Source: Streptomyces sp. NBC_01231
GTDB taxonomy: Bacteria > Actinomycetota > Actinomycetes > Streptomycetales > Streptomycetaceae
Length of the DNA: 64,000 bases
Reading direction: 5' to 3'
Assembly (NCBI GenBank): GCA_035999765.1
Contig: CP108521.1
Coordinates: 3,348,001-3,412,000, forward strand
Shown here: one piece after another, positions 1 to 64,000 of the stretch
Numbering within the stretch: the first letter of the stretch is position 1
Layout: every line of letters begins with the position of its first letter
Program-made: the position numbers and the translations under genes
Notes under the pieces: model-generated
Database searches by the model: none
What the model was told of the DNA's origin: nothing
The model's input: the letters and a program-made list of their open reading frames with translations, nothing else

Positions 1-64
1 CGAGGTCGGGCCGGGCAGCGCGGTCAGGGGCGGGCGGCGTGGCGGTGGTGGGCTTCGCCGCAGG

Positions 65-178
65 TCATGAGCGCGGGGCCCGCATGCGGGCCTCCCACCG
101 GAGCTCCTCGATGACGATCACGGTGAGGCCGGCGCCGACGCCGAGGGCCAACGCGAGCAACGCGTGCATCACCGTCAC
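65..178 (-). CDS. Small membrane-anchored phage protein
   Basis: This 37-codon gene starts at a GTG that overlaps the stop of the upstream gene (GTGA, positions 178-175), which suggests translational coupling. An ATG three codons later is an alternative start. Residues 4-23 form a hydrophobic stretch rich in Leu, Ala, Gly, Val and Ile, followed by a charged tail (EELRWEARMRAPRS). It would be a single-pass membrane peptide with a short basic cytoplasmic end. No family is recognised. Its position in the prophage early operon suggests a small accessory protein. Confidence 0.5.
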   Translation of the reverse strand: MTVMHALLALALGVGAGLTVIVIEELRWEARMRAPRS

Positions 179-840
179 CGCGCCACCGCCTCGTAGCGGG
201 CCGGGCAGGGCGACAGGAGCTGCATGCAGACGACGAACACGGCGTGGGCGTCGTTGGTCGCGAGTGCGTTGTCCAGCGCGGCCCGGACCCGCGCTCGTTC
301 GTCGTCGTCCTGCGGGTGGGCGATGATGCAGGCGCAGCGCCCCATGCCGGTCTCCTCGGCCGCGTTCGACGGGACAGCTTCGGTACCCGTCATCAGGCGA
401 TCGTCTGCCCGACCCGGGCACGGTCCGGAGACCAGGTCGATGACGCGAGGCGCGAGACGCCGCTCGGTGACGAAGGCCGTGATGGCCTGGATGAGCGGGA
501 CGACGTTGTTTCCGTGCTCCGACTGCTCTCCGCCGTCGGTGGAGTCGTAAACCAGCTCGTCGATGGTCGGGGTGTCGTCGTGAAGGCGCTTGACATGGAA
601 GCCCTCCAGCGCGCCCAAGTCGATGGGCAGATCCTCGGCAGAGGTGATCCACAGATACGAGCCGTCGGTGAGCTCGGCGGTGATGGCGAACATGTTCCCG
701 GACTCGACGTTGGTCACGAGCGGGATGCGTCGCAGCGCGGTGATGACCGGCTCGTACGCGTTCCACAGGGTCCGCCACAGCGGGTCGTCGGTGTTTCTGT
801 GCACGGGCATCGGGGCCATCGGCGCCACTTCGTTGCTCAC
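175..840 (-). CDS. Hypothetical early phage protein
   Basis: The protein has 221 residues and no family I recognise. It is acidic and soluble, with no membrane segment. The GTG start at 840 is chosen because a conserved leader containing TTGGAG (849-860) and AAGGAAC lies just upstream; the same leader precedes the exonuclease and ATPase genes of this module. A region rich in Asp and Thr (DDTPTIDELVYDSTDGGEQS) lies mid-protein, and a Cys pair (GRCAC) lies at about residue 165. It overlaps the next small membrane gene by 4 nt. The leader and operon place it among prophage early genes; its function is unknown. Confidence 0.6.
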   Translation of the reverse strand: MSNEVAPMAPMPVHRNTDDPLWRTLWNAYEPVITALRRIPLVTNVESGNMFAITAELTDGSYLWITSAEDLPIDLGALEGFHVKRLHDDTPTIDELVYDSTDGGEQSEHGNNVVPLIQAITAFVTERRLAPRVIDLVSGPCPGRADDRLMTGTEAVPSNAAEETGMGRCACIIAHPQDDDERARVRAALDNALATNDAHAVFVVCMQLLSPCPARYEAVAR

Positions 841-848
841 AGTTCCTT

Positions 849-860
849 CTCCAAGAGGTC
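849..860 (-). promoter_or_regulatory. Start-associated leader, copy 1
   Basis: The minus strand reads GACCTCTTGGAG, 8 nt before the GTG at 840. The same 12-mer stands before the starts at 3676 and 4800 and again at 6065-6076. It contains the ribosome-binding core GGAG, but identity extends upstream of any Shine-Dalgarno need. Confidence 0.65.
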
Positions 861-924
861 GTGTGCAGCTCAACAGTACAGAGTTGGGATCTACTTCAGC
901 TCAAATCGATGTACGCGGATACGC

Positions 925-1374
925 TCACCACCCGCGGGCAACGAACACCAGACGGGGAGCCTTGCGCCGCTCCTCTCGCGCCTGGCGGGCGAGGGCGGTC
1001 CGGACTTCCAGCTCGTCGGCGCACTGATGGGCGACCTCGGCAATGTCCAGCGCCTGGTGGGCGAGGTCGCGAGTCTGCATGAGTGCTTGGTGGGTCTCGC
1101 GGTGGTCGAGGTGGATCTCCGCGCCGCCGATGTCGTTGAGGAGTTCGCCGACGATCTCGTCGCGCACCGGCTTGGCGTGCCCGAGCCCGCCGAGGTTGCG
1201 CTCGCACTCGATCAGGTCCTTCAGGTCGGCGATCTTGATGAGCATGTCGCCGACAGCATGGGGGTCTTGGCGGTAGAGATCGGCGAGGCAGTGGATCTGC
1301 TCGCGGGCGGCGCTGCTGCTGTCGAGCACGAGCGCGCCCTTGTGTCCGCGACGAAGGATGGGCAGGTAGTTCAT
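925..1374 (-). CDS. Hypothetical early phage protein, alpha-helical
   Basis: The protein has 149 residues from an ATG at 1374, preceded by GGAAGGACGAC as ribosome-binding site. It is predominantly helical and charged, with many His and Asp residues (HLDHRETHQALMQTRDLAHQ) and a heptad-like pattern from about residue 75 onwards that suggests a coiled coil. No enzymatic motif was seen. It lies between the replication-origin gene and the 175-840 gene in the leftward early operon, and an operator-like CTATATGCA site (1421-1441) sits just upstream of its start. It could be a small DNA-metabolism accessory protein, but nothing in the sequence proves that. Confidence 0.55.
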   Translation of the reverse strand: MNYLPILRRGHKGALVLDSSSAAREQIHCLADLYRQDPHAVGDMLIKIADLKDLIECERNLGGLGHAKPVRDEIVGELLNDIGGAEIHLDHRETHQALMQTRDLAHQALDIAEVAHQCADELEVRTALARQAREERRKAPRLVFVARGW

Positions 1375-1420
1375 GTCGTCCTTCCGGTCGAGAGGGGCCT
1401 CTCCCCTTCTCCTTGGTTCT

Positions 1421-1441
1421 ATTCTATATGCATTGCCGGGG
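1421..1441 (+). promoter_or_regulatory. Operator-like site, copy A
   Basis: The site ATTCTATATGCATTGCCGGG matches copies B (5332-5351) and C (5991-6010, opposite strand), with the shared core CTATATGCA and a downstream GGG. It lies between two minus-strand genes in an A+T-rich gap of an otherwise GC-rich region. Asymmetric repeated sites in intergenic gaps resemble repressor stoperators of actinophages such as L5; that role here is inferred. Confidence 0.5.
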
Positions 1442-1478
1442 ATGTCCATATTCCTGATGAAATTTCCTTTACGGGGGC

Positions 1479-2459
1479 CTAAGTTTTTCCCTGGCCGCCG
1501 CCCTTCCGCGCCCGTACGGCCTCGCGCGCAGCTCTGCGCGCCTCTTCGGCTACCTCCGGGTGCTCCTCGACCCGTCGGCGACGGCTGGCGGCGCCCTCAT
1601 ACCACTCATCCCAGAATCGCCCGTGGGCCCGCTGCTCCTCCTCCTTGGCCTCCTCCCGCTCCCGCCGGCGTCCTGCACGCGGGTTGGTACCGCACCCACG
1701 GCAGGAGGCAGCCGGGCGTCCTCTGTGCTTCGTGCAGCCTCTTGGCGGCTCCCCGCGTTCCGAGGCGGAGTCGTCTGGTGGAGCGGACACGGGCTCCCCT
1801 ACGGCGTCAGCCGTAGGGGTAGGGGGAGAAGGAAGGACAGAGGAAGAACCAGGAAAGGAAGGCGTTCCATCGCTGGAACCCAGTGGGTTCCCCGCGTGAA
1901 ACTCACCGGGTTCCACCGGTGGAACCCGACCGTCCTCACCATCCGGGTTCCCCCCGTGGAACCCTGACCCCTCCCCCGGGTTCCCCGCGTGGAACCCAGC
2001 CTCGACCTGCGGCGATTCAGTCCTCTCTCGGCGAGCTGCCTCGCGGTCTTCGACGTCCTGATAGGTCATCGCAGGCTTTGCGGGGGCTGAACGCGTGACT
2101 CTGAGGCGAGCCTTGTTGGCGTTCTTCGGGGCAGCCTTGCGGGCCTCCAACCGCTCCTTGAGCTCCGGCGTGGTCGGCGTGGGCGGCACCCCGAGCGGGA
2201 ACACCCGGTAGACCGCCGCACGTCCCGCTTTACCGACCTCCACCCGTTCGACAAGCCCCTTCGCTATCAACTCCGTGACGATGGTGATGGCGCGCTTGTC
2301 GGTCACACCGACCCAGGCCGCGAGGCGGGTGAGGCCAGGGCGCGCGAGGCGCGTCTCGTCATCGGCGCTGTCCGCGATCTTCATGAGGGCGAGCTTCTGG
2401 CTCTGGCTGAGCACATCAGGCGGCAAGTAAGCCGCAGCGATCATCAGTTGGATGGACAC
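1479..2459 (-). CDS. Phage replication protein carrying an internal origin
   Basis: The protein has 326 residues from a GTG at 2459 with AAGGGGAACC upstream. Residues about 1-90 look like a winged-helix DNA-binding domain (LSQSQKLALMKIADSADDETRLARPGLTRLAAWVGVTDKRAITIV...), as in phage replication initiators and DnaT-like proteins. The middle is low complexity, with FHAGNP/FHGGNP repeats encoded by palindromic iterons (1862-1997). The C-terminal third has a Cys/His cluster (CTKHRGRPAASCRGC, possibly zinc binding) followed by a charged coiled region. An N-terminal DNA-binding domain with the origin inside the gene is the arrangement of lambda O. The exonuclease and ATPase genes lie upstream in the same direction. 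Confidence 0.7.
   Translation of the reverse strand: MSIQLMIAAAYLPPDVLSQSQKLALMKIADSADDETRLARPGLTRLAAWVGVTDKRAITIVTELIAKGLVERVEVGKAGRAAVYRVFPLGVPPTPTTPELKERLEARKAAPKNANKARLRVTRSAPAKPAMTYQDVEDREAARRERTESPQVEAGFHAGNPGEGSGFHGGNPDGEDGRVPPVEPGEFHAGNPLGSSDGTPSFPGSSSVLPSPPTPTADAVGEPVSAPPDDSASERGEPPRGCTKHRGRPAASCRGCGTNPRAGRRREREEAKEEEQRAHGRFWDEWYEGAASRRRRVEEHPEVAEEARRAAREAVRARKGGGQGKT
1862..1997. repeat. Five palindromic iterons, candidate phage origin of replication
   Basis: Five 20-bp copies of GGGTTCC-N6-GGAACCC lie at 1862-1881, 1885-1904, 1908-1927, 1945-1964 and 1978-1997. The third is a perfect palindrome (GGGTTCCACCGGTGGAACCC). The second has a decayed right arm and the first a one-base change. 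A purine-rich stretch (about 1816-1861) flanks them on one side. They sit in frame inside the replication protein gene and encode its FHxGNP repeats. Iterons within the initiator gene are established for lambda O; origin function here is inferred. Confidence 0.65.
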
Positions 2460-2548
2460 GGTTCCCCTTGGGCGGTACGGGCACGGCGGCAGGACAGGGT
2501 GCCCCGCCCGGTCGTTCGCGGGCGGGGCTGACACTCATCGGAGTCGGG

Positions 2549-3676
2549 TCAGGCCGGCGCGATGTTGATGACCGCGGGCGTCTTCTTGCCGGTCTTCCGC
2601 CGGGGAATCGCCAGTCCTGCGTCCTTGAGGTTCTTGACCATGCGGTTGACGTCCGGCGTCATCGGGACCGGGATTCCGGCGACCTCATGCAGGTCGACCA
2701 TCGTCTCCACGTCGTCCTTCTCCTCGTCGTTGCCTCCGCGCCAGGACAGCTTGTTGGGGCCGTAGATCCCCTCCGGGGACTGGTCGAGCTTCTTGCGTGC
2801 GAACTTCTTGATCCTTTCGCCCTCGCTGGCGAGTTCGTGTCCCTTCACGTACTCGATGAGCGCCTGTTCGCGGTCGGCGTCGTTGCGGATGAGCGCCGTC
2901 TGCTCGGGCACGCCGGGAGCTGTCCCCGGCCAGCACAGGGAGCGGAACGGGCAGTAGTCGCAGATGGCGTCCAAACCGGGGCCGTTGAAGTCGCGGGGCA
3001 TCTCCTCAGGGCTGCCGGTCTCGCGCACACGTTCCACCCACCACTGCGCCTCGGCCGCGCGCTGAGGGTTGAAGTCGATCTCCTGGACGTGTTCCGCGCC
3101 GGAGTCCCGGTTGATGAAGCGGAAGCGGATACGAGCGATGTCCAGTGGCCCCAGGCGGGACAGATATCGCTGGCCGGGCACGTCCTCGAAGCCGACCTCG
3201 AGCAGAGCGCCCGCGTACAGCTGGACCTGTCGCAGCTCGGCGGCCGTGGCCCCGTACCGGAGAACGCGATCCCACAGATACGTGGACTTGGTCTTCACGT
3301 CCTCCACGGTCAGAACGTCGGCCGGTATCGCTGGTCTGTGGCGAGCAGGCAGGCGCGCGGCGGTCGCCGCGTCGAGCTGTACGACGTCGATGTGTCCTCG
3401 GATCAGGTCATCCTGGACGCTGCGTTCAACCAGCCATCCGTACTCCGTGCGCGCCGACTCCAGCAGCCCGTGGTGGATGAACGTCCCGAGGATCGCCGCT
3501 CTCTTGTCGGGATGGTCGGTCGGGGTGACGCCGTGCAGGATGTAGGCAGCGCGTCGGCCACACACGGTGTCGGACGCTCCGAGCTGGGTCTGCCGAGAGC
3601 GGGGGCGACGGGCGTCCACGTCGTGTGCGGCATCCCAGATGGATGGTGCGATGCCGTCGACGGTGGCTACGGACAT
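2549..3676 (-). CDS. RecB-like PD-(D/E)XK phage exonuclease
   Basis: The protein has 375 residues from an ATG at 3676, 9 nt after a start-associated leader. It shows the PD-(D/E)XK layout of Cas4/RecB-type exonucleases: GTFIHHGLL near residue 65 (His), GHIDVVQLD near 93 (Asp), VEDVKTKS near 123 (D-x-K active site) and QVQLYAGALL near 150. A Cys cluster (CDYCPFRSLC plus the early VCGRRA Cys) suggests an iron-sulfur or zinc site. Such enzymes process DNA ends for phage recombination and replication. It follows the AAA ATPase gene, a usual pairing in siphovirus recombination modules. A CRISPR Cas4 role is unlikely given the phage context. Confidence 0.8.
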   Translation of the reverse strand: MSVATVDGIAPSIWDAAHDVDARRPRSRQTQLGASDTVCGRRAAYILHGVTPTDHPDKRAAILGTFIHHGLLESARTEYGWLVERSVQDDLIRGHIDVVQLDAATAARLPARHRPAIPADVLTVEDVKTKSTYLWDRVLRYGATAAELRQVQLYAGALLEVGFEDVPGQRYLSRLGPLDIARIRFRFINRDSGAEHVQEIDFNPQRAAEAQWWVERVRETGSPEEMPRDFNGPGLDAICDYCPFRSLCWPGTAPGVPEQTALIRNDADREQALIEYVKGHELASEGERIKKFARKKLDQSPEGIYGPNKLSWRGGNDEEKDDVETMVDLHEVAGIPVPMTPDVNRMVKNLKDAGLAIPRRKTGKKTPAVINIAPA

Positions 3677-3685
3677 GGGGAGGTT

Positions 3686-3697
3686 CTCCAAGAGGTC
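3686..3697 (-). promoter_or_regulatory. Start-associated leader, copy 2
   Basis: The minus strand reads GACCTCTTGGAG, 9 nt before the ATG of the RecB-like exonuclease at 3676. Confidence 0.65.
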
Positions 3698-3708
3698 AGC
3701 GTGGGCGG

Positions 3709-4800
3709 TCACTGCTCGGCGTCCGCGTCCTGCTCGGCGGCCTTGCGCTGGGCGGCGGCGCGGAGCTTGTCGGCGTCGGACAGCGGGCCGTCCCCCATCT
3801 CGCGTCGCGGACTGTCGAGTTCAGCCGCACGCTGCTCGGCGGCAGCCCGGACGGTGAGGATCTCGTCGTGGCTCAGGCGGTTCACCGGATCCGGGACGGC
3901 ACGCCACAGCGCCTCAAGTTCCTTCCTGTCCGTGAGCCCGGCGACGCGGGCGAGCCAGGGCTGCACAAGGTCGCCGACGAGCGCGGGCATGTTGCGCGGC
4001 TGGGACTGGACGGAGCAGCCCAGCTTGTTGAAGACCAGGTCCTCGATGGTGAAGTCCCGAAGCGTCAGCGGCTTCCGTTGATCGACACGCATCCGGAGCG
4101 ACCGGACTTTGATGACCTGTGGGTCGGCGTTGCGCGTCATGCGCACCCAGCACGATGAATCGAAGCCCAGGTCCTTCTGGGCCGACACCTTCCACTCGCT
4201 CTTGTTCTGGATCGGCTGACCGTTGTCGTCCGTCGCGCTGACCTGCTTCCCGCGGGCCAGCACGATGGCGATACCAGGCAGTGTGCGCAACAGGTAGATG
4301 ATCCTGTTCCACCGCTCTGTGGCGTCGTTCCACAGATTCCGCCCGATGTCGTACGCCGCGTCCGGGTCCTCCTGGAGCAGCGCCCGGTTCTTCCTCGTCC
4401 GGCGGCCACGCTCGTAGGTCCAGTTGGTGAGCATCCGCCACAGGGCCGACCCCGAGTCGATGGTCAGGACGACCGGAGGTTCACCCGCAGCTGCCGCGCG
4501 CCGGGCCTCGGCATGCACGGCTTCCACCTGTTCAAGGATGTCTCGGTACGTGCCGTCGTGGTCGATGACCTCGTAGTCGGCGCCCTCGATGGCCGCGTAC
4601 TCATCTGCCGACCCTTCGTCGAGGTCGATCCAGTACATCTGCCCGATGCGGTCGCTGCTGGAGAACTCGGCGGCCGCGTAGCTCTTGCCGGCGCCCTCCT
4701 CGCCCTCGATGAGCAGGAGAGGCCATGGGACGATCCCCGTCGGCTTGCGGGTCTTGAGCTTGACGGCGGGCGGCTTTGCGGTGCCCGCTGGTGCGTTCAC
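3709..4800 (-). CDS. Phage AAA/RecA-like ATPase (recombination/replication)
   Basis: The protein has 363 residues from a GTG at 4800, 7 nt after a start-associated leader. Walker A is GEEGAGKS at about residues 29-36 (LLLIEGEEGAGKSYAAAEF) and Walker B is the hydrophobic strand ending in Asp, VVLTIDS, near 115. This matches the single-domain P-loop ATPases (Sak4-like/AAA_24) commonly paired with phage exonucleases, which promote single-strand annealing or strand exchange. The C-terminal 60 residues are helical, charged and end in Asp/Glu-rich sequence, as in ssDNA-interacting phage proteins. It precedes the exonuclease gene in the same operon. RecA-fold assignment is by motif only. Confidence 0.75.
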   Translation of the reverse strand: MNAPAGTAKPPAVKLKTRKPTGIVPWPLLLIEGEEGAGKSYAAAEFSSSDRIGQMYWIDLDEGSADEYAAIEGADYEVIDHDGTYRDILEQVEAVHAEARRAAAAGEPPVVLTIDSGSALWRMLTNWTYERGRRTRKNRALLQEDPDAAYDIGRNLWNDATERWNRIIYLLRTLPGIAIVLARGKQVSATDDNGQPIQNKSEWKVSAQKDLGFDSSCWVRMTRNADPQVIKVRSLRMRVDQRKPLTLRDFTIEDLVFNKLGCSVQSQPRNMPALVGDLVQPWLARVAGLTDRKELEALWRAVPDPVNRLSHDEILTVRAAAEQRAAELDSPRREMGDGPLSDADKLRAAAQRKAAEQDADAEQ

Positions 4801-4807
4801 GATCTGG

Positions 4808-4819
4808 CTCCAAGAGGTC
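4808..4819 (-). promoter_or_regulatory. Start-associated leader, copy 3
   Basis: The minus strand reads GACCTCTTGGAG, 7 nt before the GTG at 4800. It shares three more upstream bases (CAC) with copy 1. Confidence 0.65.
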
Positions 4820-4823
4820 GTGG

Positions 4824-5198
4824 TCAGTCCGTGCGCAGGGCCCGGACTTCGAAGAGGGCTGTCCACTCCGGGTGTTCGGCCAGCAGGAGCCGTACGTACC
4901 GGGAGCGGTAGTCGTTGTTCAGCGCGAACTCGTCGCCTCTGGTCGCCGCGCCGTACTGGTAGCGCAGGAGCTCGAAGAGCATCCCGATACCGATACGGCC
5001 GAACCCCTTCGCCGCACAGTCGGCGGTCATCCGGGACAGCGCCCTGAGAACCCAGGGGTTGAGCGCGTGGAACGCCTCGAATCGCTGTTGGATGGTCAGG
5101 CTGCCGACATCGGCGGGGTGGCGAACGGGCTGGATGGTGCCGAACAACGGCGGCTGTTCGATCAGCAAGACTCCCCCCCAGATATAGATCCGTAACAC
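4824..5198 (-). CDS. Conserved phage protein of unknown function (LNNxYxSRYxRLL family)
   Basis: The protein has up to 124 residues. The block TIQQRFEAFHALNPWVLRAL...GFGRIGIGMLFELLRY...FALNNDYRSRYVRLLLAEHP...LFEVRAL matches a small family I recall from many siphoviruses and prophages, with no assigned function (typical core GIKxLxExLRxxxxLNNNxxSRYxRL). The GTG at 5198 falls inside a perfect palindrome, so the true start may be a later TTG/CTG after the GGGGGGGAG at about 5172-5181; start confidence is low. It begins the replication-gene run ahead of the ATPase, and the operator-like palindrome would control it. Confidence 0.65.
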   Translation of the reverse strand: MLRIYIWGGVLLIEQPPLFGTIQPVRHPADVGSLTIQQRFEAFHALNPWVLRALSRMTADCAAKGFGRIGIGMLFELLRYQYGAATRGDEFALNNDYRSRYVRLLLAEHPEWTALFEVRALRTD

Positions 5199-5207
5199 TT
5201 AAGTGTT
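5194..5207. promoter_or_regulatory. Perfect 14-bp palindrome, likely operator
   Basis: AACACTTAAGTGTT is a perfect inverted repeat centred between 5200 and 5201, with weak extension of the dyad into AGAT/AATCT flanks. It lies at the head of the early replication genes, in AT-rich sequence. A dimeric HTH repressor could bind it. Confidence 0.5.
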
Positions 5208-5331
5208 GGAATCTATCTTTGGGCAGAGGGATTGTCGATCGACAACGCGACCGAGCACCCCTCCGGCGGCCCCCTGGATTGCCGCATGATCCCCCTTGAT
5301 GGATGAGGCGCACCCTCTTGAGTGCGCTCCT

Positions 5332-5351
5332 ATTCTATATGCAATTAGGGG
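5332..5351 (+). promoter_or_regulatory. Operator-like site, copy B
   Basis: ATTCTATATGCAATTAGGGG shares 13 initial bases with copy A and the CTATATGCAA core with copy C. It lies in the gap between the putative repressor gene (ends 5385) and the early replication genes. Confidence 0.5.
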
Positions 5352-5384
5352 TTGGATCAAGAGGATCAAGCCTCTGGCCAGGGA

Positions 5385-5972
5385 CTATTTGGCGGCTTTG
5401 CTCGCAGCCTTGCCTCGCGGCACGATCCTGGATCCGGGCCCGGCGTAACTGCCCTCTCGCAGAGCGGTCAAGACCTCGTCGTCGATCGCCCAGTCCACTG
5501 CACGCGCCCCCGCCTGCAGCGCGGGCGCATCTGCAACGACCGCCTCCAAGAGCCAGATCGGCGAACCGGACAAGCTGTAGTCGGCGGGCCGGAACCGGCC
5601 TGTGCTGATCGCCTTGCGCAGGAGTTCCCCGGACGGCAATTGGAACAGTGCCACCAACTCGGCTTGACCTACCAACGGGGGGAGTTGCTCAACTTCCCTG
5701 ACCCAGTAGCCCGGGTCCTGCTCCTTGATCAGCCGCTCAAGCTCGGCCTGATTGAGGTGCTTGGGACGCGGGGTCGTCTCTCCGAAGCCCTTCACGAACT
5801 GGAGGAGCCAGTACGGCGATCCACTGATGATCTTGGCGTAGCGGTAGTCGAGGGTGTGATCCCGGCTGATCCATTGGCTGACCTGGAGTCGCTTCACGTC
5901 GTACAGCGCGGCGAACTCAGCTCCGCCGGCCAGGTACGGCTTCCTTCCCGCCGACGCCTTGCCCTCTGCCAC
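5385..5972 (-). CDS. Double-HTH DNA-binding protein, candidate prophage repressor
   Basis: The protein has 195 residues from a GTG at 5972 preceded by GGAGG with 7 nt spacing. It contains two copies of a 45-50-residue module: AGGAEFAALYDVKRLQVSQW...SGSPYWLLQFV (about 14-62) and VGQAELVALFQLPSGELLRK...SGSPIWLLEAV (about 100-147). Each resembles the MerR/AlpA-type wing-HTH that binds short DNA sites. The Lys-rich tail (RGKAASKAAK) would add DNA affinity. Repeated CTATATGCA sites flank the gene (copies B and C), so it may act on them as an immunity repressor or regulator of the early genes. An excisionase-like role is the alternative. Confidence 0.55.
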   Translation of the reverse strand: MAEGKASAGRKPYLAGGAEFAALYDVKRLQVSQWISRDHTLDYRYAKIISGSPYWLLQFVKGFGETTPRPKHLNQAELERLIKEQDPGYWVREVEQLPPLVGQAELVALFQLPSGELLRKAISTGRFRPADYSLSGSPIWLLEAVVADAPALQAGARAVDWAIDDEVLTALREGSYAGPGSRIVPRGKAASKAAK

Positions 5973-5990
5973 TCCATCGCCTCCAGCTCA

Positions 5991-6010
5991 CGCCCAGTTG
6001 CATATAGATT
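5991..6010 (-). promoter_or_regulatory. Operator-like site, copy C
   Basis: The minus strand reads AATCTATATGCAACTGGGCG, matching the CTATATGCA core of copies A and B. It lies 19 nt upstream of the putative repressor start, in the orientation opposite to A and B, where it could serve autoregulation. Confidence 0.5.
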
Positions 6011-6064
6011 GTAACCAGCATGGAACGGAGTTCCGAACCTGCCAGAGAGGCGATAGGGTGGAGT

Positions 6065-6076
6065 CTCCAAGAGGTC
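6065..6076 (-). promoter_or_regulatory. Orphan start-associated leader, copy 4
   Basis: The minus strand reads GACCTCTTGGAG, as before three early genes, but no ATG, GTG or TTG occurs at the usual 7-9 nt distance. It is probably the remnant of a lost gene start. Confidence 0.55.
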
Positions 6077-6106
6077 GAAGGCCCCCGTCGCGAGACGGGG
6101 GCCTTC
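6077..6106. terminator. Strong hairpin terminator
   Basis: A 13-bp perfect stem (GAAGGCCCCCGTC / GACGGGGGCCTTC) closes a 4-nt GCGA loop. It lies 31 nt beyond the stop of the PLD-like gene (6137, minus strand) and before the early phage operon. It should end PLD transcription and insulate the early genes. Confidence 0.75.
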
Positions 6107-6136
6107 TTCCTTGTCCACCCGTGTTGACGCCGGGGT

Positions 6137-7375
6137 TCAGTCGTTGTTCTCGTCACTGTCAGCCTCAGTAGTCGGCCAGACAAAGGGCTTACATTCGGCG
6201 TGCAGCCAGTCGAACCGTTGCTTGTAAGGTCCAGTGACTGCGTGGTTCCGCAGCGCGAGGATGGCCTCGTCGTTCTGGCGCAGCGCCCTATAGGTGAGGT
6301 TGTGGCTGCCGACGTAGAGCATCGACTGAGAGCCCCGACGCACGATCATGAATTTTTCGTGCACCGGAACACCGCCGCGGTTCGTGCGGCCGCAGTAATG
6401 GACGGGCATGGCGCGAGCGAGGTCCTGCACAGCTGCCAGCGTGTTCTCACCAGTTACGACTCTGACCTTGCAGCCCCGCGTACGCGCGGCTATGAGTTCC
6501 TTTACCACGGCCTGCCGCTGAATCCTGAAGTTCGCCAGGTCGATCCGCGTCTGCCCCGAACGCCCGCACCTGGTGCCCCTGAGGATGGCGGCGATCGGAT
6601 CGTTGCTTTCGCGAGGGAACGTGTACACACGATGGGCGCCCGCCCTGAAGGTCTTGCCGTAATCATTGTTGACTTTTCCGGAACTGCCGTAGCGCATGAG
6701 GTCGTTGAAGTACCTGAGGTAGTCCTGGTACAGGCCAGCGTGACTGATAGTGAGGGCGCTTTCATACGCCCTGAAGAAGTCGAGGTTCGCGCTGGAAACG
6801 TAGAGTACGTTCCTCGCGGTTCCGCCTCCCGCCAGTTGCACGCTGGATATCGTCATGAACTTGTTGTGGTTGACCGGCCGCTTGTTGAGTGGTGACTTGC
6901 CGATGTGGTCGCTCATACAGCCGCGGACCGGAGCTGCTCCGGAGGGCCTCGGGTCGCACTCCACGAGTCTGATCGACGGAATTGCCTTGAGGGCGTTGTG
7001 CCAGCCATTGCCGACCATGTCCCCATCGACGACGACACGGACGTGCACCCCACGGGCAGCGGCACTGCGGAGAGCTGCGACGATCTCCTCCCTGTTGAAG
7101 AAGTAAAGGGTGAGGGAGAGTGTCGCGCCCGGTGAAGCGGCGTCGATGAGGCGGCCTACATGTTGGACGACGCCGGCGTGCATGTCTTCCTTGTCATTGC
7201 TGGGCTTGGTGTTGAACCAGGTGTAGTTGCGTACTTCCGAGAGGGATACGGGAACTGCCGCAGCAGCTGGGGCGGTTCTCACACTCGAGGTGACGACGGC
7301 AGCTCCAGGTGTCGTGAGAGTAGCCGCAGCAACTGCTAGTGCCACGGCCGATACGGCAGTACGTATGCGTCGCAT
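6137..7375 (-). CDS. Secreted phospholipase D-like protein
   Basis: The protein has 412 residues from an ATG at 7375 after AAGGAGCCACC. Residues 1-40 form a Sec signal peptide (MRRIRTAVSAVALAVAAATL...AAAAV). Two HKD-type motifs follow: NHNKFMTIS (His170, Lys172) with the strand YVSSANLD, and VHEKFMIV (His339, Lys341) with YVGSHNLT. This is the bilobal arrangement of the PLD superfamily, which hydrolyses phosphodiesters of lipids or nucleic acids. The substrate cannot be read from sequence. It is exported, so it is unlikely to work in phage DNA metabolism. It sits between the lysis and early modules, isolated by a strong terminator, like a prophage cargo gene. Confidence 0.8.
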   Translation of the reverse strand: MRRIRTAVSAVALAVAAATLTTPGAAVVTSSVRTAPAAAAVPVSLSEVRNYTWFNTKPSNDKEDMHAGVVQHVGRLIDAASPGATLSLTLYFFNREEIVAALRSAAARGVHVRVVVDGDMVGNGWHNALKAIPSIRLVECDPRPSGAAPVRGCMSDHIGKSPLNKRPVNHNKFMTISSVQLAGGGTARNVLYVSSANLDFFRAYESALTISHAGLYQDYLRYFNDLMRYGSSGKVNNDYGKTFRAGAHRVYTFPRESNDPIAAILRGTRCGRSGQTRIDLANFRIQRQAVVKELIAARTRGCKVRVVTGENTLAAVQDLARAMPVHYCGRTNRGGVPVHEKFMIVRRGSQSMLYVGSHNLTYRALRQNDEAILALRNHAVTGPYKQRFDWLHAECKPFVWPTTEADSDENND

Positions 7376-7565
7376 GGTGGCTCCTTTTGTTGTGGGTGGA
7401 AGCACCGGTGCGACGTTTCCGGATCCGGAGGACACAGGACAGAGCACTAGCCTGTCCCGGACAGACTTGCGCTGTCCGGGCTGGTCAGGGCCTTGTCCGG
7501 GTCAAGCTCCGGACAGCGCGTATGGCGGGATACGCCGTTGTGTCGCCTGTGAGGGTCGCCGCACG

Positions 7566-8527
7566 ATGACTCTCATGGAGGACCAGGGGGAGTTGTCACC
7601 GTATGAAGCCCGAGACGCTGTCGTCTTCATCGAGTTGATGCAGCAGCTCAAGGAGCGTTCGGGACAGACGTTTCGCGAGCTGGAGGAGCGGGCCGCCCGA
7701 AACGGTGACGTGCTAGCCCGCAGCACGCTGGCCGACATACTGCGACGAAAAAGCCTGCCGCGGCCCGAGGTGCTAGCCGCGTTCGTCCGCGCCTGCGGGG
7801 ATGGGCAGCGGGTGGGCCTCTGGTTGGACGCCAGAGATCGGATCGCCGCCCTGCCAGCCGCGGCGTCCGACACCGAGACCACAGCTGGGCCCAAGGGAGC
7901 CGCTGATCCCGCGGTTCAACCGCAGCTCCAACGCACCACAGGCCTGCGGCCGCGCCGAGCCAGAGTCCGCGCAGTCGCGCTCACGACCGCACTCATGGTT
8001 CTGCTGCTCGCCCTGGCCGTCTGGAGGACGCTTTTGATTGACTCCGACGACGCGGGTGCACCGGCTGTTTCAGCCACCACTTCCCGGGCTCCCGCCGACG
8101 GCTGGGTCACCATCCGCCCTGCCCGTACGCCTGACCTCTGCCTGACCGACGGACGCGACCGCCGCGGCGCTTACGCCAGCGCCGTTGCCGTCCAGCTTCC
8201 CTGCGCCCAGGCCCCCACCTCGAACCGGTCGGCGAGGACCTGTACCGCATCCAGTGGCACCATCCCCAAGAGGGGAAAGGATGCCTCACGGTCATGAGTA
8301 CCGGCCCGGTCAAAGGCATGCTCGAGCCCCGCAACGACTGCGCTCAGGCCACCCTGTTCCGCATGGAAAACCGCAACGTGGACCATGTTGGCGGCGTCCG
8401 TCTTCTCCCAGCCCATAGCAACCATTGCCTCGGCATTGTCGGCAACGACACCGGCGAAGGGGCCGAGGCGATCGAGAAACGCTGTACCGGCGGAGCCGAT
8501 CAGCAGTTCCTCATTCGGAAGAACTGA
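7566..8527 (+). pseudogene. XRE-type HTH / membrane / ricin-like protein, frameshifted
   Basis: The first frame (from ATG 7566) encodes an N-terminal helix-turn-helix region (residues about 15-70: ELMQQLKERSGQTFRELEERAARNGDVLARSTLADILRRK), a linker, one membrane segment (VALTTALMVLLLALAVW) and the start of an extracellular ricin-type domain (PDLCLTD...QLPC). Near 8211-8216 (GCCCCCAC) the frame shifts. The sense continuation is in another frame (LEPVGEDLYRIQWHHPQEGKG...CLGIVG...QQFLIRKN), ending at 8527. Intact homologous architectures (HTH-TM-RICIN) occur in Streptomyces. A sequencing error or true inactivation are equally possible; the C run favours an indel. Confidence 0.65.
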
Positions 8528-8723
8528 CGGCTTGTTCGGGGGTGCGGTCACTGCATCCGGCTCAAGCAGTTCACAGGGACTCTGGTCCTTCAGCAGGCCA
8601 CGCCGGACGTCCCCGGCTGAAGACCCTCCGCGAAAAAAGCCCAGGGCCTTCCTATTGAAAGCGCCAAGGATAAGGCCTCCTTCCATTTGCCTCGCGCGCC
8701 GCGCTACGTCATCCGATCGTGGG

Positions 8724-8978
8724 TCAGGCGAGCGGCTGCGCGAGCGACGTGCCCTCGTACTTCGGCGGACGGGCGTAGCCGAGCAGCCAGCCGAACCGAG
8801 GCGACAGGTGCTCCTCGGCAAGCCGGAAGACGCCGTAGTAGGAGAAGGTGGCGACCGGGGTCAGGACTCCCGTAACGGCCGTGGCGTCGAGATCGAGCCC
8901 GTGCCGGAGGGCCACCGCGACGAGCCAGCCGACCACGGCCGGGACCCCCGTGCGCAGCAGCGAGGCGTAGACGTTCAT
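8724..8978 (-). CDS. Putative holin
   Basis: The protein has 84 residues from an ATG at 8978 after AAGGAGTACATCCCC. There are two hydrophobic stretches, at about residues 10-25 (GVPAVVGWLVAVALRHG) and 35-52 (VTGVLTPVATFSYYGVF), with a charged C-terminal tail. It lies 31 nt downstream of the endolysin gene in the same direction. Small size, two membrane segments and the lysin neighbour are the usual signs of a holin, which forms the membrane lesion that releases the endolysin. The call depends mainly on context. Confidence 0.6.
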   Translation of the reverse strand: MNVYASLLRTGVPAVVGWLVAVALRHGLDLDATAVTGVLTPVATFSYYGVFRLAEEHLSPRFGWLLGYARPPKYEGTSLAQPLA

Positions 8979-9009
8979 GGGGATGTACTCCTTGGACTGG
9001 TGAGAGAGA

Positions 9010-9852
9010 TCAGGCGAAGAGACGGCGCCAGGTCTCCGGGCCGGGGTAGCCGTCGGCATCGGAGCCGGTCCAGTTCTGGGCATGCTGGAAGTCGACGACG
9101 TTGAGGCGGTCTGCCTCACCCCAGTCGCGGGACGGGCCGACGCGGTAGTGCTTGCCGTAGCCCTTGCGCACGAGCTGCTGGCCCAGCAGGAGAATCGAAG
9201 CGTTCGACTTGCCGGGGCCGAAGGCGGTGCGGCCGGGGAACGCCGACGGCCCCGGCACTGGCGTCGACGTGATGGGCCACGTCGGCATCGGCCCCGGGTC
9301 GGTGTGCTGGTTCTCGGGCGTCTGGCCGTGGCCGTAGTGCCCGCCCTCCGTCTCCCAGGTGTGCTCGCTGCGGTTCGCCTTCCAGGCCGGGGCGCCCATG
9401 GGCCAGGTGTCCGGCACCCCCCAACTCCGAGCCCAGGCAAGGATCTTGTCGAGACCCTTGGCCGGAGTGTCCCGGACGGTCGCGTACGACTTCCCGTCCA
9501 CGCGGCAGTACGGGAAGAACAACGTCTCGACTTGGAGACACACCTTCCCGGTGCGGTTGGTACGAGTGCCGCCTGCGAGGTCGACGACCGACTTGGCCCG
9601 GCTGTTCGCCGGATAGAACTGGGCGGTCCTGCCAGTGAAGGGATCCCAGAGCAGGTGCGGCGCGACTCCCTTGCCGCCGCCGGTGAAGTACTGCACGAGC
9701 TTGTCGAATGACACGAGATCAGCCGGCTTGGCTGCGCTGGCGTTCTTGTCCCACGTGATGTGCCAGATGACGCGTGGGTCGTACTGCGTGTCGGTGGGTG
9801 CGGTGTCGCCGAGCGGGTGCCGCTCGGCGCCAGGCAGCCAGAGATCAGGCAT
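9010..9852 (-). CDS. Endolysin with C-terminal peptidoglycan-binding domain
   Basis: The protein has 280 residues from an ATG at 9852. The N-terminal half (IWHITWDKN..., APHLLWDPFTGRTAQFYPANSRAKSVVDLAGG) resembles the N-acetylmuramoyl-L-alanine amidase/PGRP-like catalytic domains of actinophage lysins, with His residues in WHIT and PHLLW as possible zinc ligands. The C-terminal 75 residues (FGPGKSNASILLLGQQLVRKG...RLNVVDFQHAQNWTGSDADGYPGPETWRRLF) match a peptidoglycan-binding domain typical of Streptomyces phage lysins. It would cleave the cell wall at the end of infection. No signal peptide is present, so export should depend on the adjacent holin-like genes. Confidence 0.8.
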   Translation of the reverse strand: MPDLWLPGAERHPLGDTAPTDTQYDPRVIWHITWDKNASAAKPADLVSFDKLVQYFTGGGKGVAPHLLWDPFTGRTAQFYPANSRAKSVVDLAGGTRTNRTGKVCLQVETLFFPYCRVDGKSYATVRDTPAKGLDKILAWARSWGVPDTWPMGAPAWKANRSEHTWETEGGHYGHGQTPENQHTDPGPMPTWPITSTPVPGPSAFPGRTAFGPGKSNASILLLGQQLVRKGYGKHYRVGPSRDWGEADRLNVVDFQHAQNWTGSDADGYPGPETWRRLFA

Positions 9853-9892
9853 GGCGCGTTCCTAGTTCTCCCCCGCGCCTGCTGTTCTGAGC

Positions 9893-10216
9893 CTACAGTC
9901 CGAGCTTGCCGGTCACGATCGCGACGATCACCCCCACGACCACCGGCGCGACCAGGGCTGTGAGGGCCAATCGCCGTACGCCGCGCGCCTCTTCGCGCTC
10001 CGAGTCGCGTACGCGCTTCACCGCGAGGATGTCCTCCTCGATAGCCTTGATCCGCAATTCGTCGGTGCGCCGATCGGCGTCGTACTGGATCTTGGTCACC
10101 ATCTCGGCCAGTCTGGCGCCAAGTGCGGCGAAGTCAGCGCGCAGGTCGTCGCGCATCTGCTGCATGGCCCGCAGCAGTTCCCACGGGGTGGGGTCCTGGC
10201 CCTGTGGCTCGGTCAC
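9893..10216 (-). CDS. Coiled-coil, C-terminally anchored lysis-module protein
   Basis: The protein has 107 residues from a GTG at 10216, chosen because GGAGG lies 8 nt upstream; an ATG at 10231 is in frame. It is helical and charged over residues 15-80 (MQQMRDDLRADFAALGARLAEMV..., coiled-coil pattern) and ends in one membrane segment (ALTALVAPVVVGVIVAIVTG). The same layout occurs in hemolysin XhlA-like and holin-associated proteins. It is the first gene of the lysis run, 40 nt upstream of the endolysin. It could be a second holin or an anti-holin. Confidence 0.6.
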   Translation of the reverse strand: MTEPQGQDPTPWELLRAMQQMRDDLRADFAALGARLAEMVTKIQYDADRRTDELRIKAIEEDILAVKRVRDSEREEARGVRRLALTALVAPVVVGVIVAIVTGKLGL

Positions 10217-10347
10217 GGCGTCGTCCTCCATCGGGGCCCCGCGCCGTGTTCTCAGTCTAGGCCGTCTGTGCCCCAGGGATCTTTGTGCGATAGAACGGAA
10301 GCCCAAGCGCCCTATCTGGTGGGCGCGTTCGCCTGGAGGAGTTGCGC

Positions 10348-11982
10348 GTGGGATTGCCGCCGGACCTGAAGGTCATAGCCGAAGGCATGATCAAGGCGTC
10401 CATGGGCATGGTGGACACGGTCATGGTCGGCACCCGGGACACCGCTATCGCGCTCTTCCACGAGCTGGACCGGCAGCACGGCATGGCCGGGGACGACGAG
10501 GCCGGGCAGGCGTTCGCGAAGGTGTACAAGTCGGCGGCGGCCACGACGCTCGACAAAATGGGCTTCAGCGCCTACGTGATGGGCGAGACCGGCAAGGGGC
10601 TGATGCGCAACGCCCGCGAGTTCATGGCTCACGAGAGCCGTGTCGCCTCCGCCATCCTCAACAAACAGGTGGACCTGACCGCGGGTATGGGCGATCCCGG
10701 GGCGGACTGCACCGAGAGCTTCCTCGGCCTGGGCCAGGAGCTTCCGGAGGTCGTCGGTGACACCGCCTGGTACGACCAGTACGCGCCCGGCGGCATGAGC
10801 GACCGCTTCCGGGGTTCACCGGAGAAACTGCGCGATGTCGCCGTGTCCTGGCGTGCCGGCGGGAAGATGATGCTGCGCTTCCTGGAGGACGCCCAGGCGT
10901 ATGCGCACACCGCAGACAAGGCGCATTCGGGCGAGGCCGCAGACGCGTTCCGCGGCTACTTCAAGGGATTCGTCGGCTTCGCGCACCCGCCGGATCAGGC
11001 CCAGCAGGACGAGACCTTGGTGGGTAATCTCGTGGCCGCGTGCCAGCAGCTTGCCAAGGCGTGCGACCGGTACGCCGACCATGTAGAGGACGCGAAGAAG
11101 AAGATCGAACAGGACAAGCTGGATCCATTCCACATCGATGCGCCGTGGGGTTCGCCGATCTTCGGCGGCAACGGGAACGACGGCGGGCTTCTCGACGCGG
11201 TCCTCGACGATCCCTGGATCCACCGGCTCGGCGATGTCGCTCACGCTCTCGACGCGTCCGAGCAGCGCGTCAAGCTCCCTGGCGGTTCGGATGACCGACC
11301 GGGGCTTCCTGGGCTGCCTCTGTTCCCGGTGCCAGTACCTGTGCCCGTGCCGCTCGTCCTCGCCTCGTCCCGCGGTCAGGCTCCCGGCATCGTGCAGATG
11401 AGCAACAGAGTCGACCCGTCCATCCCCGGTCAGGACCCCATCCCGCCCGAGCCCGGCGCCACCCGCCTCCTCAGCTCCGGCGAGCAGCCGCAGTTCCGGA
11501 CGTGGCTGAACTCGCTCAACACCGGCGGCTTCGCCGGTGGCGGAGGCCCCGGCAACCCCGACAACGCCTACCAACTGCGCGTGGCCGGGTATCCGGAGCG
11601 CGAGTTGCCGCTCGTAGGTCGCAAGCGGGGTCTCATGGTGGACGGAATTCGTCCGGCCGACGGTTACCTGGTCGAGGCAAAGCACGTCCGTGACCCCGAC
11701 TGCGAGAAGCGCAGCTTCCGCAGCATCGAGCGGGTCAACGAGACCCTCGCTAAGCCGGTGAAAGTGGATGCCAAGGGCAACCCGAAGTTTGATCCGCTCA
11801 TCGACGGCATGTACCGCGGTGACGAGGCAGAGCTTCGCAGGTACAAGAGTGCGATGGCCAACCCGGCGAACTCCGAGATCCGCGGGCTTGAGATCGTGAC
11901 CAACGGCAAGGACGGCGCACCGTACTGGGAGTCGATGATGGCCATGAACGGCGTCACCGGCACCGCGCGGTACGTACCCTGA
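10348..11982 (+). CDS. Polymorphic toxin with C-terminal restriction-endonuclease-fold domain
   Basis: The protein has 544 residues from a GTG at 10348, 6 nt after GGAGGAG. A long helical N-terminal half (about 1-250) has the look of ESX/WXG-type substrate or delivery domains, then comes a Pro-rich linker (PVPVPVPVPLVL). The last 150 residues resemble the Tox-REase-2 nuclease domain, with the active-site-like DGIRPADGYLVEAKHV (Asp...Glu-x-Lys) followed by a positively charged helix. The probable product is a secreted DNA- or RNA-cutting effector in competition. The gene faces opposite to the phage genes, and its partner follows 15 nt downstream. The secretion route is not visible: no signal peptide. 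Confidence 0.75.
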   Translation: MGLPPDLKVIAEGMIKASMGMVDTVMVGTRDTAIALFHELDRQHGMAGDDEAGQAFAKVYKSAAATTLDKMGFSAYVMGETGKGLMRNAREFMAHESRVASAILNKQVDLTAGMGDPGADCTESFLGLGQELPEVVGDTAWYDQYAPGGMSDRFRGSPEKLRDVAVSWRAGGKMMLRFLEDAQAYAHTADKAHSGEAADAFRGYFKGFVGFAHPPDQAQQDETLVGNLVAACQQLAKACDRYADHVEDAKKKIEQDKLDPFHIDAPWGSPIFGGNGNDGGLLDAVLDDPWIHRLGDVAHALDASEQRVKLPGGSDDRPGLPGLPLFPVPVPVPVPLVLASSRGQAPGIVQMSNRVDPSIPGQDPIPPEPGATRLLSSGEQPQFRTWLNSLNTGGFAGGGGPGNPDNAYQLRVAGYPERELPLVGRKRGLMVDGIRPADGYLVEAKHVRDPDCEKRSFRSIERVNETLAKPVKVDAKGNPKFDPLIDGMYRGDEAELRRYKSAMANPANSEIRGLEIVTNGKDGAPYWESMMAMNGVTGTARYVP

Positions 11983-11997
11983 GATCGAGGGACTTCT

Positions 11998-12453
11998 GTG
12001 GCAGTCGAGCACAACATCAGGTCGAACTTCGTCTTCGCTCCGCCCGAGGACAACCCGGGCGCGTGGCAGGCAAGTCTGGAGACGTTCAAGGAGGCGCTGG
12101 AGAGGGCGTTTCCGGACCCGTTCCTGGACATGAGCACGTCCTCGCTGCGGGACGCTCCGGTCCTGGACTTCGAGATCGAGGTGGCGCCAGAAGTCTTTGT
12201 CACGGGTACCGCCGCCATGCCCACTCCGAACTACGCGCACATCAGCCTCATCGACGTGACCGCTGACGCGGCGGCACTGTTCGCTCAGTGGCTCCGAGAT
12301 TCCTATGTGCCGTCACCGGTCAGCGTGCGTTTCCTCAGCAGCTTCGTCATGGAAAACGGCGACGAGGCCCCCTGGCCCCTGCCGGCGACAGGCGACGCCG
12401 CGGCGATCGAGGCCGTGATGCGCGATCACCTGGCAGCAGCTGACGCCGAGTAG
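11998..12453 (+). CDS. Putative cognate immunity protein
   Basis: The protein has 151 residues from a GTG at 11998 after GAGGGAC, only 15 nt after the toxin stop, so it is co-transcribed with it. It is small, acidic and soluble with no membrane segment (DAPVLDFEIEVAPEVFV..., FLSSFVMENGDEAPW). I do not recognise a named immunity family. Position directly after a polymorphic toxin and net acidity, suited to covering a basic nuclease surface, support an immunity role. It would act in the cytoplasm by binding the nuclease domain. Confidence 0.65.
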   Translation: MAVEHNIRSNFVFAPPEDNPGAWQASLETFKEALERAFPDPFLDMSTSSLRDAPVLDFEIEVAPEVFVTGTAAMPTPNYAHISLIDVTADAAALFAQWLRDSYVPSPVSVRFLSSFVMENGDEAPWPLPATGDAAAIEAVMRDHLAAADAE

Positions 12454-12492
12454 AGCAGCGCAGTCAGACTTCAGAAGGCGTCCGTCGAGGGC

Positions 12493-12702
12493 TCAGCCGA
12501 GCAGCGCCCCGTTACTGGTTCGCAGATCGGTGATCGGTTGCCCGCATCGCCCGCACTGCCCCCGGTACATGGGCGGCGCGGGGTTCTCGAAGTAGGTGCC
12601 TTCGAAGGGGATTCCCTCGGCTGGACAGCCGGGCGTGCGGCAGATCGCGGTGAGTGTCGCGGACGGCAGGTCAGTGATCTCGGTGGGGTAGGGGTAGTTC
12701 AT
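12493..12702 (-). CDS. Small zinc-ribbon-like phage protein
   Basis: The protein has 69 residues from an ATG at 12702 after GGGAG. Two Cys pairs (CRTPGC and CGRC, the latter in RGQCGRCGQPI) about 30 residues apart would bind one zinc ion as a ribbon. It lies 5 nt after the stop of the large tail-tip protein and is the last gene of the tail operon. Similar small Cys-rich proteins sit beside minor tail genes in Streptomyces phages. Function is unknown. Confidence 0.6.
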   Translation of the reverse strand: MNYPYPTEITDLPSATLTAICRTPGCPAEGIPFEGTYFENPAPPMYRGQCGRCGQPITDLRTSNGALLG

Positions 12703-12707
12703 GTCGG

Positions 12708-15641
12708 TCAGCTCCCGATGATGAGGTACCAAACGCCGGTGGTGGTCGTGTTCGTACGGTTCAGCCAGATCGTGAGGCCGCTCGCGGTCACGTTGGAGGC
12801 GGTGCACTCCACTACCGAGCCGGGGACGGAGGAACTGGCGGTCACGAAGGCGCGGAAGGTGGTGCCCGCGACACTCAGCCCGGTGACGGTGACGGATGTG
12901 GGCGTGTTCGCTGCGGGGTGGATCGTCGCAGTGCCGGTCACGATGTTCGGGGTCCGTAGGACACCGTCGGTGAACGTCATCTCGCGGGTGCCGCCGTACA
13001 AGGTGATCCCGGCACCTTTGATGACCATGGAGTGGTAGCCGCCGCCAGCGTTGCTGCCGCGCGAGCCGTAGAGCGTGACCGTCGAGTCGTCGTTGGGGCC
13101 GCCGTTTTGAGCGGTGACGTGCGCGTGGCCGTCGAGCTGGTCGGAGGGCTCCAGTCGTACGAGACCCTTGCCGTTCGACTCCGGGGGCCGCAGAGTGACG
13201 TCCGCTCTGCTACTGGCCACGAGGGGCGACTCCAGTACGACTTCGGGCTGCACCCAGGTACCCATGTCGATGACGGATGCGCGGACCCGCCCCGGTGACG
13301 TCTCCGACGAGGAGTCCGAGTAGATCTCCAGGGCAGGCTGGAAGTCGGAGGACGGGTTGAGGACGAGTCGCCTGCCCGTCGCTGCCGTGCGTACGGTCGC
13401 ACCGGTAACGACCTTGCCGTTGATGGCGTCAGCGTCAAGCTTGTCCGCAGTGATCGCCCCGGCCCTGATGTGGGTGGCCTCGATCGAACCTGCGGCGATC
13501 TTCGTGGCCGTGACCGCGTTGACGGCGATCTTGTCGGCGGTCACCGACAGCGCGCTCAGCTTGTCCGTGGTGACGGCGAGTGCTGCGATCTTCTCGGCGG
13601 TCACAGCCAAGGAGACGAGCTTGTCGGTGGTGACCGCTCCGGCGAGGAGCTTGGGCGCGGTGATGGCGCCGTCGGCGATCTGTACCCCTGGCACCAGGGG
13701 CCGAACGACTGCGTTGTCCCACAGCACCTCTCCAGCGGTCGACTGGTACGACTCCACCCAGACCGAGGCCGTGGTGGTGTTCGCCGGCGCCGTGATCGTC
13801 GCGGCGGCGCGCTGCCAGGCGCCGCGGTTGGGGGTGTCGATCTGGGCGACACCGAAGCCGATGGTGGCACCCGTGCCGTCGAGCCACCGGGCGTAGAACT
13901 TCAGCGCCTGCCCCGCCCAGTCGGTGGACGCCTTGGCCTCAATGGCGAGGTAGAGCTGATCGCCACTCAGGACCGGAAGGCTGGTGAGGTTGAGGGAGCG
14001 TGTGGTGGCGGTCGCGGCTGTGGCATCGACGCGCAGGGCCTTCGCGGAGCCGTTGCCTCCGGAAACGACGGACCATTCGTTCTTGGCGATCGCCGCGGTG
14101 TAGGCGCCCTCGAACGACGGGTCGCTGAGCGCATTGGTGCCGCCCGCGACAACCAGCTTGTCGGTGGAGATCGACGCGGCAGCGATCTCGGAGGCCGTGA
14201 CCGAGTTCGCGGCGATCTCTCTGCCCGTGACGGCGTCGGCTGCGATCTTCCCGGCGATCACCGAGTCGGCCGTGAGCGCGGCCGCGGTGACCGATCCGCT
14301 CACCAGGTTGGTGGCGTCGACGACACCAGTTTTGAGTGCCTCGATGGCCACGGCGTCGACCTGCATCACCGCCGTCGAGCCGGAGACGCTGGCCGAGATG
14401 TAGTTGAGCCACAAGTAGGGGGTGATGTAGCGGACGGCCTCGTGTACGGCTCCGGGCGAGCGCGGGTCGGTGTTGGTGCCGGCGGAGCCCGAGGCGCCGG
14501 TCGCCGCGCGGTCCTTGAGGTAGCCGACGACCGTGACCCAGCCGTCAGCGGTCGACAGTGAGCGTCCCGACGCCGCTATGTAGTAGTGGCTGTTCGGGGA
14601 GTTGGCGCCAGTCCGGTTGACCAGGGTGGTCTGGTCTGCACCGACTCCGAGGACGCCGACGTGCACCGAGTCCGGGCCGGAGCCGAGTTGGGCGGTGGCG
14701 CGGACGCGTGCGCTGATTCGGTACAGGACGCCGGGCTCGTACGGCACGAGGGTCGTGCCGCGCAGCCGGACGTAGCCCTTGGCCTCGCCAACGGTCTGGC
14801 CGGTCGGTGCGTCTGGTACTCCGGTGAGATGGGCCCAGGTGGCGTCGGCGCCCTGGGCAGTGGTCTGCCAGGCGGCGGCCTCGGCCATCGCATCGACCAG
14901 GCGCTGGCTGGTGGCGTCCGCCAGCACACCGCCGAGCGCGCTCAGGGTCACTGCGCCGTTCGCGAGTTTGCCGAGGGTCACGGAGCTGGCGGCGAGCTTT
15001 TCGGCGAGCACCGCGCCGTCGGCGAGGGCAGTGGAGTTGACGGCCCCAAGGGCGAGCGCCGCGTCGGTGACCGCGCCGCGGGCCAGCTTGGTTTCGTCGA
15101 TGATCGCGTTCACGAGGTCGTCGGATACGGCCTTGCGGGCCTGGCCCGGTACGGCTGTCGAGGGATCTCCGGCCGTACCGGAGGAGTTGACCGCGATCAG
15201 GCGCACCCACACCGTGTCGTAGGTGCCGGTGGCGATGGTGACGCTGCCGCCGACCGCCGTGTGGAACGCGGCCACAGGGCGAGTCGTGTCCGGCTCGGCG
15301 TCTGCGGTTGCGGAGATGTGGACCTGGACTTCGGCCAGGTCCAGCGGTGCTGTCTCCGCGTCCGTCCAGATTCCCGGCCAGGTGATGGTCAGCCCATTCA
15401 GGGCTGACTCGACTGTCGGCGCCGTGGGTGTAGGGGGCGGCGGGCCGTTGTGGGCGATGAAGCCGACGGTGCCGTCGTCCTGGAGGCCGAGGCTGCCGCG
15501 TAGGGCGCCGTCGCTGTCGTAGACCTCGATCGCGCCGTCCTCGATCGACGAGTACGCCATGCGTGCGGTACGGGTGGTGCGGGTGAGCTGCCGCTCCAGT
15601 GCGGCGACGCGGGCGGCCAGGCGGGCGATCTCGCTGCTCAC
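12708..15641 (-). CDS. Minor tail protein / receptor-binding tail fibre
   Basis: The protein has 977 residues from a GTG at 15641 that overlaps the upstream stop (GTGA). It begins with a short coiled coil (VSSEIARLAARVAALERQL). A fibronectin-like region follows (about 60-160). Two stretches of 8-10-residue repeats (AxTxxKIA, SVTAxxIA; about 170-240 and 560-680) look like a beta-helical or triple-stranded shaft. Jelly-roll-like carbohydrate-binding modules (DPSFEGAYT...WVESYQSTAGEVLWDN) lie between them. The C-terminal 180 residues are beta-rich, a plausible receptor-binding head. It is the largest tail-tip gene and follows the hub gene, as expected for the host-recognition fibre. Confidence 0.8.
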   Translation of the reverse strand: MSSEIARLAARVAALERQLTRTTRTARMAYSSIEDGAIEVYDSDGALRGSLGLQDDGTVGFIAHNGPPPPTPTAPTVESALNGLTITWPGIWTDAETAPLDLAEVQVHISATADAEPDTTRPVAAFHTAVGGSVTIATGTYDTVWVRLIAVNSSGTAGDPSTAVPGQARKAVSDDLVNAIIDETKLARGAVTDAALALGAVNSTALADGAVLAEKLAASSVTLGKLANGAVTLSALGGVLADATSQRLVDAMAEAAAWQTTAQGADATWAHLTGVPDAPTGQTVGEAKGYVRLRGTTLVPYEPGVLYRISARVRATAQLGSGPDSVHVGVLGVGADQTTLVNRTGANSPNSHYYIAASGRSLSTADGWVTVVGYLKDRAATGASGSAGTNTDPRSPGAVHEAVRYITPYLWLNYISASVSGSTAVMQVDAVAIEALKTGVVDATNLVSGSVTAAALTADSVIAGKIAADAVTGREIAANSVTASEIAAASISTDKLVVAGGTNALSDPSFEGAYTAAIAKNEWSVVSGGNGSAKALRVDATAATATTRSLNLTSLPVLSGDQLYLAIEAKASTDWAGQALKFYARWLDGTGATIGFGVAQIDTPNRGAWQRAAATITAPANTTTASVWVESYQSTAGEVLWDNAVVRPLVPGVQIADGAITAPKLLAGAVTTDKLVSLAVTAEKIAALAVTTDKLSALSVTADKIAVNAVTATKIAAGSIEATHIRAGAITADKLDADAINGKVVTGATVRTAATGRRLVLNPSSDFQPALEIYSDSSSETSPGRVRASVIDMGTWVQPEVVLESPLVASSRADVTLRPPESNGKGLVRLEPSDQLDGHAHVTAQNGGPNDDSTVTLYGSRGSNAGGGYHSMVIKGAGITLYGGTREMTFTDGVLRTPNIVTGTATIHPAANTPTSVTVTGLSVAGTTFRAFVTASSSVPGSVVECTASNVTASGLTIWLNRTNTTTTGVWYLIIGS

Positions 15642-16741
15642 GCGGTGCCTCCCCCGTAGGTGAAGCGGTCCGCGCGCTGCAGTTGGATGACGGCCTGCTC
15701 GGGGGCATCGCCGGAGGCTGGCCGGATTTGCCAGCCGACGATTCGGCACCAGGCGTCGAAGTCGGTCCACTGGTCGTGGACCCGGGCCCGTATGTCGTCA
15801 CCGATCTGCCAGGAACCGAAGCGGGCCGACGGGTGATCGCGGACGGTGATCTCGGTGACCTCGCCGATGACCTGGCGGGAGATGCGTTCCGTGCGGGCGC
15901 GGGCGGCCAGTCGGTCGTTCGCCTTCTCTTCCGGCACCTCGAGGAGGTGCTCCAGGCGCAGCCGGCCGTCGCGCACGGCGTCCACGGTGCGGCGCCGGTT
16001 TCGGCCCTCGCCGGCGCCGAGGGCGATGACGACCTGGGCGAGGTTGTCAGCGTCGTACTCGACTGGGACGGCCTTGACGATGTTCACGCCGGACTCGAAG
16101 TGGATGTCTGTGCGGCGGCGGCCGAGGCGTGGCGAGCCGATGCGGACGCGGCCCCGCGGGGTTCCGTTCTGCCAGGCGGCTTCCTCGGTCCACTCGGGGC
16201 CGCCTTCGACGGCGACCATGTCCTCGATGACGTCGCCGAGCGAGGGGGTGTCCCACCAGTCGATCCGGTAGGGGTCCTCAGGGGTGCCGACCGTGGCCTT
16301 CGATGTGGTGTCGTCGACCTGGATGCCGAGTTGGCCGTCCGGCTGTTCCTGGCAGTACGCCCACACGTCGCGGATGACCTTGCAAGGGTCGGCGTAGGTA
16401 TAGGGGCCGCGTCCGTTGAGCTGGCCGTGGAGGTCGTAGCGCCGGTATGGGTAGGAGCCCCAGCCGGAGGCCTCGATGTTCAGCTGCTGGCCCTCAGGAT
16501 CGGCTCGCCAAATCAGGCCGCCCCACAGGAGTCGTCCGTCACGCTCCGCGTAGATCTTGGTGTTGCCGGGGTCGAGCTGGGAGCGGACCAGGTGGGCCAG
16601 GCGCGGTTCTACGGCTCCGGTGAGGCTTCCTGTCGCGGACAGTGCGGGCCCGAACTCGACGCCGGTCAGCGGCAGATCCCAGGCCAGGACCTTGTTGGTC
16701 AGCGCGTCGGTGGTGAGGTAGCGGTACGACGGCGACGCCAT
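15638..16741 (-). CDS. Minor tail protein, baseplate-hub-like (Gp37-like)
   Basis: The protein has 367 residues from an ATG at 16741 after AAGGACGCGCCCG. The N-terminal part (TNKVLAWDLPLTGVEFGPALSATGSLTGAV..., LLWGGLIWRADPEGQQLNIEASGW) and C-terminal part (SWQIGDDIRARVHDQW...WCRIVGWQIRP) match the hub/minor tail proteins of the ReqiPepy6 Gp37-like group found in Streptomyces and Rhodococcus siphoviruses. These proteins join the distal tail protein to the fibre. It lies between the two other tail-tip genes and overlaps the next one by 4 nt. Confidence 0.75.
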   Translation of the reverse strand: MASPSYRYLTTDALTNKVLAWDLPLTGVEFGPALSATGSLTGAVEPRLAHLVRSQLDPGNTKIYAERDGRLLWGGLIWRADPEGQQLNIEASGWGSYPYRRYDLHGQLNGRGPYTYADPCKVIRDVWAYCQEQPDGQLGIQVDDTTSKATVGTPEDPYRIDWWDTPSLGDVIEDMVAVEGGPEWTEEAAWQNGTPRGRVRIGSPRLGRRRTDIHFESGVNIVKAVPVEYDADNLAQVVIALGAGEGRNRRRTVDAVRDGRLRLEHLLEVPEEKANDRLAARARTERISRQVIGEVTEITVRDHPSARFGSWQIGDDIRARVHDQWTDFDAWCRIVGWQIRPASGDAPEQAVIQLQRADRFTYGGGTA

Positions 16742-16798
16742 CGGGCGCGTCCTTGGTCTCCCCCGCGCCGTGATGGGCTTGTGGTGGTGCGCGTCGTG

Positions 16799-17728
16799 TT
16801 AGAGGACGCCTTCGTTGAATTCGACGTCGGCGATGATCGATGTCGAACCGTCGACCGACAGATCACCGGTCTCGGCCTTGGACATGTAGGTCTGCAGCGA
16901 CAGCGTCTGGGTGGTGCCGCGCTGCACCCAACTGATGGTGATGTTGTCGGCGATGACGACTGTTTGGCGGCGGACGACGGAGCCCTGGTTGTCGTCGATG
17001 ACCGTGTTCTGGCCGAGGTCGGAGCCGAACCTGGTTTGCATGGCGGCGAACACGTCGGCTCGGGCCATCCGGAGCCCGGCGATGGTGACGACAACCTTGG
17101 CCGAGACGGCCCAGACCGGGATCGGGACCGCCCAGCTTGCCGCAGTCGGCCAGTTCCGCCACTTGTTGTCCTGGTACTTCAGCTCGCTCAGGGCGGACGG
17201 GTAGGCGGTGTAGAGCTTTCGATCGCGCCGCGGGTTCGCGATCTGCCGCAGATCCGTGATCATGGCGTTGGTGATCGTGGCCGTATTCGCCGGGAGGTTG
17301 AGTCGGGCCAGCGGGATCGCCGTCATGCCGGACGGCACCGTCTTCGTAGAGGCGGAGACGCCGGACACCACGTGGAAGTAGCCGATGTCGTCGGCGGCGG
17401 GATTTCGGTTTCCTTCGTACTCCGGGTCCTCGACGCGCAGGCAGATCAGGTCGGATCGAGCCGAGGAGCCCGTGGGGGCGATCGGCACGATGGCGTCGCC
17501 CACGTTGTACTGGGTGTAGGAGCCCTGGCCCCAGGCCGCTCCTCCCACCACGGCCGAGCCGTCGCCGACTCGCACGCCGGCGCCGGGGGTGGTCCACTCT
17601 CTGACCTTCAGGTCGTTTCCTTCGGTCACGCCGGAGTTCCCGGACGCGAGGTCGCGGATCATCATCCGGAAGGCGCGCGCGGGGTGGGTGCCGCCGTGGG
17701 TCAGCATGGGCGGCTGGATCAGTGCCAT
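16799..17728 (-). CDS. Minor tail protein, tail-tip component
   Basis: The protein has 309 residues from an ATG at 17728 with AAGGAG 11 nt upstream. It has a conserved N-terminus (MALIQPPMLTHGGTHPARAFRMMIRDL) followed by a beta-rich region that I associate with minor tail proteins of Streptomyces phages and prophages. The C-terminal third (WAVSAKVVVTIAGLRMARADVFAAMQTRFG...IIADVEFNEGVL) is also beta-rich, suggesting a second small domain. It lies between the distal tail protein and the hub gene. It may form part of the tail-tip ring or fibre attachment. Confidence 0.65.
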   Translation of the reverse strand: MALIQPPMLTHGGTHPARAFRMMIRDLASGNSGVTEGNDLKVREWTTPGAGVRVGDGSAVVGGAAWGQGSYTQYNVGDAIVPIAPTGSSARSDLICLRVEDPEYEGNRNPAADDIGYFHVVSGVSASTKTVPSGMTAIPLARLNLPANTATITNAMITDLRQIANPRRDRKLYTAYPSALSELKYQDNKWRNWPTAASWAVPIPVWAVSAKVVVTIAGLRMARADVFAAMQTRFGSDLGQNTVIDDNQGSVVRRQTVVIADNITISWVQRGTTQTLSLQTYMSKAETGDLSVDGSTSIIADVEFNEGVL

Positions 17729-17743
17729 CTGCTGGTGCTCTCC

Positions 17744-18646
17744 TTATAGGGCTGTGTAGGCGTCGCGCCAGGACACCGTGAGACGGGTGGAGTTGGTGTA
17801 GTCCGCGCCGGTCCACCGGACTTCGCTGGTCCGACGGGGCGGGATCTGAAAGAGGTCCAGGCGAGATTCGGCAGACAGGGCGTACGCGGCGTTGCCGCCG
17901 TTGCGCAGCACCCAGCGTGTCCCGGGGCGGGTGTCGATCTGAAGGATGTCGCTCTCGCCCAGCGTCAGCGCGAGGTTGAGGACACGGCCGGTCTCCGTGA
18001 TCCAGATGCGGGGATTCACGACCGGGCCCTTGATCGTCAAGGAGGGCCAGGCAGCCAAGTCACCGGCGTTGGTGACCCAGCCGGGCCGCTCCTGAGGATT
18101 TGCCACGCCGGTCGTGATCGGTGCGGTCACAGGAGCGGTGAAGCCTTCCTCGTCGTTGTCGCGAGCGAGGGGCAACGTGGTCTGCTGCTCGTTGTCGTCG
18201 TGCCACTCGGGCGCGGTCGCGGTGAACTCCAGGGTGATCGGGATCCAGCCGTAGATGGCCTGCGCCATGGACACGGCCTCGACTCGGCGGACCCTGCCGT
18301 AGAGCCGTTTGGCGCTGGTACGACCCGGCCACCAGAGCCGCAGGGTCTGCAGGGCGCCCGCGCTCTTCCGGGTTGCCGGGTCGGCGGCGGCCTGGTCGAG
18401 TGCGGCGAGCGCGTCGACGGCGGCCTGCGGGTCGCCCGGTGTGCGGATGCCGGCCTCAATCGTCACCATGCGAGGGCTGTAGTAGTCCACCCCTGGGAAC
18501 GAGCCGTCGTCCGTAGGCAACTCGACGTCTTGGGCGCGGACTTCGGGTGTCCCCAGCCCGGTGATCTCGCTGACCGGGTACGGCGTGCCGGGGCCCATGA
18601 GGACGCCCGCGAAGTCGACCTGCCACTGCTGGGTGATCGTCGCCAT
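17744..18646 (-). CDS. Distal tail protein (siphovirus tail component)
   Basis: The protein has 300 residues from an ATG at 18646, preceded by GAGGAGG and overlapping the tape-measure stop by 1 nt (TGATG). The order WQVDFAGVLMGPGTPYPVSEITGLGTPEVRAQDVELPTDDGSFPG, then IPITLEFTATAPEWHD, then SLTIKGPVVNPRIW is the pattern of Dit-like tail proteins (phage tail family, Siphovirus-type tail component). Such proteins form the hexameric ring that links tail tube to tip. Its place directly after the tape measure gene fits the usual order. Confidence 0.85.
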   Translation of the reverse strand: MATITQQWQVDFAGVLMGPGTPYPVSEITGLGTPEVRAQDVELPTDDGSFPGVDYYSPRMVTIEAGIRTPGDPQAAVDALAALDQAAADPATRKSAGALQTLRLWWPGRTSAKRLYGRVRRVEAVSMAQAIYGWIPITLEFTATAPEWHDDNEQQTTLPLARDNDEEGFTAPVTAPITTGVANPQERPGWVTNAGDLAAWPSLTIKGPVVNPRIWITETGRVLNLALTLGESDILQIDTRPGTRWVLRNGGNAAYALSAESRLDLFQIPPRRTSEVRWTGADYTNSTRLTVSWRDAYTAL

Positions 18647-21600
18647 CAGATACGGCCTCCTCGCTGGGCGTTCCGCAGCCGCCGCATGATCTCCGTGCCG
18701 ACCCGGTCAGCTGCCTTGGCGTCGGCACCGCCGTTGACGGTCACGGGCATGGATCCGACGAGCGCGGTGGGCCGCTCCTCGCGGATGACGACGACTTGGA
18801 CCGGGGCGGGCCGGGCGTCGACGAGTCGTACGAGTCCGCTGTCGCCCGCCGGAGTGAGCTGGTAGCCGAACCTGCTGGCCACGTCCGCCAGGACGGCCGT
18901 CGCCGATCGGCGCTTGTTCATCCCGAGCGGCAAGTACGCCTCCCCTCCGGTGGAGGGCTCGGCGAAGCGGATGATCCCGTTGTCGGTGGCGTACAAGCCG
19001 GCGCGAATACCGCCGTCCTCGTACGCGAGTTGTTTGTTGGCCTTGTCCAGGTCGGACAGGAAGCGCGCGGCCTTTTTCCCAAGCGCGTCCTTGATACGGG
19101 CCCGGCCGAGCGTGGCGATCTCGATGATTCGGTCCTCGTCGAGTTCTGTCTTCTCGGCCACGTCGTGGATTCCGGTCTTGTTGGAGGTGACTGCGGAGAT
19201 GATCGCCACGAGGTCGGGGAGGTCATCGTCGGGGATGGCCTTCGAGGCGGCCCTGGCCTGGGTGTTGGCCTTCTTGGCCTTGCCCGGGGATTTTGCGGCT
19301 TCGGCGGCGATGTCCTCCGCGTCCTCGTCTCCCTGCTCCGCGAGCATGGTGGCCAGGTCTCCGTAGCCCATGGCCGCCAGCTTGGAGAGGTTCTTCTCGA
19401 ACGCGGCCTGGTCCTTGACGGCCTGCTTCAGCTGGGCGGTGTAGTCGGACAGCGTGGCTCGTACGACCACGCCCAGCTTCTCCAGGTCGTTGGTCATCTC
19501 CTTGACGTACTTGGAGCTGCCGGTCGCCATCTTGTGCGTGAGCTCGACGCCGTCCTCCCCCATGGCCTCCAGGGCGTCCGCAACGTCCTGGCCCGCGCGC
19601 CGGGCGACGGTGCCGAGGTCCTTACGCCACCGCTGGGCTCGCCTCACCGCCTTGTCGAGGTTCTTCTCGAAGAGCTTGAGGTCGAAGACCTCGGTCTCCT
19701 TGCCGCCCTTCGTCACCGTCCGCATGGAGTCCGATCGGATCGACGAGACCGATACCAGCTCTGTCGAGCCGGAGGAGCTGTAGGACCAGCCGGTCAGCCC
19801 TCCGTCGGCGTACCAGTCAACGCTCTTCCCACCAAGACGCCGGACGACCTCGTCGGTGATCGCCCGGGACCGGGTTCGCTTGTTGTGGGCGAGCGGTATG
19901 TACGCCTCGGGGCCTGCCGCCTCTTCGGCCCACACCCGCCACGTTCCCTGCCGCGCGATCTGCGCCACGTGGTTCTCGCGGACCCCTCCGCCGGCGTAGA
20001 ACTCGAGAACGGAGCCGTTGGCTTGCTTGCTCGGCGCCTGGATGAAGTCGGGGACACCGTTGGCGTCGCGGTCCCCGGAGGTGGCCTGCCGTTTGATCAG
20101 GAACGGGATGACGATGGGCGGCGGCTGGTTCGTGGACACGTTGACGGTGACCGACTTGGTGCCGGGGATGTTCTGGACCGACAGCCCGATGGCGTCGAGC
20201 TGCACCTTGACTGCGGCCATGTCGCCGGACAGCAAGGCGGACGTCAGCGCCGTTGCGGCCTCGGTGCCCTTGGTGGCGGCGACCTGCCGGATAAGGTCCA
20301 GCGCCCCGGACCATTCGGCGTTCGCGTCCTGTCCGGCCTTGGAGAACGCGGCCACGACCTGCGAGAGTTCGGGGGCCGCGATCGGTACGTCCGCTCCCCA
20401 GATGCTCTTCAGGGAGTCCATGGCTCGTTCGGTGTCGCCTGACAAAAGTGCGTCCTGGAAGGCTCCGGCGGCGTCCTTCCCTTTCCTCTTGGCGACCTCT
20501 GCGAGGAGGTCCATGCCACGACCGAACTCGCTCCGCGCGTCGCCGACGGACTTCTTCACCGCCTTGCGCAGGTCGACCATGGCCATCTGCTCGGTGACCT
20601 TCTGGAAGGCAGCCGGGTCGTTCCGCTCCGATGCCTTGGCCCACGCGCGGCCGATCTCCTTGCCGTACTTCTCGGTGATCTCGGCGGTCTTCTGCAGGCC
20701 GAGCCGGTACGCCTCCGTGGACCGTTCCGCGTCCTCGGTCACGATGTCGCGCAGCTCGTCGGCGACCTTCGTCTTGCCCTTCTTCAGCTGCCCGACGAGT
20801 TCGTTGAGCATCGGGGCGGCGTCCACGCCGAGTTCCGCGAAGTGGTCGGCGAGGTCGTCGTAGCCGAACACCGCGAGTTCGGACAGGTTTCCCTGGAAGT
20901 CGCGTTGCGCCTGAAGCTGTTTGTGCAGCTCCTTCATGTAGTCGGACAGCTTCACCTTGGCAGTGTCGGCTTCCTTCCCGGCTTTGCGCATCGCCTCGCC
21001 CGCGGCGGTCTGTGCGTCCCTAAAGGCTCGGGACGGGTCGACGGCGGCACCGACGGCCTCGGCGAGTGCTTTCATCTCGTCGGTGATCTCGGGCGCACCG
21101 GTGCGGTCAATGTCCGCGAGGGAGAACAGGTCGAAGATCCCGCCGCTGGACTTGGCCTGCTGTTTGATCTTCGCCTCGACGATTGCCTTCTGCTGGGCGA
21201 TCTCCGCTTCCTTCTTGACCGCCTCGGACCACATCTTGTGGCGCTCTTCGAGGGCCTTCTTCGCCTCGGAGTACTGGGTGATGCTCTCGTAGTCGCCAGG
21301 TGCCTCACCGGCTTTGGCCTTACGGGCGTACTCGTAAGCGTCCTGCTGAAGGCGACTCTGGAGTGTGGCGAGTTTCGCCCCGCCGGAGGTGATCGCGTCG
21401 ATGGCCTCCGTCGTGCCGATGCCGACCTTCTCCAGGTCCTTCAGTGCGCCATCGGCGGTGAGCTGGTCGTACAGCTTGTTGATGCTGGCACCGGTCGTCG
21501 CCTCCTCACGTTCCTGCTGCAAGGCCTGAACCAGCTCATTGGTGGCATCCTTCGCCTTCTGCTTGGAGGCGGTGTACGCGGCGTATCCGGCGATGCCGAG

Positions 21601-23469
21601 GGTGAGAACAGCGGCGAGGCCGGTGACCGCGAGGCTGGTGCCGGCCAGCACGGCCGGCATCACAGCGCCTCCGGCCTGCGTGGCGGCCAGGGCGGTACGG
21701 AACGCGGCGATCTGTACGGTGACCTTCGTGTAGGCAGCTCGGAGCAGGAGCAGTCCCGCAACGGACGCAGCGACCATCGCGAGGACGGACTTCATCGGTC
21801 CGGGCAGGTCCTCGATGGTGCCGACGAAGGTATGGACGGCGGACCCAACGGCCATCAGTACCGGCAGCAGGGCTCGGCCGACGTCGATGGCGAGGGCGCG
21901 GGCCTGGTTGGAGGCCAACTGCCACTGGCCGGTAACGGTGCCGGTCTGGAGGGCGTACGCCTTCTGCGTGGCTTCGGCCCGCGCCACTTCGTTGGCAATG
22001 CCCGCGTAGGTATTGGCGTAGTTCTGTCCCCCCGCCGAGGCCAAGGCAAGAGCGGCACGTGTGGCACGGATGTCCTTCCACATGTTCGAGATGCCCTCGG
22101 CGGTGTTTCCCGCCGCTCCGTTGAGCTTGTTCACGACCACGTACAGGCCGTCCTGTTCGACGGCGGAGGCGGCCGACTCGTAGCCCAGGTCCTTGACGGC
22201 CTGCTTGAGGTCCTGCGTCGGCTTCATGACGCGGGTGAGGAGCATGTTCAGGGCGGTCACGGCTTCGGCCGCGGGGATGCCGGTGAGGGTGATCGCGGCG
22301 AGCGCGGCACTCATGTCGTCGAACTCGACGCCGGCCGCCGCAGCCATCGGTACGACGTCGCCGAGCTGCTGCGCGAGTTCCTCGAAGGAGATGACGCCGT
22401 AGTTGACGGTCTGGAACATCACGTCCATGACGTCGCTGGCGTCGGACGCCGACAATCCGTACGCGTTCAGCACTCCGAGCAGCGCGCGCGCTGAGGTCTC
22501 CGACGTCGTCAGGCCCGCTGCCGCACCCTGAGCCGCGACCTCGAGGATCTGCATGGCGTCCGCGCCGTCGAAGCCGGACGAGACGATCTGATACAGGCCG
22601 TCGGCGAGCTGGTCGGCGGTCTGCGGCAGGCGGGTGGACAGCTCAACGATCTGATCGGTGAAGGCTCCGACGTTCTCGGACGTGATCTGCTGGGAGATCG
22701 TCAGCACGTTGGCCATCGCCCGCTCCAGCGAGATCGCCTGAGCCACTCCGATACCGAGTGCGGCACCGATGAGCAGACCGTTCTTGGCGGTGCGCGCAGC
22801 CTGGGCGTTCCGTGCGGCGGCCAACTGAGCCTCGGCCCGAGCGACTTGCTGTGCCTGTCGTTGGGCGTTGCGTGCGGCCGTGGTCTGTGCCTCATCTCGC
22901 ATCCGCACTGCGGACACGGCACGCGCCTGGGCCGATGCGGCAAGACCGGTGGCGCGCGTCGCCGTAGCCTGGGCCGCTGCCGCCCGCCGCTGCGCTTCGG
23001 CGTGCTCCTGGGCGGCGCGGGCGGCGGCCGACTGAGCGGCAGCGGCGGTACGCGCGGCATTTGCGGCCCCGGCGCCAGCCGTGGCCTGTGCACGCGCGTT
23101 CATCGTCTGTGCCAGGGCCTGCGCCCGTGCGGCTCGCGCTCCCGTCGCCGCTACGGCGGCCTGTTCCGCTACCGCGCGGCGGGCCGTTGTCGCTGCCACC
23201 ACCTGTGCACGGCCTGCGCGTTCCTGGAGCGCGGTGGTCCGCTGCACAGCTTGAGCCACCTGCGCCTGGGAGCGGACCATCTGCGCCGACGCGGCAGCTT
23301 GAGCTCGGGCCAGATTGTCGCTGGCCACGCGGACCTGGTTCAGTCGGGTCGCTGTTCCATCCAACTGACCATCAAAGGCGCGAAGTTGCGCCGCTCCCTG
23401 CCGCAGACCGGTAGAGAGCCCGCCGGTTGAGGCGAGCAGGTTCACGTACAGGGTGTAGGCACCAGCCAC
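18646..23469 (-). CDS. Tail tape measure protein
   Basis: The protein has 1607 residues from a GTG at 23469. The first 240 residues are Ala/Gln/Arg-rich coiled coil. Residues about 250-520 match the phage TMP core (SLERAMANVLTISQQITSENVGAFTDQIVELSTRLPQTADQLADGLY...). Hydrophobic segments follow (LAMVAASVAGLLLLRAAY; VTGLAAVLTLGIAGYAAY). Two later regions repeat the motif (E/G)AYxPLxxNKR (YIPLAHNKR and YLPLGMNKR), and two regions repeat LSxLAxxGYxDLA, pointing to internal duplication. TMP sets tail length. At the usual 1.5 angstrom per residue, 1607 residues would suggest a tail of roughly 240 nm. It follows the chaperone frameshift gene. Confidence 0.92.
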   Translation of the reverse strand: MAGAYTLYVNLLASTGGLSTGLRQGAAQLRAFDGQLDGTATRLNQVRVASDNLARAQAAASAQMVRSQAQVAQAVQRTTALQERAGRAQVVAATTARRAVAEQAAVAATGARAARAQALAQTMNARAQATAGAGAANAARTAAAAQSAAARAAQEHAEAQRRAAAAQATATRATGLAASAQARAVSAVRMRDEAQTTAARNAQRQAQQVARAEAQLAAARNAQAARTAKNGLLIGAALGIGVAQAISLERAMANVLTISQQITSENVGAFTDQIVELSTRLPQTADQLADGLYQIVSSGFDGADAMQILEVAAQGAAAGLTTSETSARALLGVLNAYGLSASDASDVMDVMFQTVNYGVISFEELAQQLGDVVPMAAAAGVEFDDMSAALAAITLTGIPAAEAVTALNMLLTRVMKPTQDLKQAVKDLGYESAASAVEQDGLYVVVNKLNGAAGNTAEGISNMWKDIRATRAALALASAGGQNYANTYAGIANEVARAEATQKAYALQTGTVTGQWQLASNQARALAIDVGRALLPVLMAVGSAVHTFVGTIEDLPGPMKSVLAMVAASVAGLLLLRAAYTKVTVQIAAFRTALAATQAGGAVMPAVLAGTSLAVTGLAAVLTLGIAGYAAYTASKQKAKDATNELVQALQQEREEATTGASINKLYDQLTADGALKDLEKVGIGTTEAIDAITSGGAKLATLQSRLQQDAYEYARKAKAGEAPGDYESITQYSEAKKALEERHKMWSEAVKKEAEIAQQKAIVEAKIKQQAKSSGGIFDLFSLADIDRTGAPEITDEMKALAEAVGAAVDPSRAFRDAQTAAGEAMRKAGKEADTAKVKLSDYMKELHKQLQAQRDFQGNLSELAVFGYDDLADHFAELGVDAAPMLNELVGQLKKGKTKVADELRDIVTEDAERSTEAYRLGLQKTAEITEKYGKEIGRAWAKASERNDPAAFQKVTEQMAMVDLRKAVKKSVGDARSEFGRGMDLLAEVAKRKGKDAAGAFQDALLSGDTERAMDSLKSIWGADVPIAAPELSQVVAAFSKAGQDANAEWSGALDLIRQVAATKGTEAATALTSALLSGDMAAVKVQLDAIGLSVQNIPGTKSVTVNVSTNQPPPIVIPFLIKRQATSGDRDANGVPDFIQAPSKQANGSVLEFYAGGGVRENHVAQIARQGTWRVWAEEAAGPEAYIPLAHNKRTRSRAITDEVVRRLGGKSVDWYADGGLTGWSYSSSGSTELVSVSSIRSDSMRTVTKGGKETEVFDLKLFEKNLDKAVRRAQRWRKDLGTVARRAGQDVADALEAMGEDGVELTHKMATGSSKYVKEMTNDLEKLGVVVRATLSDYTAQLKQAVKDQAAFEKNLSKLAAMGYGDLATMLAEQGDEDAEDIAAEAAKSPGKAKKANTQARAASKAIPDDDLPDLVAIISAVTSNKTGIHDVAEKTELDEDRIIEIATLGRARIKDALGKKAARFLSDLDKANKQLAYEDGGIRAGLYATDNGIIRFAEPSTGGEAYLPLGMNKRRSATAVLADVASRFGYQLTPAGDSGLVRLVDARPAPVQVVVIREERPTALVGSMPVTVNGGADAKAADRVGTEIMRRLRNAQRGGRI

Positions 23470-23470
23470 G

Positions 23471-24384
23471 TCAGGATGCCTCTCTGGGCCTCAGCCCGAC
23501 TTTGAGCCCCCGCGCATCTGGTCCATCAGGAATGTGTTCGCGTTCCATCTCGATGACCTCGCAGCCCACGCAACGGTGAGGCTCGGCCACGTACGCGAAG
23601 CGGTCGCCACCCTGGCTCTCGTCCCACTCAGCGGCCCGTGTCCCGCAGGTCTCGCAGACGCTGCGTTGATACGCGAGGTAGGCCATCGCCTTCGCCCGGT
23701 CCAAAGCCGTCCACCGGCCGTCCCCCGCACCCGTGAATCGCGAGTGCGGGAGTCCATAGGCGTGGCACAGCTCCATCTCGGCCCTGAACTGGGCGTCGGC
23801 GATCAGCCTTTTCCCAGGTCGGCCCTCATGGTCTGGTTGACCAGCAGCGCGGCCGTGAACAGAGCCTTCGCGTCCGCGTCCGACCAGCTGTCGAGGAGTT
23901 CCTGTGCCTCTGCCTCGCTCATGCCGTCCACCGAGGAAGCCGATACGAGAGCGGCGGGGAAGGTCTCGACGTTGTACTCATGGCCGAGATCGCCTTGCTC
24001 CTCCGTGGGGGCGTGCTCGCGAAGTAGCTGCTCCCAGGCGGGGCGGGGCAAAGCCCGGAAGGTGAGCGTGAGGGTCCCGGCTGCCAGGGCTCGCCGGGCC
24101 TCGTCCAGCGCGGCCTGGGCGGCCAGCACTTCCGGCTGAGCGAGCGCCCAGCTCTCACGCTCGTCGGCTGGCACCTCCATCTCGGAGGCCCGGCCAACGG
24201 CGCTGGTGCGTGCCTTGGCCATGTCGAGCGCCGCATCGGTCACGCGCTGCTTCAGGCCCTGGTCGTCGAGGAAGGACACGGCGCGCTCGGGAAGTCGACG
24301 AGCCCGCAGACGGGCCATCTTGGCCGCCCAGTGCGGATCGCGGGCGACGGCATCGGCCGGCGGTTCAACGAAGGTCGTAGTCAT
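23471..24384 (-). CDS. Tail assembly chaperone, -1 frameshift fusion product
   Basis: The longer product joins the 193-residue chaperone frame to a downstream frame through the slippery site at 23809-23815. After the slip the protein continues RLIADAQFRAEMELCHAYGL and ends at 23471. The extension contains two Cys pairs (CETCG, CVGC) and conserved KAMAYLAYQR. The equivalent lambda product gpGT binds the tape measure and major tail proteins during tail assembly. The extension alone has only an internal ATG at 23776 without a ribosome-binding site, which supports expression by frameshifting. Confidence 0.75.
23803..24384 (-). CDS. Tail assembly chaperone, short (gpG-like) form
   Basis: The protein has 193 residues from an ATG at 24384 after GGGGGTGCTGC. 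It is helical and acidic (MSEAEAQELLDSWSDADAKALFTAALLVNQTMRADLGKG) and contains the LTFRALPRPAWEQLLREHAP block seen in actinophage tail chaperones. The major tail protein is immediately upstream and the tape measure downstream, the defining context of the family. The final codons CTG GGA AAA GGC TGA carry the slippery heptamer. Terminating ribosomes yield this short form, which would be the more abundant one. Confidence 0.85.
   Translation of the reverse strand: MTTTFVEPPADAVARDPHWAAKMARLRARRLPERAVSFLDDQGLKQRVTDAALDMAKARTSAVGRASEMEVPADERESWALAQPEVLAAQAALDEARRALAAGTLTLTFRALPRPAWEQLLREHAPTEEQGDLGHEYNVETFPAALVSASSVDGMSEAEAQELLDSWSDADAKALFTAALLVNQTMRADLGKG
23809..23815 (-). promoter_or_regulatory. 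Programmed -1 frameshift site
   Basis: The minus strand reads GGGAAAA, in the chaperone frame as G GGA AAA (X XXY YYZ), two codons before the UGA. This is the same heptamer as in lambda G/T. The -1 frame then runs uninterrupted to 23471. Confidence 0.75.
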
Positions 24385-24400
24385 GCAGCACCCCCGCCGA

Positions 24401-24896
24401 TCAGGCCGCGGCCGGAACGGCTACGTCCTGAACGGGCTTGCCGGTCACGTTGAAGCTGACCTTGAACTTCGCCGGCTCGGAGGCGGTCGTGTACGTGCTC
24501 GACCGGGAGCCGACGCGCACCGGGAAGATGTCCATGGACTTCGACGCCGGGATGTCGCCCTTGCGGAGGATGACCACGTACCCCTCGACGCCCTTGGCGA
24601 GGAGCGTCTCCAGGGCGTTGTCAACCTTGTCCTCGTAGAAGGTGAGGCTGGAGTTGTCGGCCTTGTCCTCACCGGGGATGTTGCCGGTGAACTCGGTCGC
24701 CAGGTCCGGTGTGTCGATGGGGGTGTTCTCGACAGCGAAGCCTTCGATGTCGCTGATGGCTGGGGACAGATCGGTCCCGTTGGTCCCGCCGAGCTCCGGA
24801 CGGATCGGGATCAGTTCCTTCGAGACGATGTCCTTCAGGAAGAAGAACTTTGTGGTGCCGCGACGGGTGAACCGCTGCTGTGACACTGATTCTCGC
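24401..24896 (-). CDS. Major tail (tube) protein
   Basis: The protein has 165 residues from a GTG at 24896. It begins VSQQRFTRRGTTKFFFLKDIVSKELIPIR and has the blocks ELGGTNGTDLSPAISDIEGFAV, PDLATEFTGNIPGEDKADNSSLTFYED and GYVVILRKGDIPASKSMDIFPVRVGS, then a C-terminal beta strand pair (AKFKVSFNVTGKPVQDVAVP). This is the layout of actinophage major tail proteins (gpV-like fold). Many copies polymerise into the tail tube. It lies immediately before the tail chaperone gene. The start is supported by the GGAGAG element upstream, though the spacing is long. Confidence 0.85.
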
Positions 24897-25017
24897 TCTC
24901 CGGGAACCGGTGTTCCGGAGCGCGCACACGCCGGGCCGGCCCTCATGAAGGGGGAATCGGCCCGTGCCGGGTGGCCGGGCGTCCGCGAGATGCCTCCGCG
25001 GTGAGGTGGCTGGAACG

Positions 25018-25452
25018 TCAGGACCCGAGAGTGGTCACAGTGAGGACGTACCGCTGGACGTAACTGTATACGCCGCTGCTGACAGACATCCCTTCCTCCT
25101 TGTCCAGCTCTCGGTCGATCACGAGGTAGCCGGTGATGGTGATGGCGTTGACGTAGGTCCCGCTCAATCGCGCGAGGAGCGCGGTGCGGACCTTGTCGGC
25201 CATCCACTCGACCTGTTCGGCAGTCGAGGCGACCGAGGTGACCTGGATGAGCACGCGGGCGTCGGCGTCACCGTCACCGTACGGCGGGCCGCTCGTCGTC
25301 ACACCCAACGGGTAGAGCACGCTGTAAGGGATCGCGGCGCCAGTGGGGGTACTTGATGCCGTAGGAGCGGTCCCGTACCCGCAGCTTCGGCCGGTTGCTG
25401 TGGCCAGCGTCTTCTGGATCGCGAGGGACACTTCCCTGCCGGAGACGGGCAC
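25018..25452 (-). CDS. Tail terminator/completion-like protein
   Basis: The protein has 144 residues from a GTG at 25452 after GAGGAGAAGCA. The block ADARVLIQVTSVASTAEQVEWMADKVRTALLARLSG is typical of tail terminator or tail completion proteins (gpU-like) of siphoviruses, which cap the tail tube and join it to the head. It sits between the HK97-gp10-like and major tail genes, the expected slot. No named motif was seen, so family assignment rests on pattern and order. Confidence 0.65.
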   Translation of the reverse strand: MPVSGREVSLAIQKTLATATGRSCGYGTAPTASSTPTGAAIPYSVLYPLGVTTSGPPYGDGDADARVLIQVTSVASTAEQVEWMADKVRTALLARLSGTYVNAITITGYLVIDRELDKEEGMSVSSGVYSYVQRYVLTVTTLGS

Positions 25453-25510
25453 TGCTTCTCCTCTTCTTCTGCGGGGTTGTGGGTCTGTCGCCCGGTGGCG
25501 CGGCTGTCGC

Positions 25511-25948
25511 TCACGAGTCGTCGTCGATGGTGTCGCCGAGCGCGGCGATGAACAGCGGCCAGATCTCCTCGACAGCCGGCCCAACGTGCGGGTAGGGAGG
25601 CTGGTTGTAGATGCGCCCCAGGCTGTCGGCGCCAGCGAAGCCATACTCCAGGCGCCGCGCCTGGGGCTTGTTCGTGCCGACAACCGCCGTGACGGAGAAC
25701 CCGTCCGTGCCCACCTCGTGCGTCCAGGAGCGCCGGTAGTCGCCCGTGGGCGCGTTGGGGCCCGGCCTGCCGCTGGCCTTGGCCTTGATCCTGGTCTCCA
25801 GCAACATCGCGTAGTGCTGGACGGTCGCCGTGACCTCGGGCAGAGTGCGCGCCGCCCTCGCATCGAGCTGCGCGGCGATCTGGAACGCATTGGAATAGAC
25901 GCCCGCAAGTGGGTGGGCGTTGGGATGCGGATTCAGCCAGGACGCCAC
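25511..25948 (-). CDS. HK97 gp10-like minor structural protein
   Basis: The protein has 145 residues from a GTG at 25948, just after the previous stop (25953). The block RRSWTHEVGTDGFSVTAVVGTNKPQARRLEYGFAGADSLGRIYNQPPYPHVGPAVEE has the conserved A.RLEYGF...PHV.PA pattern of HK97 gp10/Bacteriophage_HK97-gp10-like proteins. These act in the neck during head-tail joining. It lies in the usual order between connector and tail terminator genes. Confidence 0.8.
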   Translation of the reverse strand: MASWLNPHPNAHPLAGVYSNAFQIAAQLDARAARTLPEVTATVQHYAMLLETRIKAKASGRPGPNAPTGDYRRSWTHEVGTDGFSVTAVVGTNKPQARRLEYGFAGADSLGRIYNQPPYPHVGPAVEEIWPLFIAALGDTIDDDS

Positions 25949-25952
25949 TGGT

Positions 25953-26384
25953 TCACTGCCCGTCTTCCGGTTCCGGCTCGCCCCACTGGCCAAGGGCCCA
26001 TTCCCGCAACAGGGCGAGCATGGCGCGGGTCAGCTCGTGCGGGCGGCCGTCCATGAGGTCGTGACGGTCGAGCGCAGCCTTCTCCAGCTCGGCGGGACTG
26101 ATCGCAGACAGGAAGGCAGCCGCTGCCGAGCCAGGGTCTGGCGGGTCGCCGATGACGACGTGCGCCAGGCCCTCGAACACACCAGTCGCCGTGGATCTCG
26201 GGGAGAGTTCGATGACCATCTGCGGTACGTCGCCCGCGCGGTGGGCCAGTGAATAGGCTGCGAGGTCCCGGGAGACGTCGTGACCGCCGATCTCCACGAC
26301 GGCGGTATGCCCCTGCCCGGTGACGCGCACCGGCAGGGGCTCACACTCGGGAGAAATAGGTTTTGAATTCTGATCTGTTGGCAC
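25953..26384 (-). CDS. Hypothetical neck-module protein
   Basis: The protein has about 143 residues if a GTG at 26384 is used; no clear ribosome-binding site supports the start. The central block LPVRVTGQGHTAVVEIGGHDVSRDLAAYSLAHRAGDVPQMVIELSP looks like a small beta-sandwich known from phage neck and tail neighbours. The C-terminal half is helical. I do not recognise a named family. Its place between the head-closure pair and the gp10-like gene suggests a structural or assembly role. Confidence 0.5.
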   Translation of the reverse strand: MPTDQNSKPISPECEPLPVRVTGQGHTAVVEIGGHDVSRDLAAYSLAHRAGDVPQMVIELSPRSTATGVFEGLAHVVIGDPPDPGSAAAAFLSAISPAELEKAALDRHDLMDGRPHELTRAMLALLREWALGQWGEPEPEDGQ

Positions 26385-26431
26385 CCATCTGAGCTTACGG
26401 GTATCTGGCGACAGCCCAGCTCGCCAGCCGC

Positions 26432-26854
26432 CTACGGAGGGGTGATCTCGTCGAGGCGAGTCACTCGAACGATCTCGACCGTGGACGCCTCCGACGGATC
26501 GAGGACCTGCCACACCCGATTCGCTGTCGCCGCGTGCTGGCCTGCTGCGGCCACGACCTCCACTCGGTCGTATCGAACGGGAACCGGCGCCGAGATCGGC
26601 GTGAGGAGCCGATACCAGCTGACCGTATCGTCCAGCCACTCCCGCCCGAGAACGTGCTGCGCGGTCACCTGGCCATGACCGGACAGGACAGCTCCCGGCC
26701 CCTCGTAGATTGCCTCCGTCGGCACGGGCCCCAGGAGACCGGTCGATGGATCGAGTTGGGGCGCTCCCGTTGGACGGGTGATCCGTACCGTGTCCACCAG
26801 CAGCGTCGACTCCAGCCTCTCTCGTTCCGCCTCCGTGTCGATCGGCGTGCTCAC
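26432..26854 (-). CDS. Head-closure-like protein, second DUF6093-type paralog
   Basis: The protein has 140 residues from a GTG at 26854 that overlaps the stop of the preceding gene (GTGA). It is clearly related to that preceding gene along its length (LLVDTVRITRPTG...YEGPGAVL...SWYRLLTPISAPVPVRYDRVEVV...RVWQVLDPSEASTVEIVRVTRLDE). The pattern matches the small DUF6093 phage family, thought to act in head closure. The tandem arrangement suggests duplication, with the two copies possibly building one ring. Confidence 0.7.
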   Translation of the reverse strand: MSTPIDTEAERERLESTLLVDTVRITRPTGAPQLDPSTGLLGPVPTEAIYEGPGAVLSGHGQVTAQHVLGREWLDDTVSWYRLLTPISAPVPVRYDRVEVVAAAGQHAATANRVWQVLDPSEASTVEIVRVTRLDEITPP

Positions 26855-27294
26855 GAGGTGCCGCCTGAAGTGCTGGACTGCGTGTTCTGGTCCAGGAACG
26901 TCGTACGCACCACGGCCAGGGTGGAGGTCTGTCCGACGTCGAGGACGCGCCACGTACGGCCGACAGCCGCAGGATCGGCGGCGTTGACGACGCTCACCGT
27001 GTCCGCGCGCGACGCCACCGGGGCGTCTAGCGGCGTGATTAGCTTGTACTTCGAGGTGGAGTCGTCGACGTACGCCTGCCCTTCCAGATGCAGGACGATC
27101 CCAGGGTCACCGTTCGGAAAGATGCCGCCGTGACCTTCGTAGATGATGACGGGCGGGCCAGGTTCGTACTGACCCGTGTCGGGGTTGAAGACCGGCTCAC
27201 CATCCCTGCTGATACGTACCGTGTCAGTGAGGATCTTGCGTCCGATCAGGTCGCTGACGGCCCCCAGGGTCAGCCCTTCGGCAGGTTCGTTCAT
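26851..27294 (-). CDS. Head-closure-like protein, first DUF6093-type paralog
   Basis: The protein has 147 residues from an ATG at 27294 (MNEPAEGLTLGAVSDLIG...). The core ILTDTVRISRDGEPVFNPDTGQYEPGPPVIIYEGHGGIF...SKYKLITPLDAPVASRADTVSVV...RTWRVLDVGQTSTLAVVRTTFLDQ is repeated by the next gene. It is the last recognisable phage gene before 23 kb of unrelated DNA; in an intact prophage the minor head genes (now at 50431-54317) would be just upstream. It retains its start and length, so the break lies outside the coding sequence. Confidence 0.7.
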   Translation of the reverse strand: MNEPAEGLTLGAVSDLIGRKILTDTVRISRDGEPVFNPDTGQYEPGPPVIIYEGHGGIFPNGDPGIVLHLEGQAYVDDSTSKYKLITPLDAPVASRADTVSVVNAADPAAVGRTWRVLDVGQTSTLAVVRTTFLDQNTQSSTSGGTS

Positions 27295-27388
27295 ACGTTC
27301 GAGCGTAGTGCCGCTGGCTGGCATTCTGAATCCCCAACAGCCGCTCACGCCTTGGAGTGACCCGCCTCCTTGGCTCCTTTCAATCAGG

Positions 27389-27424
27389 GTGCCGTTAATG
27401 AACGGCGAACCGAGTCACAAGTAG
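27389..27424 (+). repeat. Left arm of imperfect inverted repeat
   Basis: This 36-bp stretch, containing GCCGTTAATGAACGGCGAACC, is an inverted copy of 29179-29214 (about 31 of 37 aligned positions match). The two arms enclose the 27395-27859 and CoiA-like genes. Confidence 0.5.
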
Positions 27425-27859
27425 CTCTCTGTAGCCAACGTGACGGTCGGTCGCGGGTTCGACCCGGACTTCTACCTCTGCGCGAGGAGGGCAAACCGAC
27501 CGGCGTGTCGCCGCAACGGGCTGGGACAGCACCAGTCGGCAGGCGTTCACGAGCTTGTCGGGCTCTCCCGGCGGGAGTTCGGCGCCGTCGCGGCGCAGGC
27601 AGCTTGCCGCCACGCGAATGCATCCCTTCAGGGACAGCTCGATGCCGTGCCGATAGTTGTAGTAGATCGGGACAGGCAGCGCATCGTTCGTGCCGTTGCG
27701 GATCCAGTGACTCGCGAGGATGTCGGCTGCCTGCAAGTAGCCAAGGGCTACGTCGAAGTCGTCCTCGTGGGGGCTGCCGATGACGGCGATGCTGTTCCAG
27801 TCCGAGCGCCGTGGGGGCAGGCGGGTCGGGTCGTCGGGGTCGTCCAGTGCTTCGCTCAC
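27395..27859 (-). CDS. Hypothetical protein, possibly HEPN-like
   Basis: The protein has 154 residues from a GTG at 27859. The block AVIGSPHEDDFDVALGYLQAADILASHWI...PIYYNYRHGIELSLKGCIRVA is helical and has the Y-x-x-R-H-x-IEL-x-LK pattern seen in some HEPN-like or toxin-associated proteins; the resemblance is weak. The final 40 residues (TRRSVCPPRAEVEVRVEPATD...) are basic and unlike the rest, so the gene may be truncated or fused to foreign DNA. It lies at the junction where the phage neck genes stop. Confidence 0.4.
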   Translation of the reverse strand: MSEALDDPDDPTRLPPRRSDWNSIAVIGSPHEDDFDVALGYLQAADILASHWIRNGTNDALPVPIYYNYRHGIELSLKGCIRVAASCLRRDGAELPPGEPDKLVNACRLVLSQPVAATRRSVCPPRAEVEVRVEPATDRHVGYRELLVTRFAVH

Positions 27860-27956
27860 AGTCCCAGGGTGGCGGGCTCACTGGTTGACGCGCACGCATT
27901 TTTCGCGTGCCACGAGCTGGTGAACGAGGGGCGGGAGCAGGGCTGACCGGCTCTGC

Positions 27957-28946
27957 TCAGCACATGATGTGCCGCCCGTAGGGCACCAGGGGCTCAGCGA
28001 GCGGACGGTGGCAGACCTCGCAGAACGGGCCCCCGCCCGCGGGCCGGGGCATCGGCCGCACCGGCGGCTTCCAGGGCCGGGCCGGTCGGGTGACGGCTTC
28101 ATGGCGCCACCGTTCGGCCTGTTCCTGCTGGCGCCGGGCCTGGTCGGCGTCTCGCCGTACGCGGGCGGCCTGTTCGGCCAGGCGCTCGGTCATCGCGGGC
28201 GGGAACGTCACGCCGTCGGCGTCCAGGCCGAGGTCGGCGAGCGGGAAGCGTTCGCGGACAACTGGGTCGCCGGCACACGGCGGGTGGTGCGGTCCGAACA
28301 GGCGCAGGTTCTTCGTCCACCACTGCGGCCCGCGCTTGTGGGGTTCTCCGAGCCGGGCCTCGGCTGTTTCGTCGCGGTGGTAGAGCGTCCAGGCCGGGGT
28401 GCCCTCGGCGAACAGGACGTGTGGGATGCGGGTGTCCGGGCGCATGAACCAGACGTCCCGCACGCGGGCGGCGGCGTAGTCGCGGTGCCGGGCCTGCCAG
28501 AGTTCATCGGTGATCAGCTCGCGCTGGGCTTCCAGTGCGAGGCGGGCGCCGTCGTCGAGGACGACGTGGACGTCGGCGCGGCGGTCGCGGTGCTCGGTCC
28601 ACTGCTCCAACCGCACCCGGGTGACGTTGGGGAGGGTGGCCGCCCAGCGGGCGAGGCGGTGTTTGGCGTTGATGTGCCAGACGGTTTCGCGGCTGTGCCC
28701 GCCGGGCGGGGCGGTTCCGGCCGGGTGGGCGAAGTGGGGCCGGACCAGGCCGCCGATGCGGCCGCGGGCCAGCAGTGGCACCTTCGTGCCCGTCTGGGCG
28801 TCGATGCCGCGCCAGCAGTAGAAGCACACCACCCTCTCTCGCCGTCCGTAGCCGAGCGCCCGCCACTGTTCCAGGGGGCGGTCACCGATGTGGACCTCGG
28901 TCTGCGTCTCCAGGTCGAACCCCACCACCAGCAGATCGTCCAGCAC
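27957..28946 (-). CDS. CoiA-like nuclease family protein
   Basis: The protein has 329 residues. An N-terminal Cys motif (VVCFYCWRG) precedes the CoiA-type blocks RPHFAHP, then ETVWHINAKHRLARWAA, then RRADVHVVLDDGARLALEAQRELIT (Asp and Glu-x-Gln in the PD-(D/E)XK-like core). A second Cys pair is at the C-terminus (FCEVCHRPL). CoiA proteins act in competence and DNA uptake; in Streptomyces the family has no fixed role. The middle is helical and Gln/Arg-rich. It is flanked by an imperfect inverted repeat with its small neighbour, which hints at movement as a unit. Confidence 0.75.
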   Translation of the reverse strand: MLDDLLVVGFDLETQTEVHIGDRPLEQWRALGYGRRERVVCFYCWRGIDAQTGTKVPLLARGRIGGLVRPHFAHPAGTAPPGGHSRETVWHINAKHRLARWAATLPNVTRVRLEQWTEHRDRRADVHVVLDDGARLALEAQRELITDELWQARHRDYAAARVRDVWFMRPDTRIPHVLFAEGTPAWTLYHRDETAEARLGEPHKRGPQWWTKNLRLFGPHHPPCAGDPVVRERFPLADLGLDADGVTFPPAMTERLAEQAARVRRDADQARRQQEQAERWRHEAVTRPARPWKPPVRPMPRPAGGGPFCEVCHRPLAEPLVPYGRHIMC

Positions 28947-29337
28947 CGAACACTCCTCTCAGCTCACCGAATCGTGTATGCAGAGCATTGCAACGGCCAC
29001 TGACAGTCCCCTCCCCTCCGAATCGCACAGCCGAACCGGGTTCGAGCAGAACCCCGAGAGCGGTAGGCCGTCCGGAACTGCCGCAGTGGATGGCGGATTT
29101 ACTGCGGCGGCGGCTTCCGGCCTCCCGGGTGAGGTGCACGCATTTACTGCGGCAGCGAGCCCGAAAGGCTACTCACGGGTTACTTGTCACCTGGTTCGCC
29201 GCTCGTTAACGGCACATCGGCCTGAGTTCAGCGTGACTGAGGTGCTTTCACTGGGAACCCACGGCGTTTCCGGCAGGCAGGCGTGAAAGTGCGGCGGGTC
29301 CGTTGCCGCTGAATCGGCAGGTCCTTCACCACTGGGC
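28947..29337. other. Intergenic region with ACTGCGGC repeats
   Basis: No convincing gene is present. An 11-bp palindrome ACTGCCGCAGT (29077-29087) is followed by two direct copies of ATTTACTGCGGC(G/A)GCG (29097-29112 and 29142-29157). The right arm of the inverted repeat lies at 29179-29214. The repeats could be an operator cluster for the CoiA-like gene, whose start is at 28946. Confidence 0.4.
29179..29214 (-). repeat. Right arm of imperfect inverted repeat
   Basis: This stretch (GTTACTTGTCACC...GTTAACGGCAC) matches the reverse complement of 27389-27424 at about 31 of 37 aligned positions. Confidence 0.5.
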
Positions 29338-30165
29338 TCACTCGGCGCGCTGTCCGACACGGAGGACGCTCAGGTAACGGCGTGATGCTCGATCGCCCAT
29401 CCGCGTGCGGATGCGCTCGGCTACGGCGTCGAGCAGGGGCTCTCGGACGTCGCGGTCAAGCCTCCGGTACAGCGACAACGAGCGAAGGTGATCGGCAAAG
29501 CCGTCCCCGTTGAACCACTGAACGGTCGGATACCAGCGCACGATCGTTGGGCCGAACAGTCCTCCGGGGTCTTCGACCAGGCCCCAGCCCTCGTCGGTGG
29601 TGCGCACGTCGTCCTCCAGGGGAGGATGACCCCAGTCGGGGTTCCCGGGGCAGAACTGCTCGAGGAGATCGGCGGTCTCGGCGTACACCTCCGGCTCTCC
29701 CGGCCGGCGGACAACGACGTGGCCGAGCAGCGCCATCCAGCCTCCGGGATGGAGCACGTCGTGCGCCCGCTGCCAGCCGATCGACGGGTCGACCCAGTGC
29801 CACGACTGCGCGGCCACGAGAGCATCGAAGCGTCGGCCACGGTCGTCCCACTCCTCGAACGTCGACGTCTCGACTTCGACGTTGCGGAAGGAGGCGATCC
29901 GTTGGCGAGCGAGTGCGGCCATGTCTGCGCCCGGCTCGATGGCGGTCACTGAGCATCCGAGTGCTGCCAGCGAGCGCGTCGCCTGACCGGTTCCGCAGCC
30001 CACCTCCAGCACCGACGACCTGTCGTCCGTGCCGGTGACGGCGACAAGGTCTGCGAACAGCTCGTCGGGGTATCCCGGCCGGACCCGGTCGTAGAGCTCC
30101 GGCACCTCGTTGAACACCCGGCCGAGGTCGTATGGATTCGGGCGCATCTTCGGAGCGTCAGTCAC
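29338..30165 (-). CDS. Class I SAM-dependent methyltransferase
   Basis: The protein has about 275 residues from a GTG at 30165; an ATG at 30147 is also possible and neither start has a strong ribosome-binding site. Motif I is SSVLEVGCGTGQATRSLA (SAM glycine loop), followed by VTAIEPGADM (acidic residue binding the ribose) and FDALVAAQSWHWVDPS. This is the methyltransf_11/UbiE-like family. The substrate is unknown. It is a single gene with nothing that ties it to the lanthipeptide cluster. Confidence 0.8.
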   Translation of the reverse strand: MTDAPKMRPNPYDLGRVFNEVPELYDRVRPGYPDELFADLVAVTGTDDRSSVLEVGCGTGQATRSLAALGCSVTAIEPGADMAALARQRIASFRNVEVETSTFEEWDDRGRRFDALVAAQSWHWVDPSIGWQRAHDVLHPGGWMALLGHVVVRRPGEPEVYAETADLLEQFCPGNPDWGHPPLEDDVRTTDEGWGLVEDPGGLFGPTIVRWYPTVQWFNGDGFADHLRSLSLYRRLDRDVREPLLDAVAERIRTRMGDRASRRYLSVLRVGQRAE

Positions 30166-30208
30166 GAGTGCACAAGCTATGAGGTTCGTCGGCGGGGACG
30201 CCACTGGT

Positions 30209-30436
30209 TTAACGGCAGCTCCTCGACAGCAGCCGTGTCGTCGAGCAGGTCTGGGCGATGGCGTTGATGTCGTTGCGAATCGTGCTGTCGACCAGACCGG
30301 CCGAGGCCCGCGCGAGCACGAACCCCGCCAGCACATCGGTCTCGAACTCGGCGAGCTCCTCCTCGCTCACCGGCGCCCGGTACTCACGCAGATCGCGCAC
30401 TACGGCCAGAGCCAACCCACGCCTCCACGACTTCAC
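30209..30436 (-). pseudogene. Integrase N-terminal fragment
   Basis: The fragment has 75 codons. MKSWRRGLALAVVRDLREYRAPVSEEELAEFETDVLAGFVLARASAGLVDSTIRNDINAI corresponds to the N-terminal region (before and into the SAM-like core-binding domain) of actinomycete tyrosine recombinases. The sequence then diverges and stops (CSTTRLLSRSCR). The catalytic domain (Arg...His-x-x-Arg...Tyr) is absent downstream. It is a decayed recombinase, evidence that mobile DNA passed through this island. Confidence 0.55.
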
Positions 30437-30589
30437 CCAGACTGAAGGAATCCCGACAGGGATGAGAGTTGCGCACTACGGATGAGGTTGGGTCAGAACG
30501 ACCGGCAGTCACCCGGACGAGGTAACAGGCCCAGGTCCAGGCACTCTCAGTCGTGCCAGGGAACTGCGGACGAACACGGAACCCGGGGA

Positions 30590-31690
30590 CTATTGCTCAC
30601 CCAATGAGTTGCTGAGCACCATCTCACTGGCATCCAGAGCGGTTGCGAGGTCTCGGTGTAGCCCTTCTGGGAGCATCCCCGAGTCGAGCGCGCAGCTCCG
30701 AAGCAGGTCCTCGCAGTCCTGCGATTGGGTGTCCTTCGCGAGCGCGTCGAACAGAGGGTGGGCCAGGATCTCGCGGGCCGCGTATCCGTTGCGCGCTTCC
30801 GTTGTTCGCCGACACAGATCGTCGATGAGACGGCGAGCCCCAGGATGCTCAGCTGATCCGACGGCGTCCAGGACGGTGAGCCCTAGACGGACGTCGAAGA
30901 CGGTCATACCCGCCTTCGCCTCGTGGTTCAGGTAGGTGTTCATCAAGGACGTCAAGGCGTCCTCGGCTGGTTTGCCCGCGTCGCGGAGACACAGCGCCAT
31001 CAGGCACTCGGTGACGGCCTGTTCCCAGGGCTCTCCCGGTGCCGTAGCTGCGAGCAGTTCCTCAGCAGGGCTGGTCTGGCCAGAGGTGAGAGCCGCGATG
31101 ACGGCGACTTGGCGCCCGTCCAGCATCCTGGTGCCCACGCCCCGGTGTTGTTCGATGTGGGCCAGCGCCTCGGACCACCGCCCTGTGGTAGTGAGGCTGC
31201 GCGTGCCGTCAGCCAGGACGACGCGCCACAGCCATGCCCGTACCTCTCGTCGGTCGTCCTCGGTGCAGGTGAGGTCGGCCGGCACGGTGATGCCTTCGAA
31301 GGAGACTGCGGTGGCGGCGCCGACAGCCTCGTACAGGTCCAACAGCCGCTGACGGCCCTCATCGGTTCGGCCGGCGCGGATCTGCAGGCGAGCGAGGTTA
31401 ACCAGGGGCTCCAGCGCGCGGATGGCGCCCATGGCGGGGAGTGGGCAGGAACTCAGGTATGCCGCAGCGTGCCGGTGGCACTTCGCTCGGGCGAGATCCG
31501 GAAGGCCGAGGTCGGAGGCTATGAGCGCCGTCTGGTTGAAAACGGTCGAGGCCAGTCCCTGGTCACTCCGCTCGACGGCTCTTGCGGCCAGCTCGGTCAC
31601 GGACCGTACCCGATCGGGCAGCGGAAGGCAGGCGGGCCGGAATCGCGCAATCAGCGGAAAGCGTCCTGCTATTGGGCCGTTCGGATCCAT
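30590..31690 (-). CDS. TPR-like helical repeat protein
   Basis: The protein has 366 residues from an ATG at 31690 preceded by GAGGGG. It is all-helical (TELAARAVERSDQGLASTVFNQTALIASDLGLPDLARAKCHRHAAAYL...), with pairs of helices resembling TPR repeats; no N-terminal HTH is present. It resembles the sensor halves of Streptomyces XRE-TPR regulators. It lies just downstream of the FxLD methyltransferase in the same direction (112 nt gap), so it may be part of the lanthipeptide operon. Function is unknown. Confidence 0.55.
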   Translation of the reverse strand: MDPNGPIAGRFPLIARFRPACLPLPDRVRSVTELAARAVERSDQGLASTVFNQTALIASDLGLPDLARAKCHRHAAAYLSSCPLPAMGAIRALEPLVNLARLQIRAGRTDEGRQRLLDLYEAVGAATAVSFEGITVPADLTCTEDDRREVRAWLWRVVLADGTRSLTTTGRWSEALAHIEQHRGVGTRMLDGRQVAVIAALTSGQTSPAEELLAATAPGEPWEQAVTECLMALCLRDAGKPAEDALTSLMNTYLNHEAKAGMTVFDVRLGLTVLDAVGSAEHPGARRLIDDLCRRTTEARNGYAAREILAHPLFDALAKDTQSQDCEDLLRSCALDSGMLPEGLHRDLATALDASEMVLSNSLGEQ

Positions 31691-31802
31691 GGTCCCCTCG
31701 GGCAACTTTGACACGATGAGTGAACGGACGGGGCGGCGCACGTCGACATGGTCGACGTACACCGCCCCTTTCTGCATGGGCAGTTGTCTGTACGGGCCGT
31801 TG

Positions 31803-33884
31803 TCAGCGCCAGTCGACGACGATGCGGTTGAGCGGTGTGTCGAGAGCGAAGAGGCCGGGGCGCTGCTCGGTCGCGGGAACGTCGAGGGGGTGGATCTCGA
31901 AGGTGGCCTCGCGATCGCGGTACTCGCGATCCCAGGTGCGGATCGCTTCAGCGACCTTCGCGGCCAGCTCATCGCTTCCGGGTCCGTGGCCGATGACGCC
32001 GAACTCCCAGAGCTTGCCGCCTTCGGGGGTCTTCCGGTCCGACAGGCGGCGGGCGAGGTACGTGACGGCGCCCTTGTCCACGGCCGCGGTAGACGACGGG
32101 TAGGGGTCGTCCGTGAGAAGGGTCCCCTTGGCGTCCTTCGGGAACAGCATCCGGATCAGCCCGCTGGGCAGCGAGCAGGAGACGAACAGCTCCATCCACT
32201 CCGGCGACTCCATCGCGCGGACCATCATCCCGGTCCACTCCTCGGAGCGCGGCTGCTGCAGCACGCCGGCCAGGGCCTCGGCGTCGATGGGCTGCCCTGC
32301 GGGAGCCTGGAGCCGTACGGAGCCGTCCGTGCTGAGTGGGATGACGCGGCGGTCGTCGTCGGCGATGCCGCGCCGCAGCGGCATGAAGGTGTTCATCGTG
32401 CTGCTGACGCTGGTCCAGCGGCCGTCGCGCTGCTCGTAGGCGATGGAGCGGGACACGCTGCCCTTGAGTCGCTGGGGAACGACGAGCCTCCCGCCGGGCG
32501 CGAGTTGCTGCATCCAGGCGTGCGGGACGCCGTGCGCGCCGACCGTGGCGATGATCCGATCGTACGGTGCTCCTTCGGCATGGCCGAGGGCTCCATCTCG
32601 TGTCAGCGCCTCCACGTTGGTGAACCCGGCTGCGGCCAAGTGCTCGCGGGCACCTTCCACCAGGTCGTCATCGACGTCGATGGTCGTGACGTGGCCGCTC
32701 TCGCCGACGAGGTGGGCGAGCAGGGCGGCGTTGTAGCCAGTGCCAGCGCCGAGTTCGAGGATGCGTTCTCCGGGCTGGGCGTCCAGTTGGTCCAGCATGA
32801 GCGCGACGACTCCGGGCTGTGAGGCACACGAGATCGACGTGCCGTCGCTGTCGTACTTGATGTTGACCGGCACGTTGGCGTAGGCGTCTTCGAGCGCGGC
32901 GTCGGGCACGAACAGGTGGCGCGGGACGGTTCGCAGGGCAGCCTCGACCGCGGGCGTGCGGGCGTCCCCGGACTCGCGGATCTCGTCGACCAGGGCGTTG
33001 CGGAACTGCGTTGCGTCGGCCTCGGAGGTGGTCATCGTGTCGGTATTCACCGGCCTGACGCTAATGGTGTCGGGCGTGCCCTCATTGGACGACGCAGTGT
33101 TGTCACTCGATCCCATGACTGCCTTTCGTGCGATGTTGAACAGGGCGCTTTGGTCATCCGAGAGGAGACCTGCGCGGTTGGCGTGGAAGATCACGTGGTG
33201 GGCGATGACCGCTCGGAGGCCGCGCGTCAGCTCACCGCCGGCAGCGAGCTCGCCGAGCGTCGCTCCGGTCCTCTCGAAGGCGGCAACCCACTCCGTCTGT
33301 TCGTCGAGCGGGCCCGTCGGACGGCACAGGCTGCGCGTGTCAACAGTCATCAGCTTCTGTATCGCCGGGCCCAAGGCGGCGGCCCGCTCCCGGGCAAGGG
33401 GGTCGGTCGCCGGTCGGAACGCGGCAGCCTTCACCCACACATCGCCCTGCTCGAACCAGTCCAGATTGGCGGCCCGCATCAGGGAGCTGAGCAGAAGGAC
33501 GGCCGTCTCCCTGCGTCCCAGCCGTCCGGGACCGGGCTGATACGTGAGCAGATGACGACTGTCCATGTGGAACAAGTCGTGCGCGGTGTCCATGGCCTTC
33601 GTCCCGCCGAAGGCAGTGGTCTCCGGCTCGTAGATCCCAGGCGTCCACGACAGGGCCGTGCCGTCCTGAACGAGGTCGCTCAGCAACGCCTCGATCGACG
33701 GGGACGGCCTGGCTGCGCGGTATCGCAGCGGCCAGGGCTGCTTGTTCATGAACCACCAGCCGACGAGCTGCCCGTCTTCCTCGGCCGCGAGCAGTGCGGG
33801 ACCGAGGCGTTCCGTTATGGCTCGCCTGCCGGTCGTGCGGTCGGTAAAGGTGACTTGGTGCTGATGCCAGCGGTCCGGGGGCAT
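31803..33884 (-). CDS. FxLD-system methyltransferase with N-terminal lanthipeptide dehydratase-like domain
   Basis: The protein has 693 residues from an ATG at 33884 after GAAGGACC. Residues about 1-260 match the thiopeptide-type/SpaB_C-like domain found in LanB C-termini (WHQHQVTFTDRTTGRRAIT..., WWFMNKQPWPLRYR). From about 290 the protein is a PCMT-type O-methyltransferase (SQPGVVALMLDQLDAQPGERILELGAGTGYNAALLAHL, SAM loop GAGTGYN). Enzymes of the FxLD system methylate an Asp of the modified peptide, leading to isoAsp or an aspartimide. It follows the LanC gene by 23 nt. The likely target is Asp42/Asp43 in the TDDG core of the precursor at 38337-38510. Confidence 0.85.
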   Translation of the reverse strand: MPPDRWHQHQVTFTDRTTGRRAITERLGPALLAAEEDGQLVGWWFMNKQPWPLRYRAARPSPSIEALLSDLVQDGTALSWTPGIYEPETTAFGGTKAMDTAHDLFHMDSRHLLTYQPGPGRLGRRETAVLLLSSLMRAANLDWFEQGDVWVKAAAFRPATDPLARERAAALGPAIQKLMTVDTRSLCRPTGPLDEQTEWVAAFERTGATLGELAAGGELTRGLRAVIAHHVIFHANRAGLLSDDQSALFNIARKAVMGSSDNTASSNEGTPDTISVRPVNTDTMTTSEADATQFRNALVDEIRESGDARTPAVEAALRTVPRHLFVPDAALEDAYANVPVNIKYDSDGTSISCASQPGVVALMLDQLDAQPGERILELGAGTGYNAALLAHLVGESGHVTTIDVDDDLVEGAREHLAAAGFTNVEALTRDGALGHAEGAPYDRIIATVGAHGVPHAWMQQLAPGGRLVVPQRLKGSVSRSIAYEQRDGRWTSVSSTMNTFMPLRRGIADDDRRVIPLSTDGSVRLQAPAGQPIDAEALAGVLQQPRSEEWTGMMVRAMESPEWMELFVSCSLPSGLIRMLFPKDAKGTLLTDDPYPSSTAAVDKGAVTYLARRLSDRKTPEGGKLWEFGVIGHGPGSDELAAKVAEAIRTWDREYRDREATFEIHPLDVPATEQRPGLFALDTPLNRIVVDWR

Positions 33885-33907
33885 GACGGGGTCCTTCGAT
33901 CGACGGA

Positions 33908-35182
33908 TCAGGCGATGAGCAGGCAGGAGTCCCAGGCTGAGACGGGTGGGGCGGTGGTGGCAGGGGCCAGAAGCGCCAACGCCATACCGGCAGCGCCGTC
34001 CAGGAATCCGGGTCCGGCTTCCTCGTCCTGAGTAACATCCCTGGCCACGTCTTCCGGGACGGTGCCCGACGGGCAGACCGCACTCAGCAGTGGTGGGACC
34101 GCCGCGCGGAGCCGTCCAACCGTCGACGGGTGGGCGTCGGTGGCAGTCCGGGCCGCTACGTGTGCGAGGCCGGCGAAGCCGTGGCACAGGCCGTTGTCCG
34201 TCGTGGCCTTGAGCTGGGCGACATCTGTGAGCGCGGCCACGATCGCAACTTCCGCCTCGATCTGGCGGTCGGCGCAGCCGAGTGCGAGGGCGGCGAGTTG
34301 CTGCGCTCGGGCGATGCCGACTGTGCCGTAGCACCAGGAAGGGCGCCTGGGCGCTGATGGGACGAGGTGGCCGCTGCGCAGTTCCTCGCGGGTGACCCAG
34401 TACGGCCAGGCGAGACCGGGGCCGGTCTTCTCCCGCCAACGGTCCAGCCAGGCCAGGATGGTGTGGAGGGCTTCCCGGTGCCCGCCGACGGTAATGCCGC
34501 GTCGCGCGGCCAAGGCCAGCAGCCCGAGCGCCCCGCCGATGCCGTGAGCCATGCCACTGTTGGCGTGGCCGCCGGGAAAGCGGTCCTCGGGTCGGCCGGA
34601 TGGTCCGGTCAGCGTCCACCAGCCCGGCAGGACTTCGCCTTCGTGAGTGATCGGCTCGGTGAGCCGTACGCAGTAGTCGAGGATGGCGCGGACGTCAGCC
34701 CCGGCCGGGTCGTGACGAAGGAAGTAGGCCCCGTAGCCCACCAGCCCCCGGATGGTGTCGAACTCGGCGAGATCCGGAAGGCGTCCCGCGTCGGCACGGC
34801 GGTTCGCGGCGGTCAGGCGGCGGCGAACGTCGGCAGACATCTGGCGGTCCAGGCAGTCCCGGGCGCGTTGGTAGGCGCCCGGCAGGTGTTCGGCTGCGCA
34901 GGCCAAGGCGTGGGCGAGGGCGGGCGCGCCGTAGAAGGGGTGGCTGTCGGGTCCGCTGGTGAACGGCTGCCGTGCAGCAGCGGTGAGCCAGGCATGAGCG
35001 CGTTGCCACGAGCCCGTGCCGGCGGCGGCTCGCTCGATGTGCAGCAGGGCGATGCCGGTGGGTCCGTACGCGAGGTGCTGGCGGTGCGAGGACACAGCGT
35101 CCGATTCCGCCGGTGTCGTGGCGGGGTCGGCGAGCAGGTCGGCGACGGCGTCCACTGTCTTGACCGCGAGGGTGTGCGTCAT
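33908..35182 (-). CDS. LanC-like lanthionine synthetase cyclase
   Basis: The protein has 424 residues from an ATG at 35182 that overlaps the LanB stop by 4 nt (ATGA). The alpha-toroid signatures are present: GMAHGIGG, WCYGTVG (zinc-ligand Cys) and CHGFAG (zinc-ligand Cys-His). The length is typical for LanC. The enzyme adds Cys thiols to dehydrated Ser/Thr to form lanthionine or methyllanthionine rings. The precursor supplies three Cys in its C-terminal SLTDDGCGSTCGACTTNVA. Confidence 0.9.
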   Translation of the reverse strand: MTHTLAVKTVDAVADLLADPATTPAESDAVSSHRQHLAYGPTGIALLHIERAAAGTGSWQRAHAWLTAAARQPFTSGPDSHPFYGAPALAHALACAAEHLPGAYQRARDCLDRQMSADVRRRLTAANRRADAGRLPDLAEFDTIRGLVGYGAYFLRHDPAGADVRAILDYCVRLTEPITHEGEVLPGWWTLTGPSGRPEDRFPGGHANSGMAHGIGGALGLLALAARRGITVGGHREALHTILAWLDRWREKTGPGLAWPYWVTREELRSGHLVPSAPRRPSWCYGTVGIARAQQLAALALGCADRQIEAEVAIVAALTDVAQLKATTDNGLCHGFAGLAHVAARTATDAHPSTVGRLRAAVPPLLSAVCPSGTVPEDVARDVTQDEEAGPGFLDGAAGMALALLAPATTAPPVSAWDSCLLIA

Positions 35183-38100
35183 CGCGCCCTCCGCGACAGC
35201 CAGGCCAGGGCGGCGGCGCGCGTGAGGTAGAGACAGACCTCTTCCTCGGGGAAGTCGACCGCGACGTGCCGGACAAAGTGGACGTGCAGCAGTGAGGAGA
35301 GGACGTCGTCCAGGACGATGCCTTCGGTGTCCGGGCCGGGAAGGTGCAGCCGGTAGGCGGCGACCGCCGCGTCCCGGTCGGCCCACGCCTCCATGACGGC
35401 CTGTCCACCGGGCACGGCGCGCAGGACCGACCAGCCGTCGGACGGATCGGCCAGCCGTACGGCCTCGGTGAACTGCGGACGCGGCACCGGAACAGGGGCA
35501 ACCGGCGGGATGTGGTCGACCAGCCAGCGCATCGCGGCCTCGGTGCTGCCGAGGAACGCGGTGGCGATGGAGATCGTGTGCGCGGCCACCAACGCACGCT
35601 GTTGCGGACGCTGGATCTGGCGAAGCTGAGTGACGACGGCGCGCGAGTCCGCCCGGAACACATCCTCGGCGGCATCCCAGGCCGCTCCCGAGCCCCAACG
35701 GCCCATCTCACGGAATGAGGTGGGGAAGCGCATGTCCGACAGCAGGCCCTTGGTGCGCAGTTCCTCAGCCCAGGTGCCAATCGTGCGGGCGGTCTCGGCG
35801 AAGGCTTCGGGGCCGGGCAGCGCGATGCGCACCCGCAGGTGATGATCCGGGTCACGAAAACGGATGAACCACCACGGCGGCCCACCGAGTCGATCCAGCA
35901 GATCCGGGAGCTGCTGGGAGAGCAGAGCATCCTGGCGGCGCAGGTCGCCGTACAGGGTGGCCAGCAGCAGGGACGAGACGCCAGGCGTCTGGATCTGCTC
36001 TGGGGAGAAGGTGCGGGACGGGACGGGGGTCGGCAAGGACGGCCACCCCGGTGATCGCGTCGCCTTGAGCGGCAAGACGACCTCATGCGCCCGGCCGCCG
36101 CACCACCCGTACGCGTCGGCGTCCGGGGCTTCGACGAGGACGGCCGTGCCGACGCGGTTCAGATGCTGGCGCAGCAGCGTTCGATGTCCGGCTTGGCGGA
36201 GGTCGAGGTGCAGGCGCCGGTCGTCCTCGGCGAGGTCGATCCGCTGAGGCATCCGTCTCCGGGTCCGCAGGTCTTCGAGGGCGATGTCCCACTGCGCCTG
36301 GGGGCGGTCGCGGCCGGGCAGCTCGGTCGCTTCCATCCGCCACCGTGCCGGGGCGAGCACCGTGCGCCCGTAGCGCAATCGGGGCAGGAACGGCATGGCT
36401 TTCGCGGCCCCCCAGTCGAACAGGGTGACCTGCGCGCATTGGGCGCGCGACAGCTCGGTGAGGAACCGGACCAGGGGCGGGGTGTGCTCATTGAGGTTCA
36501 GCGCATGCATTCCCACGGCCTCCACCCGTCGCCCGCGCTCGGGTGCAGCCAGGTACATACGGCGCCCATCGCAGGCCACCGCCAGGTCTTCGGGCGTGAT
36601 CACATCGCCGCTGGCGGCCCGGTGCTCCTGAACGCTGATCACGGTGGACAGGACCTGCGGGGCCCGGGTGACATGGGCGCTCGTGGGCAGCAGCGGCGGG
36701 AAGGACAACTGGGCGGGGATAGTTCCGGCGTCCGCGGTCGGAAGGTCGGCCAGTTCCGCCGACAGCCGCTCGCGGGCGTCAGGAGCCAGCACGCTGAGGA
36801 ACCGGCCCGTGCTGACACCGACGCCACGTGACACGCTCGCCACTTCCAGCCGGAAGTGCCCGCGGTCCAGGTCCTCGCTGCTGACGGCGCACACTCGGAC
36901 ACTGACTTCAAGGTGCGGCGGCACTCTCGGGCGCTCGGGCCCCAAATCCATGGCGGCTACCAGCTCGTCAGTAAGCACGACCTCGTCGCGGCCGTCGAGG
37001 ACGGCGGTCTGCGCCAGCCGTACCAAGGTGTCGTCCCGTACGGACAGGCGGGAGCGGCGGCCGTCGTCTTGGGTGCCCGGATAGCCGTCGGGGAAGCCCG
37101 TGCCGCTGTCGGCGACGACTTCGTTGAGCGGCACCATCGTGCCGATGCCGTACTTCTCGTAGAACCGGCGCTGGTACGCCTTCCACGACGCCGTCCCGTA
37201 CGGATGGGCGCTGACTCGGGTCAGGACGGTGGCGGCACGCGCGATCTCGTGGGCGACCTCTTCGGGAAGCTCGACCTCTGCGTCCAGGCGTAAGTCGAGA
37301 GCCAGGGGGTGGCGGCGTAGCTTCGGAACTTGAGCCCGCATGCGCGTAGCGGCTCGGGTCCGGCCGCTGCGCGAGGCGCAATCACTCAGGTCGTCACGGA
37401 GGGCGTGCAGTTCACGAACTGCGGCGGCGATCGGTGCCACACCGTCCGCCCCCGCTGTGTCGAGTTGGCCCAGCAGGTATCCCAGCGCGTCCGTTTCGGT
37501 GCTCGGTGCGTGCAGGCTGGTGATCAGCACCTCGTTCCGGATCAGCTCCCGTACAAGGCGGTGAGCCTTCGCCGGTCCCGCCGCTGGGAATTCGGCAGTC
37601 AGCTTGTCCACGAGGAGCCCGACGCGGATGGGCTCTCGGGCAGCGCACAGGACCAGCTTCACCGGGTCGGTCAGGGACAGGGACGCCTCGACCGCGCGCC
37701 TACGGCCGCCTTGGCGGCCGGACTTGTACGGCACGATGAGTCGATCACCACGGCTCGCCGTGGTGTTGTTGAGGACAACCGCCAGGCGCTCCAGCAGCTC
37801 GGGGCACGCCTCCAGCCGCTCGATGACGACAGTCAGCCACTCCGCACTCGCCCGGCCGACGGCTGTGTGTTGCGGACCCCACTTCGCGCGTGCCCGTGTC
37901 CCGATCGACGCAGAGGCAACGCCGGCGAACAGGCCGAACGGCGTCGCCCGGTGTTCCGCGCGCAGGACGTAGCGGGCCACCGAAGCGACCGCACGCCGCA
38001 CGTCACGCTCAGCCGGGTTGCTGGCCGAGCACAGCGCGCGTACCTGCGAGGCGAGAGCCGGGCTGGCGTGATCCAGGGCTTCGGCAACGTCTTCTTCGGA

Positions 38101-38250
38101 CCACACCTGGCGCAGCCACGCGAGGCGGGCAGCCGCGCTCCAAGGGGACAAGTCATCGAGGTCGGGGCACGGGGATACGGGAAGTTCCGGCCGAGCGACC
38201 GCACGGAGGATAGCGGTCTTCCCGGCGCGGAACTCGGTGCTCAAAGCCAT
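35179..38250 (-). CDS. LanB-type lantibiotic dehydratase
   Basis: The protein has 1023 residues from an ATG at 38250 after GGAGGTTGTG. The N-terminal glutamylation domain covers about 20-700 (VARYVLRAEHRATPFGLFAGVA, YEKYGIGTMVPLNEVVADSGTGFP, LRYGRTVLAPARWR) and the C-terminal elimination domain about 760-1020 (WWFIRFRDPDHHLRVRIALPGPEAF). Such full-length class I dehydratases use glutamyl-tRNA to activate Ser/Thr and eliminate glutamate. The gene is separated from the precursor by an attenuating hairpin (38281-38310) and overlaps lanC, so B and C are translated together. Confidence 0.92.
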   Translation of the reverse strand: MALSTEFRAGKTAILRAVARPELPVSPCPDLDDLSPWSAAARLAWLRQVWSEEDVAEALDHASPALASQVRALCSASNPAERDVRRAVASVARYVLRAEHRATPFGLFAGVASASIGTRARAKWGPQHTAVGRASAEWLTVVIERLEACPELLERLAVVLNNTTASRGDRLIVPYKSGRQGGRRRAVEASLSLTDPVKLVLCAAREPIRVGLLVDKLTAEFPAAGPAKAHRLVRELIRNEVLITSLHAPSTETDALGYLLGQLDTAGADGVAPIAAAVRELHALRDDLSDCASRSGRTRAATRMRAQVPKLRRHPLALDLRLDAEVELPEEVAHEIARAATVLTRVSAHPYGTASWKAYQRRFYEKYGIGTMVPLNEVVADSGTGFPDGYPGTQDDGRRSRLSVRDDTLVRLAQTAVLDGRDEVVLTDELVAAMDLGPERPRVPPHLEVSVRVCAVSSEDLDRGHFRLEVASVSRGVGVSTGRFLSVLAPDARERLSAELADLPTADAGTIPAQLSFPPLLPTSAHVTRAPQVLSTVISVQEHRAASGDVITPEDLAVACDGRRMYLAAPERGRRVEAVGMHALNLNEHTPPLVRFLTELSRAQCAQVTLFDWGAAKAMPFLPRLRYGRTVLAPARWRMEATELPGRDRPQAQWDIALEDLRTRRRMPQRIDLAEDDRRLHLDLRQAGHRTLLRQHLNRVGTAVLVEAPDADAYGWCGGRAHEVVLPLKATRSPGWPSLPTPVPSRTFSPEQIQTPGVSSLLLATLYGDLRRQDALLSQQLPDLLDRLGGPPWWFIRFRDPDHHLRVRIALPGPEAFAETARTIGTWAEELRTKGLLSDMRFPTSFREMGRWGSGAAWDAAEDVFRADSRAVVTQLRQIQRPQQRALVAAHTISIATAFLGSTEAAMRWLVDHIPPVAPVPVPRPQFTEAVRLADPSDGWSVLRAVPGGQAVMEAWADRDAAVAAYRLHLPGPDTEGIVLDDVLSSLLHVHFVRHVAVDFPEEEVCLYLTRAAALAWLSRRAR

Positions 38251-38280
38251 CACAACCTCCGTGGTCCAGGCGGGCGGCCG

Positions 38281-38310
38281 GTGCCTTCGCTCGGTGAGGT
38301 GCGAAGGCAC
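38281..38310. terminator. Hairpin between precursor and LanB genes
   Basis: A 10-bp perfect stem (GTGCCTTCGC / GCGAAGGCAC) with a 10-nt loop lies 27 nt beyond the precursor stop. There is no T-run, so it may stabilise or partly terminate the precursor message and give more precursor than enzyme. Confidence 0.65.
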
Positions 38311-38336
38311 CGGCCTGGAATGACGTGCGTGTCAGG

Positions 38337-38510
38337 TCAGGCGACGTTGGTGGTGCAGGCGCCGCAGGTCGAGCCGCAGCCGTCGTCCGTCAGGCTGATC
38401 AGTCCGGCGGTGTCGGAGACCTCGACCAGGGTGACGTCGAGGTCGAAGCCATCCGGCGTCGCGGCGGTCGGCTGGGTCGCCTTCGTGCTGTGCTCGATAC
38501 GAGGACTCAT
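38337..38510 (-). CDS. FxLD family lanthipeptide precursor
   Basis: This 57-residue gene starts at an ATG (38510) with GGAG and 5 nt spacing. The leader MSPRIEHSTKATQPTAATPD is followed by the family motif FDLD (residues 22-25, in GFDLDVTLVEVSDTAG). The C-terminus SLTDDGCGSTCGACTTNVA has three Cys, Ser/Thr residues for dehydration and adjacent Asp residues for the FxLD methyltransferase. The FxLD motif, the TDDGCGSTCGACTTN core and the flanking LanB, LanC and methyltransferase genes make the call firm. It is too short to be noticed by long-ORF scans. Confidence 0.9.
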   Translation of the reverse strand: MSPRIEHSTKATQPTAATPDGFDLDVTLVEVSDTAGLISLTDDGCGSTCGACTTNVA

Positions 38511-38733
38511 GTCAACTCCATTTACTCAGTGGGTATTTGCTCGGGCAGATCAGCCGGGCGCGTGCTCGGCGAGCGAATTGAGGCCGCTATGTCGAACGGT
38601 GCTTCCCGGCCACCGGCCCCCGGTGTCGTGCCTCGACCTTGGCGTGAGTCGGGGCCGCTTTCCCAAGGGCTGGTGTCCTACGCCGCCTTCCGGAGACCGG
38701 CTCGAAGAGAGCCGTTCCAGAGGCGACCGTCTG
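38511..38733. promoter_or_regulatory. Probable promoter region of the FxLD cluster
   Basis: This 223-bp gap lies between the GntR-type regulator (ends 38734) and the precursor start. Sequence near the precursor is less GC-rich (CCATTTACTCAGTGGGTATT). It is the natural place for the cluster promoter and the regulator's operator; no exact -10/-35 pair is clear. Confidence 0.4.
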
Positions 38734-39513
38734 TCAGGCCCTCTCGTGGTCAGTGCCGATCGGCTCGGCACTGGTCAGAAGGCTGCGGGCAGAGGAATGG
38801 ACGAACGTCCCCTCATGCCGAGTACCACTGAGGATTCCCCGTTTCCTCAGCGGTCTGAGCGCGGACTTGAGCGTGCCTTCGGTGGCGCCGAATTCTTCGG
38901 TGAGCGCCTTCGTGCCGGGGATCCTGCTGCCCTCCGGATAGGTGCCGTCCTTGATCCGGGCCGTGATCACGGCCCGGATGTGCGGGGATTGCGTCATCGG
39001 CAGGGTCCAGGTCTGTATCTGCCCCGATCGCGTGCGCACCTGGAGGGCGGATCCAGTCGGAGGAGTGTCGGGGTCCGTGACCACGGTGCCAAGAGCGGAG
39101 ATGCCGAGGGTGAGCCCTGCCTGTGCCAGTCGGGCCAGAGCGCGTCGCACGGAGTCGTTGCGGACACCGAGTTGCACGCACAACCGTTCCGGTGAGGGAA
39201 GCACATCACCGACCCGGTAGGTGCCGTCGGTGATACGGGCGCGTAGGACCTTCTCCACCTGATGGGCTTCGCCCGCCTCGTCCAAGCCCTCCCCGAGGTC
39301 GAGGAGTCGTTGCACGAGCGCGAAGGAGCAGCCCAGGAAGGAGGCAATGCCCAGCTTGGATCCCCCCGCGCGGTGCGCGTCAACGACCGACTTTGCGTAC
39401 CGCGCACGTTCATCGCGGGTGAGCCGAACTCCCGGTGTGTAGACAGGTAACTCTCGCAGGTGCTGTTGCCACGGCGGAATACCGATCTTCCCGGGACCGG
39501 AGCGCGTCTTCAT
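38734..39513 (-). CDS. GntR-type regulator with two winged-helix domains
   Basis: The protein has 259 residues from an ATG at 39513 (AAGGAG upstream), overlapping the preceding gene by ATGA. Two winged-helix units are visible: KVLRARITDGTYRVGDVLPSPERLCVQLGVRNDSVRRALARLAQAGL (about 95-140) and AVITARIKDGTYPEGSRIPGTKALTEEFGATEGTLKSALRPLRKRGIL (about 190-240). The N-terminal 80 residues (GVRLTRDERARYAKSVVDAHRAGGSKLGIASFLG) look like an additional HTH. No effector-binding domain is present. It lies just upstream of the lanthipeptide precursor and may control it. Confidence 0.75.
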   Translation of the reverse strand: MKTRSGPGKIGIPPWQQHLRELPVYTPGVRLTRDERARYAKSVVDAHRAGGSKLGIASFLGCSFALVQRLLDLGEGLDEAGEAHQVEKVLRARITDGTYRVGDVLPSPERLCVQLGVRNDSVRRALARLAQAGLTLGISALGTVVTDPDTPPTGSALQVRTRSGQIQTWTLPMTQSPHIRAVITARIKDGTYPEGSRIPGTKALTEEFGATEGTLKSALRPLRKRGILSGTRHEGTFVHSSARSLLTSAEPIGTDHERA

Positions 39514-39716
39514 GCAACTCCTTCCATCGTGAAGGGGGCGAAGTCGTCGACGTCGTACACGGCCAGCTGGCTCCACGGGTCGGCGGCGACGCTGAAGCGG
39601 GCGACTTGCTGGGTCAGCTCGAACAACAGGTCGAGCACTACGTCTGTGATGCGGTCCCACCCCGCACCAGCCGACTGGCAGGGCACAGCGCGGGATGTCA
39701 ACGCGTGTTGAGGCAA
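39510..39716 (-). CDS. Small hypothetical protein coupled to the GntR regulator
   Basis: The protein has 68 residues if the TTG at 39716 is used (GGAG about 9 nt upstream); a GTG at 39686 gives 58. The C-terminal part (DRITDVVLDLLFELTQQVARFSVAADPWSQLAVYDVDDFAPFTM) is amphipathic and acidic. Its stop overlaps the regulator's start (ATGA). No family is recognised. Translational coupling suggests a partner or modulator of the regulator. Confidence 0.5.
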   Translation of the reverse strand: MPQHALTSRAVPCQSAGAGWDRITDVVLDLLFELTQQVARFSVAADPWSQLAVYDVDDFAPFTMEGVA

Positions 39717-39827
39717 AGGGGGTGACTCCTTCAGGCGGCGAGGTCGTGCGGAGCGCGGGCGGGCATCCGACGGCGCAGGGCCTCGCTCATGGCGGCTCGC
39801 GAACAGGAGATTCGCCAGGGACCTTCG

Positions 39828-41219
39828 TCAGGCTCGACCGATCCCGTACTCCCGTTCGATGTCGGTGACCTGGGTGCGCTCTCGTTGGGTTTCGGCTCGG
39901 GCGGCGCGGGTGAAGTGGCGTACGACGGTCTCGCCGAACGCTGCGAGCGGTACCGTGCCTCCGCTGAAGTAGGCGGAGCCTTCGGTAAGGGTGGCGGCGA
40001 TCGGGACGGCGAGGGCGGTGTAGGCGTCGCCGTGGCAGGGGTCGGTCAACTCGGGCTGGTCTTGGAAGCCGTGCGTGATGGAGGCGCAGGATGCGGCGAG
40101 GGCGAGGTAGGGGTTGGCGTCGGCCCCGGGCAGGCGGATCTCCAGGTGGGCACCCTTGCCGACGCCGGTGATTCGTACGGCGCAGCCTCGGTTGTCGAAG
40201 CCCCAGGTGTGACGGGTCGGGGCGAAGGTATGCGGCCGGAACCGCTTGTAGGAGTTGGTGAAGGGCGCGTACAGAGGGGCCAGGGACGGCATGCCGGAGA
40301 TGAGGCCGGCGATGGCCCGTTCCATCGCTGGGGGCAGGTCCTGACCGCGGTGATAGGTGAAGGCGGTTCCGTTGGCCGACCACAGAGACACGTGCAGGTG
40401 CAACCCGCTGCCGGTCCCAGTGAACGGCGTGGCCATCCAGACGGGCGTCATACCGTGACGTTGGGCGAGGTCGTCTGAGATCAGGCGGAAGACGGGGTAC
40501 GCGTCGCACGCTGCCATCGGGTCCCCGTGGGCGAAGGTGACCTCCACCTGGCCAGCCGCCCCCTCGGTCTTGATCGCTTCGACCGGGATCCCGGCCAGGC
40601 GCAGATCGGAATGGAGGTCGCGGAAGAAGTCGCTGATCTTCGGGGGATGTCCGAGGGCGTAGTCGAGGTTGCGGGGCCAGGCTGGGCGCAGGTCGCGATA
40701 ACCGGCGCGGCGGATCTTGTCCGGCGTGCCCGTCAGGAGCAAGAACTCGGACTCGATGCCCAGAGAGACGTGGTACCCGACGTCGGAGAGACGTTCCAAC
40801 TGGCGGCGGAGCATGTTCCGGGGCGCCACCTCGACCGGCGAACCGTCGTGGTTAAGGGCATCGCCTACGACGACGGCAGTCCCAACCTGGTAGGGCAGCA
40901 TCCGCACGGTGCCCAGGTCTGCCTTGACGGCTAGATCGCCGTAGCCCTGCTTCCAGCCGGTGAGGTCATAGTCATCGAGCGGGGTCATGTCGAGGTCGGT
41001 CGCCAGGATGTAGGCGCACATCGCCGCCGCAGAGCCCATCCGCTCGAGGAACACCTCGGCGTCCAGCACCTTGCCCTTGAGCCGGCCGTACATGTCCGGC
41101 ACGGCCAGGAGGACTCTGGTGATCTCCCCGCTGCCGACGTCCTGGCGCAGCTGGTTCCTCGAGTCTGAAGTCGTCAGACCGGGGGCTGGCGCCGTTCCCT
41201 GCTCTTCGCCGTCAGCCAT
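39828..41219 (-). CDS. Glutamine synthetase family enzyme
   Basis: The protein has 463 residues from an ATG at 41219 after AAGGAG, sharing one base with the permease stop (TGATG). The GS fold is shown by VSLGIESEFLLL (metal-binding Glu), the GTGSGLHLHVSLW ATP/metal site, FTNSYKRFRPHTFAP and ADANPYLALAA. The length and lack of the adenylylation loop fit type I GS-like enzymes that ligate glutamate to amines (PuuA/GlnA3-type gamma-glutamyl-polyamine synthetase) rather than core GlnA. Its gene follows an APC permease in one operon, suggesting uptake and glutamylation of an amine. Confidence 0.85.
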   Translation of the reverse strand: MADGEEQGTAPAPGLTTSDSRNQLRQDVGSGEITRVLLAVPDMYGRLKGKVLDAEVFLERMGSAAAMCAYILATDLDMTPLDDYDLTGWKQGYGDLAVKADLGTVRMLPYQVGTAVVVGDALNHDGSPVEVAPRNMLRRQLERLSDVGYHVSLGIESEFLLLTGTPDKIRRAGYRDLRPAWPRNLDYALGHPPKISDFFRDLHSDLRLAGIPVEAIKTEGAAGQVEVTFAHGDPMAACDAYPVFRLISDDLAQRHGMTPVWMATPFTGTGSGLHLHVSLWSANGTAFTYHRGQDLPPAMERAIAGLISGMPSLAPLYAPFTNSYKRFRPHTFAPTRHTWGFDNRGCAVRITGVGKGAHLEIRLPGADANPYLALAASCASITHGFQDQPELTDPCHGDAYTALAVPIAATLTEGSAYFSGGTVPLAAFGETVVRHFTRAARAETQRERTQVTDIEREYGIGRA

Positions 41220-42724
41220 CAGACGATCTCCTTCATGCTGGCCTGGTCAGCCGCGGTGGTGTGAGCGGTGAGCTGATAGTCGCGGCGGCCACGCGTGATC
41301 CAGGTCAGCCAGGCGATCCCCAAGGCCACCGCCAGAGTCCCGCCGGCGTAGTTGAAGGTCTCCGCAGTCACGGGAGAGGTCTGGGGCAGGCAGAAGACAA
41401 CCGTGATGACCACGACGTAGATCACGGCGATCCAGCCGATCGGGCGCCGCCACCGGCCCAACGTCCACGGGCCGGGCACGTACCTGTCGCCCTTGCGCAG
41501 GGCGAGGTAGACGGGAATCCCATACGCGGGGGTCATCCCGACTGCGTTGATCGCGGTGATCGCGCCGTACGCGGCCGGAGACCACAGAGCGGGCAACGCG
41601 AGCAGGAACGGCATCACCACCGCCAGCCACACCGCCGGGACGGGGGTCTTTGTGCGGGGGCTGACGCTCCGAAAGGTCTGCCACCGCGGCAGCGCCCGAC
41701 TGCGGGAGAAGGCGTAGATCATCCTGCTCGCGGCGGCCACCTCAGCGTTGCCGCAGAACAGCATCGCGATGATCACGACCAGCAACAGGGCCTTCGCTCC
41801 GACGTTGCCGAGCACGTCGAGGAAGATCTGGGCGGGGGGCACGCCCGTCGCCGTGTTCTGCGTGCCCTTGTAGTCCTGGATCGCCGACAGCATCCCCGCC
41901 AGCAGGATGAAGCCCGCGATCCACGACACGGTGATGGCGTGCACGATCCCCTTCGGGGCCGAGGTCTGCGCCTTGGTGGTCTCCTCCGCGACGTGGGAGC
42001 TGGCGTCGTACCCGCAGAACGTGTACCCGGCGATCAGGCTGCCGATGAGGCACACATAGAGCGGGTTGGAGAAACCGCTGTCGTTGACGAACTGGGTGAA
42101 GACGAAGTCGGGCGAGCGGTGCTGGACAGGGGCGAGAGCGAGCGTGCCGACGATGAGCGTGACACCACCCAGCTGCCACCACACGGAGATGGAGTTGAGG
42201 ACGGTCACCAGGCGAACACCGCATACGTTCAGCAAGCCGTGCACCAGCAGAATGCACCCGAAGATGCCCATGGTCGTTGTGCCGGTCGGGGTGATGTCCC
42301 ACTGGAGCTGGGCGAAGGCGCCGATGAACGCGGCAGCGCCGTAGTCGATGCCAGCGATCGCGCCCCACAGTCCGAGCAGGTTCAGCCAGCCGGTCATCCA
42401 CCCCCAGCGCGGCCCGCCGAGCTTGTCGGCCATGAAGTACGGACCCCCGCTCGTGGGATAGGCGGAGACCACATCGGCCAGGGAGACGCCGACAAGCAGC
42501 GTCATGAACCCGATCACGACCCAACTGCCCAGCATGACCGCGGGTCCGCCGTGGCCCAGGCCGAAGCCGAACAGGGACATGCCGCCAGCGAGAATGCAGA
42601 TCACGGAGAAACTGATCGCGAAGTTCCCGAACACCCCTATCTTCCGGGAGAGTTCGGCCTTGATCCCGAGTTGGGCCAGGACCGCGTCGTCATGCGCTAT
42701 TGCTTCTGATCTACTGCTGAGCAC
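41219..42724 (-). CDS. APC-family amino acid/amine permease
   Basis: The protein has 501 residues from a GTG at 42724 (GAGG upstream). It has about 12 hydrophobic segments. The first bears the APC signature (NFAISFSVICILAGGMSLFGFGLGHGGPAVML), and a conserved AYPTSGGPYFMADKLGGPRWGWMTGWLNLLGLWGAIAGI follows. It resembles amino acid permeases of the BAT1/GABA permease group. The partner glutamine synthetase-like gene overlaps it, so the substrate may be a polyamine or amino acid used by that enzyme. Confidence 0.88.
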   Translation of the reverse strand: MLSSRSEAIAHDDAVLAQLGIKAELSRKIGVFGNFAISFSVICILAGGMSLFGFGLGHGGPAVMLGSWVVIGFMTLLVGVSLADVVSAYPTSGGPYFMADKLGGPRWGWMTGWLNLLGLWGAIAGIDYGAAAFIGAFAQLQWDITPTGTTTMGIFGCILLVHGLLNVCGVRLVTVLNSISVWWQLGGVTLIVGTLALAPVQHRSPDFVFTQFVNDSGFSNPLYVCLIGSLIAGYTFCGYDASSHVAEETTKAQTSAPKGIVHAITVSWIAGFILLAGMLSAIQDYKGTQNTATGVPPAQIFLDVLGNVGAKALLLVVIIAMLFCGNAEVAAASRMIYAFSRSRALPRWQTFRSVSPRTKTPVPAVWLAVVMPFLLALPALWSPAAYGAITAINAVGMTPAYGIPVYLALRKGDRYVPGPWTLGRWRRPIGWIAVIYVVVITVVFCLPQTSPVTAETFNYAGGTLAVALGIAWLTWITRGRRDYQLTAHTTAADQASMKEIV

Positions 42725-42799
42725 TTGTGATCCTCATAGGTGATGTAGGTGACGAAACGAGGCGAGGCGTATGAGAACGAGTGGGCGGCTACCGGGCGT

Positions 42800-43858
42800 T
42801 CATCGGTGACGGACTCTTGGCCGTACGACGGAGGCCCGCATGCGCAGGAACTCGGAGTGCCAGTCGCGGCGCAGACTCGTGCTGAAGGTCTCCCACGGCG
42901 CGCTGGTGGCGTACGGGCCAATCTCGTTGAACACCGCGGCGGCCCCGTCCTCGCCCGAGGCGACGAGGGTGAACGCCAGGTAGTTCAGGTCCAACAGCGA
43001 CAATCGCGAACGCTGCTTCGGGGGTGTCGACTCGAACCAGCCGAACCGGGCACGACGCGCATAGTGCCGAATCTGGTCCGAGGTCCAGAACGACAGCGCG
43101 CCGATCTCCCCGCTGCCGTGTCGGCGCTGGTATTCCGTGACGAACGCGTGCAGCGGCAGCATGTGGAGCGCGGACGCGGAATCTTGCGGGGCGCCGCCAG
43201 ACGCCCAACGGGTGAAATCCACAGCTAGCCAAGGCGCACGAAGCTCGGCGTACTCCCGCATTCGGTGGTACGCCTCACGGCTACCGGGGTGGCGCCGGTC
43301 GGCCTCGTGTAACAGGGGCCATGGCCCAGGGAACAACGCCTTCTCGGGCGCTTCGTCCCATCGGTTCATCTCAACGCTCTGGCCCCAGAGCTGAAGGCGT
43401 TGGATGAAGTACGGGTCCAGCAACCTCAAACCCCTGCGATCGACGGGCAGTTTGGCCAAACGGAGCAGGTCCACCCACGGCACCGGATCCTCCGGCCAAC
43501 GACCCACAGCACCGAAACAGGCATCCCGCGCGAAAGTGCCAGCCTGGAGGACGAGGTCCCGGTCCCGCCCTTCGTCCATGGCGCGCAGTGCCTCGCGGGT
43601 GAGCACTCTCGCCCACATCATCAACGCGTCGGCAGAGAAGGGCTCTTCAGAGAGCCAAGCCTTGATCGCGCCGAGAGAGCCCGCACCCACAGAGAGCACC
43701 AGGCTGCGCGAAGTCCGCAGCTCCCAGTCCGGACCCGTCCTCCTGAGTAGGTCGCGTGCAGCGGACCAGCGCCCAAGCCGCAAGTCGTCCAAGGGGGCAC
43801 GCAGTTCGTCATCGCGGCCGGCCAGATCGACGATCAGGGGCATGTCAGCAGCGGGCAT
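42800..43858 (-). CDS. Hypothetical helical protein of the actinomycete type
   Basis: The protein has 352 residues from an ATG at 43858 with GGGGGAGG upstream. It is helical throughout, with blocks LGRWSAARDLLRRTGPDWELRTSRSLVLS and PVPWVDLLRLAKLP like TPR units. I recognise it only as a recurrent Streptomyces protein of unknown function. It overlaps the ATP-binding gene by 14 nt, so the two are likely co-transcribed. Confidence 0.6.
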   Translation of the reverse strand: MPAADMPLIVDLAGRDDELRAPLDDLRLGRWSAARDLLRRTGPDWELRTSRSLVLSVGAGSLGAIKAWLSEEPFSADALMMWARVLTREALRAMDEGRDRDLVLQAGTFARDACFGAVGRWPEDPVPWVDLLRLAKLPVDRRGLRLLDPYFIQRLQLWGQSVEMNRWDEAPEKALFPGPWPLLHEADRRHPGSREAYHRMREYAELRAPWLAVDFTRWASGGAPQDSASALHMLPLHAFVTEYQRRHGSGEIGALSFWTSDQIRHYARRARFGWFESTPPKQRSRLSLLDLNYLAFTLVASGEDGAAAVFNEIGPYATSAPWETFSTSLRRDWHSEFLRMRASVVRPRVRHR

Positions 43859-44621
43859 CGCAACCTCCCCCGCCAGCGGGAGGGACGAGCGCCCGGAAGA
43901 CGGCGGCGGCTCTCCGATGGCGTAAGGAGAAGGCGGTAAGCACAGGGAACCTCACGATGACGGGATGGGGGCCGCCGAGCCGCAGCCGGGCACACACCTT
44001 GGGGAGGTAGGCAGCTGCGACCCGACGGCTGTTCAGGGGGGTCCCGACGGATAAGAGCGTCCGGTCGGTTTTCGGAGCAGGCGCGGGCCGCTCACCAGTG
44101 CCAACTGATCGGCGACTCTCTGGCTCTGCGGTGAGGACCATCGGCGCTTCGACGGCGCGAGCGTCCGCCGGCGGGAGAGCGAGGCAGCACCACGTCATCA
44201 TGCCGTCGCTGCTGACCCCCCACTCCTTCGCGAGAGCCGCAACGAGCCACAGTCCTCGGCCGTTCTCCGCCTCAGCGTCCACCTCACGTCGTTGAGCCGG
44301 GGTCGGGTTTCCGTCCGTGACCTCGATACGCAGTTCCTCAGCCGAACTCACAATCCGAAGCCCGATCTCACTGCCGTGGCAGTACCGCACGGCGTTGGTC
44401 ACCAGTTCCGAGACCGCAAGCGTGGCCGTGTCGTTCAGTGCCGTGAGACCCCAAAGGCGCAGGTGCGCCAGAGTGATCCGTCGCATGAGCCGGACGTGCG
44501 CGTCGGCTGGAGCGAAGGCCACCTCGAAGTCACGGATGGCCGCCCGCTCTGATCCGGCCTGCGCGCGTTGGTCGCAGCACCCTCGGCCGTCCTCGTGGTT
44601 GAGCGCCTTGCGGAACGTCAT
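43845..44621 (-). CDS. ATP-binding protein, anti-sigma-factor kinase-like
   Basis: The protein has 258 residues from an ATG at 44621. The HATPase_c_2 fold is visible: TLAVSELVTNAVRYCHGSEIGLRIV (N-box, Asn), IEVTDGNPTP (G1 box) and ENGRGLWLVAALAKEWG (G2 box). Such small RsbW-like proteins act as anti-sigma factors or regulatory partners in Streptomyces. The C-terminal 100 residues are low complexity. A divergent XRE regulator lies across a 130-bp gap, the usual pairing of HTH-XRE and ATP-binding genes in the genus. Confidence 0.8.
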   Translation of the reverse strand: MTFRKALNHEDGRGCCDQRAQAGSERAAIRDFEVAFAPADAHVRLMRRITLAHLRLWGLTALNDTATLAVSELVTNAVRYCHGSEIGLRIVSSAEELRIEVTDGNPTPAQRREVDAEAENGRGLWLVAALAKEWGVSSDGMMTWCCLALPPADARAVEAPMVLTAEPESRRSVGTGERPAPAPKTDRTLLSVGTPLNSRRVAAAYLPKVCARLRLGGPHPVIVRFPVLTAFSLRHRRAAAVFRALVPPAGGGGCDARC

Positions 44622-44667
44622 GGACCTATCGCACCGCGCAATCAAGCACGCTGCCAGGGGAATTCAG

Positions 44668-44706
44668 AGGGGGAAAAGCTTGTCAAGGGGGAAACCAACA
44701 GGGGGA
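44668..44706 (+). promoter_or_regulatory. Three AGGGGGA repeats between divergent regulators
   Basis: AGGGGGAAA occurs at 44668-44676 and 44686-44694, and AGGGGGA at 44700-44706. The spacing of 18 and 14 bp, close to one or two helix turns, suits a regulator such as the adjacent XRE protein binding its own promoter. Confidence 0.4.
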
Positions 44707-44751
44707 TCTGAAGCCATGATTGGGTGCAGTCCACCGATAGAGGTCACACTC

Positions 44752-45996
44752 ATGCCAGCAGATCCGTTCGCCGAGCTGCTTCTCCGACTGCGTAGGCAAG
44801 CGGGCCGTACTCAGGACGAACAAGCAGAGGCGATCAACACTGTCTCCGGTCGGGAAACCATGACCCGCCGCGAGATCAACCGGTACGAACACGGTCAGAA
44901 CATCCCCACCGACCACACGGTTGCGCACATTGCGACAGCCTGCGGCTTACCCCCTGAACAGTTACAGCGGGAGGCAGCAGCCGCCCGCGCCCGGCGGAGG
45001 GAGGGACGCCGCCGTGGAGGGGAGGAGCTGGACGACGTGAACCGCCGGACATTGATTGGTGGCGCTGTTCTCGGCGCAGCTGCCGCTGCTGAGCCGTGGG
45101 GCCGCCTCGCGCACGCTCTCAAACGAGGGACCAAGGTCGATGCGACCGGGGTGAACGCTCTCACCGATCACGCCGCTGCCCTCCACGTGAGCGAGCATCA
45201 CCTCACGGCGCGACAGCTCCAGAGCAGGGTCGAGGATCACCTTGACGCCATCACCGCCGTTCTGCCCCGTGTCAGCGAGCACGAGCGCGCTGTGACCATT
45301 GCTGCTGGCGAGACGGCTGCCCTGGCTGGGTGGGTAGCTTGGGACCTGGGCGACTCGGAGAGGGCACGCGCCTACTACGAGGTCACGAGCGAGTGCGCCG
45401 AGGCCGCCGGACATCCCCCACTGCGGGCGTTGGCTCTGGCATACGCAAGCTATGGGGCCGCCACGCCGGAGAAGGCCATGAAACTTCTGGCCCAAGCTGC
45501 CCAAGATGTACGGGGGCCGGGTAACGCTGCCGCTGCTGCCTGGGTCCACGGCCGTTATGCGGAAGAGGCGGCGACCGCTGGCGATGACATCGGCGCCCTG
45601 CGGGCCCTGGAGCGTGCCCAGGCCGTGTACGACTTCGCAGACCACACCACCGAGCAGGCATGGGTGCGTTTCATGACCCCCTACCGCCTCGACTCTCTGT
45701 CGTTGTCGGTGTACGGGCAGCTCAGACGGCAGGAATTGACGGAGACCGCCGACAATGCCGTAAACCGCCTCGGTGATGAGCTACCGGAATCAGGGGTCGT
45801 GGTTCTGGGCGACCTGGCCTCAGCCCTGCTGCGCGGGGGAGACATCGAACAAGGGGTCTACGTGTCGCATCAATTCGCAACCGCAGCGGAGGCCCGGCCG
45901 AACACCATGGGCAGGGCGCGCGCGCAGGACATTGCAACATTGCTCCCCAGACGGGAGAAGGAACTCGCCTGGCATCTAAAGCAGTTGGCGGCGTGA
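44752..45996 (+). CDS. XRE-family regulator with TPR-like sensor domain
   Basis: The protein has 414 residues from an ATG at 44752 (GAGG 8 nt upstream). Residues 5-75 are an HTH_XRE domain (FAELLLRLRRQAGRTQDEQAEAINTVSGRETMTRREINRYEHGQNIPTDHTVAHIATACGLP). A Tat-like or hydrophobic stretch follows the RRTLIGGAVLGAAAAAEPW motif, then a long helical TPR-like half (about 150-410). This is a common Streptomyces regulator type, possibly sensing peptides or hormones. It is divergent from the ATP-binding gene, so joint regulation is likely. Confidence 0.8.
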   Translation: MPADPFAELLLRLRRQAGRTQDEQAEAINTVSGRETMTRREINRYEHGQNIPTDHTVAHIATACGLPPEQLQREAAAARARRREGRRRGGEELDDVNRRTLIGGAVLGAAAAAEPWGRLAHALKRGTKVDATGVNALTDHAAALHVSEHHLTARQLQSRVEDHLDAITAVLPRVSEHERAVTIAAGETAALAGWVAWDLGDSERARAYYEVTSECAEAAGHPPLRALALAYASYGAATPEKAMKLLAQAAQDVRGPGNAAAAAWVHGRYAEEAATAGDDIGALRALERAQAVYDFADHTTEQAWVRFMTPYRLDSLSLSVYGQLRRQELTETADNAVNRLGDELPESGVVVLGDLASALLRGGDIEQGVYVSHQFATAAEARPNTMGRARAQDIATLLPRREKELAWHLKQLAA

Positions 45997-46061
45997 ACTG
46001 ACGTGCGGCTGCCGTACGCAACGGTCCGTGCAGCAGCCGCCACTCGGCCGCGGTCAGTGCC

Positions 46062-46388
46062 CTACCTCGCGGTCGACTGTTCGGCTACCCACGATAGGTA
46101 GGCCGCAGAACCGCCGGTGATCGGCAGGACAACCCACTCTGGAACCTCGTAGCTGTGTTCCTGGGCCACCCACGCCTCAAGTTCCGCGAGACGGTCGGTG
46201 GTCGTCTTGTACGAGATCCGCCATTCGGTGGCCGTCTCGATCTTGTCCTTCCACCAGTACACCGCGGTCAACGGCGGGTCGATGTGGGCGCCGGCAGCCA
46301 GCCGGTTCTCAACCGCGCCTCGTGCCAGTGCCGTTGCCTTGCCCTCGTCATCGATGGTCGTCTGCGCCACCACGGTCTCATTCGCCAT
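46062..46388 (-). CDS. cutA: CutA-type divalent cation tolerance protein
   Basis: The protein has 108 residues. The CutA1 pattern is complete: VVAQTTIDDEGKATALARGAVENRLAAGAHIDPPLTAVYWWKDKIETATEWRISYKTT...HSYEVPEWVVLPITGGSAAYLSWV. CutA forms a trimer with a ferredoxin-like fold and is linked to copper tolerance, though its cellular role is debated. The Cys of the usual RLAAC motif is Gly here. It is a single gene with no obvious operon partner. Confidence 0.9.
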   Translation of the reverse strand: MANETVVAQTTIDDEGKATALARGAVENRLAAGAHIDPPLTAVYWWKDKIETATEWRISYKTTTDRLAELEAWVAQEHSYEVPEWVVLPITGGSAAYLSWVAEQSTAR

Positions 46389-46524
46389 GCGAACTCCCCT
46401 CCTGGTCGATGTGCAACGACCCTACCTAGGGCGCGTATCGAGTCGTGATCAAGGAGTGGTTCGAGTGAGGTCCTTGATTCCCTCGATCTTCCAGCGGACC
46501 CCGGCCCTCACGACCGTGAATCCG

Positions 46525-46734
46525 TCACCTCTGTCGGTCCGACCCAGGAGGCATCGAAATGTCCGCGGACGGCGCCCTGCCTGTGGGACTCGTGAGGACT
46601 CGCTGCGGCCGCCGGAAGTGTCGGCGGTAGGCGTCCAAGAGCCTCGGGCCTGTCGTCGTCAGGAAACCGGTGAAGGCCGAGGCAATCCGGACAATGTCAC
46701 CCGCGGCGTGGACGTAGTCAATCAAGTCGTGCAC
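46525..46734 (-). CDS. Small hypothetical protein
   Basis: The protein has 69 residues from a GTG at 46734 with a near-perfect GGAGG at 7 nt, which is why it is kept. An amphipathic N-terminal helix (LIDYVHAAGDIVRIASAFTGFL) precedes a basic stretch (RRHFRRPQR) and a disordered tail. It lies upstream of and divergent from the NTPase-repeat gene, across a 200-bp gap. It could be a small partner; no family is known to me. Confidence 0.5.
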   Translation of the reverse strand: MHDLIDYVHAAGDIVRIASAFTGFLTTTGPRLLDAYRRHFRRPQRVLTSPTGRAPSADISMPPGSDRQR

Positions 46735-46937
46735 TGGGGTACCTCCGGGATAACTGGCGGTGGAGACGTCTGCTCCGTGCTGACCGGATCAGGATCGGCT
46801 GACCAACCGACGTGAACTGTCCTCTGTTGTCCGCACTGCGATGGACATTCGCGATTTGCCTGCTGACCGGGGACGAAGCCGGGAAGATTGGACAGTCACA
46901 GGACAGCGAGTGGACAGCACCACGGGGGACCTTTTCC

Positions 46938-49900
46938 ATGAGCCGCAAAGGGCGAGGGGCCGAGATCGATCGTTCGGGCTGGCCCGCGTCGGGCCCGATG
47001 CGCGAGTGGCTGGAGTACTGCGATCGGCTCCACAAAGCCAACAACTTCCGGAGTCTGAGGACACTGGCTGCGGCGATGGGTTACAGCTCACCAAGTTGGG
47101 TCAGCCAGCTGCTTCGGGGACCAAAGCTGCCGTACGACGACACCCAAGCACAGAGCCTGGTGAAGGCTCTTGGCGCAGAAGGCTCGGAGGTCGACCACGC
47201 GCTGAAGCTCTACCGCCGGGCCCTCCGGGATGGTCGACAACGACACGTCGCCGAACGGCGCGACTGCGTGGGGCGCCTGATCAGCGAACTCGGTGACGGG
47301 GACGCTGTGGCCTTCGGTGTGCACCCCTCCGTGCAGGCGAGCACAGATCCGTCGATGGGCAACGCGCCACTGCCCGGATACCTGACCCGTCGACACGACA
47401 AGGCGCTGCGTGCCGACATCGCTCGAGCCGAGCATGGCAGCCGGGTGGTGGTTCTGGTGGGGCAGTCGTCCACAGGCAAGAGTCGGGCCTGCTGGGAGGC
47501 GATGCGCAGCATGTTGCCGGACTGGTTCGTGTGGCATCCGCTCGCCCCCACCCGCCCGACGGCGGTGCTGGAGGCATTGGAGGGGAACCGTCTGCGCCCC
47601 CGGACGGTGATCTGGCTCGATGAGATGCAGCTGTTTTTGGCTGCCCCGACGGTTGGTGAGCAGGTCGCCACGCGCCTCCACGAATTGGTTCAGGATCAGT
47701 CCCGCGGCCCGCTGCTGGTGCTCGGCTCGATGTGGCCGAGATACATAGACCAGATCAGCCGGGAACCGGCCTGGGACCACGCAGCGGCACGGCTGCTGTT
47801 GCGCATCGCCCGGATCATTAACGTCCCCCAGGACTTCACCGGATGGGATCTGACTGCGCTGCGGGAGCGACTGCGCGCCGAGCCCGATGCGATACTGCGG
47901 CTGGCCGTGGCACGCGCCGGAACGAGGGTGTGCCAGTTTCTTGCCGGGGTGCCCCACCTCATGGCGCGCTACGAGCAGGCGGACGCCACGACCCAGGCAG
48001 TCGTGTGGGCTGCCATGGACGCACGGCGCCTGGGACATGGCAGGCTGATTCCAGAGGACTTCCTGCGCCGGGCGGCGCGGAGCTACCTGACTGCCGATAC
48101 ATGGGAACAGGCGGACGCGGACTGGTTCCAGCATGCGCTGTCCACACTGGCCGAGCCCTGCCTCGGCGTCCCCGGCCCGCTGGTCGCCGCTTCGGACGGA
48201 TCAGGGGTTGGCCCCCACTACCGGCTCACCGACTACCTCGATCAACTCGGCCGGATCGAGCGCGCCGACCAATACCCGCGAGCCAGCTTCTGGGACGCCG
48301 CCGTCGCCGGCATCGCGGACCCGGCTGATCTGGCGGGGCTCGCGCAGTCCGCTTGGACTCGCGGTCGCCTGCAGCGGGCTGAACGGCTATTCCGAGCAGC
48401 TGCCAACCTCGGCGGACGGAACGTGCTCATGGAGCTGGCCTCAGCGGTGCTCAGGCGGGAGAGCGGCAAAGACCAGCGCCTCGCCGAACGGCTGTACCAG
48501 GTGGCGGCCGATCATGGCGAGCCTGACGCATTCGCCCACTTGGCCCACATGGCCGTGGAGGCCGAGCGGCCCGAAGAAGCGGAGGTGCTGTACCGCCAGG
48601 CCGCGAAGCGGGGCAGCGCCCGCGGGCTGGAGCACCGCGCGGATGAGCGGCTTCAATCCGGTGACCAGGCGGCCGCCGCCAGGTTGTACCAGCGTGCCGC
48701 CGACCGCGGCAGCACCCACGCTATGCAGCAACTGGCCCGAATAAGCCGGGAAGCCGGCGACGTCGACGGCGAGGAACGGCTACTCAGAGCGATAGCCGAT
48801 CTCGGATACAGCGGCGCGCTGGGTGAACTCGCGGTCCGGCGGGACGAAGACGGTGATCCTCAAGGCGCCGAGCGACTCCTCGACAAGGCTGCGCCGCCAA
48901 TCTACTGGCGCAGGCGTATCGCCGACGCCAGGATGGCGGCTGGCGATCGCAAGGGCGCGGAGCGGGTACTCCTCGCCGCCGTCGGCACCAGCGACGCCGT
49001 GGCGGCCCTCCACAATCTGGCCGAACTACGCAAGGAATCCGATGACCGGGCCGGCGCCGAACGCGCATACGAGCAGGCAATGGACCTCGGGGACCCGTTC
49101 GCGGCGCTGAACGTAGCCGTCCGGCGAGAGGAAGCCGGCCACGACGACGAAGCCGTCCGCCTGCTCGAGGACATCGCCGCCCACGGCGACGCCCACACTA
49201 CCGGCCACCATGCAGCCGTAGGTGCGCTGAGACGCCTGGTAGGACTGCGGTGTCGACTGGGCGACCACGATGCCGCGTACCGTGCGGCCTGCTCGCTCGC
49301 CGACCGCGGCGACCCCGTCGAGCTGGCCGCTATGGGCTGGCAACGCGATAGGGCCGGCGACCGCGAGGGTGCATTGCGCCTGTTCCGGGTGACCGTGGAT
49401 CGCGGCTACAACGACGCGTTCTTCGGCCTGATGACAGTCACCATGCGGTCCGGTGATCATGAGCTCGCCGCCCGGGTGCGACGGGAGTCCGAGCACCGAG
49501 GTCTTACGCTTTGGCTGATGGATACCGCGGTGCAGTTGGCGCGGAGCGGCGATCGTCACGCCACGGCCGTCGAGTTGTTTCGCAGGGCCGCCGATGGCGG
49601 TAACGCGTTCGCGCGGCGATACCTTTCGTCCTACCTGGACAACCCGGTGGACGGTGTGGACGTCATGGACCACCGGCTTCACCCGGCCGCCGGGCACAGC
49701 GACACCGCCGAAGTTGTGAGCCAGGTCTGGTTCAGAGAGATCGTCGGAGACCGGGCGGGTGCCGACGCGGCCGCGGGGGAGGCGGCAGAGTGCGGCAATC
49801 ACCTGGGCCTGATCAACCTGGCCTGGCTACGCGCCGACGCCGGCGACACCGACGCCGCGGACCGGCTTCTGTGGCAGGCCGTCGACCGTGGCAACGTCTT

Positions 49901-50336
49901 CGCCCTGGAACGCCTGGCGGATGCGCGAGTGCAAGCCGGGGACCGTTCGACGGCGATCGCCCTCTATCGACGGGCGGCGGCTGATGGCTACACGTTCGCC
50001 TGGCAAATGCTGGCCCGCCTGTACGAGGCGATCGATGATCTCAGCGCAGCGCACGAGGCGGCTCGGCAAAGTGCGCTCCTCGGCGACGTCGATGCCCTGA
50101 CAGAGCTGGCGCGGTCGCGGGAAGCTGCGGGCGACGTGACCGGTGCCAAACAACTGGTCCGTCAGGCAGTTGATTGCGGTGGCTCCGACGCGCTGCAGGC
50201 GCTGTACTGGTTGGTCAAGAGCACCGACGGGCTCGACGTGGCCGAACAGCTCCGCAGCCTCGGTCTCGACGACGACGGGACGATCGCAGCACCGTCGGCT
50301 CATGGCCCGCGCAGGACGAAAGCCGCGGGGTGGTGA
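46938..50336 (+). CDS. HTH-NTPase with Sel1/TPR-like repeats (STAND-like)
   Basis: The protein has 1132 residues from an ATG at 46938. N-terminal HTH at about 30-90 (NFRSLRTLAAAMGYSSPSWVSQLLRGPKLP), Walker A GQSSTGKS (175-182), Walker B VIWLDEMQLFL (224-234). An helical arm follows to about 480, then some 18 Sel1/TPR-like repeats of about 35 residues (AERLYQVAADHGEPDAFAHLAHMA; AARLYQRAADRGSTHAMQQLARIS). This is the sensor-NTPase architecture of STAND and related conflict proteins, with the HTH at the position where others carry effectors. It may be a transcription regulator or a defence sensor; no partner effector is visible. Confidence 0.75.
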   Translation: MSRKGRGAEIDRSGWPASGPMREWLEYCDRLHKANNFRSLRTLAAAMGYSSPSWVSQLLRGPKLPYDDTQAQSLVKALGAEGSEVDHALKLYRRALRDGRQRHVAERRDCVGRLISELGDGDAVAFGVHPSVQASTDPSMGNAPLPGYLTRRHDKALRADIARAEHGSRVVVLVGQSSTGKSRACWEAMRSMLPDWFVWHPLAPTRPTAVLEALEGNRLRPRTVIWLDEMQLFLAAPTVGEQVATRLHELVQDQSRGPLLVLGSMWPRYIDQISREPAWDHAAARLLLRIARIINVPQDFTGWDLTALRERLRAEPDAILRLAVARAGTRVCQFLAGVPHLMARYEQADATTQAVVWAAMDARRLGHGRLIPEDFLRRAARSYLTADTWEQADADWFQHALSTLAEPCLGVPGPLVAASDGSGVGPHYRLTDYLDQLGRIERADQYPRASFWDAAVAGIADPADLAGLAQSAWTRGRLQRAERLFRAAANLGGRNVLMELASAVLRRESGKDQRLAERLYQVAADHGEPDAFAHLAHMAVEAERPEEAEVLYRQAAKRGSARGLEHRADERLQSGDQAAAARLYQRAADRGSTHAMQQLARISREAGDVDGEERLLRAIADLGYSGALGELAVRRDEDGDPQGAERLLDKAAPPIYWRRRIADARMAAGDRKGAERVLLAAVGTSDAVAALHNLAELRKESDDRAGAERAYEQAMDLGDPFAALNVAVRREEAGHDDEAVRLLEDIAAHGDAHTTGHHAAVGALRRLVGLRCRLGDHDAAYRAACSLADRGDPVELAAMGWQRDRAGDREGALRLFRVTVDRGYNDAFFGLMTVTMRSGDHELAARVRRESEHRGLTLWLMDTAVQLARSGDRHATAVELFRRAADGGNAFARRYLSSYLDNPVDGVDVMDHRLHPAAGHSDTAEVVSQVWFREIVGDRAGADAAAGEAAECGNHLGLINLAWLRADAGDTDAADRLLWQAVDRGNVFALERLADARVQAGDRSTAIALYRRAAADGYTFAWQMLARLYEAIDDLSAAHEAARQSALLGDVDALTELARSREAAGDVTGAKQLVRQAVDCGGSDALQALYWLVKSTDGLDVAEQLRSLGLDDDGTIAAPSAHGPRRTKAAGW

Positions 50337-50366
50337 CGCCTGGCCAGTGTTCCTGATAGGGCTGTG

Positions 50367-50384
50367 TGTGCGGTGTACCGCACA
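50367..50384. terminator. Hairpin between convergent genes
   Basis: TGTGCGG TGTA CCGCACA forms a 7-bp stem and 4-nt loop, 31 nt past the NTPase stop and before the converging capsid gene end at 50431. It may terminate either transcript and marks the right edge of the island. Confidence 0.45.
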
Positions 50385-50430
50385 TGCGCGCAGAACCGAC
50401 GGGAGGCTTGAGCCGTGATTTCAGGACACG

Positions 50431-51246
50431 TCAGGCTGACGTCAGATCTGGCCGTGGGCCGAAACCTCGTCGACAGCGCGGATGGGAGATCGGCCACTCC
50501 GCGGCATCCTCGATGGTCCGCACTGTGCGGTTGGCCTTGTCGGTGTCCTGATGGGTGGTCCAGCCGCAGTCGAAGCCATCGAAGACCTCGACCATCGTGA
50601 CGCCCGCCTGACGGGTCCGGTTGAGGGTGCCAGTGTTGTAGGCGACGGCCGACTTGGCGAGGGTGGCGGCCTCGGCCCAGGCGCGGACTGGGACGCGAGC
50701 GCCGTTGCGGTAGGCGACGTGGGTCAGGTTGTGCTCGGCAGCGAGTCTGACCGCCAGATTCTTTGCGGCCTGCTTCGCCGTCATGTTGCCCGCCGCGAGC
50801 AGCGGGATCTCTCGGCGGGCCGCCTCTCGCACCGCCCGATAGAACTGGTTCGCCATTCGCTCGGCTTCCTGGGAGCGGCGCAGGAAATCGGCGTAGGAGT
50901 CGGACGCGAGCGACTGTAGGGCGTCGCGGTGGAAGGTGGTCCAGGTGAAGGTCACGTCGAGCGCCTCAGCGGCGGCTTGAGCGCCCAGGGCGTACAGGTG
51001 AGGTAGCTGCCGTTGGACGAACTGCCGGGCCTCTTGGTCGACGCGCTGGCGGAAGGCACGGATCGCTTGCTTGAACTCTTCCAATGTCGCCGCGGTGTGC
51101 GGCCGTCTCGGGTTGTCGGCGAACTGAGCGAGGACGGCGCGCTGTTTGGCGGCTAGTCGCTGCCAGGCGTCCTCGAGTACGGTCGCGACGCGGCGCGCGA
51201 TCTCGTCCGGATCTCCGGGCACCAGCGGTGACCACTCGTACGGCAC
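50431..51246 (-). CDS. Phage minor head (MuF-like) protein
   Basis: The protein has 271 residues from a GTG at 51246. The C-terminal blocks AYNTGTLNRTRQAGVTMVEVFDGFDCGWTTHQDTDKANRTV and AEWPISHPRCRRGFGP (His and Cys pair) match the C-terminus of SPP1 gp7/MuF-family minor head proteins. The N-terminal half is helical (IARRVATVLEDAWQRLAAKQRAVL). Such proteins sit in the procapsid near the portal. It is the last capsid-block gene before the island. In other phages this gene is usually near the portal gene, which is missing here. Confidence 0.75.
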   Translation of the reverse strand: MPYEWSPLVPGDPDEIARRVATVLEDAWQRLAAKQRAVLAQFADNPRRPHTAATLEEFKQAIRAFRQRVDQEARQFVQRQLPHLYALGAQAAAEALDVTFTWTTFHRDALQSLASDSYADFLRRSQEAERMANQFYRAVREAARREIPLLAAGNMTAKQAAKNLAVRLAAEHNLTHVAYRNGARVPVRAWAEAATLAKSAVAYNTGTLNRTRQAGVTMVEVFDGFDCGWTTHQDTDKANRTVRTIEDAAEWPISHPRCRRGFGPRPDLTSA

Positions 51247-51252
51247 GCCGGT

Positions 51253-51579
51253 CTACCGGCCCCGGCGAGCACGCAGCAGCGGCGCGGTCACGAGGTCGAT
51301 GCTTGCCTCTCCCTCGGCCAGTTCGTCCGGCGCGACCAGGTCCACGAGTGCCGCGATCTGGCGCTCAAGCCCTGCGAGGTTGTTGCTTTGGTCGATGGTG
51401 ACCACGCCGTCCACGGTCATGCGGAGCGGGTCGGCGAGCAGCTTCGCGCGACGCTCGGCCAAGACCTCGTTCGCGACCGCACGAGCGGAGGTCAGCCGCG
51501 CGTAGCGTGCGTCGAGTTCAGAGGTGTCGGTGGTGGGGCCGAGCTGAGCCAGCAGCCAGGCGCGTACGGCGACGTCCAC
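51253..51579 (-). CDS. Head-tail connector-like protein
   Basis: The protein has 108 residues from a GTG at 51579 after GGAG. It has an N-terminal helix (MDVAVRAWLLAQLGPTTDTSELDARYARL), then a helix-rich body (ARAVANEVLAERRAKLLADPLRM...NLAGLERQIAALVDLV). Small helical proteins after the capsid gene are usually the first adaptor of the head-tail connection. No signature motif was seen. It sits in the connector slot, six bases from the minor head gene. Confidence 0.5.
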   Translation of the reverse strand: MDVAVRAWLLAQLGPTTDTSELDARYARLTSARAVANEVLAERRAKLLADPLRMTVDGVVTIDQSNNLAGLERQIAALVDLVAPDELAEGEASIDLVTAPLLRARRGR

Positions 51580-51654
51580 AAGTTGCTCCTGTCGTACGGC
51601 GTGAGGCTCGGCGCCGTGGCAGTGCCGAGCCTCACTAGTGATGTGCGCCGCTAC

Positions 51655-51957
<303 letters not shown>

Positions 51958-51969
51958 GACCAGCTCCTT

Positions 51970-53013
51970 TTAGAAAACCGTCGCGGCGATGTGGATGTCC
52001 GGCACGTACAGCACGGGCATCGCAGCAGCGGCGGAGATCGTGGACAGCTGGACTGGGGTGCGCGTCTGCACGTGGGTAGTGATCACGATGCCGGGGGCCT
52101 CCTCGGCAGTGATGACTCCCTTGCCGCGCAGCTCGATCGCCTCGGCGGTCAGACCGTACTGGGTCTCGCCCCACTGTTCGCGGCGCGGCGGGATCATCGC
52201 CCACAGCGACTCGGGGGTGGTGCGCACCAGGTTGTCGCTGCTGTCGTACGCCTGCACGTCGTAGGTGGTGACGGGCGGCAGGTTGTACTTGGCGCGGACC
52301 CGGTTGACCTCCTCCGGAGCGAGCATCCCGGTCGGGATCTGATCGGTGGACGGCGAGTTGTGGAATGCAGCCCGGTACTCCGCTGTGGACCCGAGCAACG
52401 ACAGCGCCTTCTCCGAGGTGACGACCCGCTCCGGGCGCGGCGCGCCGATGCTCTTCAGGTACTGGATCCACGCCAGCTCGTCCGTGACCGGGGTCGCCGT
52501 GTCCGACTGGGACCACGGCACCGCCACTGCCGGCCGGTTGGCGGCCGGCACCTTCCAGTCCACGTCGAGGGCGACCCCGGGCAGGGACACCACGCCGGTG
52601 GACAGCATCTGTCCCGCGGCGATCTCCATGGCGGCCTTCGTGGCCTCCACGTGCTGTTCGAGGTCGTCGTACAGCAAGTCGAGGAACTCGCTGGTGTCCT
52701 GGCCGCGGTCGACGGCCGACAGGATGATCTGGAGTTCGGAGAAGGGCAGTTCTTGGCCGACCCAGGGCAGCATGCCCTCGTTGATGACCTGCTCGGCACG
52801 CCGCTTCGCGAGCGTCGGCGCTGCTTCCCACGCGCGGAACTTCGCTGCGTTGATGCGCCGCTTGCTGCTCTTCGTACGGAACTTGACGTTGTCGATGTTC
52901 CGCTCGGCGAAAACCTCGCGCGTGAGGAGATAGTCGTCTGGCGTGGTGATCGCTCGGATGAACGCCTGGATGTCCTCTGGGACGATCGCCTCAAGAAGCT
53001 TCTCAAGTGCCAT
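51970..53013 (-). CDS. Phage major capsid protein (gpE-like)
   Basis: The protein has 347 residues from an ATG at 53013 after AAGGAGG. The order KSSKRRINAAKFRAWEAAPTLAKRRAEQVINEGMLPWVGQEL, then FLDLLYDDLEQHVEATKAAMEIAAGQMLSTGVV, and the C-terminal RREQWGETQYGLTAEAIELRGKGVITAEEAPGIVITTHVQTRTPVQLSTISAAAAMPVLYVPD match major capsid protein E family proteins of siphoviruses. It is flanked by decoration and scaffold genes upstream and connectors downstream, the expected head order. This is the strongest marker that the 50431-54317 block is phage. Confidence 0.87.
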   Translation of the reverse strand: MALEKLLEAIVPEDIQAFIRAITTPDDYLLTREVFAERNIDNVKFRTKSSKRRINAAKFRAWEAAPTLAKRRAEQVINEGMLPWVGQELPFSELQIILSAVDRGQDTSEFLDLLYDDLEQHVEATKAAMEIAAGQMLSTGVVSLPGVALDVDWKVPAANRPAVAVPWSQSDTATPVTDELAWIQYLKSIGAPRPERVVTSEKALSLLGSTAEYRAAFHNSPSTDQIPTGMLAPEEVNRVRAKYNLPPVTTYDVQAYDSSDNLVRTTPESLWAMIPPRREQWGETQYGLTAEAIELRGKGVITAEEAPGIVITTHVQTRTPVQLSTISAAAAMPVLYVPDIHIAATVF

Positions 53014-53026
53014 GGGGCCTGCCTCC

Positions 53027-53440
53027 TTACCGGTAGTGGATGAATGTGGTCGTGTTCGCGGCCGCCGGGGGCGCGAAGGCGACGGGCAGCTTCGCCGCGT
53101 ACACCTCGCCGCGCCACAGCAGTGCGCCCGCGGTCTTCGCGGAGCCAGGGGTGAACGCGGTCTCGGCAACGAGGAATCCGGCGAGGATCTGGGTGCCGTC
53201 ACTGGCCGCGGAGTTGTGCGGGGCGTACAGACCAGATGCGGTGATCTTGCCCAGCGGGATGCCGGACTTGATGATGTTGCGGGGCTGGTTGAGCGTGCCC
53301 GCCGTGTAATGGGTCCCTAACGTCAGTTTGCTGGTGTCGATGGTGATCGTCTGGGCTTCGTGGACACCGTCCAGCGAAGCTAGCCATGTGCGGTCGTCGG
53401 TGACCGTCGTGGCAGTGGTGAGGACCTGGTAGTCGCTCAC
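53027..53440 (-). CDS. Head decoration protein
   Basis: The protein has 137 residues from a GTG at 53440 after GGGAGACATC. It is beta-rich and Gly/Ala/Thr-rich, with the D-type head-decoration block PRNIIKSGIPLGKITASGLYAPHNSAASDGTQILAGFLVAETAF, like the lambda gpD family. It lies 13 nt before the capsid gene. Such proteins bind the mature capsid lattice and stabilise it. Confidence 0.75.
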   Translation of the reverse strand: MSDYQVLTTATTVTDDRTWLASLDGVHEAQTITIDTSKLTLGTHYTAGTLNQPRNIIKSGIPLGKITASGLYAPHNSAASDGTQILAGFLVAETAFTPGSAKTAGALLWRGEVYAAKLPVAFAPPAAANTTTFIHYR

Positions 53441-53630
53441 GATGTCTCCCTCGTGGGTGCGGATCGGATTCCTCCCGCACCCGGCGCGACCGGCAAGGGG
53501 GCGGTGTCCACGAAACGACGACGGCCGAGCCGCGCCAGGGCGTGGTCCCTGATCAAGCCCAACCGGCGTACGGAAGGGCGTCCACGGTTTTGAGGGGGCG
53601 TGGTCCCAGAGCCGTGTCTCGCCGACGTGG

Positions 53631-54317
53631 TCAGTCGCTGATGAGCCCTCGCCGCCGGGCCATCTCGAGACCCGCCGCTCCACGCCTGGGTGGAGTGCCT
53701 CCGCGTTTCGGTGGGCCGCCGGCGGGAGATCCGCCCGGAGCGGGCGGCACAATCCCCCGGGCCTGGCCGAACAACTCGGGACGCCGATCCTTCAGTTGTT
53801 CAGCGGCAGCGATGACGGCCTTCTCGTCAGCGTCGGGCTGGTCGTGTAGAGCACGGTCGATCAGAAGCACCGCGTCATCAAGGTCGTCCCCGGTGGCGCC
53901 GAGACCTCCGAGGGCAGCACGCCGGATGGCGGCACGCTCCCTGGCCAGGGCTTGCGCCTCGCGCGTCTCTGCCGCCCTCAGTTTCTCATCGGCGGCCTGC
54001 TCGCGGCGTTCGACCTCAGTCAGTGCGGCCTGGTCAGCGTCGCGCTTCGTGGTGATGAACTCGGTCAGCGCCTCGGAGTTGTCGAAGCCGAGGTCTCCGA
54101 GCAGCTTCTTCACGGCGGCCCGGCCGCCCTGTGTCTTCTCACGGGCCAGCAGCCGCGACAGGTCTTCCTGCATGACGCCGCCGCTCGGGACGTCTCCCTC
54201 GTCACCAGGCTTGTTGGAGTCGTCGTCGGGCGAGGCCCCGAGGATCGGATAGATCGGCCGCCCGTCACGGCGGTGCCCGACCGGTACGAACGAGTTGGGG
54301 AGTGAGGGGCGCGTCAT
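53631..54317 (-). CDS. Capsid scaffold-like protein
   Basis: The protein has 228 residues from an ATG at 54317 (an ATG at 54332 is in frame; neither has a strong ribosome-binding site). A central charged coiled coil (ALTEFITTKRDADQAALTEVERREQAADEKLRAAETREAQALARERAAIRRAAL) and disordered Pro/Gly tail are the features of phage scaffolding proteins. Its place ahead of the decoration and capsid genes fits. It is the last phage gene at the right; upstream DNA is CRISPR, so the portal and terminase are lost or elsewhere. Confidence 0.7.
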   Translation of the reverse strand: MTRPSLPNSFVPVGHRRDGRPIYPILGASPDDDSNKPGDEGDVPSGGVMQEDLSRLLAREKTQGGRAAVKKLLGDLGFDNSEALTEFITTKRDADQAALTEVERREQAADEKLRAAETREAQALARERAAIRRAALGGLGATGDDLDDAVLLIDRALHDQPDADEKAVIAAAEQLKDRRPELFGQARGIVPPAPGGSPAGGPPKRGGTPPRRGAAGLEMARRRGLISD

Positions 54318-54463
54318 GCGTGAACCATCCACAGGTCTCCAGCGCCCCCGCGCCAGTGATCAGTGTAGCGACCAGCCGGAGCCGTACGTCTTGTTGTCGG
54401 GGGTTGTCCGCACGAACCTGGGTGCGTTCGTCGTAGCTACGGCCGGCAGGCGCATGGCCTATG

Positions 54464-56945
54464 GAGAGCATCCCCGCGGATGCAGAGAGCAGCGTCGCCG
54501 TCGCATGAGCGCCGGACTGGCCTGGGGCCACCCCCGCGGGTGCGGGGAGCACTGACTCCACGCATCACGTCACGGTGCCGTTCTGGGACCATCCCCGCGG
54601 GTGCGGGGAGCAGTTGACCAGCGCCGACCACACGGAGCCGTCCGGGACCACCCCCGCAGGCGCGGGGAGCACCACGACGCTCCGACGACTGCCGGCGTCA
54701 CGGTGGGACCATCCCCGCGGGTGCGGGGAGCACGCGTTCCGTCAGGGCTACGTGACGGGCCACAAGGGACCATCCCCGGGGGTGCGGGGAGCACTTGATC
54801 GGGTCCGGTCCGGCGTAGGTCAGGCTGGGACCATCCCCGCGGGTGCGGGAAGCACGCGTCCGGTCAATTCCGGTCAGTTTCAGGCGCGGGACCATCCCCG
54901 CGGGTGCGGGGAGCACATTCTCCTTCGGCCTGCACCCGGTTGGGGTGGGGGATCATCCCCGCGGGTGCGGGGAGCACCTGTCGTCGATCGCGGTCGGCGA
55001 CCTCGTCACGGGACCATCCCCGCGGGTGCGGGGAGCACGGAGAGCATGAGGACCCCGCCGCTCTTGAGCCGGGACCATCCCCGCGGGCGCGGGGAGCACT
55101 CGACGACGTCAACCTTGTAGGGCCTGGGGATGGGACCATCCCCGCGGGTGCGGGGAGCACAGAGACTTGTTCACGGTTGTTCCCTTTCTGTAGGGACCAT
55201 CCCCGCGGGTGCGGGGAGCACCTTTCACTGACGATGCCCCAGAACACAAGCGGGGGACCATCCCCGCGGGTGCGGGAGCACGCACCGTGCGCGGCCTCGT
55301 GCAACGGCTCGAAGGGACCATCCCCGCGGGCGCGGGGAGCACCTGCTCGGCGGGGTGGGTGGCGCCATTCACCACGGACCATCCCTGCGGGCGCGGGGCG
55401 CACACCCGCTCACGGCTGGAGGCCCGTTGGATCGTGGGACCATCCCCGCGGGCGCGGGGAGCACATGACGAACTGCACGTTGATCTGCGCGGCTTCGGGA
55501 CCATCCCCGCGGGCGCGGGGAGCACGGGTGCTCAGCACGCACGAGCGTGCTTGTAGAGGGACCATCCCCGCGTGTGCGGGGAGCACGTGGATGAGTGCGG
55601 TGTCGATGCCGACGGGGTGGGACCATCCCCGCGGATGCGGGGGAGCACACCATGAAAGGCACTGCCATGTCTCCGTACCTGAGACCATCCCCGCGGGTGC
55701 GGGGAACACTGGGCGCCCGAAGGCGAGACCAACAACGTGCTGGGACCACCCCCGCGGGTGCGGGGAGCACTTCGTGATGCCGATCTAGAACGGGGACTTC
55801 TTGGGGCCATCCCCGCGGGTGCGGGGAGCACGAGGCACCGTGAAGCCCCTTTCGTTTCGTGAGGGGACCATCCCCGCGGGTGCGGGGAGCACTCAGGAAG
55901 GTGCGGCGGGAGCGTTCCATGGTTGGGACCATCCCCGCGGGTGCGGGGAGCACCTCGGTGAGGTCGTTCGCCGTTTCGAGGATCGGGGACCATCCCCGCG
56001 GGTGCGGGGAGCACGACACCCACGCGAGATCCGGATAGCCGAGCTGGGGACCATCCCCGCGGGCGCGGGGAGCACCCGTCGACCGCCAGTTACTGGACCG
56101 GGGGCGCGGGACCATCCCCGCGGGCGCGGGGAACACACCTCTTGAAGGTCCATGCTCTGGGTCGAGCCGGGACCATCTCCGCGGGCGCGGGGAGCACGAG
56201 CTCAAGCCCACCTTCGACGAGATCAACGAGGGACCCGCCGAGGTCGGGGCCATCCCCGCGGGTGCGGGGAGCACAGCGCCTTGCCCCAGCCGTCGACCTT
56301 GCCGATGGGACCATCTCCGGGGATGCGGGGAGCACTTGATCTGCAACAGGTCCACACACCCGATGGAGGGACCATCCCCGCAGGCGTGGGGAGCACACTC
56401 AGAGCCCAAGTGCCTGCTGGAGGGGCGGGGGACCATCCCCGCGAGTGCGGGGGGCACTTGGCTGCCGTGGCCGCCGATCCCCGTGCAAACGGGACCATCC
56501 CCGCGGTGCGGGGAGCACGCCGTGATCATGGACGGCTACGCGCCCAATCAGAGACCATCCCCGCGGGCGCGGGGAGCACCGCTTGCGCGTCTTGCGCGGC
56601 TCGTGCCCGTAGGGACCATCCCCGCGGGCACGGGGAGCACCGCAGGGCCACCTTGGTGTCGACGTCGGCGTGGGGACCATCCCCGCGGACGCGGGGAGCA
56701 CTCGATGTCCATCTTCCAGCGCCGGGCGAGAGCGGGACCATCCTTGCGGGCGCGGGGAGCACTCCAGCAGGTAGCCGTGCGGGCAGGCGCCGTAGGGACC
56801 ATCCCCGCTGGTGCGGGGAGCACATGATCGCATTGAAGTCCGTCTGGGAGCACTGGGGACCATCCCCGCGGAGGCAGGGAGCACGACATCGAGCTGCCGC
56901 TCAACCAGTCGTGGCGGGGACCATCCCCACCGGTGCGGGAGGAGA
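54464..56945 (-). CRISPR. Type I-E CRISPR array, 41 repeats, highly degenerate
   Basis: The repeat is 29 nt. In crRNA sense (minus strand) it begins GTGCTCCCCGCACCCGCGGG and ends GGGATGGTCCC, the actinomycete type I-E form with a GC stem. I count 41 repeats and 40 spacers. The period is 61 nt (32-nt spacers) except for one of 48 nt (56198-56245). At least half the repeats differ from the consensus: a common T/C change in the loop, 28-nt copies (55254, 56491), a 30-nt copy (55619) and broken ends (54464, 56917). Repeat polarity places the leader at the right end, although both ends are decayed. Confidence 0.95.
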
Positions 56946-57125
56946 CATCGCGGCGTTCGCAAACGCCGTTGCCGCGAGTACACGCTAGCAATGCGTCCCC
57001 ACGTCACTTGTTGGGACATGAAGATGCGTTCGAGTAGCACGGGGCCAAGAGGTAGGACTCCGCCCGTCGCAGGGCCCACTCGCACTAATCTTGTTGGCTG
57101 ACCGAACGGCATGTAGGCGGGGGAC
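56946..57125. promoter_or_regulatory. Presumed leader / divergent promoter region
   Basis: This 180-bp gap separates the array end from the start of the hydrolase-caspase operon. By repeat polarity it should hold the leader and promoter of the array, and it must also hold the promoter of the plus-strand operon. It includes a GC hairpin (GGCGTTCGCAAACGCC, 56952-56967) and a less GC-rich stretch (CACTAATCTTGTTGGC) near 57083-57098. Confidence 0.4.
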
Positions 57126-57992
57126 ATGAGCGTGGCGCGCATCGTCGGGGTACACGGCATTCGGCAGTCCATGACGTCAAAGGCGCAGCTGACGGCCGAC
57201 TGGTCCAAGGCGCTCAATCGCGGCCTGAGCCAGCTGGGCAGGCCGGACCTGCCTGCCGACGCGTTGGAACTGCCCCACTGGACGGGGCTCCTGGCAAGAG
57301 GAGCGACTCACCTCGGTCCAGAGGAGGAACCCTTTGACACGTCGGTGCCCTTGAGCGAGGAGGAAGCCGACTTCGTGGCAATGGCACTCGAGGAAGTCGT
57401 CCGCCAGGAGGACCTGGCCCGTGTGCAGCAACTGGGGCTGCAGACGCTGGGCCCGCCACAGCTCTGGCCGGCGCGTCTGACGCGCCTGGTGATGGCGTAC
57501 GACCGACGATTCCCCCGGGGAGGGGGCAAGCTCTTCGTGACGGCGATGCGTGAAGTGCGCCTTTACCTGTACGAACCCGACCTCGCCGCTCGCGTTCGGG
57601 CCTTGGTTGCCGAAGCCTTCAGCGCAAGTACCTCCGTCGTCCTCGGGCATTCACTGGGCAGCGTGATTGCTTACGACTTGTTGCGTCGGGGTGAGATCGC
57701 GCCGGAGCGAATGTCCGTGCGGACTCTTGTGACGTGCGGATCCCCCTTGGCCATCTCTTCCGTGCGGCGTGGGCTGAACATCGCCGACGGCGAGCCATTG
57801 AAGCTGCCTGGGGACGTGTCCTGGCTCAACGTCTTCGACCCGGCAGACTTCATCACCGGTGGGACGGGGCTCGGCGGCCTCTCGCCGGAGATCACCGATG
57901 CGGAAGTCAGCAACGGCGTCGGTGACCCTCACAGCGCGTTCCGCTACCTGAGGACCTCGCCGGTCGCACTCACGATCGCGGACGGCTCCTGA
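57126..57992 (+). CDS. Alpha/beta hydrolase (lipase/esterase-like), partner of caspase-NTPase
   Basis: The protein has 288 residues from an ATG at 57126 preceded by GGCGGGGG. The alpha/beta-hydrolase core is visible: VARIVGVHGIRQ (strand and oxyanion region near residue 10), VVLGHSLGSVIAYDLL (nucleophile Ser176 in GHSLGS), NVFDPADFITG (acid residue near 241) and DPHSAFRYL (probable catalytic His near 269). This fits PGAP1/lipase-like serine hydrolases. No signal peptide, so it should act in the cytoplasm, on membrane lipids or an acylated partner. The stop shares a base with the caspase start (TGATG), so the two are translationally coupled. Confidence 0.8.
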   Translation: MSVARIVGVHGIRQSMTSKAQLTADWSKALNRGLSQLGRPDLPADALELPHWTGLLARGATHLGPEEEPFDTSVPLSEEEADFVAMALEEVVRQEDLARVQQLGLQTLGPPQLWPARLTRLVMAYDRRFPRGGGKLFVTAMREVRLYLYEPDLAARVRALVAEAFSASTSVVLGHSLGSVIAYDLLRRGEIAPERMSVRTLVTCGSPLAISSVRRGLNIADGEPLKLPGDVSWLNVFDPADFITGGTGLGGLSPEITDAEVSNGVGDPHSAFRYLRTSPVALTIADGS

Positions 57993-60900
57993 TGAACCTG
58001 GGCACGGATCCGAAGAACAAGCGGCGGCTAATTGAGATCGCTGTCTCGGAGTACGGCGACGCGGATTTCAGGAAGAGCATTACCGCACAGGTCGCTGCCG
58101 TGAGGGGGTGGTGGGCCGATGAGTTGCTCGACACGGAGCGCCAGTTCGCCATTGCTGCGCCCGAGAAACTCCACAGCGTTCATGATCTTCGCAAGTTTCT
58201 GGATGAGCAGAGATTGGAGGACGCTGCCGACGACGATGCCGTAGTCGTCTACATCACCGGCCACGGGGTCAGTCGACCATCAGGCGATCACTTCCTGCTC
58301 CTGCCGGATACCTACCAGGACAGGCTTCTGGGGACGGCGTTTCAGACCGCCGACCTGATCACGCGGGTACTGGATTCCCATGCCGAACATGTCCTGGTCA
58401 TGGTCGACTCCTGCTTCTCTGGCGTCCTCCGCGAAGATCTGCTGCGCCGCCTCCAAGCACTGAGCGACACACGACGCCGACTGAAATCCCTCGTCGTCAT
58501 CTCGTCCGCCGATCGCGACGAGACTCCGCATCCGGAACAGTTCTCGCGCCTCCTCAATGCAGTTGTCGCTCGATGCAAGGCAAAAGAGTCGGGGTTCGCA
58601 GCCCCTCTCTTGAGCTTTCAGGAATTCTTCGATTCGATGATCGCCTTGTACGAGGAGGGGATCACGGCCAATGTCCAACCCCTCTGGCCGGCGGAGTCGC
58701 TGCAGAGGGACAAGGATCACCAGCAGCCCAGCCCCTGCCTCCCCAACCCCGGCTATGAGCCCCAGCGCGCACTCGTGGACAGGGCGCTCAGCGCCGTGGC
58801 CTGGAGTCCTGCCGACCTGGACTCGTACTGGGTCTCCCGCGCCTCGGGGCAGCCTTCCCACGGAGATCCCGGCTGGTACTTCACAGGCCGGACCAGCCAT
58901 ATTCGGCGCCTGATCGAGTTCGTTGAGGGCGAGGGAGGCACGCTGGTCGTCACCGGTGAGGCCGGATCGGGCAAGTCCGCGCTGCTCGCTCGCCTCGTCA
59001 CGCTAAGCGACCCGACGTTCCGGGCCAATGAGACGTACCGGCCTTTCACCAAGGCCATACCGCCAGAACTCCTCGTGCCGGAGGGCGCCATCGATGCTGC
59101 GGTGCTCGCCCGGAACACTGACGTTGACGAGCTGGCCGAGGCTCTGTACACGGCGCTTGCGGACAAGCCGACCTCCGGAGGCGGGGAGATCGGCCCGCTT
59201 GATCAGCTTCTGGACCACGTCCTGGTTACTGTCCGCCGGGAGGACCGGCCTTTGACAATCGTCGTCGACGGCGTCGATGAGGCGAGGAATCCCGTCAGGA
59301 TCGTCACCGACCTCATCCGCTTGCTGGCCGAACAGTCGACGGACGACGGACGGCCCGCCGTGCGGATGATCTTGGGCATCCGCAGTGCCCACTCAGGTGC
59401 AACTGGCCGCCTTCGCCCATCGCAGGACCGGGCATCGGATCTGCTGAACCTACTGGTCCGTTCCACGGAAGCCGACGAGCCCCTGCGGACAGACACCGAT
59501 ACCGCTGAGGATATTGCGGCCTACGTGAGGACGCTACTGAGGACCCTGTTCGATGTTTCCGGGTCCTCGGCAGGTTCGGACACCCGCAGACTGGACGAGC
59601 TGGCGGCCGTTGTGGCCCAGGAAGTGACACCGTCGTTCCTGGACGCACGTCTCGCCGTCGAGGCCCTCCACGCACGGTGCCTGCTGCCTGACCCTGACGA
59701 CTTGGATTGGCGGCGCACACTGCGCCAGGGGACGCAGAAGCTTCTGCAGCAGGACCTCGACGAGATACGACGCAACACAGACCTGCCGGCTCAGCACGTC
59801 GTGCAGGTTCTGCGGGCCACGGCTTTCGCGCAGGGGGCCGGTCTCCCGTGGGCTGAAGTGTGGCCGTGCGCGGTGAACGCGTTGGCGGGAGGTGAGATCA
59901 CCGCTCCCGAGGCTGTGATCCGGCGGGCTCGGCAGAGCCGGCTCGCAGGTTATCTGACGACTGCTGTGGAGGACGGCAGGTTCGTCTACCGCCCGATTCA
60001 TGAGCGCATCAGCGAAGTGCTGCGGGAGACGCCGCATGTCCTTCTCGGAGACGAAACGACGCCCAGCGCCCTTGAAGCGTCGACGGTGAGCCTTAGGCGA
60101 GCCCATCGGCAACTGGCCGTGGCTTTCAGCTCGCTGCAGAAAGACGGGCCGCCGCACCCATATCTGCGCCGCCACCTGATCCAGCACGCAGCGGCCGGGG
60201 GCGTGCTGAACGACCAAGTCATCACCGAGAAGTTCCTGCCCTACGAGACGAGCGGGAACGTGCGCGGTGTGCTCGGACTTCTGTCAGAGCACACCGCGGA
60301 CACGAAGCACCTCTTCGCGTGGACGCGGATCGAGCCCTTCCTCGCTGACGCGCCACCCCTCGCGCGTGCGGAAAGCCTGCGCTTTTCCATATGGGAGCCG
60401 GAGCATGCTGCTCCTTCGAGCACCCGCGACACCGCAAGTCCAGCCCTCGGGCATGTCGTGCCGAGGTGGAAGGACCTCGCAGTGCCGGGCAACGTCCTGG
60501 CACGGGAAAACGCGGCCGTCTGCTCCCTTGTGTCCTTCGCCCTGCGGGACGGGACGCCGCTGATCGCTGTGGGTGACGCAGACGGCAACGTACGTGTGTG
60601 GGACCCGTCCACCGTCACTGCGGTCGGCCCACCTATTGAGGGGCACGGGCCCTTCGCGCGGGCGCTGGCCGACGTGTCCGGTCCGGAGGGAGAGCCCCTG
60701 CTGGCCGTCGGCTGTGACCGCGGCGCTTGGACATGCGACCCACTGAGCGGCAAGAAGACACAATTGCCGGTCACGGCGTCCGTTCACGACATGGTGTCCT
60801 TCAGCAACCGGGACGGGGCGGTTCGGCTGGCGATCGGTACGTCTGAGGGACTTGTCCTTTGTGATCCGCTCGCCAGGACGGTTCTGGCCGACGGCGCGGC

Positions 60901-62407
60901 GGACGAAGGCGCCCGGGCGCGTCCGGTGAACGCACTCGCCGCCCTGGCTCTCCCCGGTGACCGCACACTCCTGGCCGTTCACGGATCAGAGGCCGTCGAG
61001 ATTCTCGACAGCGACTCTCTCGACTCGGTATGCACCGTGCCGGTCCTGGGCGAACAACTCTCTGCGCTTGCCTTGCTCGACAGACAGGGGGACAGCCCTG
61101 TGCTGGCCTTGACCACGCGACCCTCGGGAACGGTCAGATTCTGGGACGCCCTAACGGGTAGTGAACACCGGCACTGCACGATCAGGCAGTCCGCAGCCGT
61201 GCTGACGCCGTACCCCCAGCCGGGCTCAGACACCCTTCTCGCCCTCGGCGCTGATGACGGCGCCGTGCAGCTGTGGGATCCCGGCACAGGGGAGGAGATC
61301 TGCCGGTTCCCCGCCGACCACACAAGCCCGGTGACGGACCTTGCCGTTGTACGCGGTCTAGACGGCGTCCCCGTGCTGGTCTCCGGCTCGCTCGACCGAA
61401 CCGTCCGTGTCTGGAACCCGGAGGCGTGGACCCGCCGCACCGTGCAACCCTCCCGGTCGGCCGACGGAACGCGACTCGCGGTGCTGCCAAGCCGTCTCGG
61501 TCCCGCCGAGCTGGTCTCGGTTGGCCCCGACCGGAACCTCGTCGTAAGGCGGGCTGACTCGGGCGAGGTCACGCGCTCGATTTCCTTCAACCACACAGGA
61601 GTCGACGGCCCGATAACAGCCCTGGCCACGCACACAGCATCGGACGGCTCCGTGACAGTCATTGTCGGACTGCCAGACAAAACGATCGGCTGCTGGAATG
61701 GCGAATGGCGGCTCATGAAGGCTTGGACCTCGGCAGAGGACCATGCGACCGCGTTCACTACCTTTGCCGACGGTGCACGAACCGTCCTGGCCGTAGGTAC
61801 GAGCCGCGGCGCGGTGGCGTACTGCGATCTGGCGACCGGCGAGGTGCTGGGGTGGCTCCACGGCAGAGGGGACACTGGCCGAGCCGTCCGCGCGCTGGCG
61901 TACCTTCCTTTGTCGTCGGGTGGTGTTCTCGCTGTTGCCTCCGATCAAGGCGTACTGCTGTGTCACCCGTTTCACGAACCGCACGACGAATGGCCAGGCC
62001 AGATCGGCTCCGTGGAGTCTCTGGCCGTCTGTCCGGGAGACGAAGAGGGCGAGTTGTTTCTGGCAGCGGGGGGGACCGACGGCACCGTACGTCTGTGGGC
62101 GCCAGATGCTCCCGAGAGGGAGCCGTTCACGCTGACGACCCGGCACGACGGACCCGTATCCGCCCTCGGTATCGTCCGGACTGCCCAGGCCCGCCCTCAC
62201 ATCGTGAGCGCCGGCCTCAGGGACACGACCGTGCGCCTGTCAGACTCGCGCACCGGGGAAGAGGTGCTTCGCCTGATTACCGCCGCCTCCCTGACTTCCC
62301 TCAGCGTCCTGCCGCCCCACAGCGTCTCGGGCTCATCACAGCCCTTGATCGCTTTCGGTGGCCCGGCCGGGATCGCTACAGTGTCGCTGCGTCTGGGAGA
62401 GTCCTAG
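57992..62407 (+). CDS. Caspase-NTPase-WD40 conflict protein
   Basis: The protein has 1471 residues. Residues 1-220 are a caspase-like (C14) domain with the catalytic pair in VVVYITGHGVS (His91) and VLVMVDSCFSG (Cys141). A P-loop NTPase follows: TLVVTGEAGSGKSALLARL (Walker A 322-329) and LTIVVDGVDEARNP (Walker B 421-430), with a helical arm to about 800. The C-terminal 640 residues are WD40-like repeats (VGDADGNVRVWDPST; GADDGAVQLWDPGT; SGSLDRTVRVWNPE; GGTDGTVRLWAPD). In this architecture the WD40 propeller senses a trigger, the NTPase oligomerises and the caspase is the effector. Family precedents exist in STAND conflict systems. The partner hydrolase and CRISPR neighbours are unusual. Confidence 0.85.
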   Translation: MNLGTDPKNKRRLIEIAVSEYGDADFRKSITAQVAAVRGWWADELLDTERQFAIAAPEKLHSVHDLRKFLDEQRLEDAADDDAVVVYITGHGVSRPSGDHFLLLPDTYQDRLLGTAFQTADLITRVLDSHAEHVLVMVDSCFSGVLREDLLRRLQALSDTRRRLKSLVVISSADRDETPHPEQFSRLLNAVVARCKAKESGFAAPLLSFQEFFDSMIALYEEGITANVQPLWPAESLQRDKDHQQPSPCLPNPGYEPQRALVDRALSAVAWSPADLDSYWVSRASGQPSHGDPGWYFTGRTSHIRRLIEFVEGEGGTLVVTGEAGSGKSALLARLVTLSDPTFRANETYRPFTKAIPPELLVPEGAIDAAVLARNTDVDELAEALYTALADKPTSGGGEIGPLDQLLDHVLVTVRREDRPLTIVVDGVDEARNPVRIVTDLIRLLAEQSTDDGRPAVRMILGIRSAHSGATGRLRPSQDRASDLLNLLVRSTEADEPLRTDTDTAEDIAAYVRTLLRTLFDVSGSSAGSDTRRLDELAAVVAQEVTPSFLDARLAVEALHARCLLPDPDDLDWRRTLRQGTQKLLQQDLDEIRRNTDLPAQHVVQVLRATAFAQGAGLPWAEVWPCAVNALAGGEITAPEAVIRRARQSRLAGYLTTAVEDGRFVYRPIHERISEVLRETPHVLLGDETTPSALEASTVSLRRAHRQLAVAFSSLQKDGPPHPYLRRHLIQHAAAGGVLNDQVITEKFLPYETSGNVRGVLGLLSEHTADTKHLFAWTRIEPFLADAPPLARAESLRFSIWEPEHAAPSSTRDTASPALGHVVPRWKDLAVPGNVLARENAAVCSLVSFALRDGTPLIAVGDADGNVRVWDPSTVTAVGPPIEGHGPFARALADVSGPEGEPLLAVGCDRGAWTCDPLSGKKTQLPVTASVHDMVSFSNRDGAVRLAIGTSEGLVLCDPLARTVLADGAADEGARARPVNALAALALPGDRTLLAVHGSEAVEILDSDSLDSVCTVPVLGEQLSALALLDRQGDSPVLALTTRPSGTVRFWDALTGSEHRHCTIRQSAAVLTPYPQPGSDTLLALGADDGAVQLWDPGTGEEICRFPADHTSPVTDLAVVRGLDGVPVLVSGSLDRTVRVWNPEAWTRRTVQPSRSADGTRLAVLPSRLGPAELVSVGPDRNLVVRRADSGEVTRSISFNHTGVDGPITALATHTASDGSVTVIVGLPDKTIGCWNGEWRLMKAWTSAEDHATAFTTFADGARTVLAVGTSRGAVAYCDLATGEVLGWLHGRGDTGRAVRALAYLPLSSGGVLAVASDQGVLLCHPFHEPHDEWPGQIGSVESLAVCPGDEEGELFLAAGGTDGTVRLWAPDAPEREPFTLTTRHDGPVSALGIVRTAQARPHIVSAGLRDTTVRLSDSRTGEEVLRLITAASLTSLSVLPPHSVSGSSQPLIAFGGPAGIATVSLRLGES

Positions 62408-62496
62408 GAGCATCCCACGGGGCAGAGTAGAAATCACTAGTCACCTACCGTCAGCCGCCTACGACTGGCTCACCGCCTTGGCCGCGAGTCCAGCTG

Positions 62497-62511
62497 CTCC
62501 GCACCGCGGAG
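62497..62511. terminator. Weak hairpin between convergent genes
   Basis: CTCCGC ACC GCGGAG forms a 6-bp stem in the 160-bp gap after the caspase-WD40 stop and before the end of the converging minus-strand gene. It may act as a bidirectional terminator. Confidence 0.35.
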
Positions 62512-62568
62512 ATGGCCCTTGTGGCGACTGTAGAGGCATGGCCCCCGCAGAGCGGGGATCACGGCTTG

Positions 62569-63465
62569 TCACCCAGCCACGCGCATACGTGAGACCGCAT
62601 CCCTTGCGTGGGACCGCGCTCGCTCCGTCATCGCCTCCAAGGTGTCGTAAGGCGACGCGAAGCCGCGAGAAGCGTCCCCGCGGGAAAGGCCGTTGCTTTG
62701 GGAGACCAAACGACCGAAAGCGGTCAGACGATTGGGATCGGTTGGCCCGATCAGGTGGGGAAGCCTCCTTGCGTCGATGCCGACATGGTGGGCGACGGCA
62801 TCGACCATCGCGATCCGGACCGCATCCCAGGCGGGACCGCCGGTCGCCCGGTAGGCCTTGGCGACAGTGTCGGCGTGCAGAACGTCAGCGCCGTGCCGGT
62901 TGAGCGCATAGGCGGCCGAGTAGAGGCCTTGGTGGTTCTGATCGCGGCACCGCTCACCGTCGACGTACCCCACGCAGTTGCAACCGATCAGCCGTGGCAG
63001 CACCGCTGCCGTAAGGTGCTCCGGATCCGCATGACGGACCCGGGCTGCGGACCGTGGCAGCGGAAGCCCTGCCCGCAGGGCCTGCTCCTGCCACTCCGCG
63101 CGAGCCCTGTCCAATGCGGGAGATAACCGTTGCATCGCACCGAAGGCAGCCATGTGTGCTGGGCTGGCGTGACCGAGACGACTCACCCCCGCCAAGGAGG
63201 CGGCCGCCAGGCGGGCGCTCGGCTCGTCCTTGGCCGCGAAAGCCTTCGTGAGGTCGGTGCGTTGCTCTGGGCTCAGCACCTGTTCCCACAGTTCGAGCAT
63301 CACGGAAGCAGCGGTGAGCATCTCAACGATGAGCGGATTCCACACGCGTCCTGTGAGATCGATCGTCCCCCAACACCATTTATACGCACTACTGTTGAGT
63401 TCTGCTGATTCATTCACATTGCCCTCATCCGGCGTGCTACGGTCCTGCCGCATCTCATCAGACAA
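62569..63465 (-). CDS. Unrecognised protein divergent from cse1
   Basis: The protein has 298 residues if the TTG at 63465 is used. A GTG at 63417 with GAGGG upstream is a better-supported start and gives 282. It is helical, with a conserved-looking N-terminus (SSAYKWCWGTIDLTGRVWNPLIVEMLTAASVMLELW) and a central Cys-containing segment (RLIGCNCVGYVDGERCRDQNHQGLYSAAYALN). I know no family. It faces away from cse1 with a short shared upstream region, so it may control or accompany the cas genes. Confidence 0.5.
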   Translation of the reverse strand: MSDEMRQDRSTPDEGNVNESAELNSSAYKWCWGTIDLTGRVWNPLIVEMLTAASVMLELWEQVLSPEQRTDLTKAFAAKDEPSARLAAASLAGVSRLGHASPAHMAAFGAMQRLSPALDRARAEWQEQALRAGLPLPRSAARVRHADPEHLTAAVLPRLIGCNCVGYVDGERCRDQNHQGLYSAAYALNRHGADVLHADTVAKAYRATGGPAWDAVRIAMVDAVAHHVGIDARRLPHLIGPTDPNRLTAFGRLVSQSNGLSRGDASRGFASPYDTLEAMTERARSHARDAVSRMRVAG

Positions 63466-63490
63466 CTGTGGAGACTGGAGTACGGATCAG

Positions 63491-64000
63491 GTGCCACTGA
63501 CCGAAATACGTCCGTCTCCGGCGGGGGAGTTACGTCCCCGCTGGGACCCACGACGACAAGCATGCGTCCCGGCACTGACAACCGCCGGGCAAAGCACCTC
63601 AGTCAGCCTGGTGCACGCACTGCGGCACGCGGACGATCTGGTCGGCATCTCAGGAACGACCGCAGGAGAAGCCGTCGCGCTGCTGGAGTACCTCCTCGCT
63701 GTCTGCTATGCCTCCGGGGACTGCCCGGCGACGGTCGACGACTGGCTCGACTGGGTGTACAGCAACAGCTCGCTGACCGGTGCCGCCGACTGGCTGGACA
63801 GCCGTCCCGATGATCACTGGGACCTCTTCCACCCCACAGAGCCGCTGGGGCAGAACGCTCTGCTTGCTCCCTACATCGACGAGCATGGAGCTGGTCCCGC
63901 CCAGCTGGTGATCGAATACGCCGGGGACTACAACCAATTTTTCGACCATCACCACCTTGAGCATCCGACCCCGCTGCCTGCCGACGCAGCCTTCCGCGCG
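63491..64000 (+). CDS. casA: Type I-E Cascade large subunit Cse1/CasA, N-terminal part
   Basis: The reading frame opens at a GTG (63491; GGAG 10 nt upstream) and continues without stop for 170 codons past the window end. The sequence VPLTEIRPSPAGELRPRWDP..., DWLDSRPDDHWDLFHPTEPLGQNALL and DYNQFFDHHHLEHPTPLPADAAFRA matches the N-terminal domain of actinobacterial Cse1 (the F-DHH...P..L...AA pattern). Cse1 recognises the PAM in target DNA within Cascade and recruits Cas3. No cas3 lies upstream, where it often is in type I-E operons. Confidence 0.8.
   Translation, partial: MPLTEIRPSPAGELRPRWDPRRQACVPALTTAGQSTSVSLVHALRHADDLVGISGTTAGEAVALLEYLLAVCYASGDCPATVDDWLDWVYSNSSLTGAADWLDSRPDDHWDLFHPTEPLGQNALLAPYIDEHGAGPAQLVIEYAGDYNQFFDHHHLEHPTPLPADAAFRA

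What the first reader, a model, noticed from the sequence alone, without database searches (positions are those of the whole stretch)
57126..62407. Hydrolase plus caspase-NTPase-WD40 operon between a CRISPR array and cas genes
The 57126-57992 serine hydrolase (GHSLGS) and the 1471-residue caspase (His91/Cys141)-NTPase-WD40 protein share a TGATG junction and form one operon. It is divergent from the presumed CRISPR leader and lies about 1.1 kb before cse1. Caspase and STAND-WD40 combinations are known conflict proteins. A lipase-like cytoplasmic partner locked to a type I-E locus is not something I know. A likely scheme is that the WD40 part senses infection or Cascade action, the caspase cleaves and activates the hydrolase or another target, and the hydrolase damages membrane lipids in an abortive response.
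Basis: partly seen in the sequence, partly recalled or inferred. Interest (0 to 1): 0.8.

Follow-up and report, generated by a model that had tools for sequence, protein, structure and literature searches.

The report
CRISPR cassette carrying caspase and hydrolase
A Streptomyces prophage carries a CRISPR cassette that has kept its phage-recognising part but seems to have lost its DNA-cutting enzyme, and in its place travels with a caspase-type protease and a lipase-like enzyme, which suggests that recognising a phage may trigger cell suicide instead of DNA cutting.

Summary
The operon is real: a 288-aa alpha/beta-hydrolase (57126-57992) and a 1471-aa caspase-STAND-WD40 protein (57992-62407) between a CRISPR array and cse1. 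Two things were missed. (1) The gap before cse1 holds a divergent gene (62569-63465, minus) for a Cas3'' HD-only protein whose HD motif is lost (41 of 41 sequences found, own included; kept in 5 of 5 full-length Cas3). The cassette has Cse1-Cse2-Cas7-Cas5-Cas6 but no helicase and no Cas1/Cas2. (2) It sits inside a ZL12-like prophage, between portal and scaffold genes. The hydrolase-caspase pair is common without this CRISPR set in Streptomyces (43 of the top 60 hydrolase hits lie by a caspase hit; 3 by Cas3''), but 6 of 6 directly read loci with the HD-only protein share one gene order on different replicons. Caspase and hydrolase active sites are kept. Seven near-full protospacers lie in Streptomyces phages, six with an AAC PAM. 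Best reading: a nuclease-free I-E variant whose target binding licenses a caspase and lipase-like partner for abortive defence. Both halves have precedents (STAND-linked derived I-E; caspase-hydrolase pairs); the combination looks like a new variant. The signalling steps are inferred.

The parts
54464..56945 (-). CRISPR array 1: 41 type I-E-like 29-nt repeats (as crRNA GTGCTCCCCGCACCCGCGGGGATGGTCCC), mostly 32-nt spacers, transcribed leftwards; leader-side third of the repeats more decayed than the rest
   Evidence: repeat scan, mismatches by thirds; orientation from the repeat handle and from the AAC PAM on the 5' side of protospacers
56946..57125 (.). presumed leader / divergent promoter region between array 1 and the hydrolase gene
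   Evidence: position only; inference
57126..57992 (+). alpha/beta-hydrolase, 288 aa, lipase-like; invariant Ser176, Asp241, His269
57992..58861 (+). caspase-type peptidase domain of the 1471-aa protein (residues 1-290; His91, Cys141)
58880..60568 (+). STAND/AAA NTPase region (residues about 297-860), Walker A GEAGSGKS
   Evidence: AAA_16 E=6e-13, nSTAND1 E=1.4e-6; Lys conserved in 116 of 116
60569..62407 (+). WD40 beta-propeller region (residues about 860-1471) and stop codon
62569..63465 (-). Cas3''-like HD-only protein, 298 aa, nuclease residues lost (pseudo-HD); no helicase
63491..64000 (+). cse1/cas8e (runs on to 65077 past the window; then cse2, cas7, cas5, cas6 to 68583 and array 2, 68599-70573, 33 repeats, plus strand)
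   Evidence: (window part)
53631..54332 (-). head scaffolding gene of the ZL12-like prophage that carries the cassette (portal gene lies on the other side, at 70695-73370 in window-extended coordinates)

Best explanation
The operon is the effector half of a nuclease-free type I-E variant. Shown here: (a) hydrolase, caspase-STAND-WD40, Cas3''-like protein and Cse1-Cse2-Cas7-Cas5-Cas6 form one conserved mobile unit; (b) the Cas3'' keeps the Cas3 HD fold (predicted) but has lost the HD motif and further catalytic positions, and no helicase is encoded; (c) caspase, NTPase and hydrolase active-site residues are conserved; (d) spacers match Streptomyces phages next to an AAC motif. Inferred: Cascade binds phage DNA; the dead Cas3'' docks on target-bound Cascade where Cas3 normally docks and reports to the WD40/STAND protein; this assembles in an ATP-dependent, apoptosome-like way and switches the caspase on; the caspase cleaves and activates the lipase-like partner (or another target), and the cell dies or stops growing before phage release. 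The caspase-hydrolase pair was probably recruited from a common stand-alone Streptomyces module, perhaps once.
Against: No direct evidence for contact between Cascade or Cas3'' and the caspase protein, nor for cleavage of the hydrolase. The stand-alone pairs suggest that the STAND-WD40 protein can work without Cascade. The own genome has a full-length Cas3 at 10.99 Mb that could act in trans. The leader-side repeats of array 1 are decayed, array 2 is decayed throughout, and no cas1/cas2 was called in the cassette, so the system may be ageing. 15 of 41 HD-only clusters show no hydrolase/caspase hit by the contig-length proxy (two of the 15, P0029 and P0031, have the pair when read directly; 13 are open). 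In the hydrolase tree the label 'CRISPR-linked' needs 13 changes (8 forced by starred branches, 20.1 for shuffled labels), so one recruitment is not shown; 14 rows in the clade have undetermined context and one labelled row (P0095) lies outside. Single spacer matches are weak by themselves (E 0.008 to 0.2); one protospacer (ZL12) lacks the AAC; two NBC_01591 array pieces gave no match in a spacer.
Confidence: 0.55

Rival explanations
1. Guard model: the caspase-hydrolase module does not read Cascade's target but guards the CRISPR complex; it is held quiet by Cascade or Cas3'' and fires when a phage disables the complex (anti-CRISPR) or when its own WD40 sensor meets a phage protein.
For: Pairs without this CRISPR set are common, so the STAND-WD40 part can probably sense by itself. 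STAND NTPases are often direct phage-protein sensors (recalled). A Cas3'' kept without its active site could be a tether.
Against: If Cascade only had to be guarded one would expect a working nuclease output for Cascade; none is in the cassette, and no other Cas3 was found in G201 or G052.
Confidence: 0.2
2. Cascade is a DNA-binding silencer (type IV-A-like): crRNA-guided binding blocks phage genes without cutting; the caspase-hydrolase pair is a second, independent defence unit that travels along.
For: No active nuclease in the cassette; phage-matching spacers with AAC PAM; nuclease-free action of type IV-A by blocking transcription is described in PMC12669027.
Against: Does not explain retention of a Cas3''-type protein in all 6 directly read loci, nor why most related Cse1 loci also carry a large STAND-like NTPase by the cas genes.
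Confidence: 0.15
3. Ordinary type I-E interference in trans: a full-length Cas3 from elsewhere in the genome cuts; the HD-only protein is a remnant or regulator.
For: The own genome has a 993-aa-frame Cas3 at 10.99 Mb.
Against: No other match to a Streptomyces I-E Cas3 in G201 and G052. The dead HD protein is conserved (52-90% identity to the own one among the 40 other sequences, with many invariant positions), not a decaying remnant.
Confidence: 0.06
4. Chance neighbourhood in a defence island; the operon has nothing to do with CRISPR.
For: Most homologous pairs lie apart from this Cas3''.
Against: Same gene order and strands in 6 of 6 directly read loci on different replicons with different flanks.
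Confidence: 0.04

Closest known systems
Derived subtype I-E of Streptomyces with a STAND NTPase (Shmakov 2018, as cited in PMC12231136 and PMC8730458)
   Same: Same genus, derived I-E Cascade without adaptation genes, next to a STAND-type NTPase; a cell-death role was proposed there
   Different: Described as cas5, cas6, cas7, cas8 without Cas3 and without an array (PMC8730458) and with small membrane proteins (PMC12231136). Here: two arrays with phage-matching spacers, a retained dead Cas3'', a caspase fused to the STAND-WD40, and a hydrolase partner. Six of the seven loci L050-L056 (no Cas3 found) fit the described kind better
Caspase plus alpha/beta-hydrolase pairs in VMAP (MoxR-vWA) and GAP1-N1 conflict systems (Kaur et al. 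2020, PMC7159879)
   Same: Caspase domain with an adjacent alpha/beta-hydrolase gene, in systems mostly of multicellular prokaryotes
   Different: There the platform is VMAP/vWA-MoxR or a GTPase system; here a STAND-WD40 protein, and in these loci a type I-E Cascade
Canu and gated nuclease-protease pairs (PMC12799240)
   Same: A protease that activates a co-encoded proenzyme effector; shown there for caspase and nuclease in KaeCanABC
   Different: Partner there is an MBL-fold nuclease; no crRNA guidance
Craspase (type III-E Cas7-11 with a caspase-like peptidase; recalled, and in the reference lists of PMC10910872 and PMC12799240)
   Same: crRNA-guided control of a caspase-type peptidase, downstream substrate activated by cleavage (recalled)
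   Different: Type III, single-protein RNA-targeting effector; no Cascade, no STAND-WD40, no lipase-like partner (recalled)
I-E2 / I-F4 HNH variants and CASTs (PMC12669027)
   Same: Type I systems that dropped or lost Cas3 and took another output
   Different: Their output is a fused HNH nuclease or a transposase

Membership tests
Canonical type I-E CRISPR-Cas | Cascade genes cse1-cse2-cas7-cas5-cas6e | tested here: met
   Cse1 by Pfam and PADLOC models on its window part, NCBIfam under cut-off on that part; all five genes co-linear with loci annotated I-E by NCBI
Canonical type I-E CRISPR-Cas | Cas3 helicase-nuclease with intact HD site | tested here: not met
   HD-only protein, motif lost
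Canonical type I-E CRISPR-Cas | cas1-cas2 in the locus | tested here: not met
   None called between 54.4 and 70.7 kb (ORF reading); the one Cas1 hit of the genome lies 12 kb left of the window; no Cas1 hit in G052
Canonical type I-E CRISPR-Cas | 29-nt I-E repeats, 32-nt spacers, AAN-type PAM | tested here: met
   62 of 72 spacers are 32 nt; AAC in 6 of 7 protospacers, 3 of 4 for the own arrays; AAN reported for S. avermitilis (PMC12231136)
STAND-associated derived I-E of Streptomyces | I-E Cascade genes next to a STAND NTPase, no adaptation module | tested here: met
STAND-associated derived I-E of Streptomyces | no array and no Cas3 gene, as described in PMC8730458 | tested here: not met
   two arrays and a dead Cas3'' gene
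Kaur 2020 caspase plus alpha/beta-hydrolase conflict systems | caspase domain with adjacent alpha/beta-hydrolase gene | tested here: met
Kaur 2020 caspase plus alpha/beta-hydrolase conflict systems | VMAP with vWA-MoxR, or GAP1-N1/GTPase core | tested here: not met
   STAND-WD40 platform instead; no further gene called between 54.4 and 70.7 kb that could be such a core (ORF reading)
EACC1-caspase systems (NF047832) | caspase domain above the curated cut-off | tested here: not met
   57.9 bits against 140
Alpha/beta-hydrolase fold | fold with nucleophile elbow and Ser-Asp-His | tested here: met
   the triad is assigned by conservation (inference)
Phospholipase / lipase activity | hydrolysis of membrane lipid | not testable with these tools
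   structural neighbours are lipases, esterases and thioesterases alike
Cas3 HD domain | Cas3 HD fold | tested here: met
   (18 of 18 matches at E 0.001 are Cas3)

The most novel reading that the evidence does not exclude
A DNA-guided bacterial apoptosome: a type I CRISPR system whose output is proteolysis, not DNA cutting. Cascade bound to phage DNA, through a catalytically dead Cas3 adaptor, licenses a caspase-STAND-WD40 protein that unleashes a lipase-like enzyme, and this unit is carried as cargo by prophages and plasmids against competing phages.
Probability: 0.4. Interest if true: 0.92.

Novelty: new variant of a known kind. Interest (0 to 1): 0.75.

Why it matters
Type I CRISPR is thought to end in DNA degradation or, in derived forms, in transposition, HNH cutting or silencing. 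A Cascade whose Cas3 is conserved but dead and whose genes travel with a caspase-STAND-WD40 protein would be a direct link between RNA-guided immunity and programmed cell death in type I, resembling an apoptosome. It makes an open proposal (derived Streptomyces I-E plus STAND as a cell-death system, for which the 2025 review PMC12231136 reports no experimental evidence) directly testable: three of the phages hit by native spacers (AbbeyMikolon, Gilgamesh, OnionKnight) are recorded on the laboratory host S. lividans JI 1326.

Tried and rejected
Pfam, NCBIfam and PADLOC gave no family for the hydrolase above cut-off, and PADLOC nothing for the caspase protein. Rfam: none over the window. Viral contigs with the Cse1 alignment: 55 pattern matches, none confirmed, so free phages with this cassette were not seen there. 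PDB sequence searches gave no convincing relative for hydrolase or caspase. Chance island and Cas3-in-trans were considered and put low (see rivals). Self-targeting: no spacer match longer than 21 nt to the DNA held from the own genome outside the arrays; the whole genome was not searched with spacers.

Spacer hits dropped before the count of seven: RosaAsantewaa (starts inside a repeat, with a gap), the two Erwinia records (repeat), the Piccadilly/Ignacio/Cumberbatch hits (match the repeat), Gordonia Jalebi/Sampudon (only the last 25 nt of a spacer), and Citromicrobium, Myxococcus Mx4, Salmonella and Escherichia records (E 0.06-0.8; not examined for PAM). Ten of the 25 records were not listed and not examined. 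The 12 records all match outside the repeat runs. Records of the same phage or of near relatives with the same match were counted once. For TurkishDelight the first 32 nt of a 38-nt spacing were compared.

Limits of counts: the 41 HD-only sequences include the own one, and that search can only return proteins of 0.55-1.75 times the query's length. The contig-length proxy used 78 of 120 listed hydrolase hits (175 in all) and 58 of 116 caspase hits. The tree used 91 of the first 98 listed hydrolases (241-319 aa), plus the window's and three from loci; 18 of its 22 CRISPR labels rest on the proxy. One search used the first 60 rows and the first 72 rows; the two G091 rows are terminal copies of one locus. 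Whether the other pairs lie near ordinary CRISPR loci was looked at only in the 20 loci. The RHE and HH columns align unsurely and are not used. In the sister loci one of seven large proteins (L054) had no Pfam match at E 0.001; the other six matched NACHT/AAA-type models under the curated cut-offs, and L050 and L051 end early at contig ends. The 297-genome family search found no further HD-only gene: the six next-best hits, one in a 571-aa frame, keep the HD motif; the weaker hits were not read. One search used one Cas3 query, one Cas1 model.

Papers: PMC12231136, PMC10910872, PMC8730458, PMC7159879, PMC8195603, PMC12839542 seen as passages only; PMC12669027 passages and section 7 part 2; PMC12799240 abstract, outline and passages. 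Shmakov 2018 and Makarova 2020 are not held, so I cannot exclude that they already show these loci; PADLOC's 'Cas3'', HD domain only, helicase absent' model shows that such HD-only proteins were seen before. Searches for print on this combination; no passage that I saw describes it.
Full report

Carrier. The genes on both sides are phage head genes: terminase and portal to the right, scaffold, decoration and major capsid to the left. The terminase is closest to Streptomyces phage ZL12 (58.8%), and ten of ten tested proteins match ZL12 in the same order; in ZL12 the genes matching portal and scaffold are 17 bases apart. The 16-kb cassette therefore sits in a head-gene junction of a ZL12-like prophage. 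In relatives it lies on plasmids (NBC_01591, NBC_01460, NBC_00111), on a 5-Mb contig of S. acidiscabies, and on a 68-kb contig of NRRL B-24085 whose replicon is unknown.

Is the operon tied to CRISPR? Two answers. The hydrolase-caspase pair as such is not: in 295 Streptomyces genomes 124 have a hydrolase match and 141 a caspase-domain match; of the top 60 hydrolase places 43 have a caspase hit within 6 kb, tandem or divergent, and 3 of these 43 lie by the Cas3'' gene. Of 20 fetched loci 16 have the caspase domain next to the hydrolase and 2 have these cas genes. The pair with the HD-only neighbour is tied: HD-only Cas3 occurs in 3 of the 295 genomes and all 3 have the pair; all 6 directly read loci have the full order (NBC_01460 and NBC_00111 are near-identical plasmids, and cas7 is interrupted in S. 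acidiscabies). In the hydrolase tree 21 of 22 CRISPR-linked members fall in one clade of 35 (support 86; 99 for 34 rows with 20), but 14 members of that clade have undetermined context and the label as given needs 13 changes, 8 of them forced. One recruitment is the simplest reading, not a shown one.

The sister systems. A genome-contig scan with the Cse1 alignment gave 9 loci. Two (NRRL B-24085, S. acidiscabies) have hydrolase, caspase-STAND-WD40 and Cas3''. In seven neither hydrolase nor caspase was found; each has a 1.2-1.35-kaa protein by the cas genes, six of them with weak NACHT/AAA-type matches, and six of seven show no Cas3 in the stretch held. These look like the STAND-linked derived I-E of PMC8730458. 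So a STAND slot may be a constant of this Cse1 group while its effector varies.

Guides. Spacers of the own arrays, of the NRRL B-24085 array and of two NBC_01591 array pieces were compared with 50,697 phage records. Seven protospacers align gaplessly over 32 nt with 28-29 matches, all in Streptomyces phages: AbbeyMikolon portal, Gilgamesh gp147, OnionKnight holin and ZL12 gp50 (own), Gilgamesh terminase, OnionKnight terminase and TurkishDelight capsid (NRRL B-24085). Each match alone is weak (E 0.008 to 0.2). Six carry AAC directly upstream; ZL12 has GCC. AA occurs at 2-3% in the phage DNA held here, so six of seven by chance is 6e-10 to 5e-9, or 1e-7 if AA were at 5%. AAN is the reported PAM of the S. 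avermitilis I-E system (PMC12231136). The same result fixes the array direction: both own arrays are read away from the cas genes. NBC_01591 gave no match in a spacer.

Mechanism. Cascade should find phage DNA; nothing in the cassette looks able to cut it. What is conserved with it is a dead Cas3 domain and a caspase-STAND-WD40 protein plus hydrolase with intact active sites (His91 and Cys141 in 22 of 22 CRISPR-linked; Walker Lys 116 of 116; Ser176, Asp241 and His269 in 121 of 121). I infer that Cas3'' is the adaptor from R-loop to STAND protein, that the STAND protein assembles like an apoptosome, and that the caspase acts on the hydrolase, by analogy with protease-activated partners shown for Canu, Hachiman and AVAST (PMC12799240). 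None of these contacts is shown. The guard model and the silencer model remain.

Novelty. Derived I-E plus STAND in Streptomyces is in print (PMC8730458, PMC12231136); a caspase always with an alpha/beta-hydrolase neighbour in VMAP systems is in print (PMC7159879). I found no description of their union, of the dead Cas3'', or of the arrays and phage guides of this variant in the searches named under Tried and rejected; the key 2018 and 2020 papers were not held. The main-text parts that I saw of the 2025 classification (PMC12669027) do not list it. Hence: new variant of a known kind, with a bold reading that is testable with existing phages and a laboratory host.

Noticed in passing
window 9010-54332 and L002 8695-19807: ZL12-like prophage (terminase, portal, scaffold, decoration, capsid, tape measure, endolysin, ParB) with the 16-kb CRISPR cassette inserted between portal and scaffold genes. 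Its exact ends were not determined.
   Followed up: partly
L086 23-175 and L108 194-453 (Streptomyces sanglieri phages Piccadilly and Cumberbatch): Phages carry three (Piccadilly) to about five (Cumberbatch) type I-E-like repeats at about 50-61-nt spacing in a stretch mostly without annotated genes: a phage-borne mini CRISPR array or repeat decoy.
   Followed up: partly
window 56169-56945; L048 15355-15985: In array 1 (3.0, 1.8, 1.2 mismatches per repeat from the leader third outwards) and in the NRRL B-24085 array the leader-side repeats are the most decayed, the reverse of the usual pattern; array 2 does not show it clearly (3.0, 4.6, 2.5).
   Followed up: partly
L019 9906-15229 (G000:C1:11026906 on): A paralogous hydrolase-caspase-STAND-WD40 pair without these cas genes (44-53% identity in hydrolase, caspase and STAND parts, 36% in WD40) near the chromosome end, 30 kb from a full-length Cas3 gene.
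   Followed up: partly
L066, G000:C1:3335000-3337500 (about 12 kb left of the window): A short Cas1 gene (249 aa as called), a possible cas2 and CRISPR-like repeats (read by eye): perhaps the remnant of a second I-E locus; NRRL B-24085 has a cas5/cas6-like (by eye) and cas1 stretch about 14 kb beyond its array.
   Followed up: partly
L049 12559-14020: In S. acidiscabies the cas7 gene of the same cassette is interrupted by a transposase-like gene, so that copy is probably silent.
   Followed up: no
extended coordinates 69056-69087 and 69838-69869; 68628 and 68873: Array 2 holds one exact spacer duplication and one 26-nt shared stretch between two spacers.
   Followed up: no
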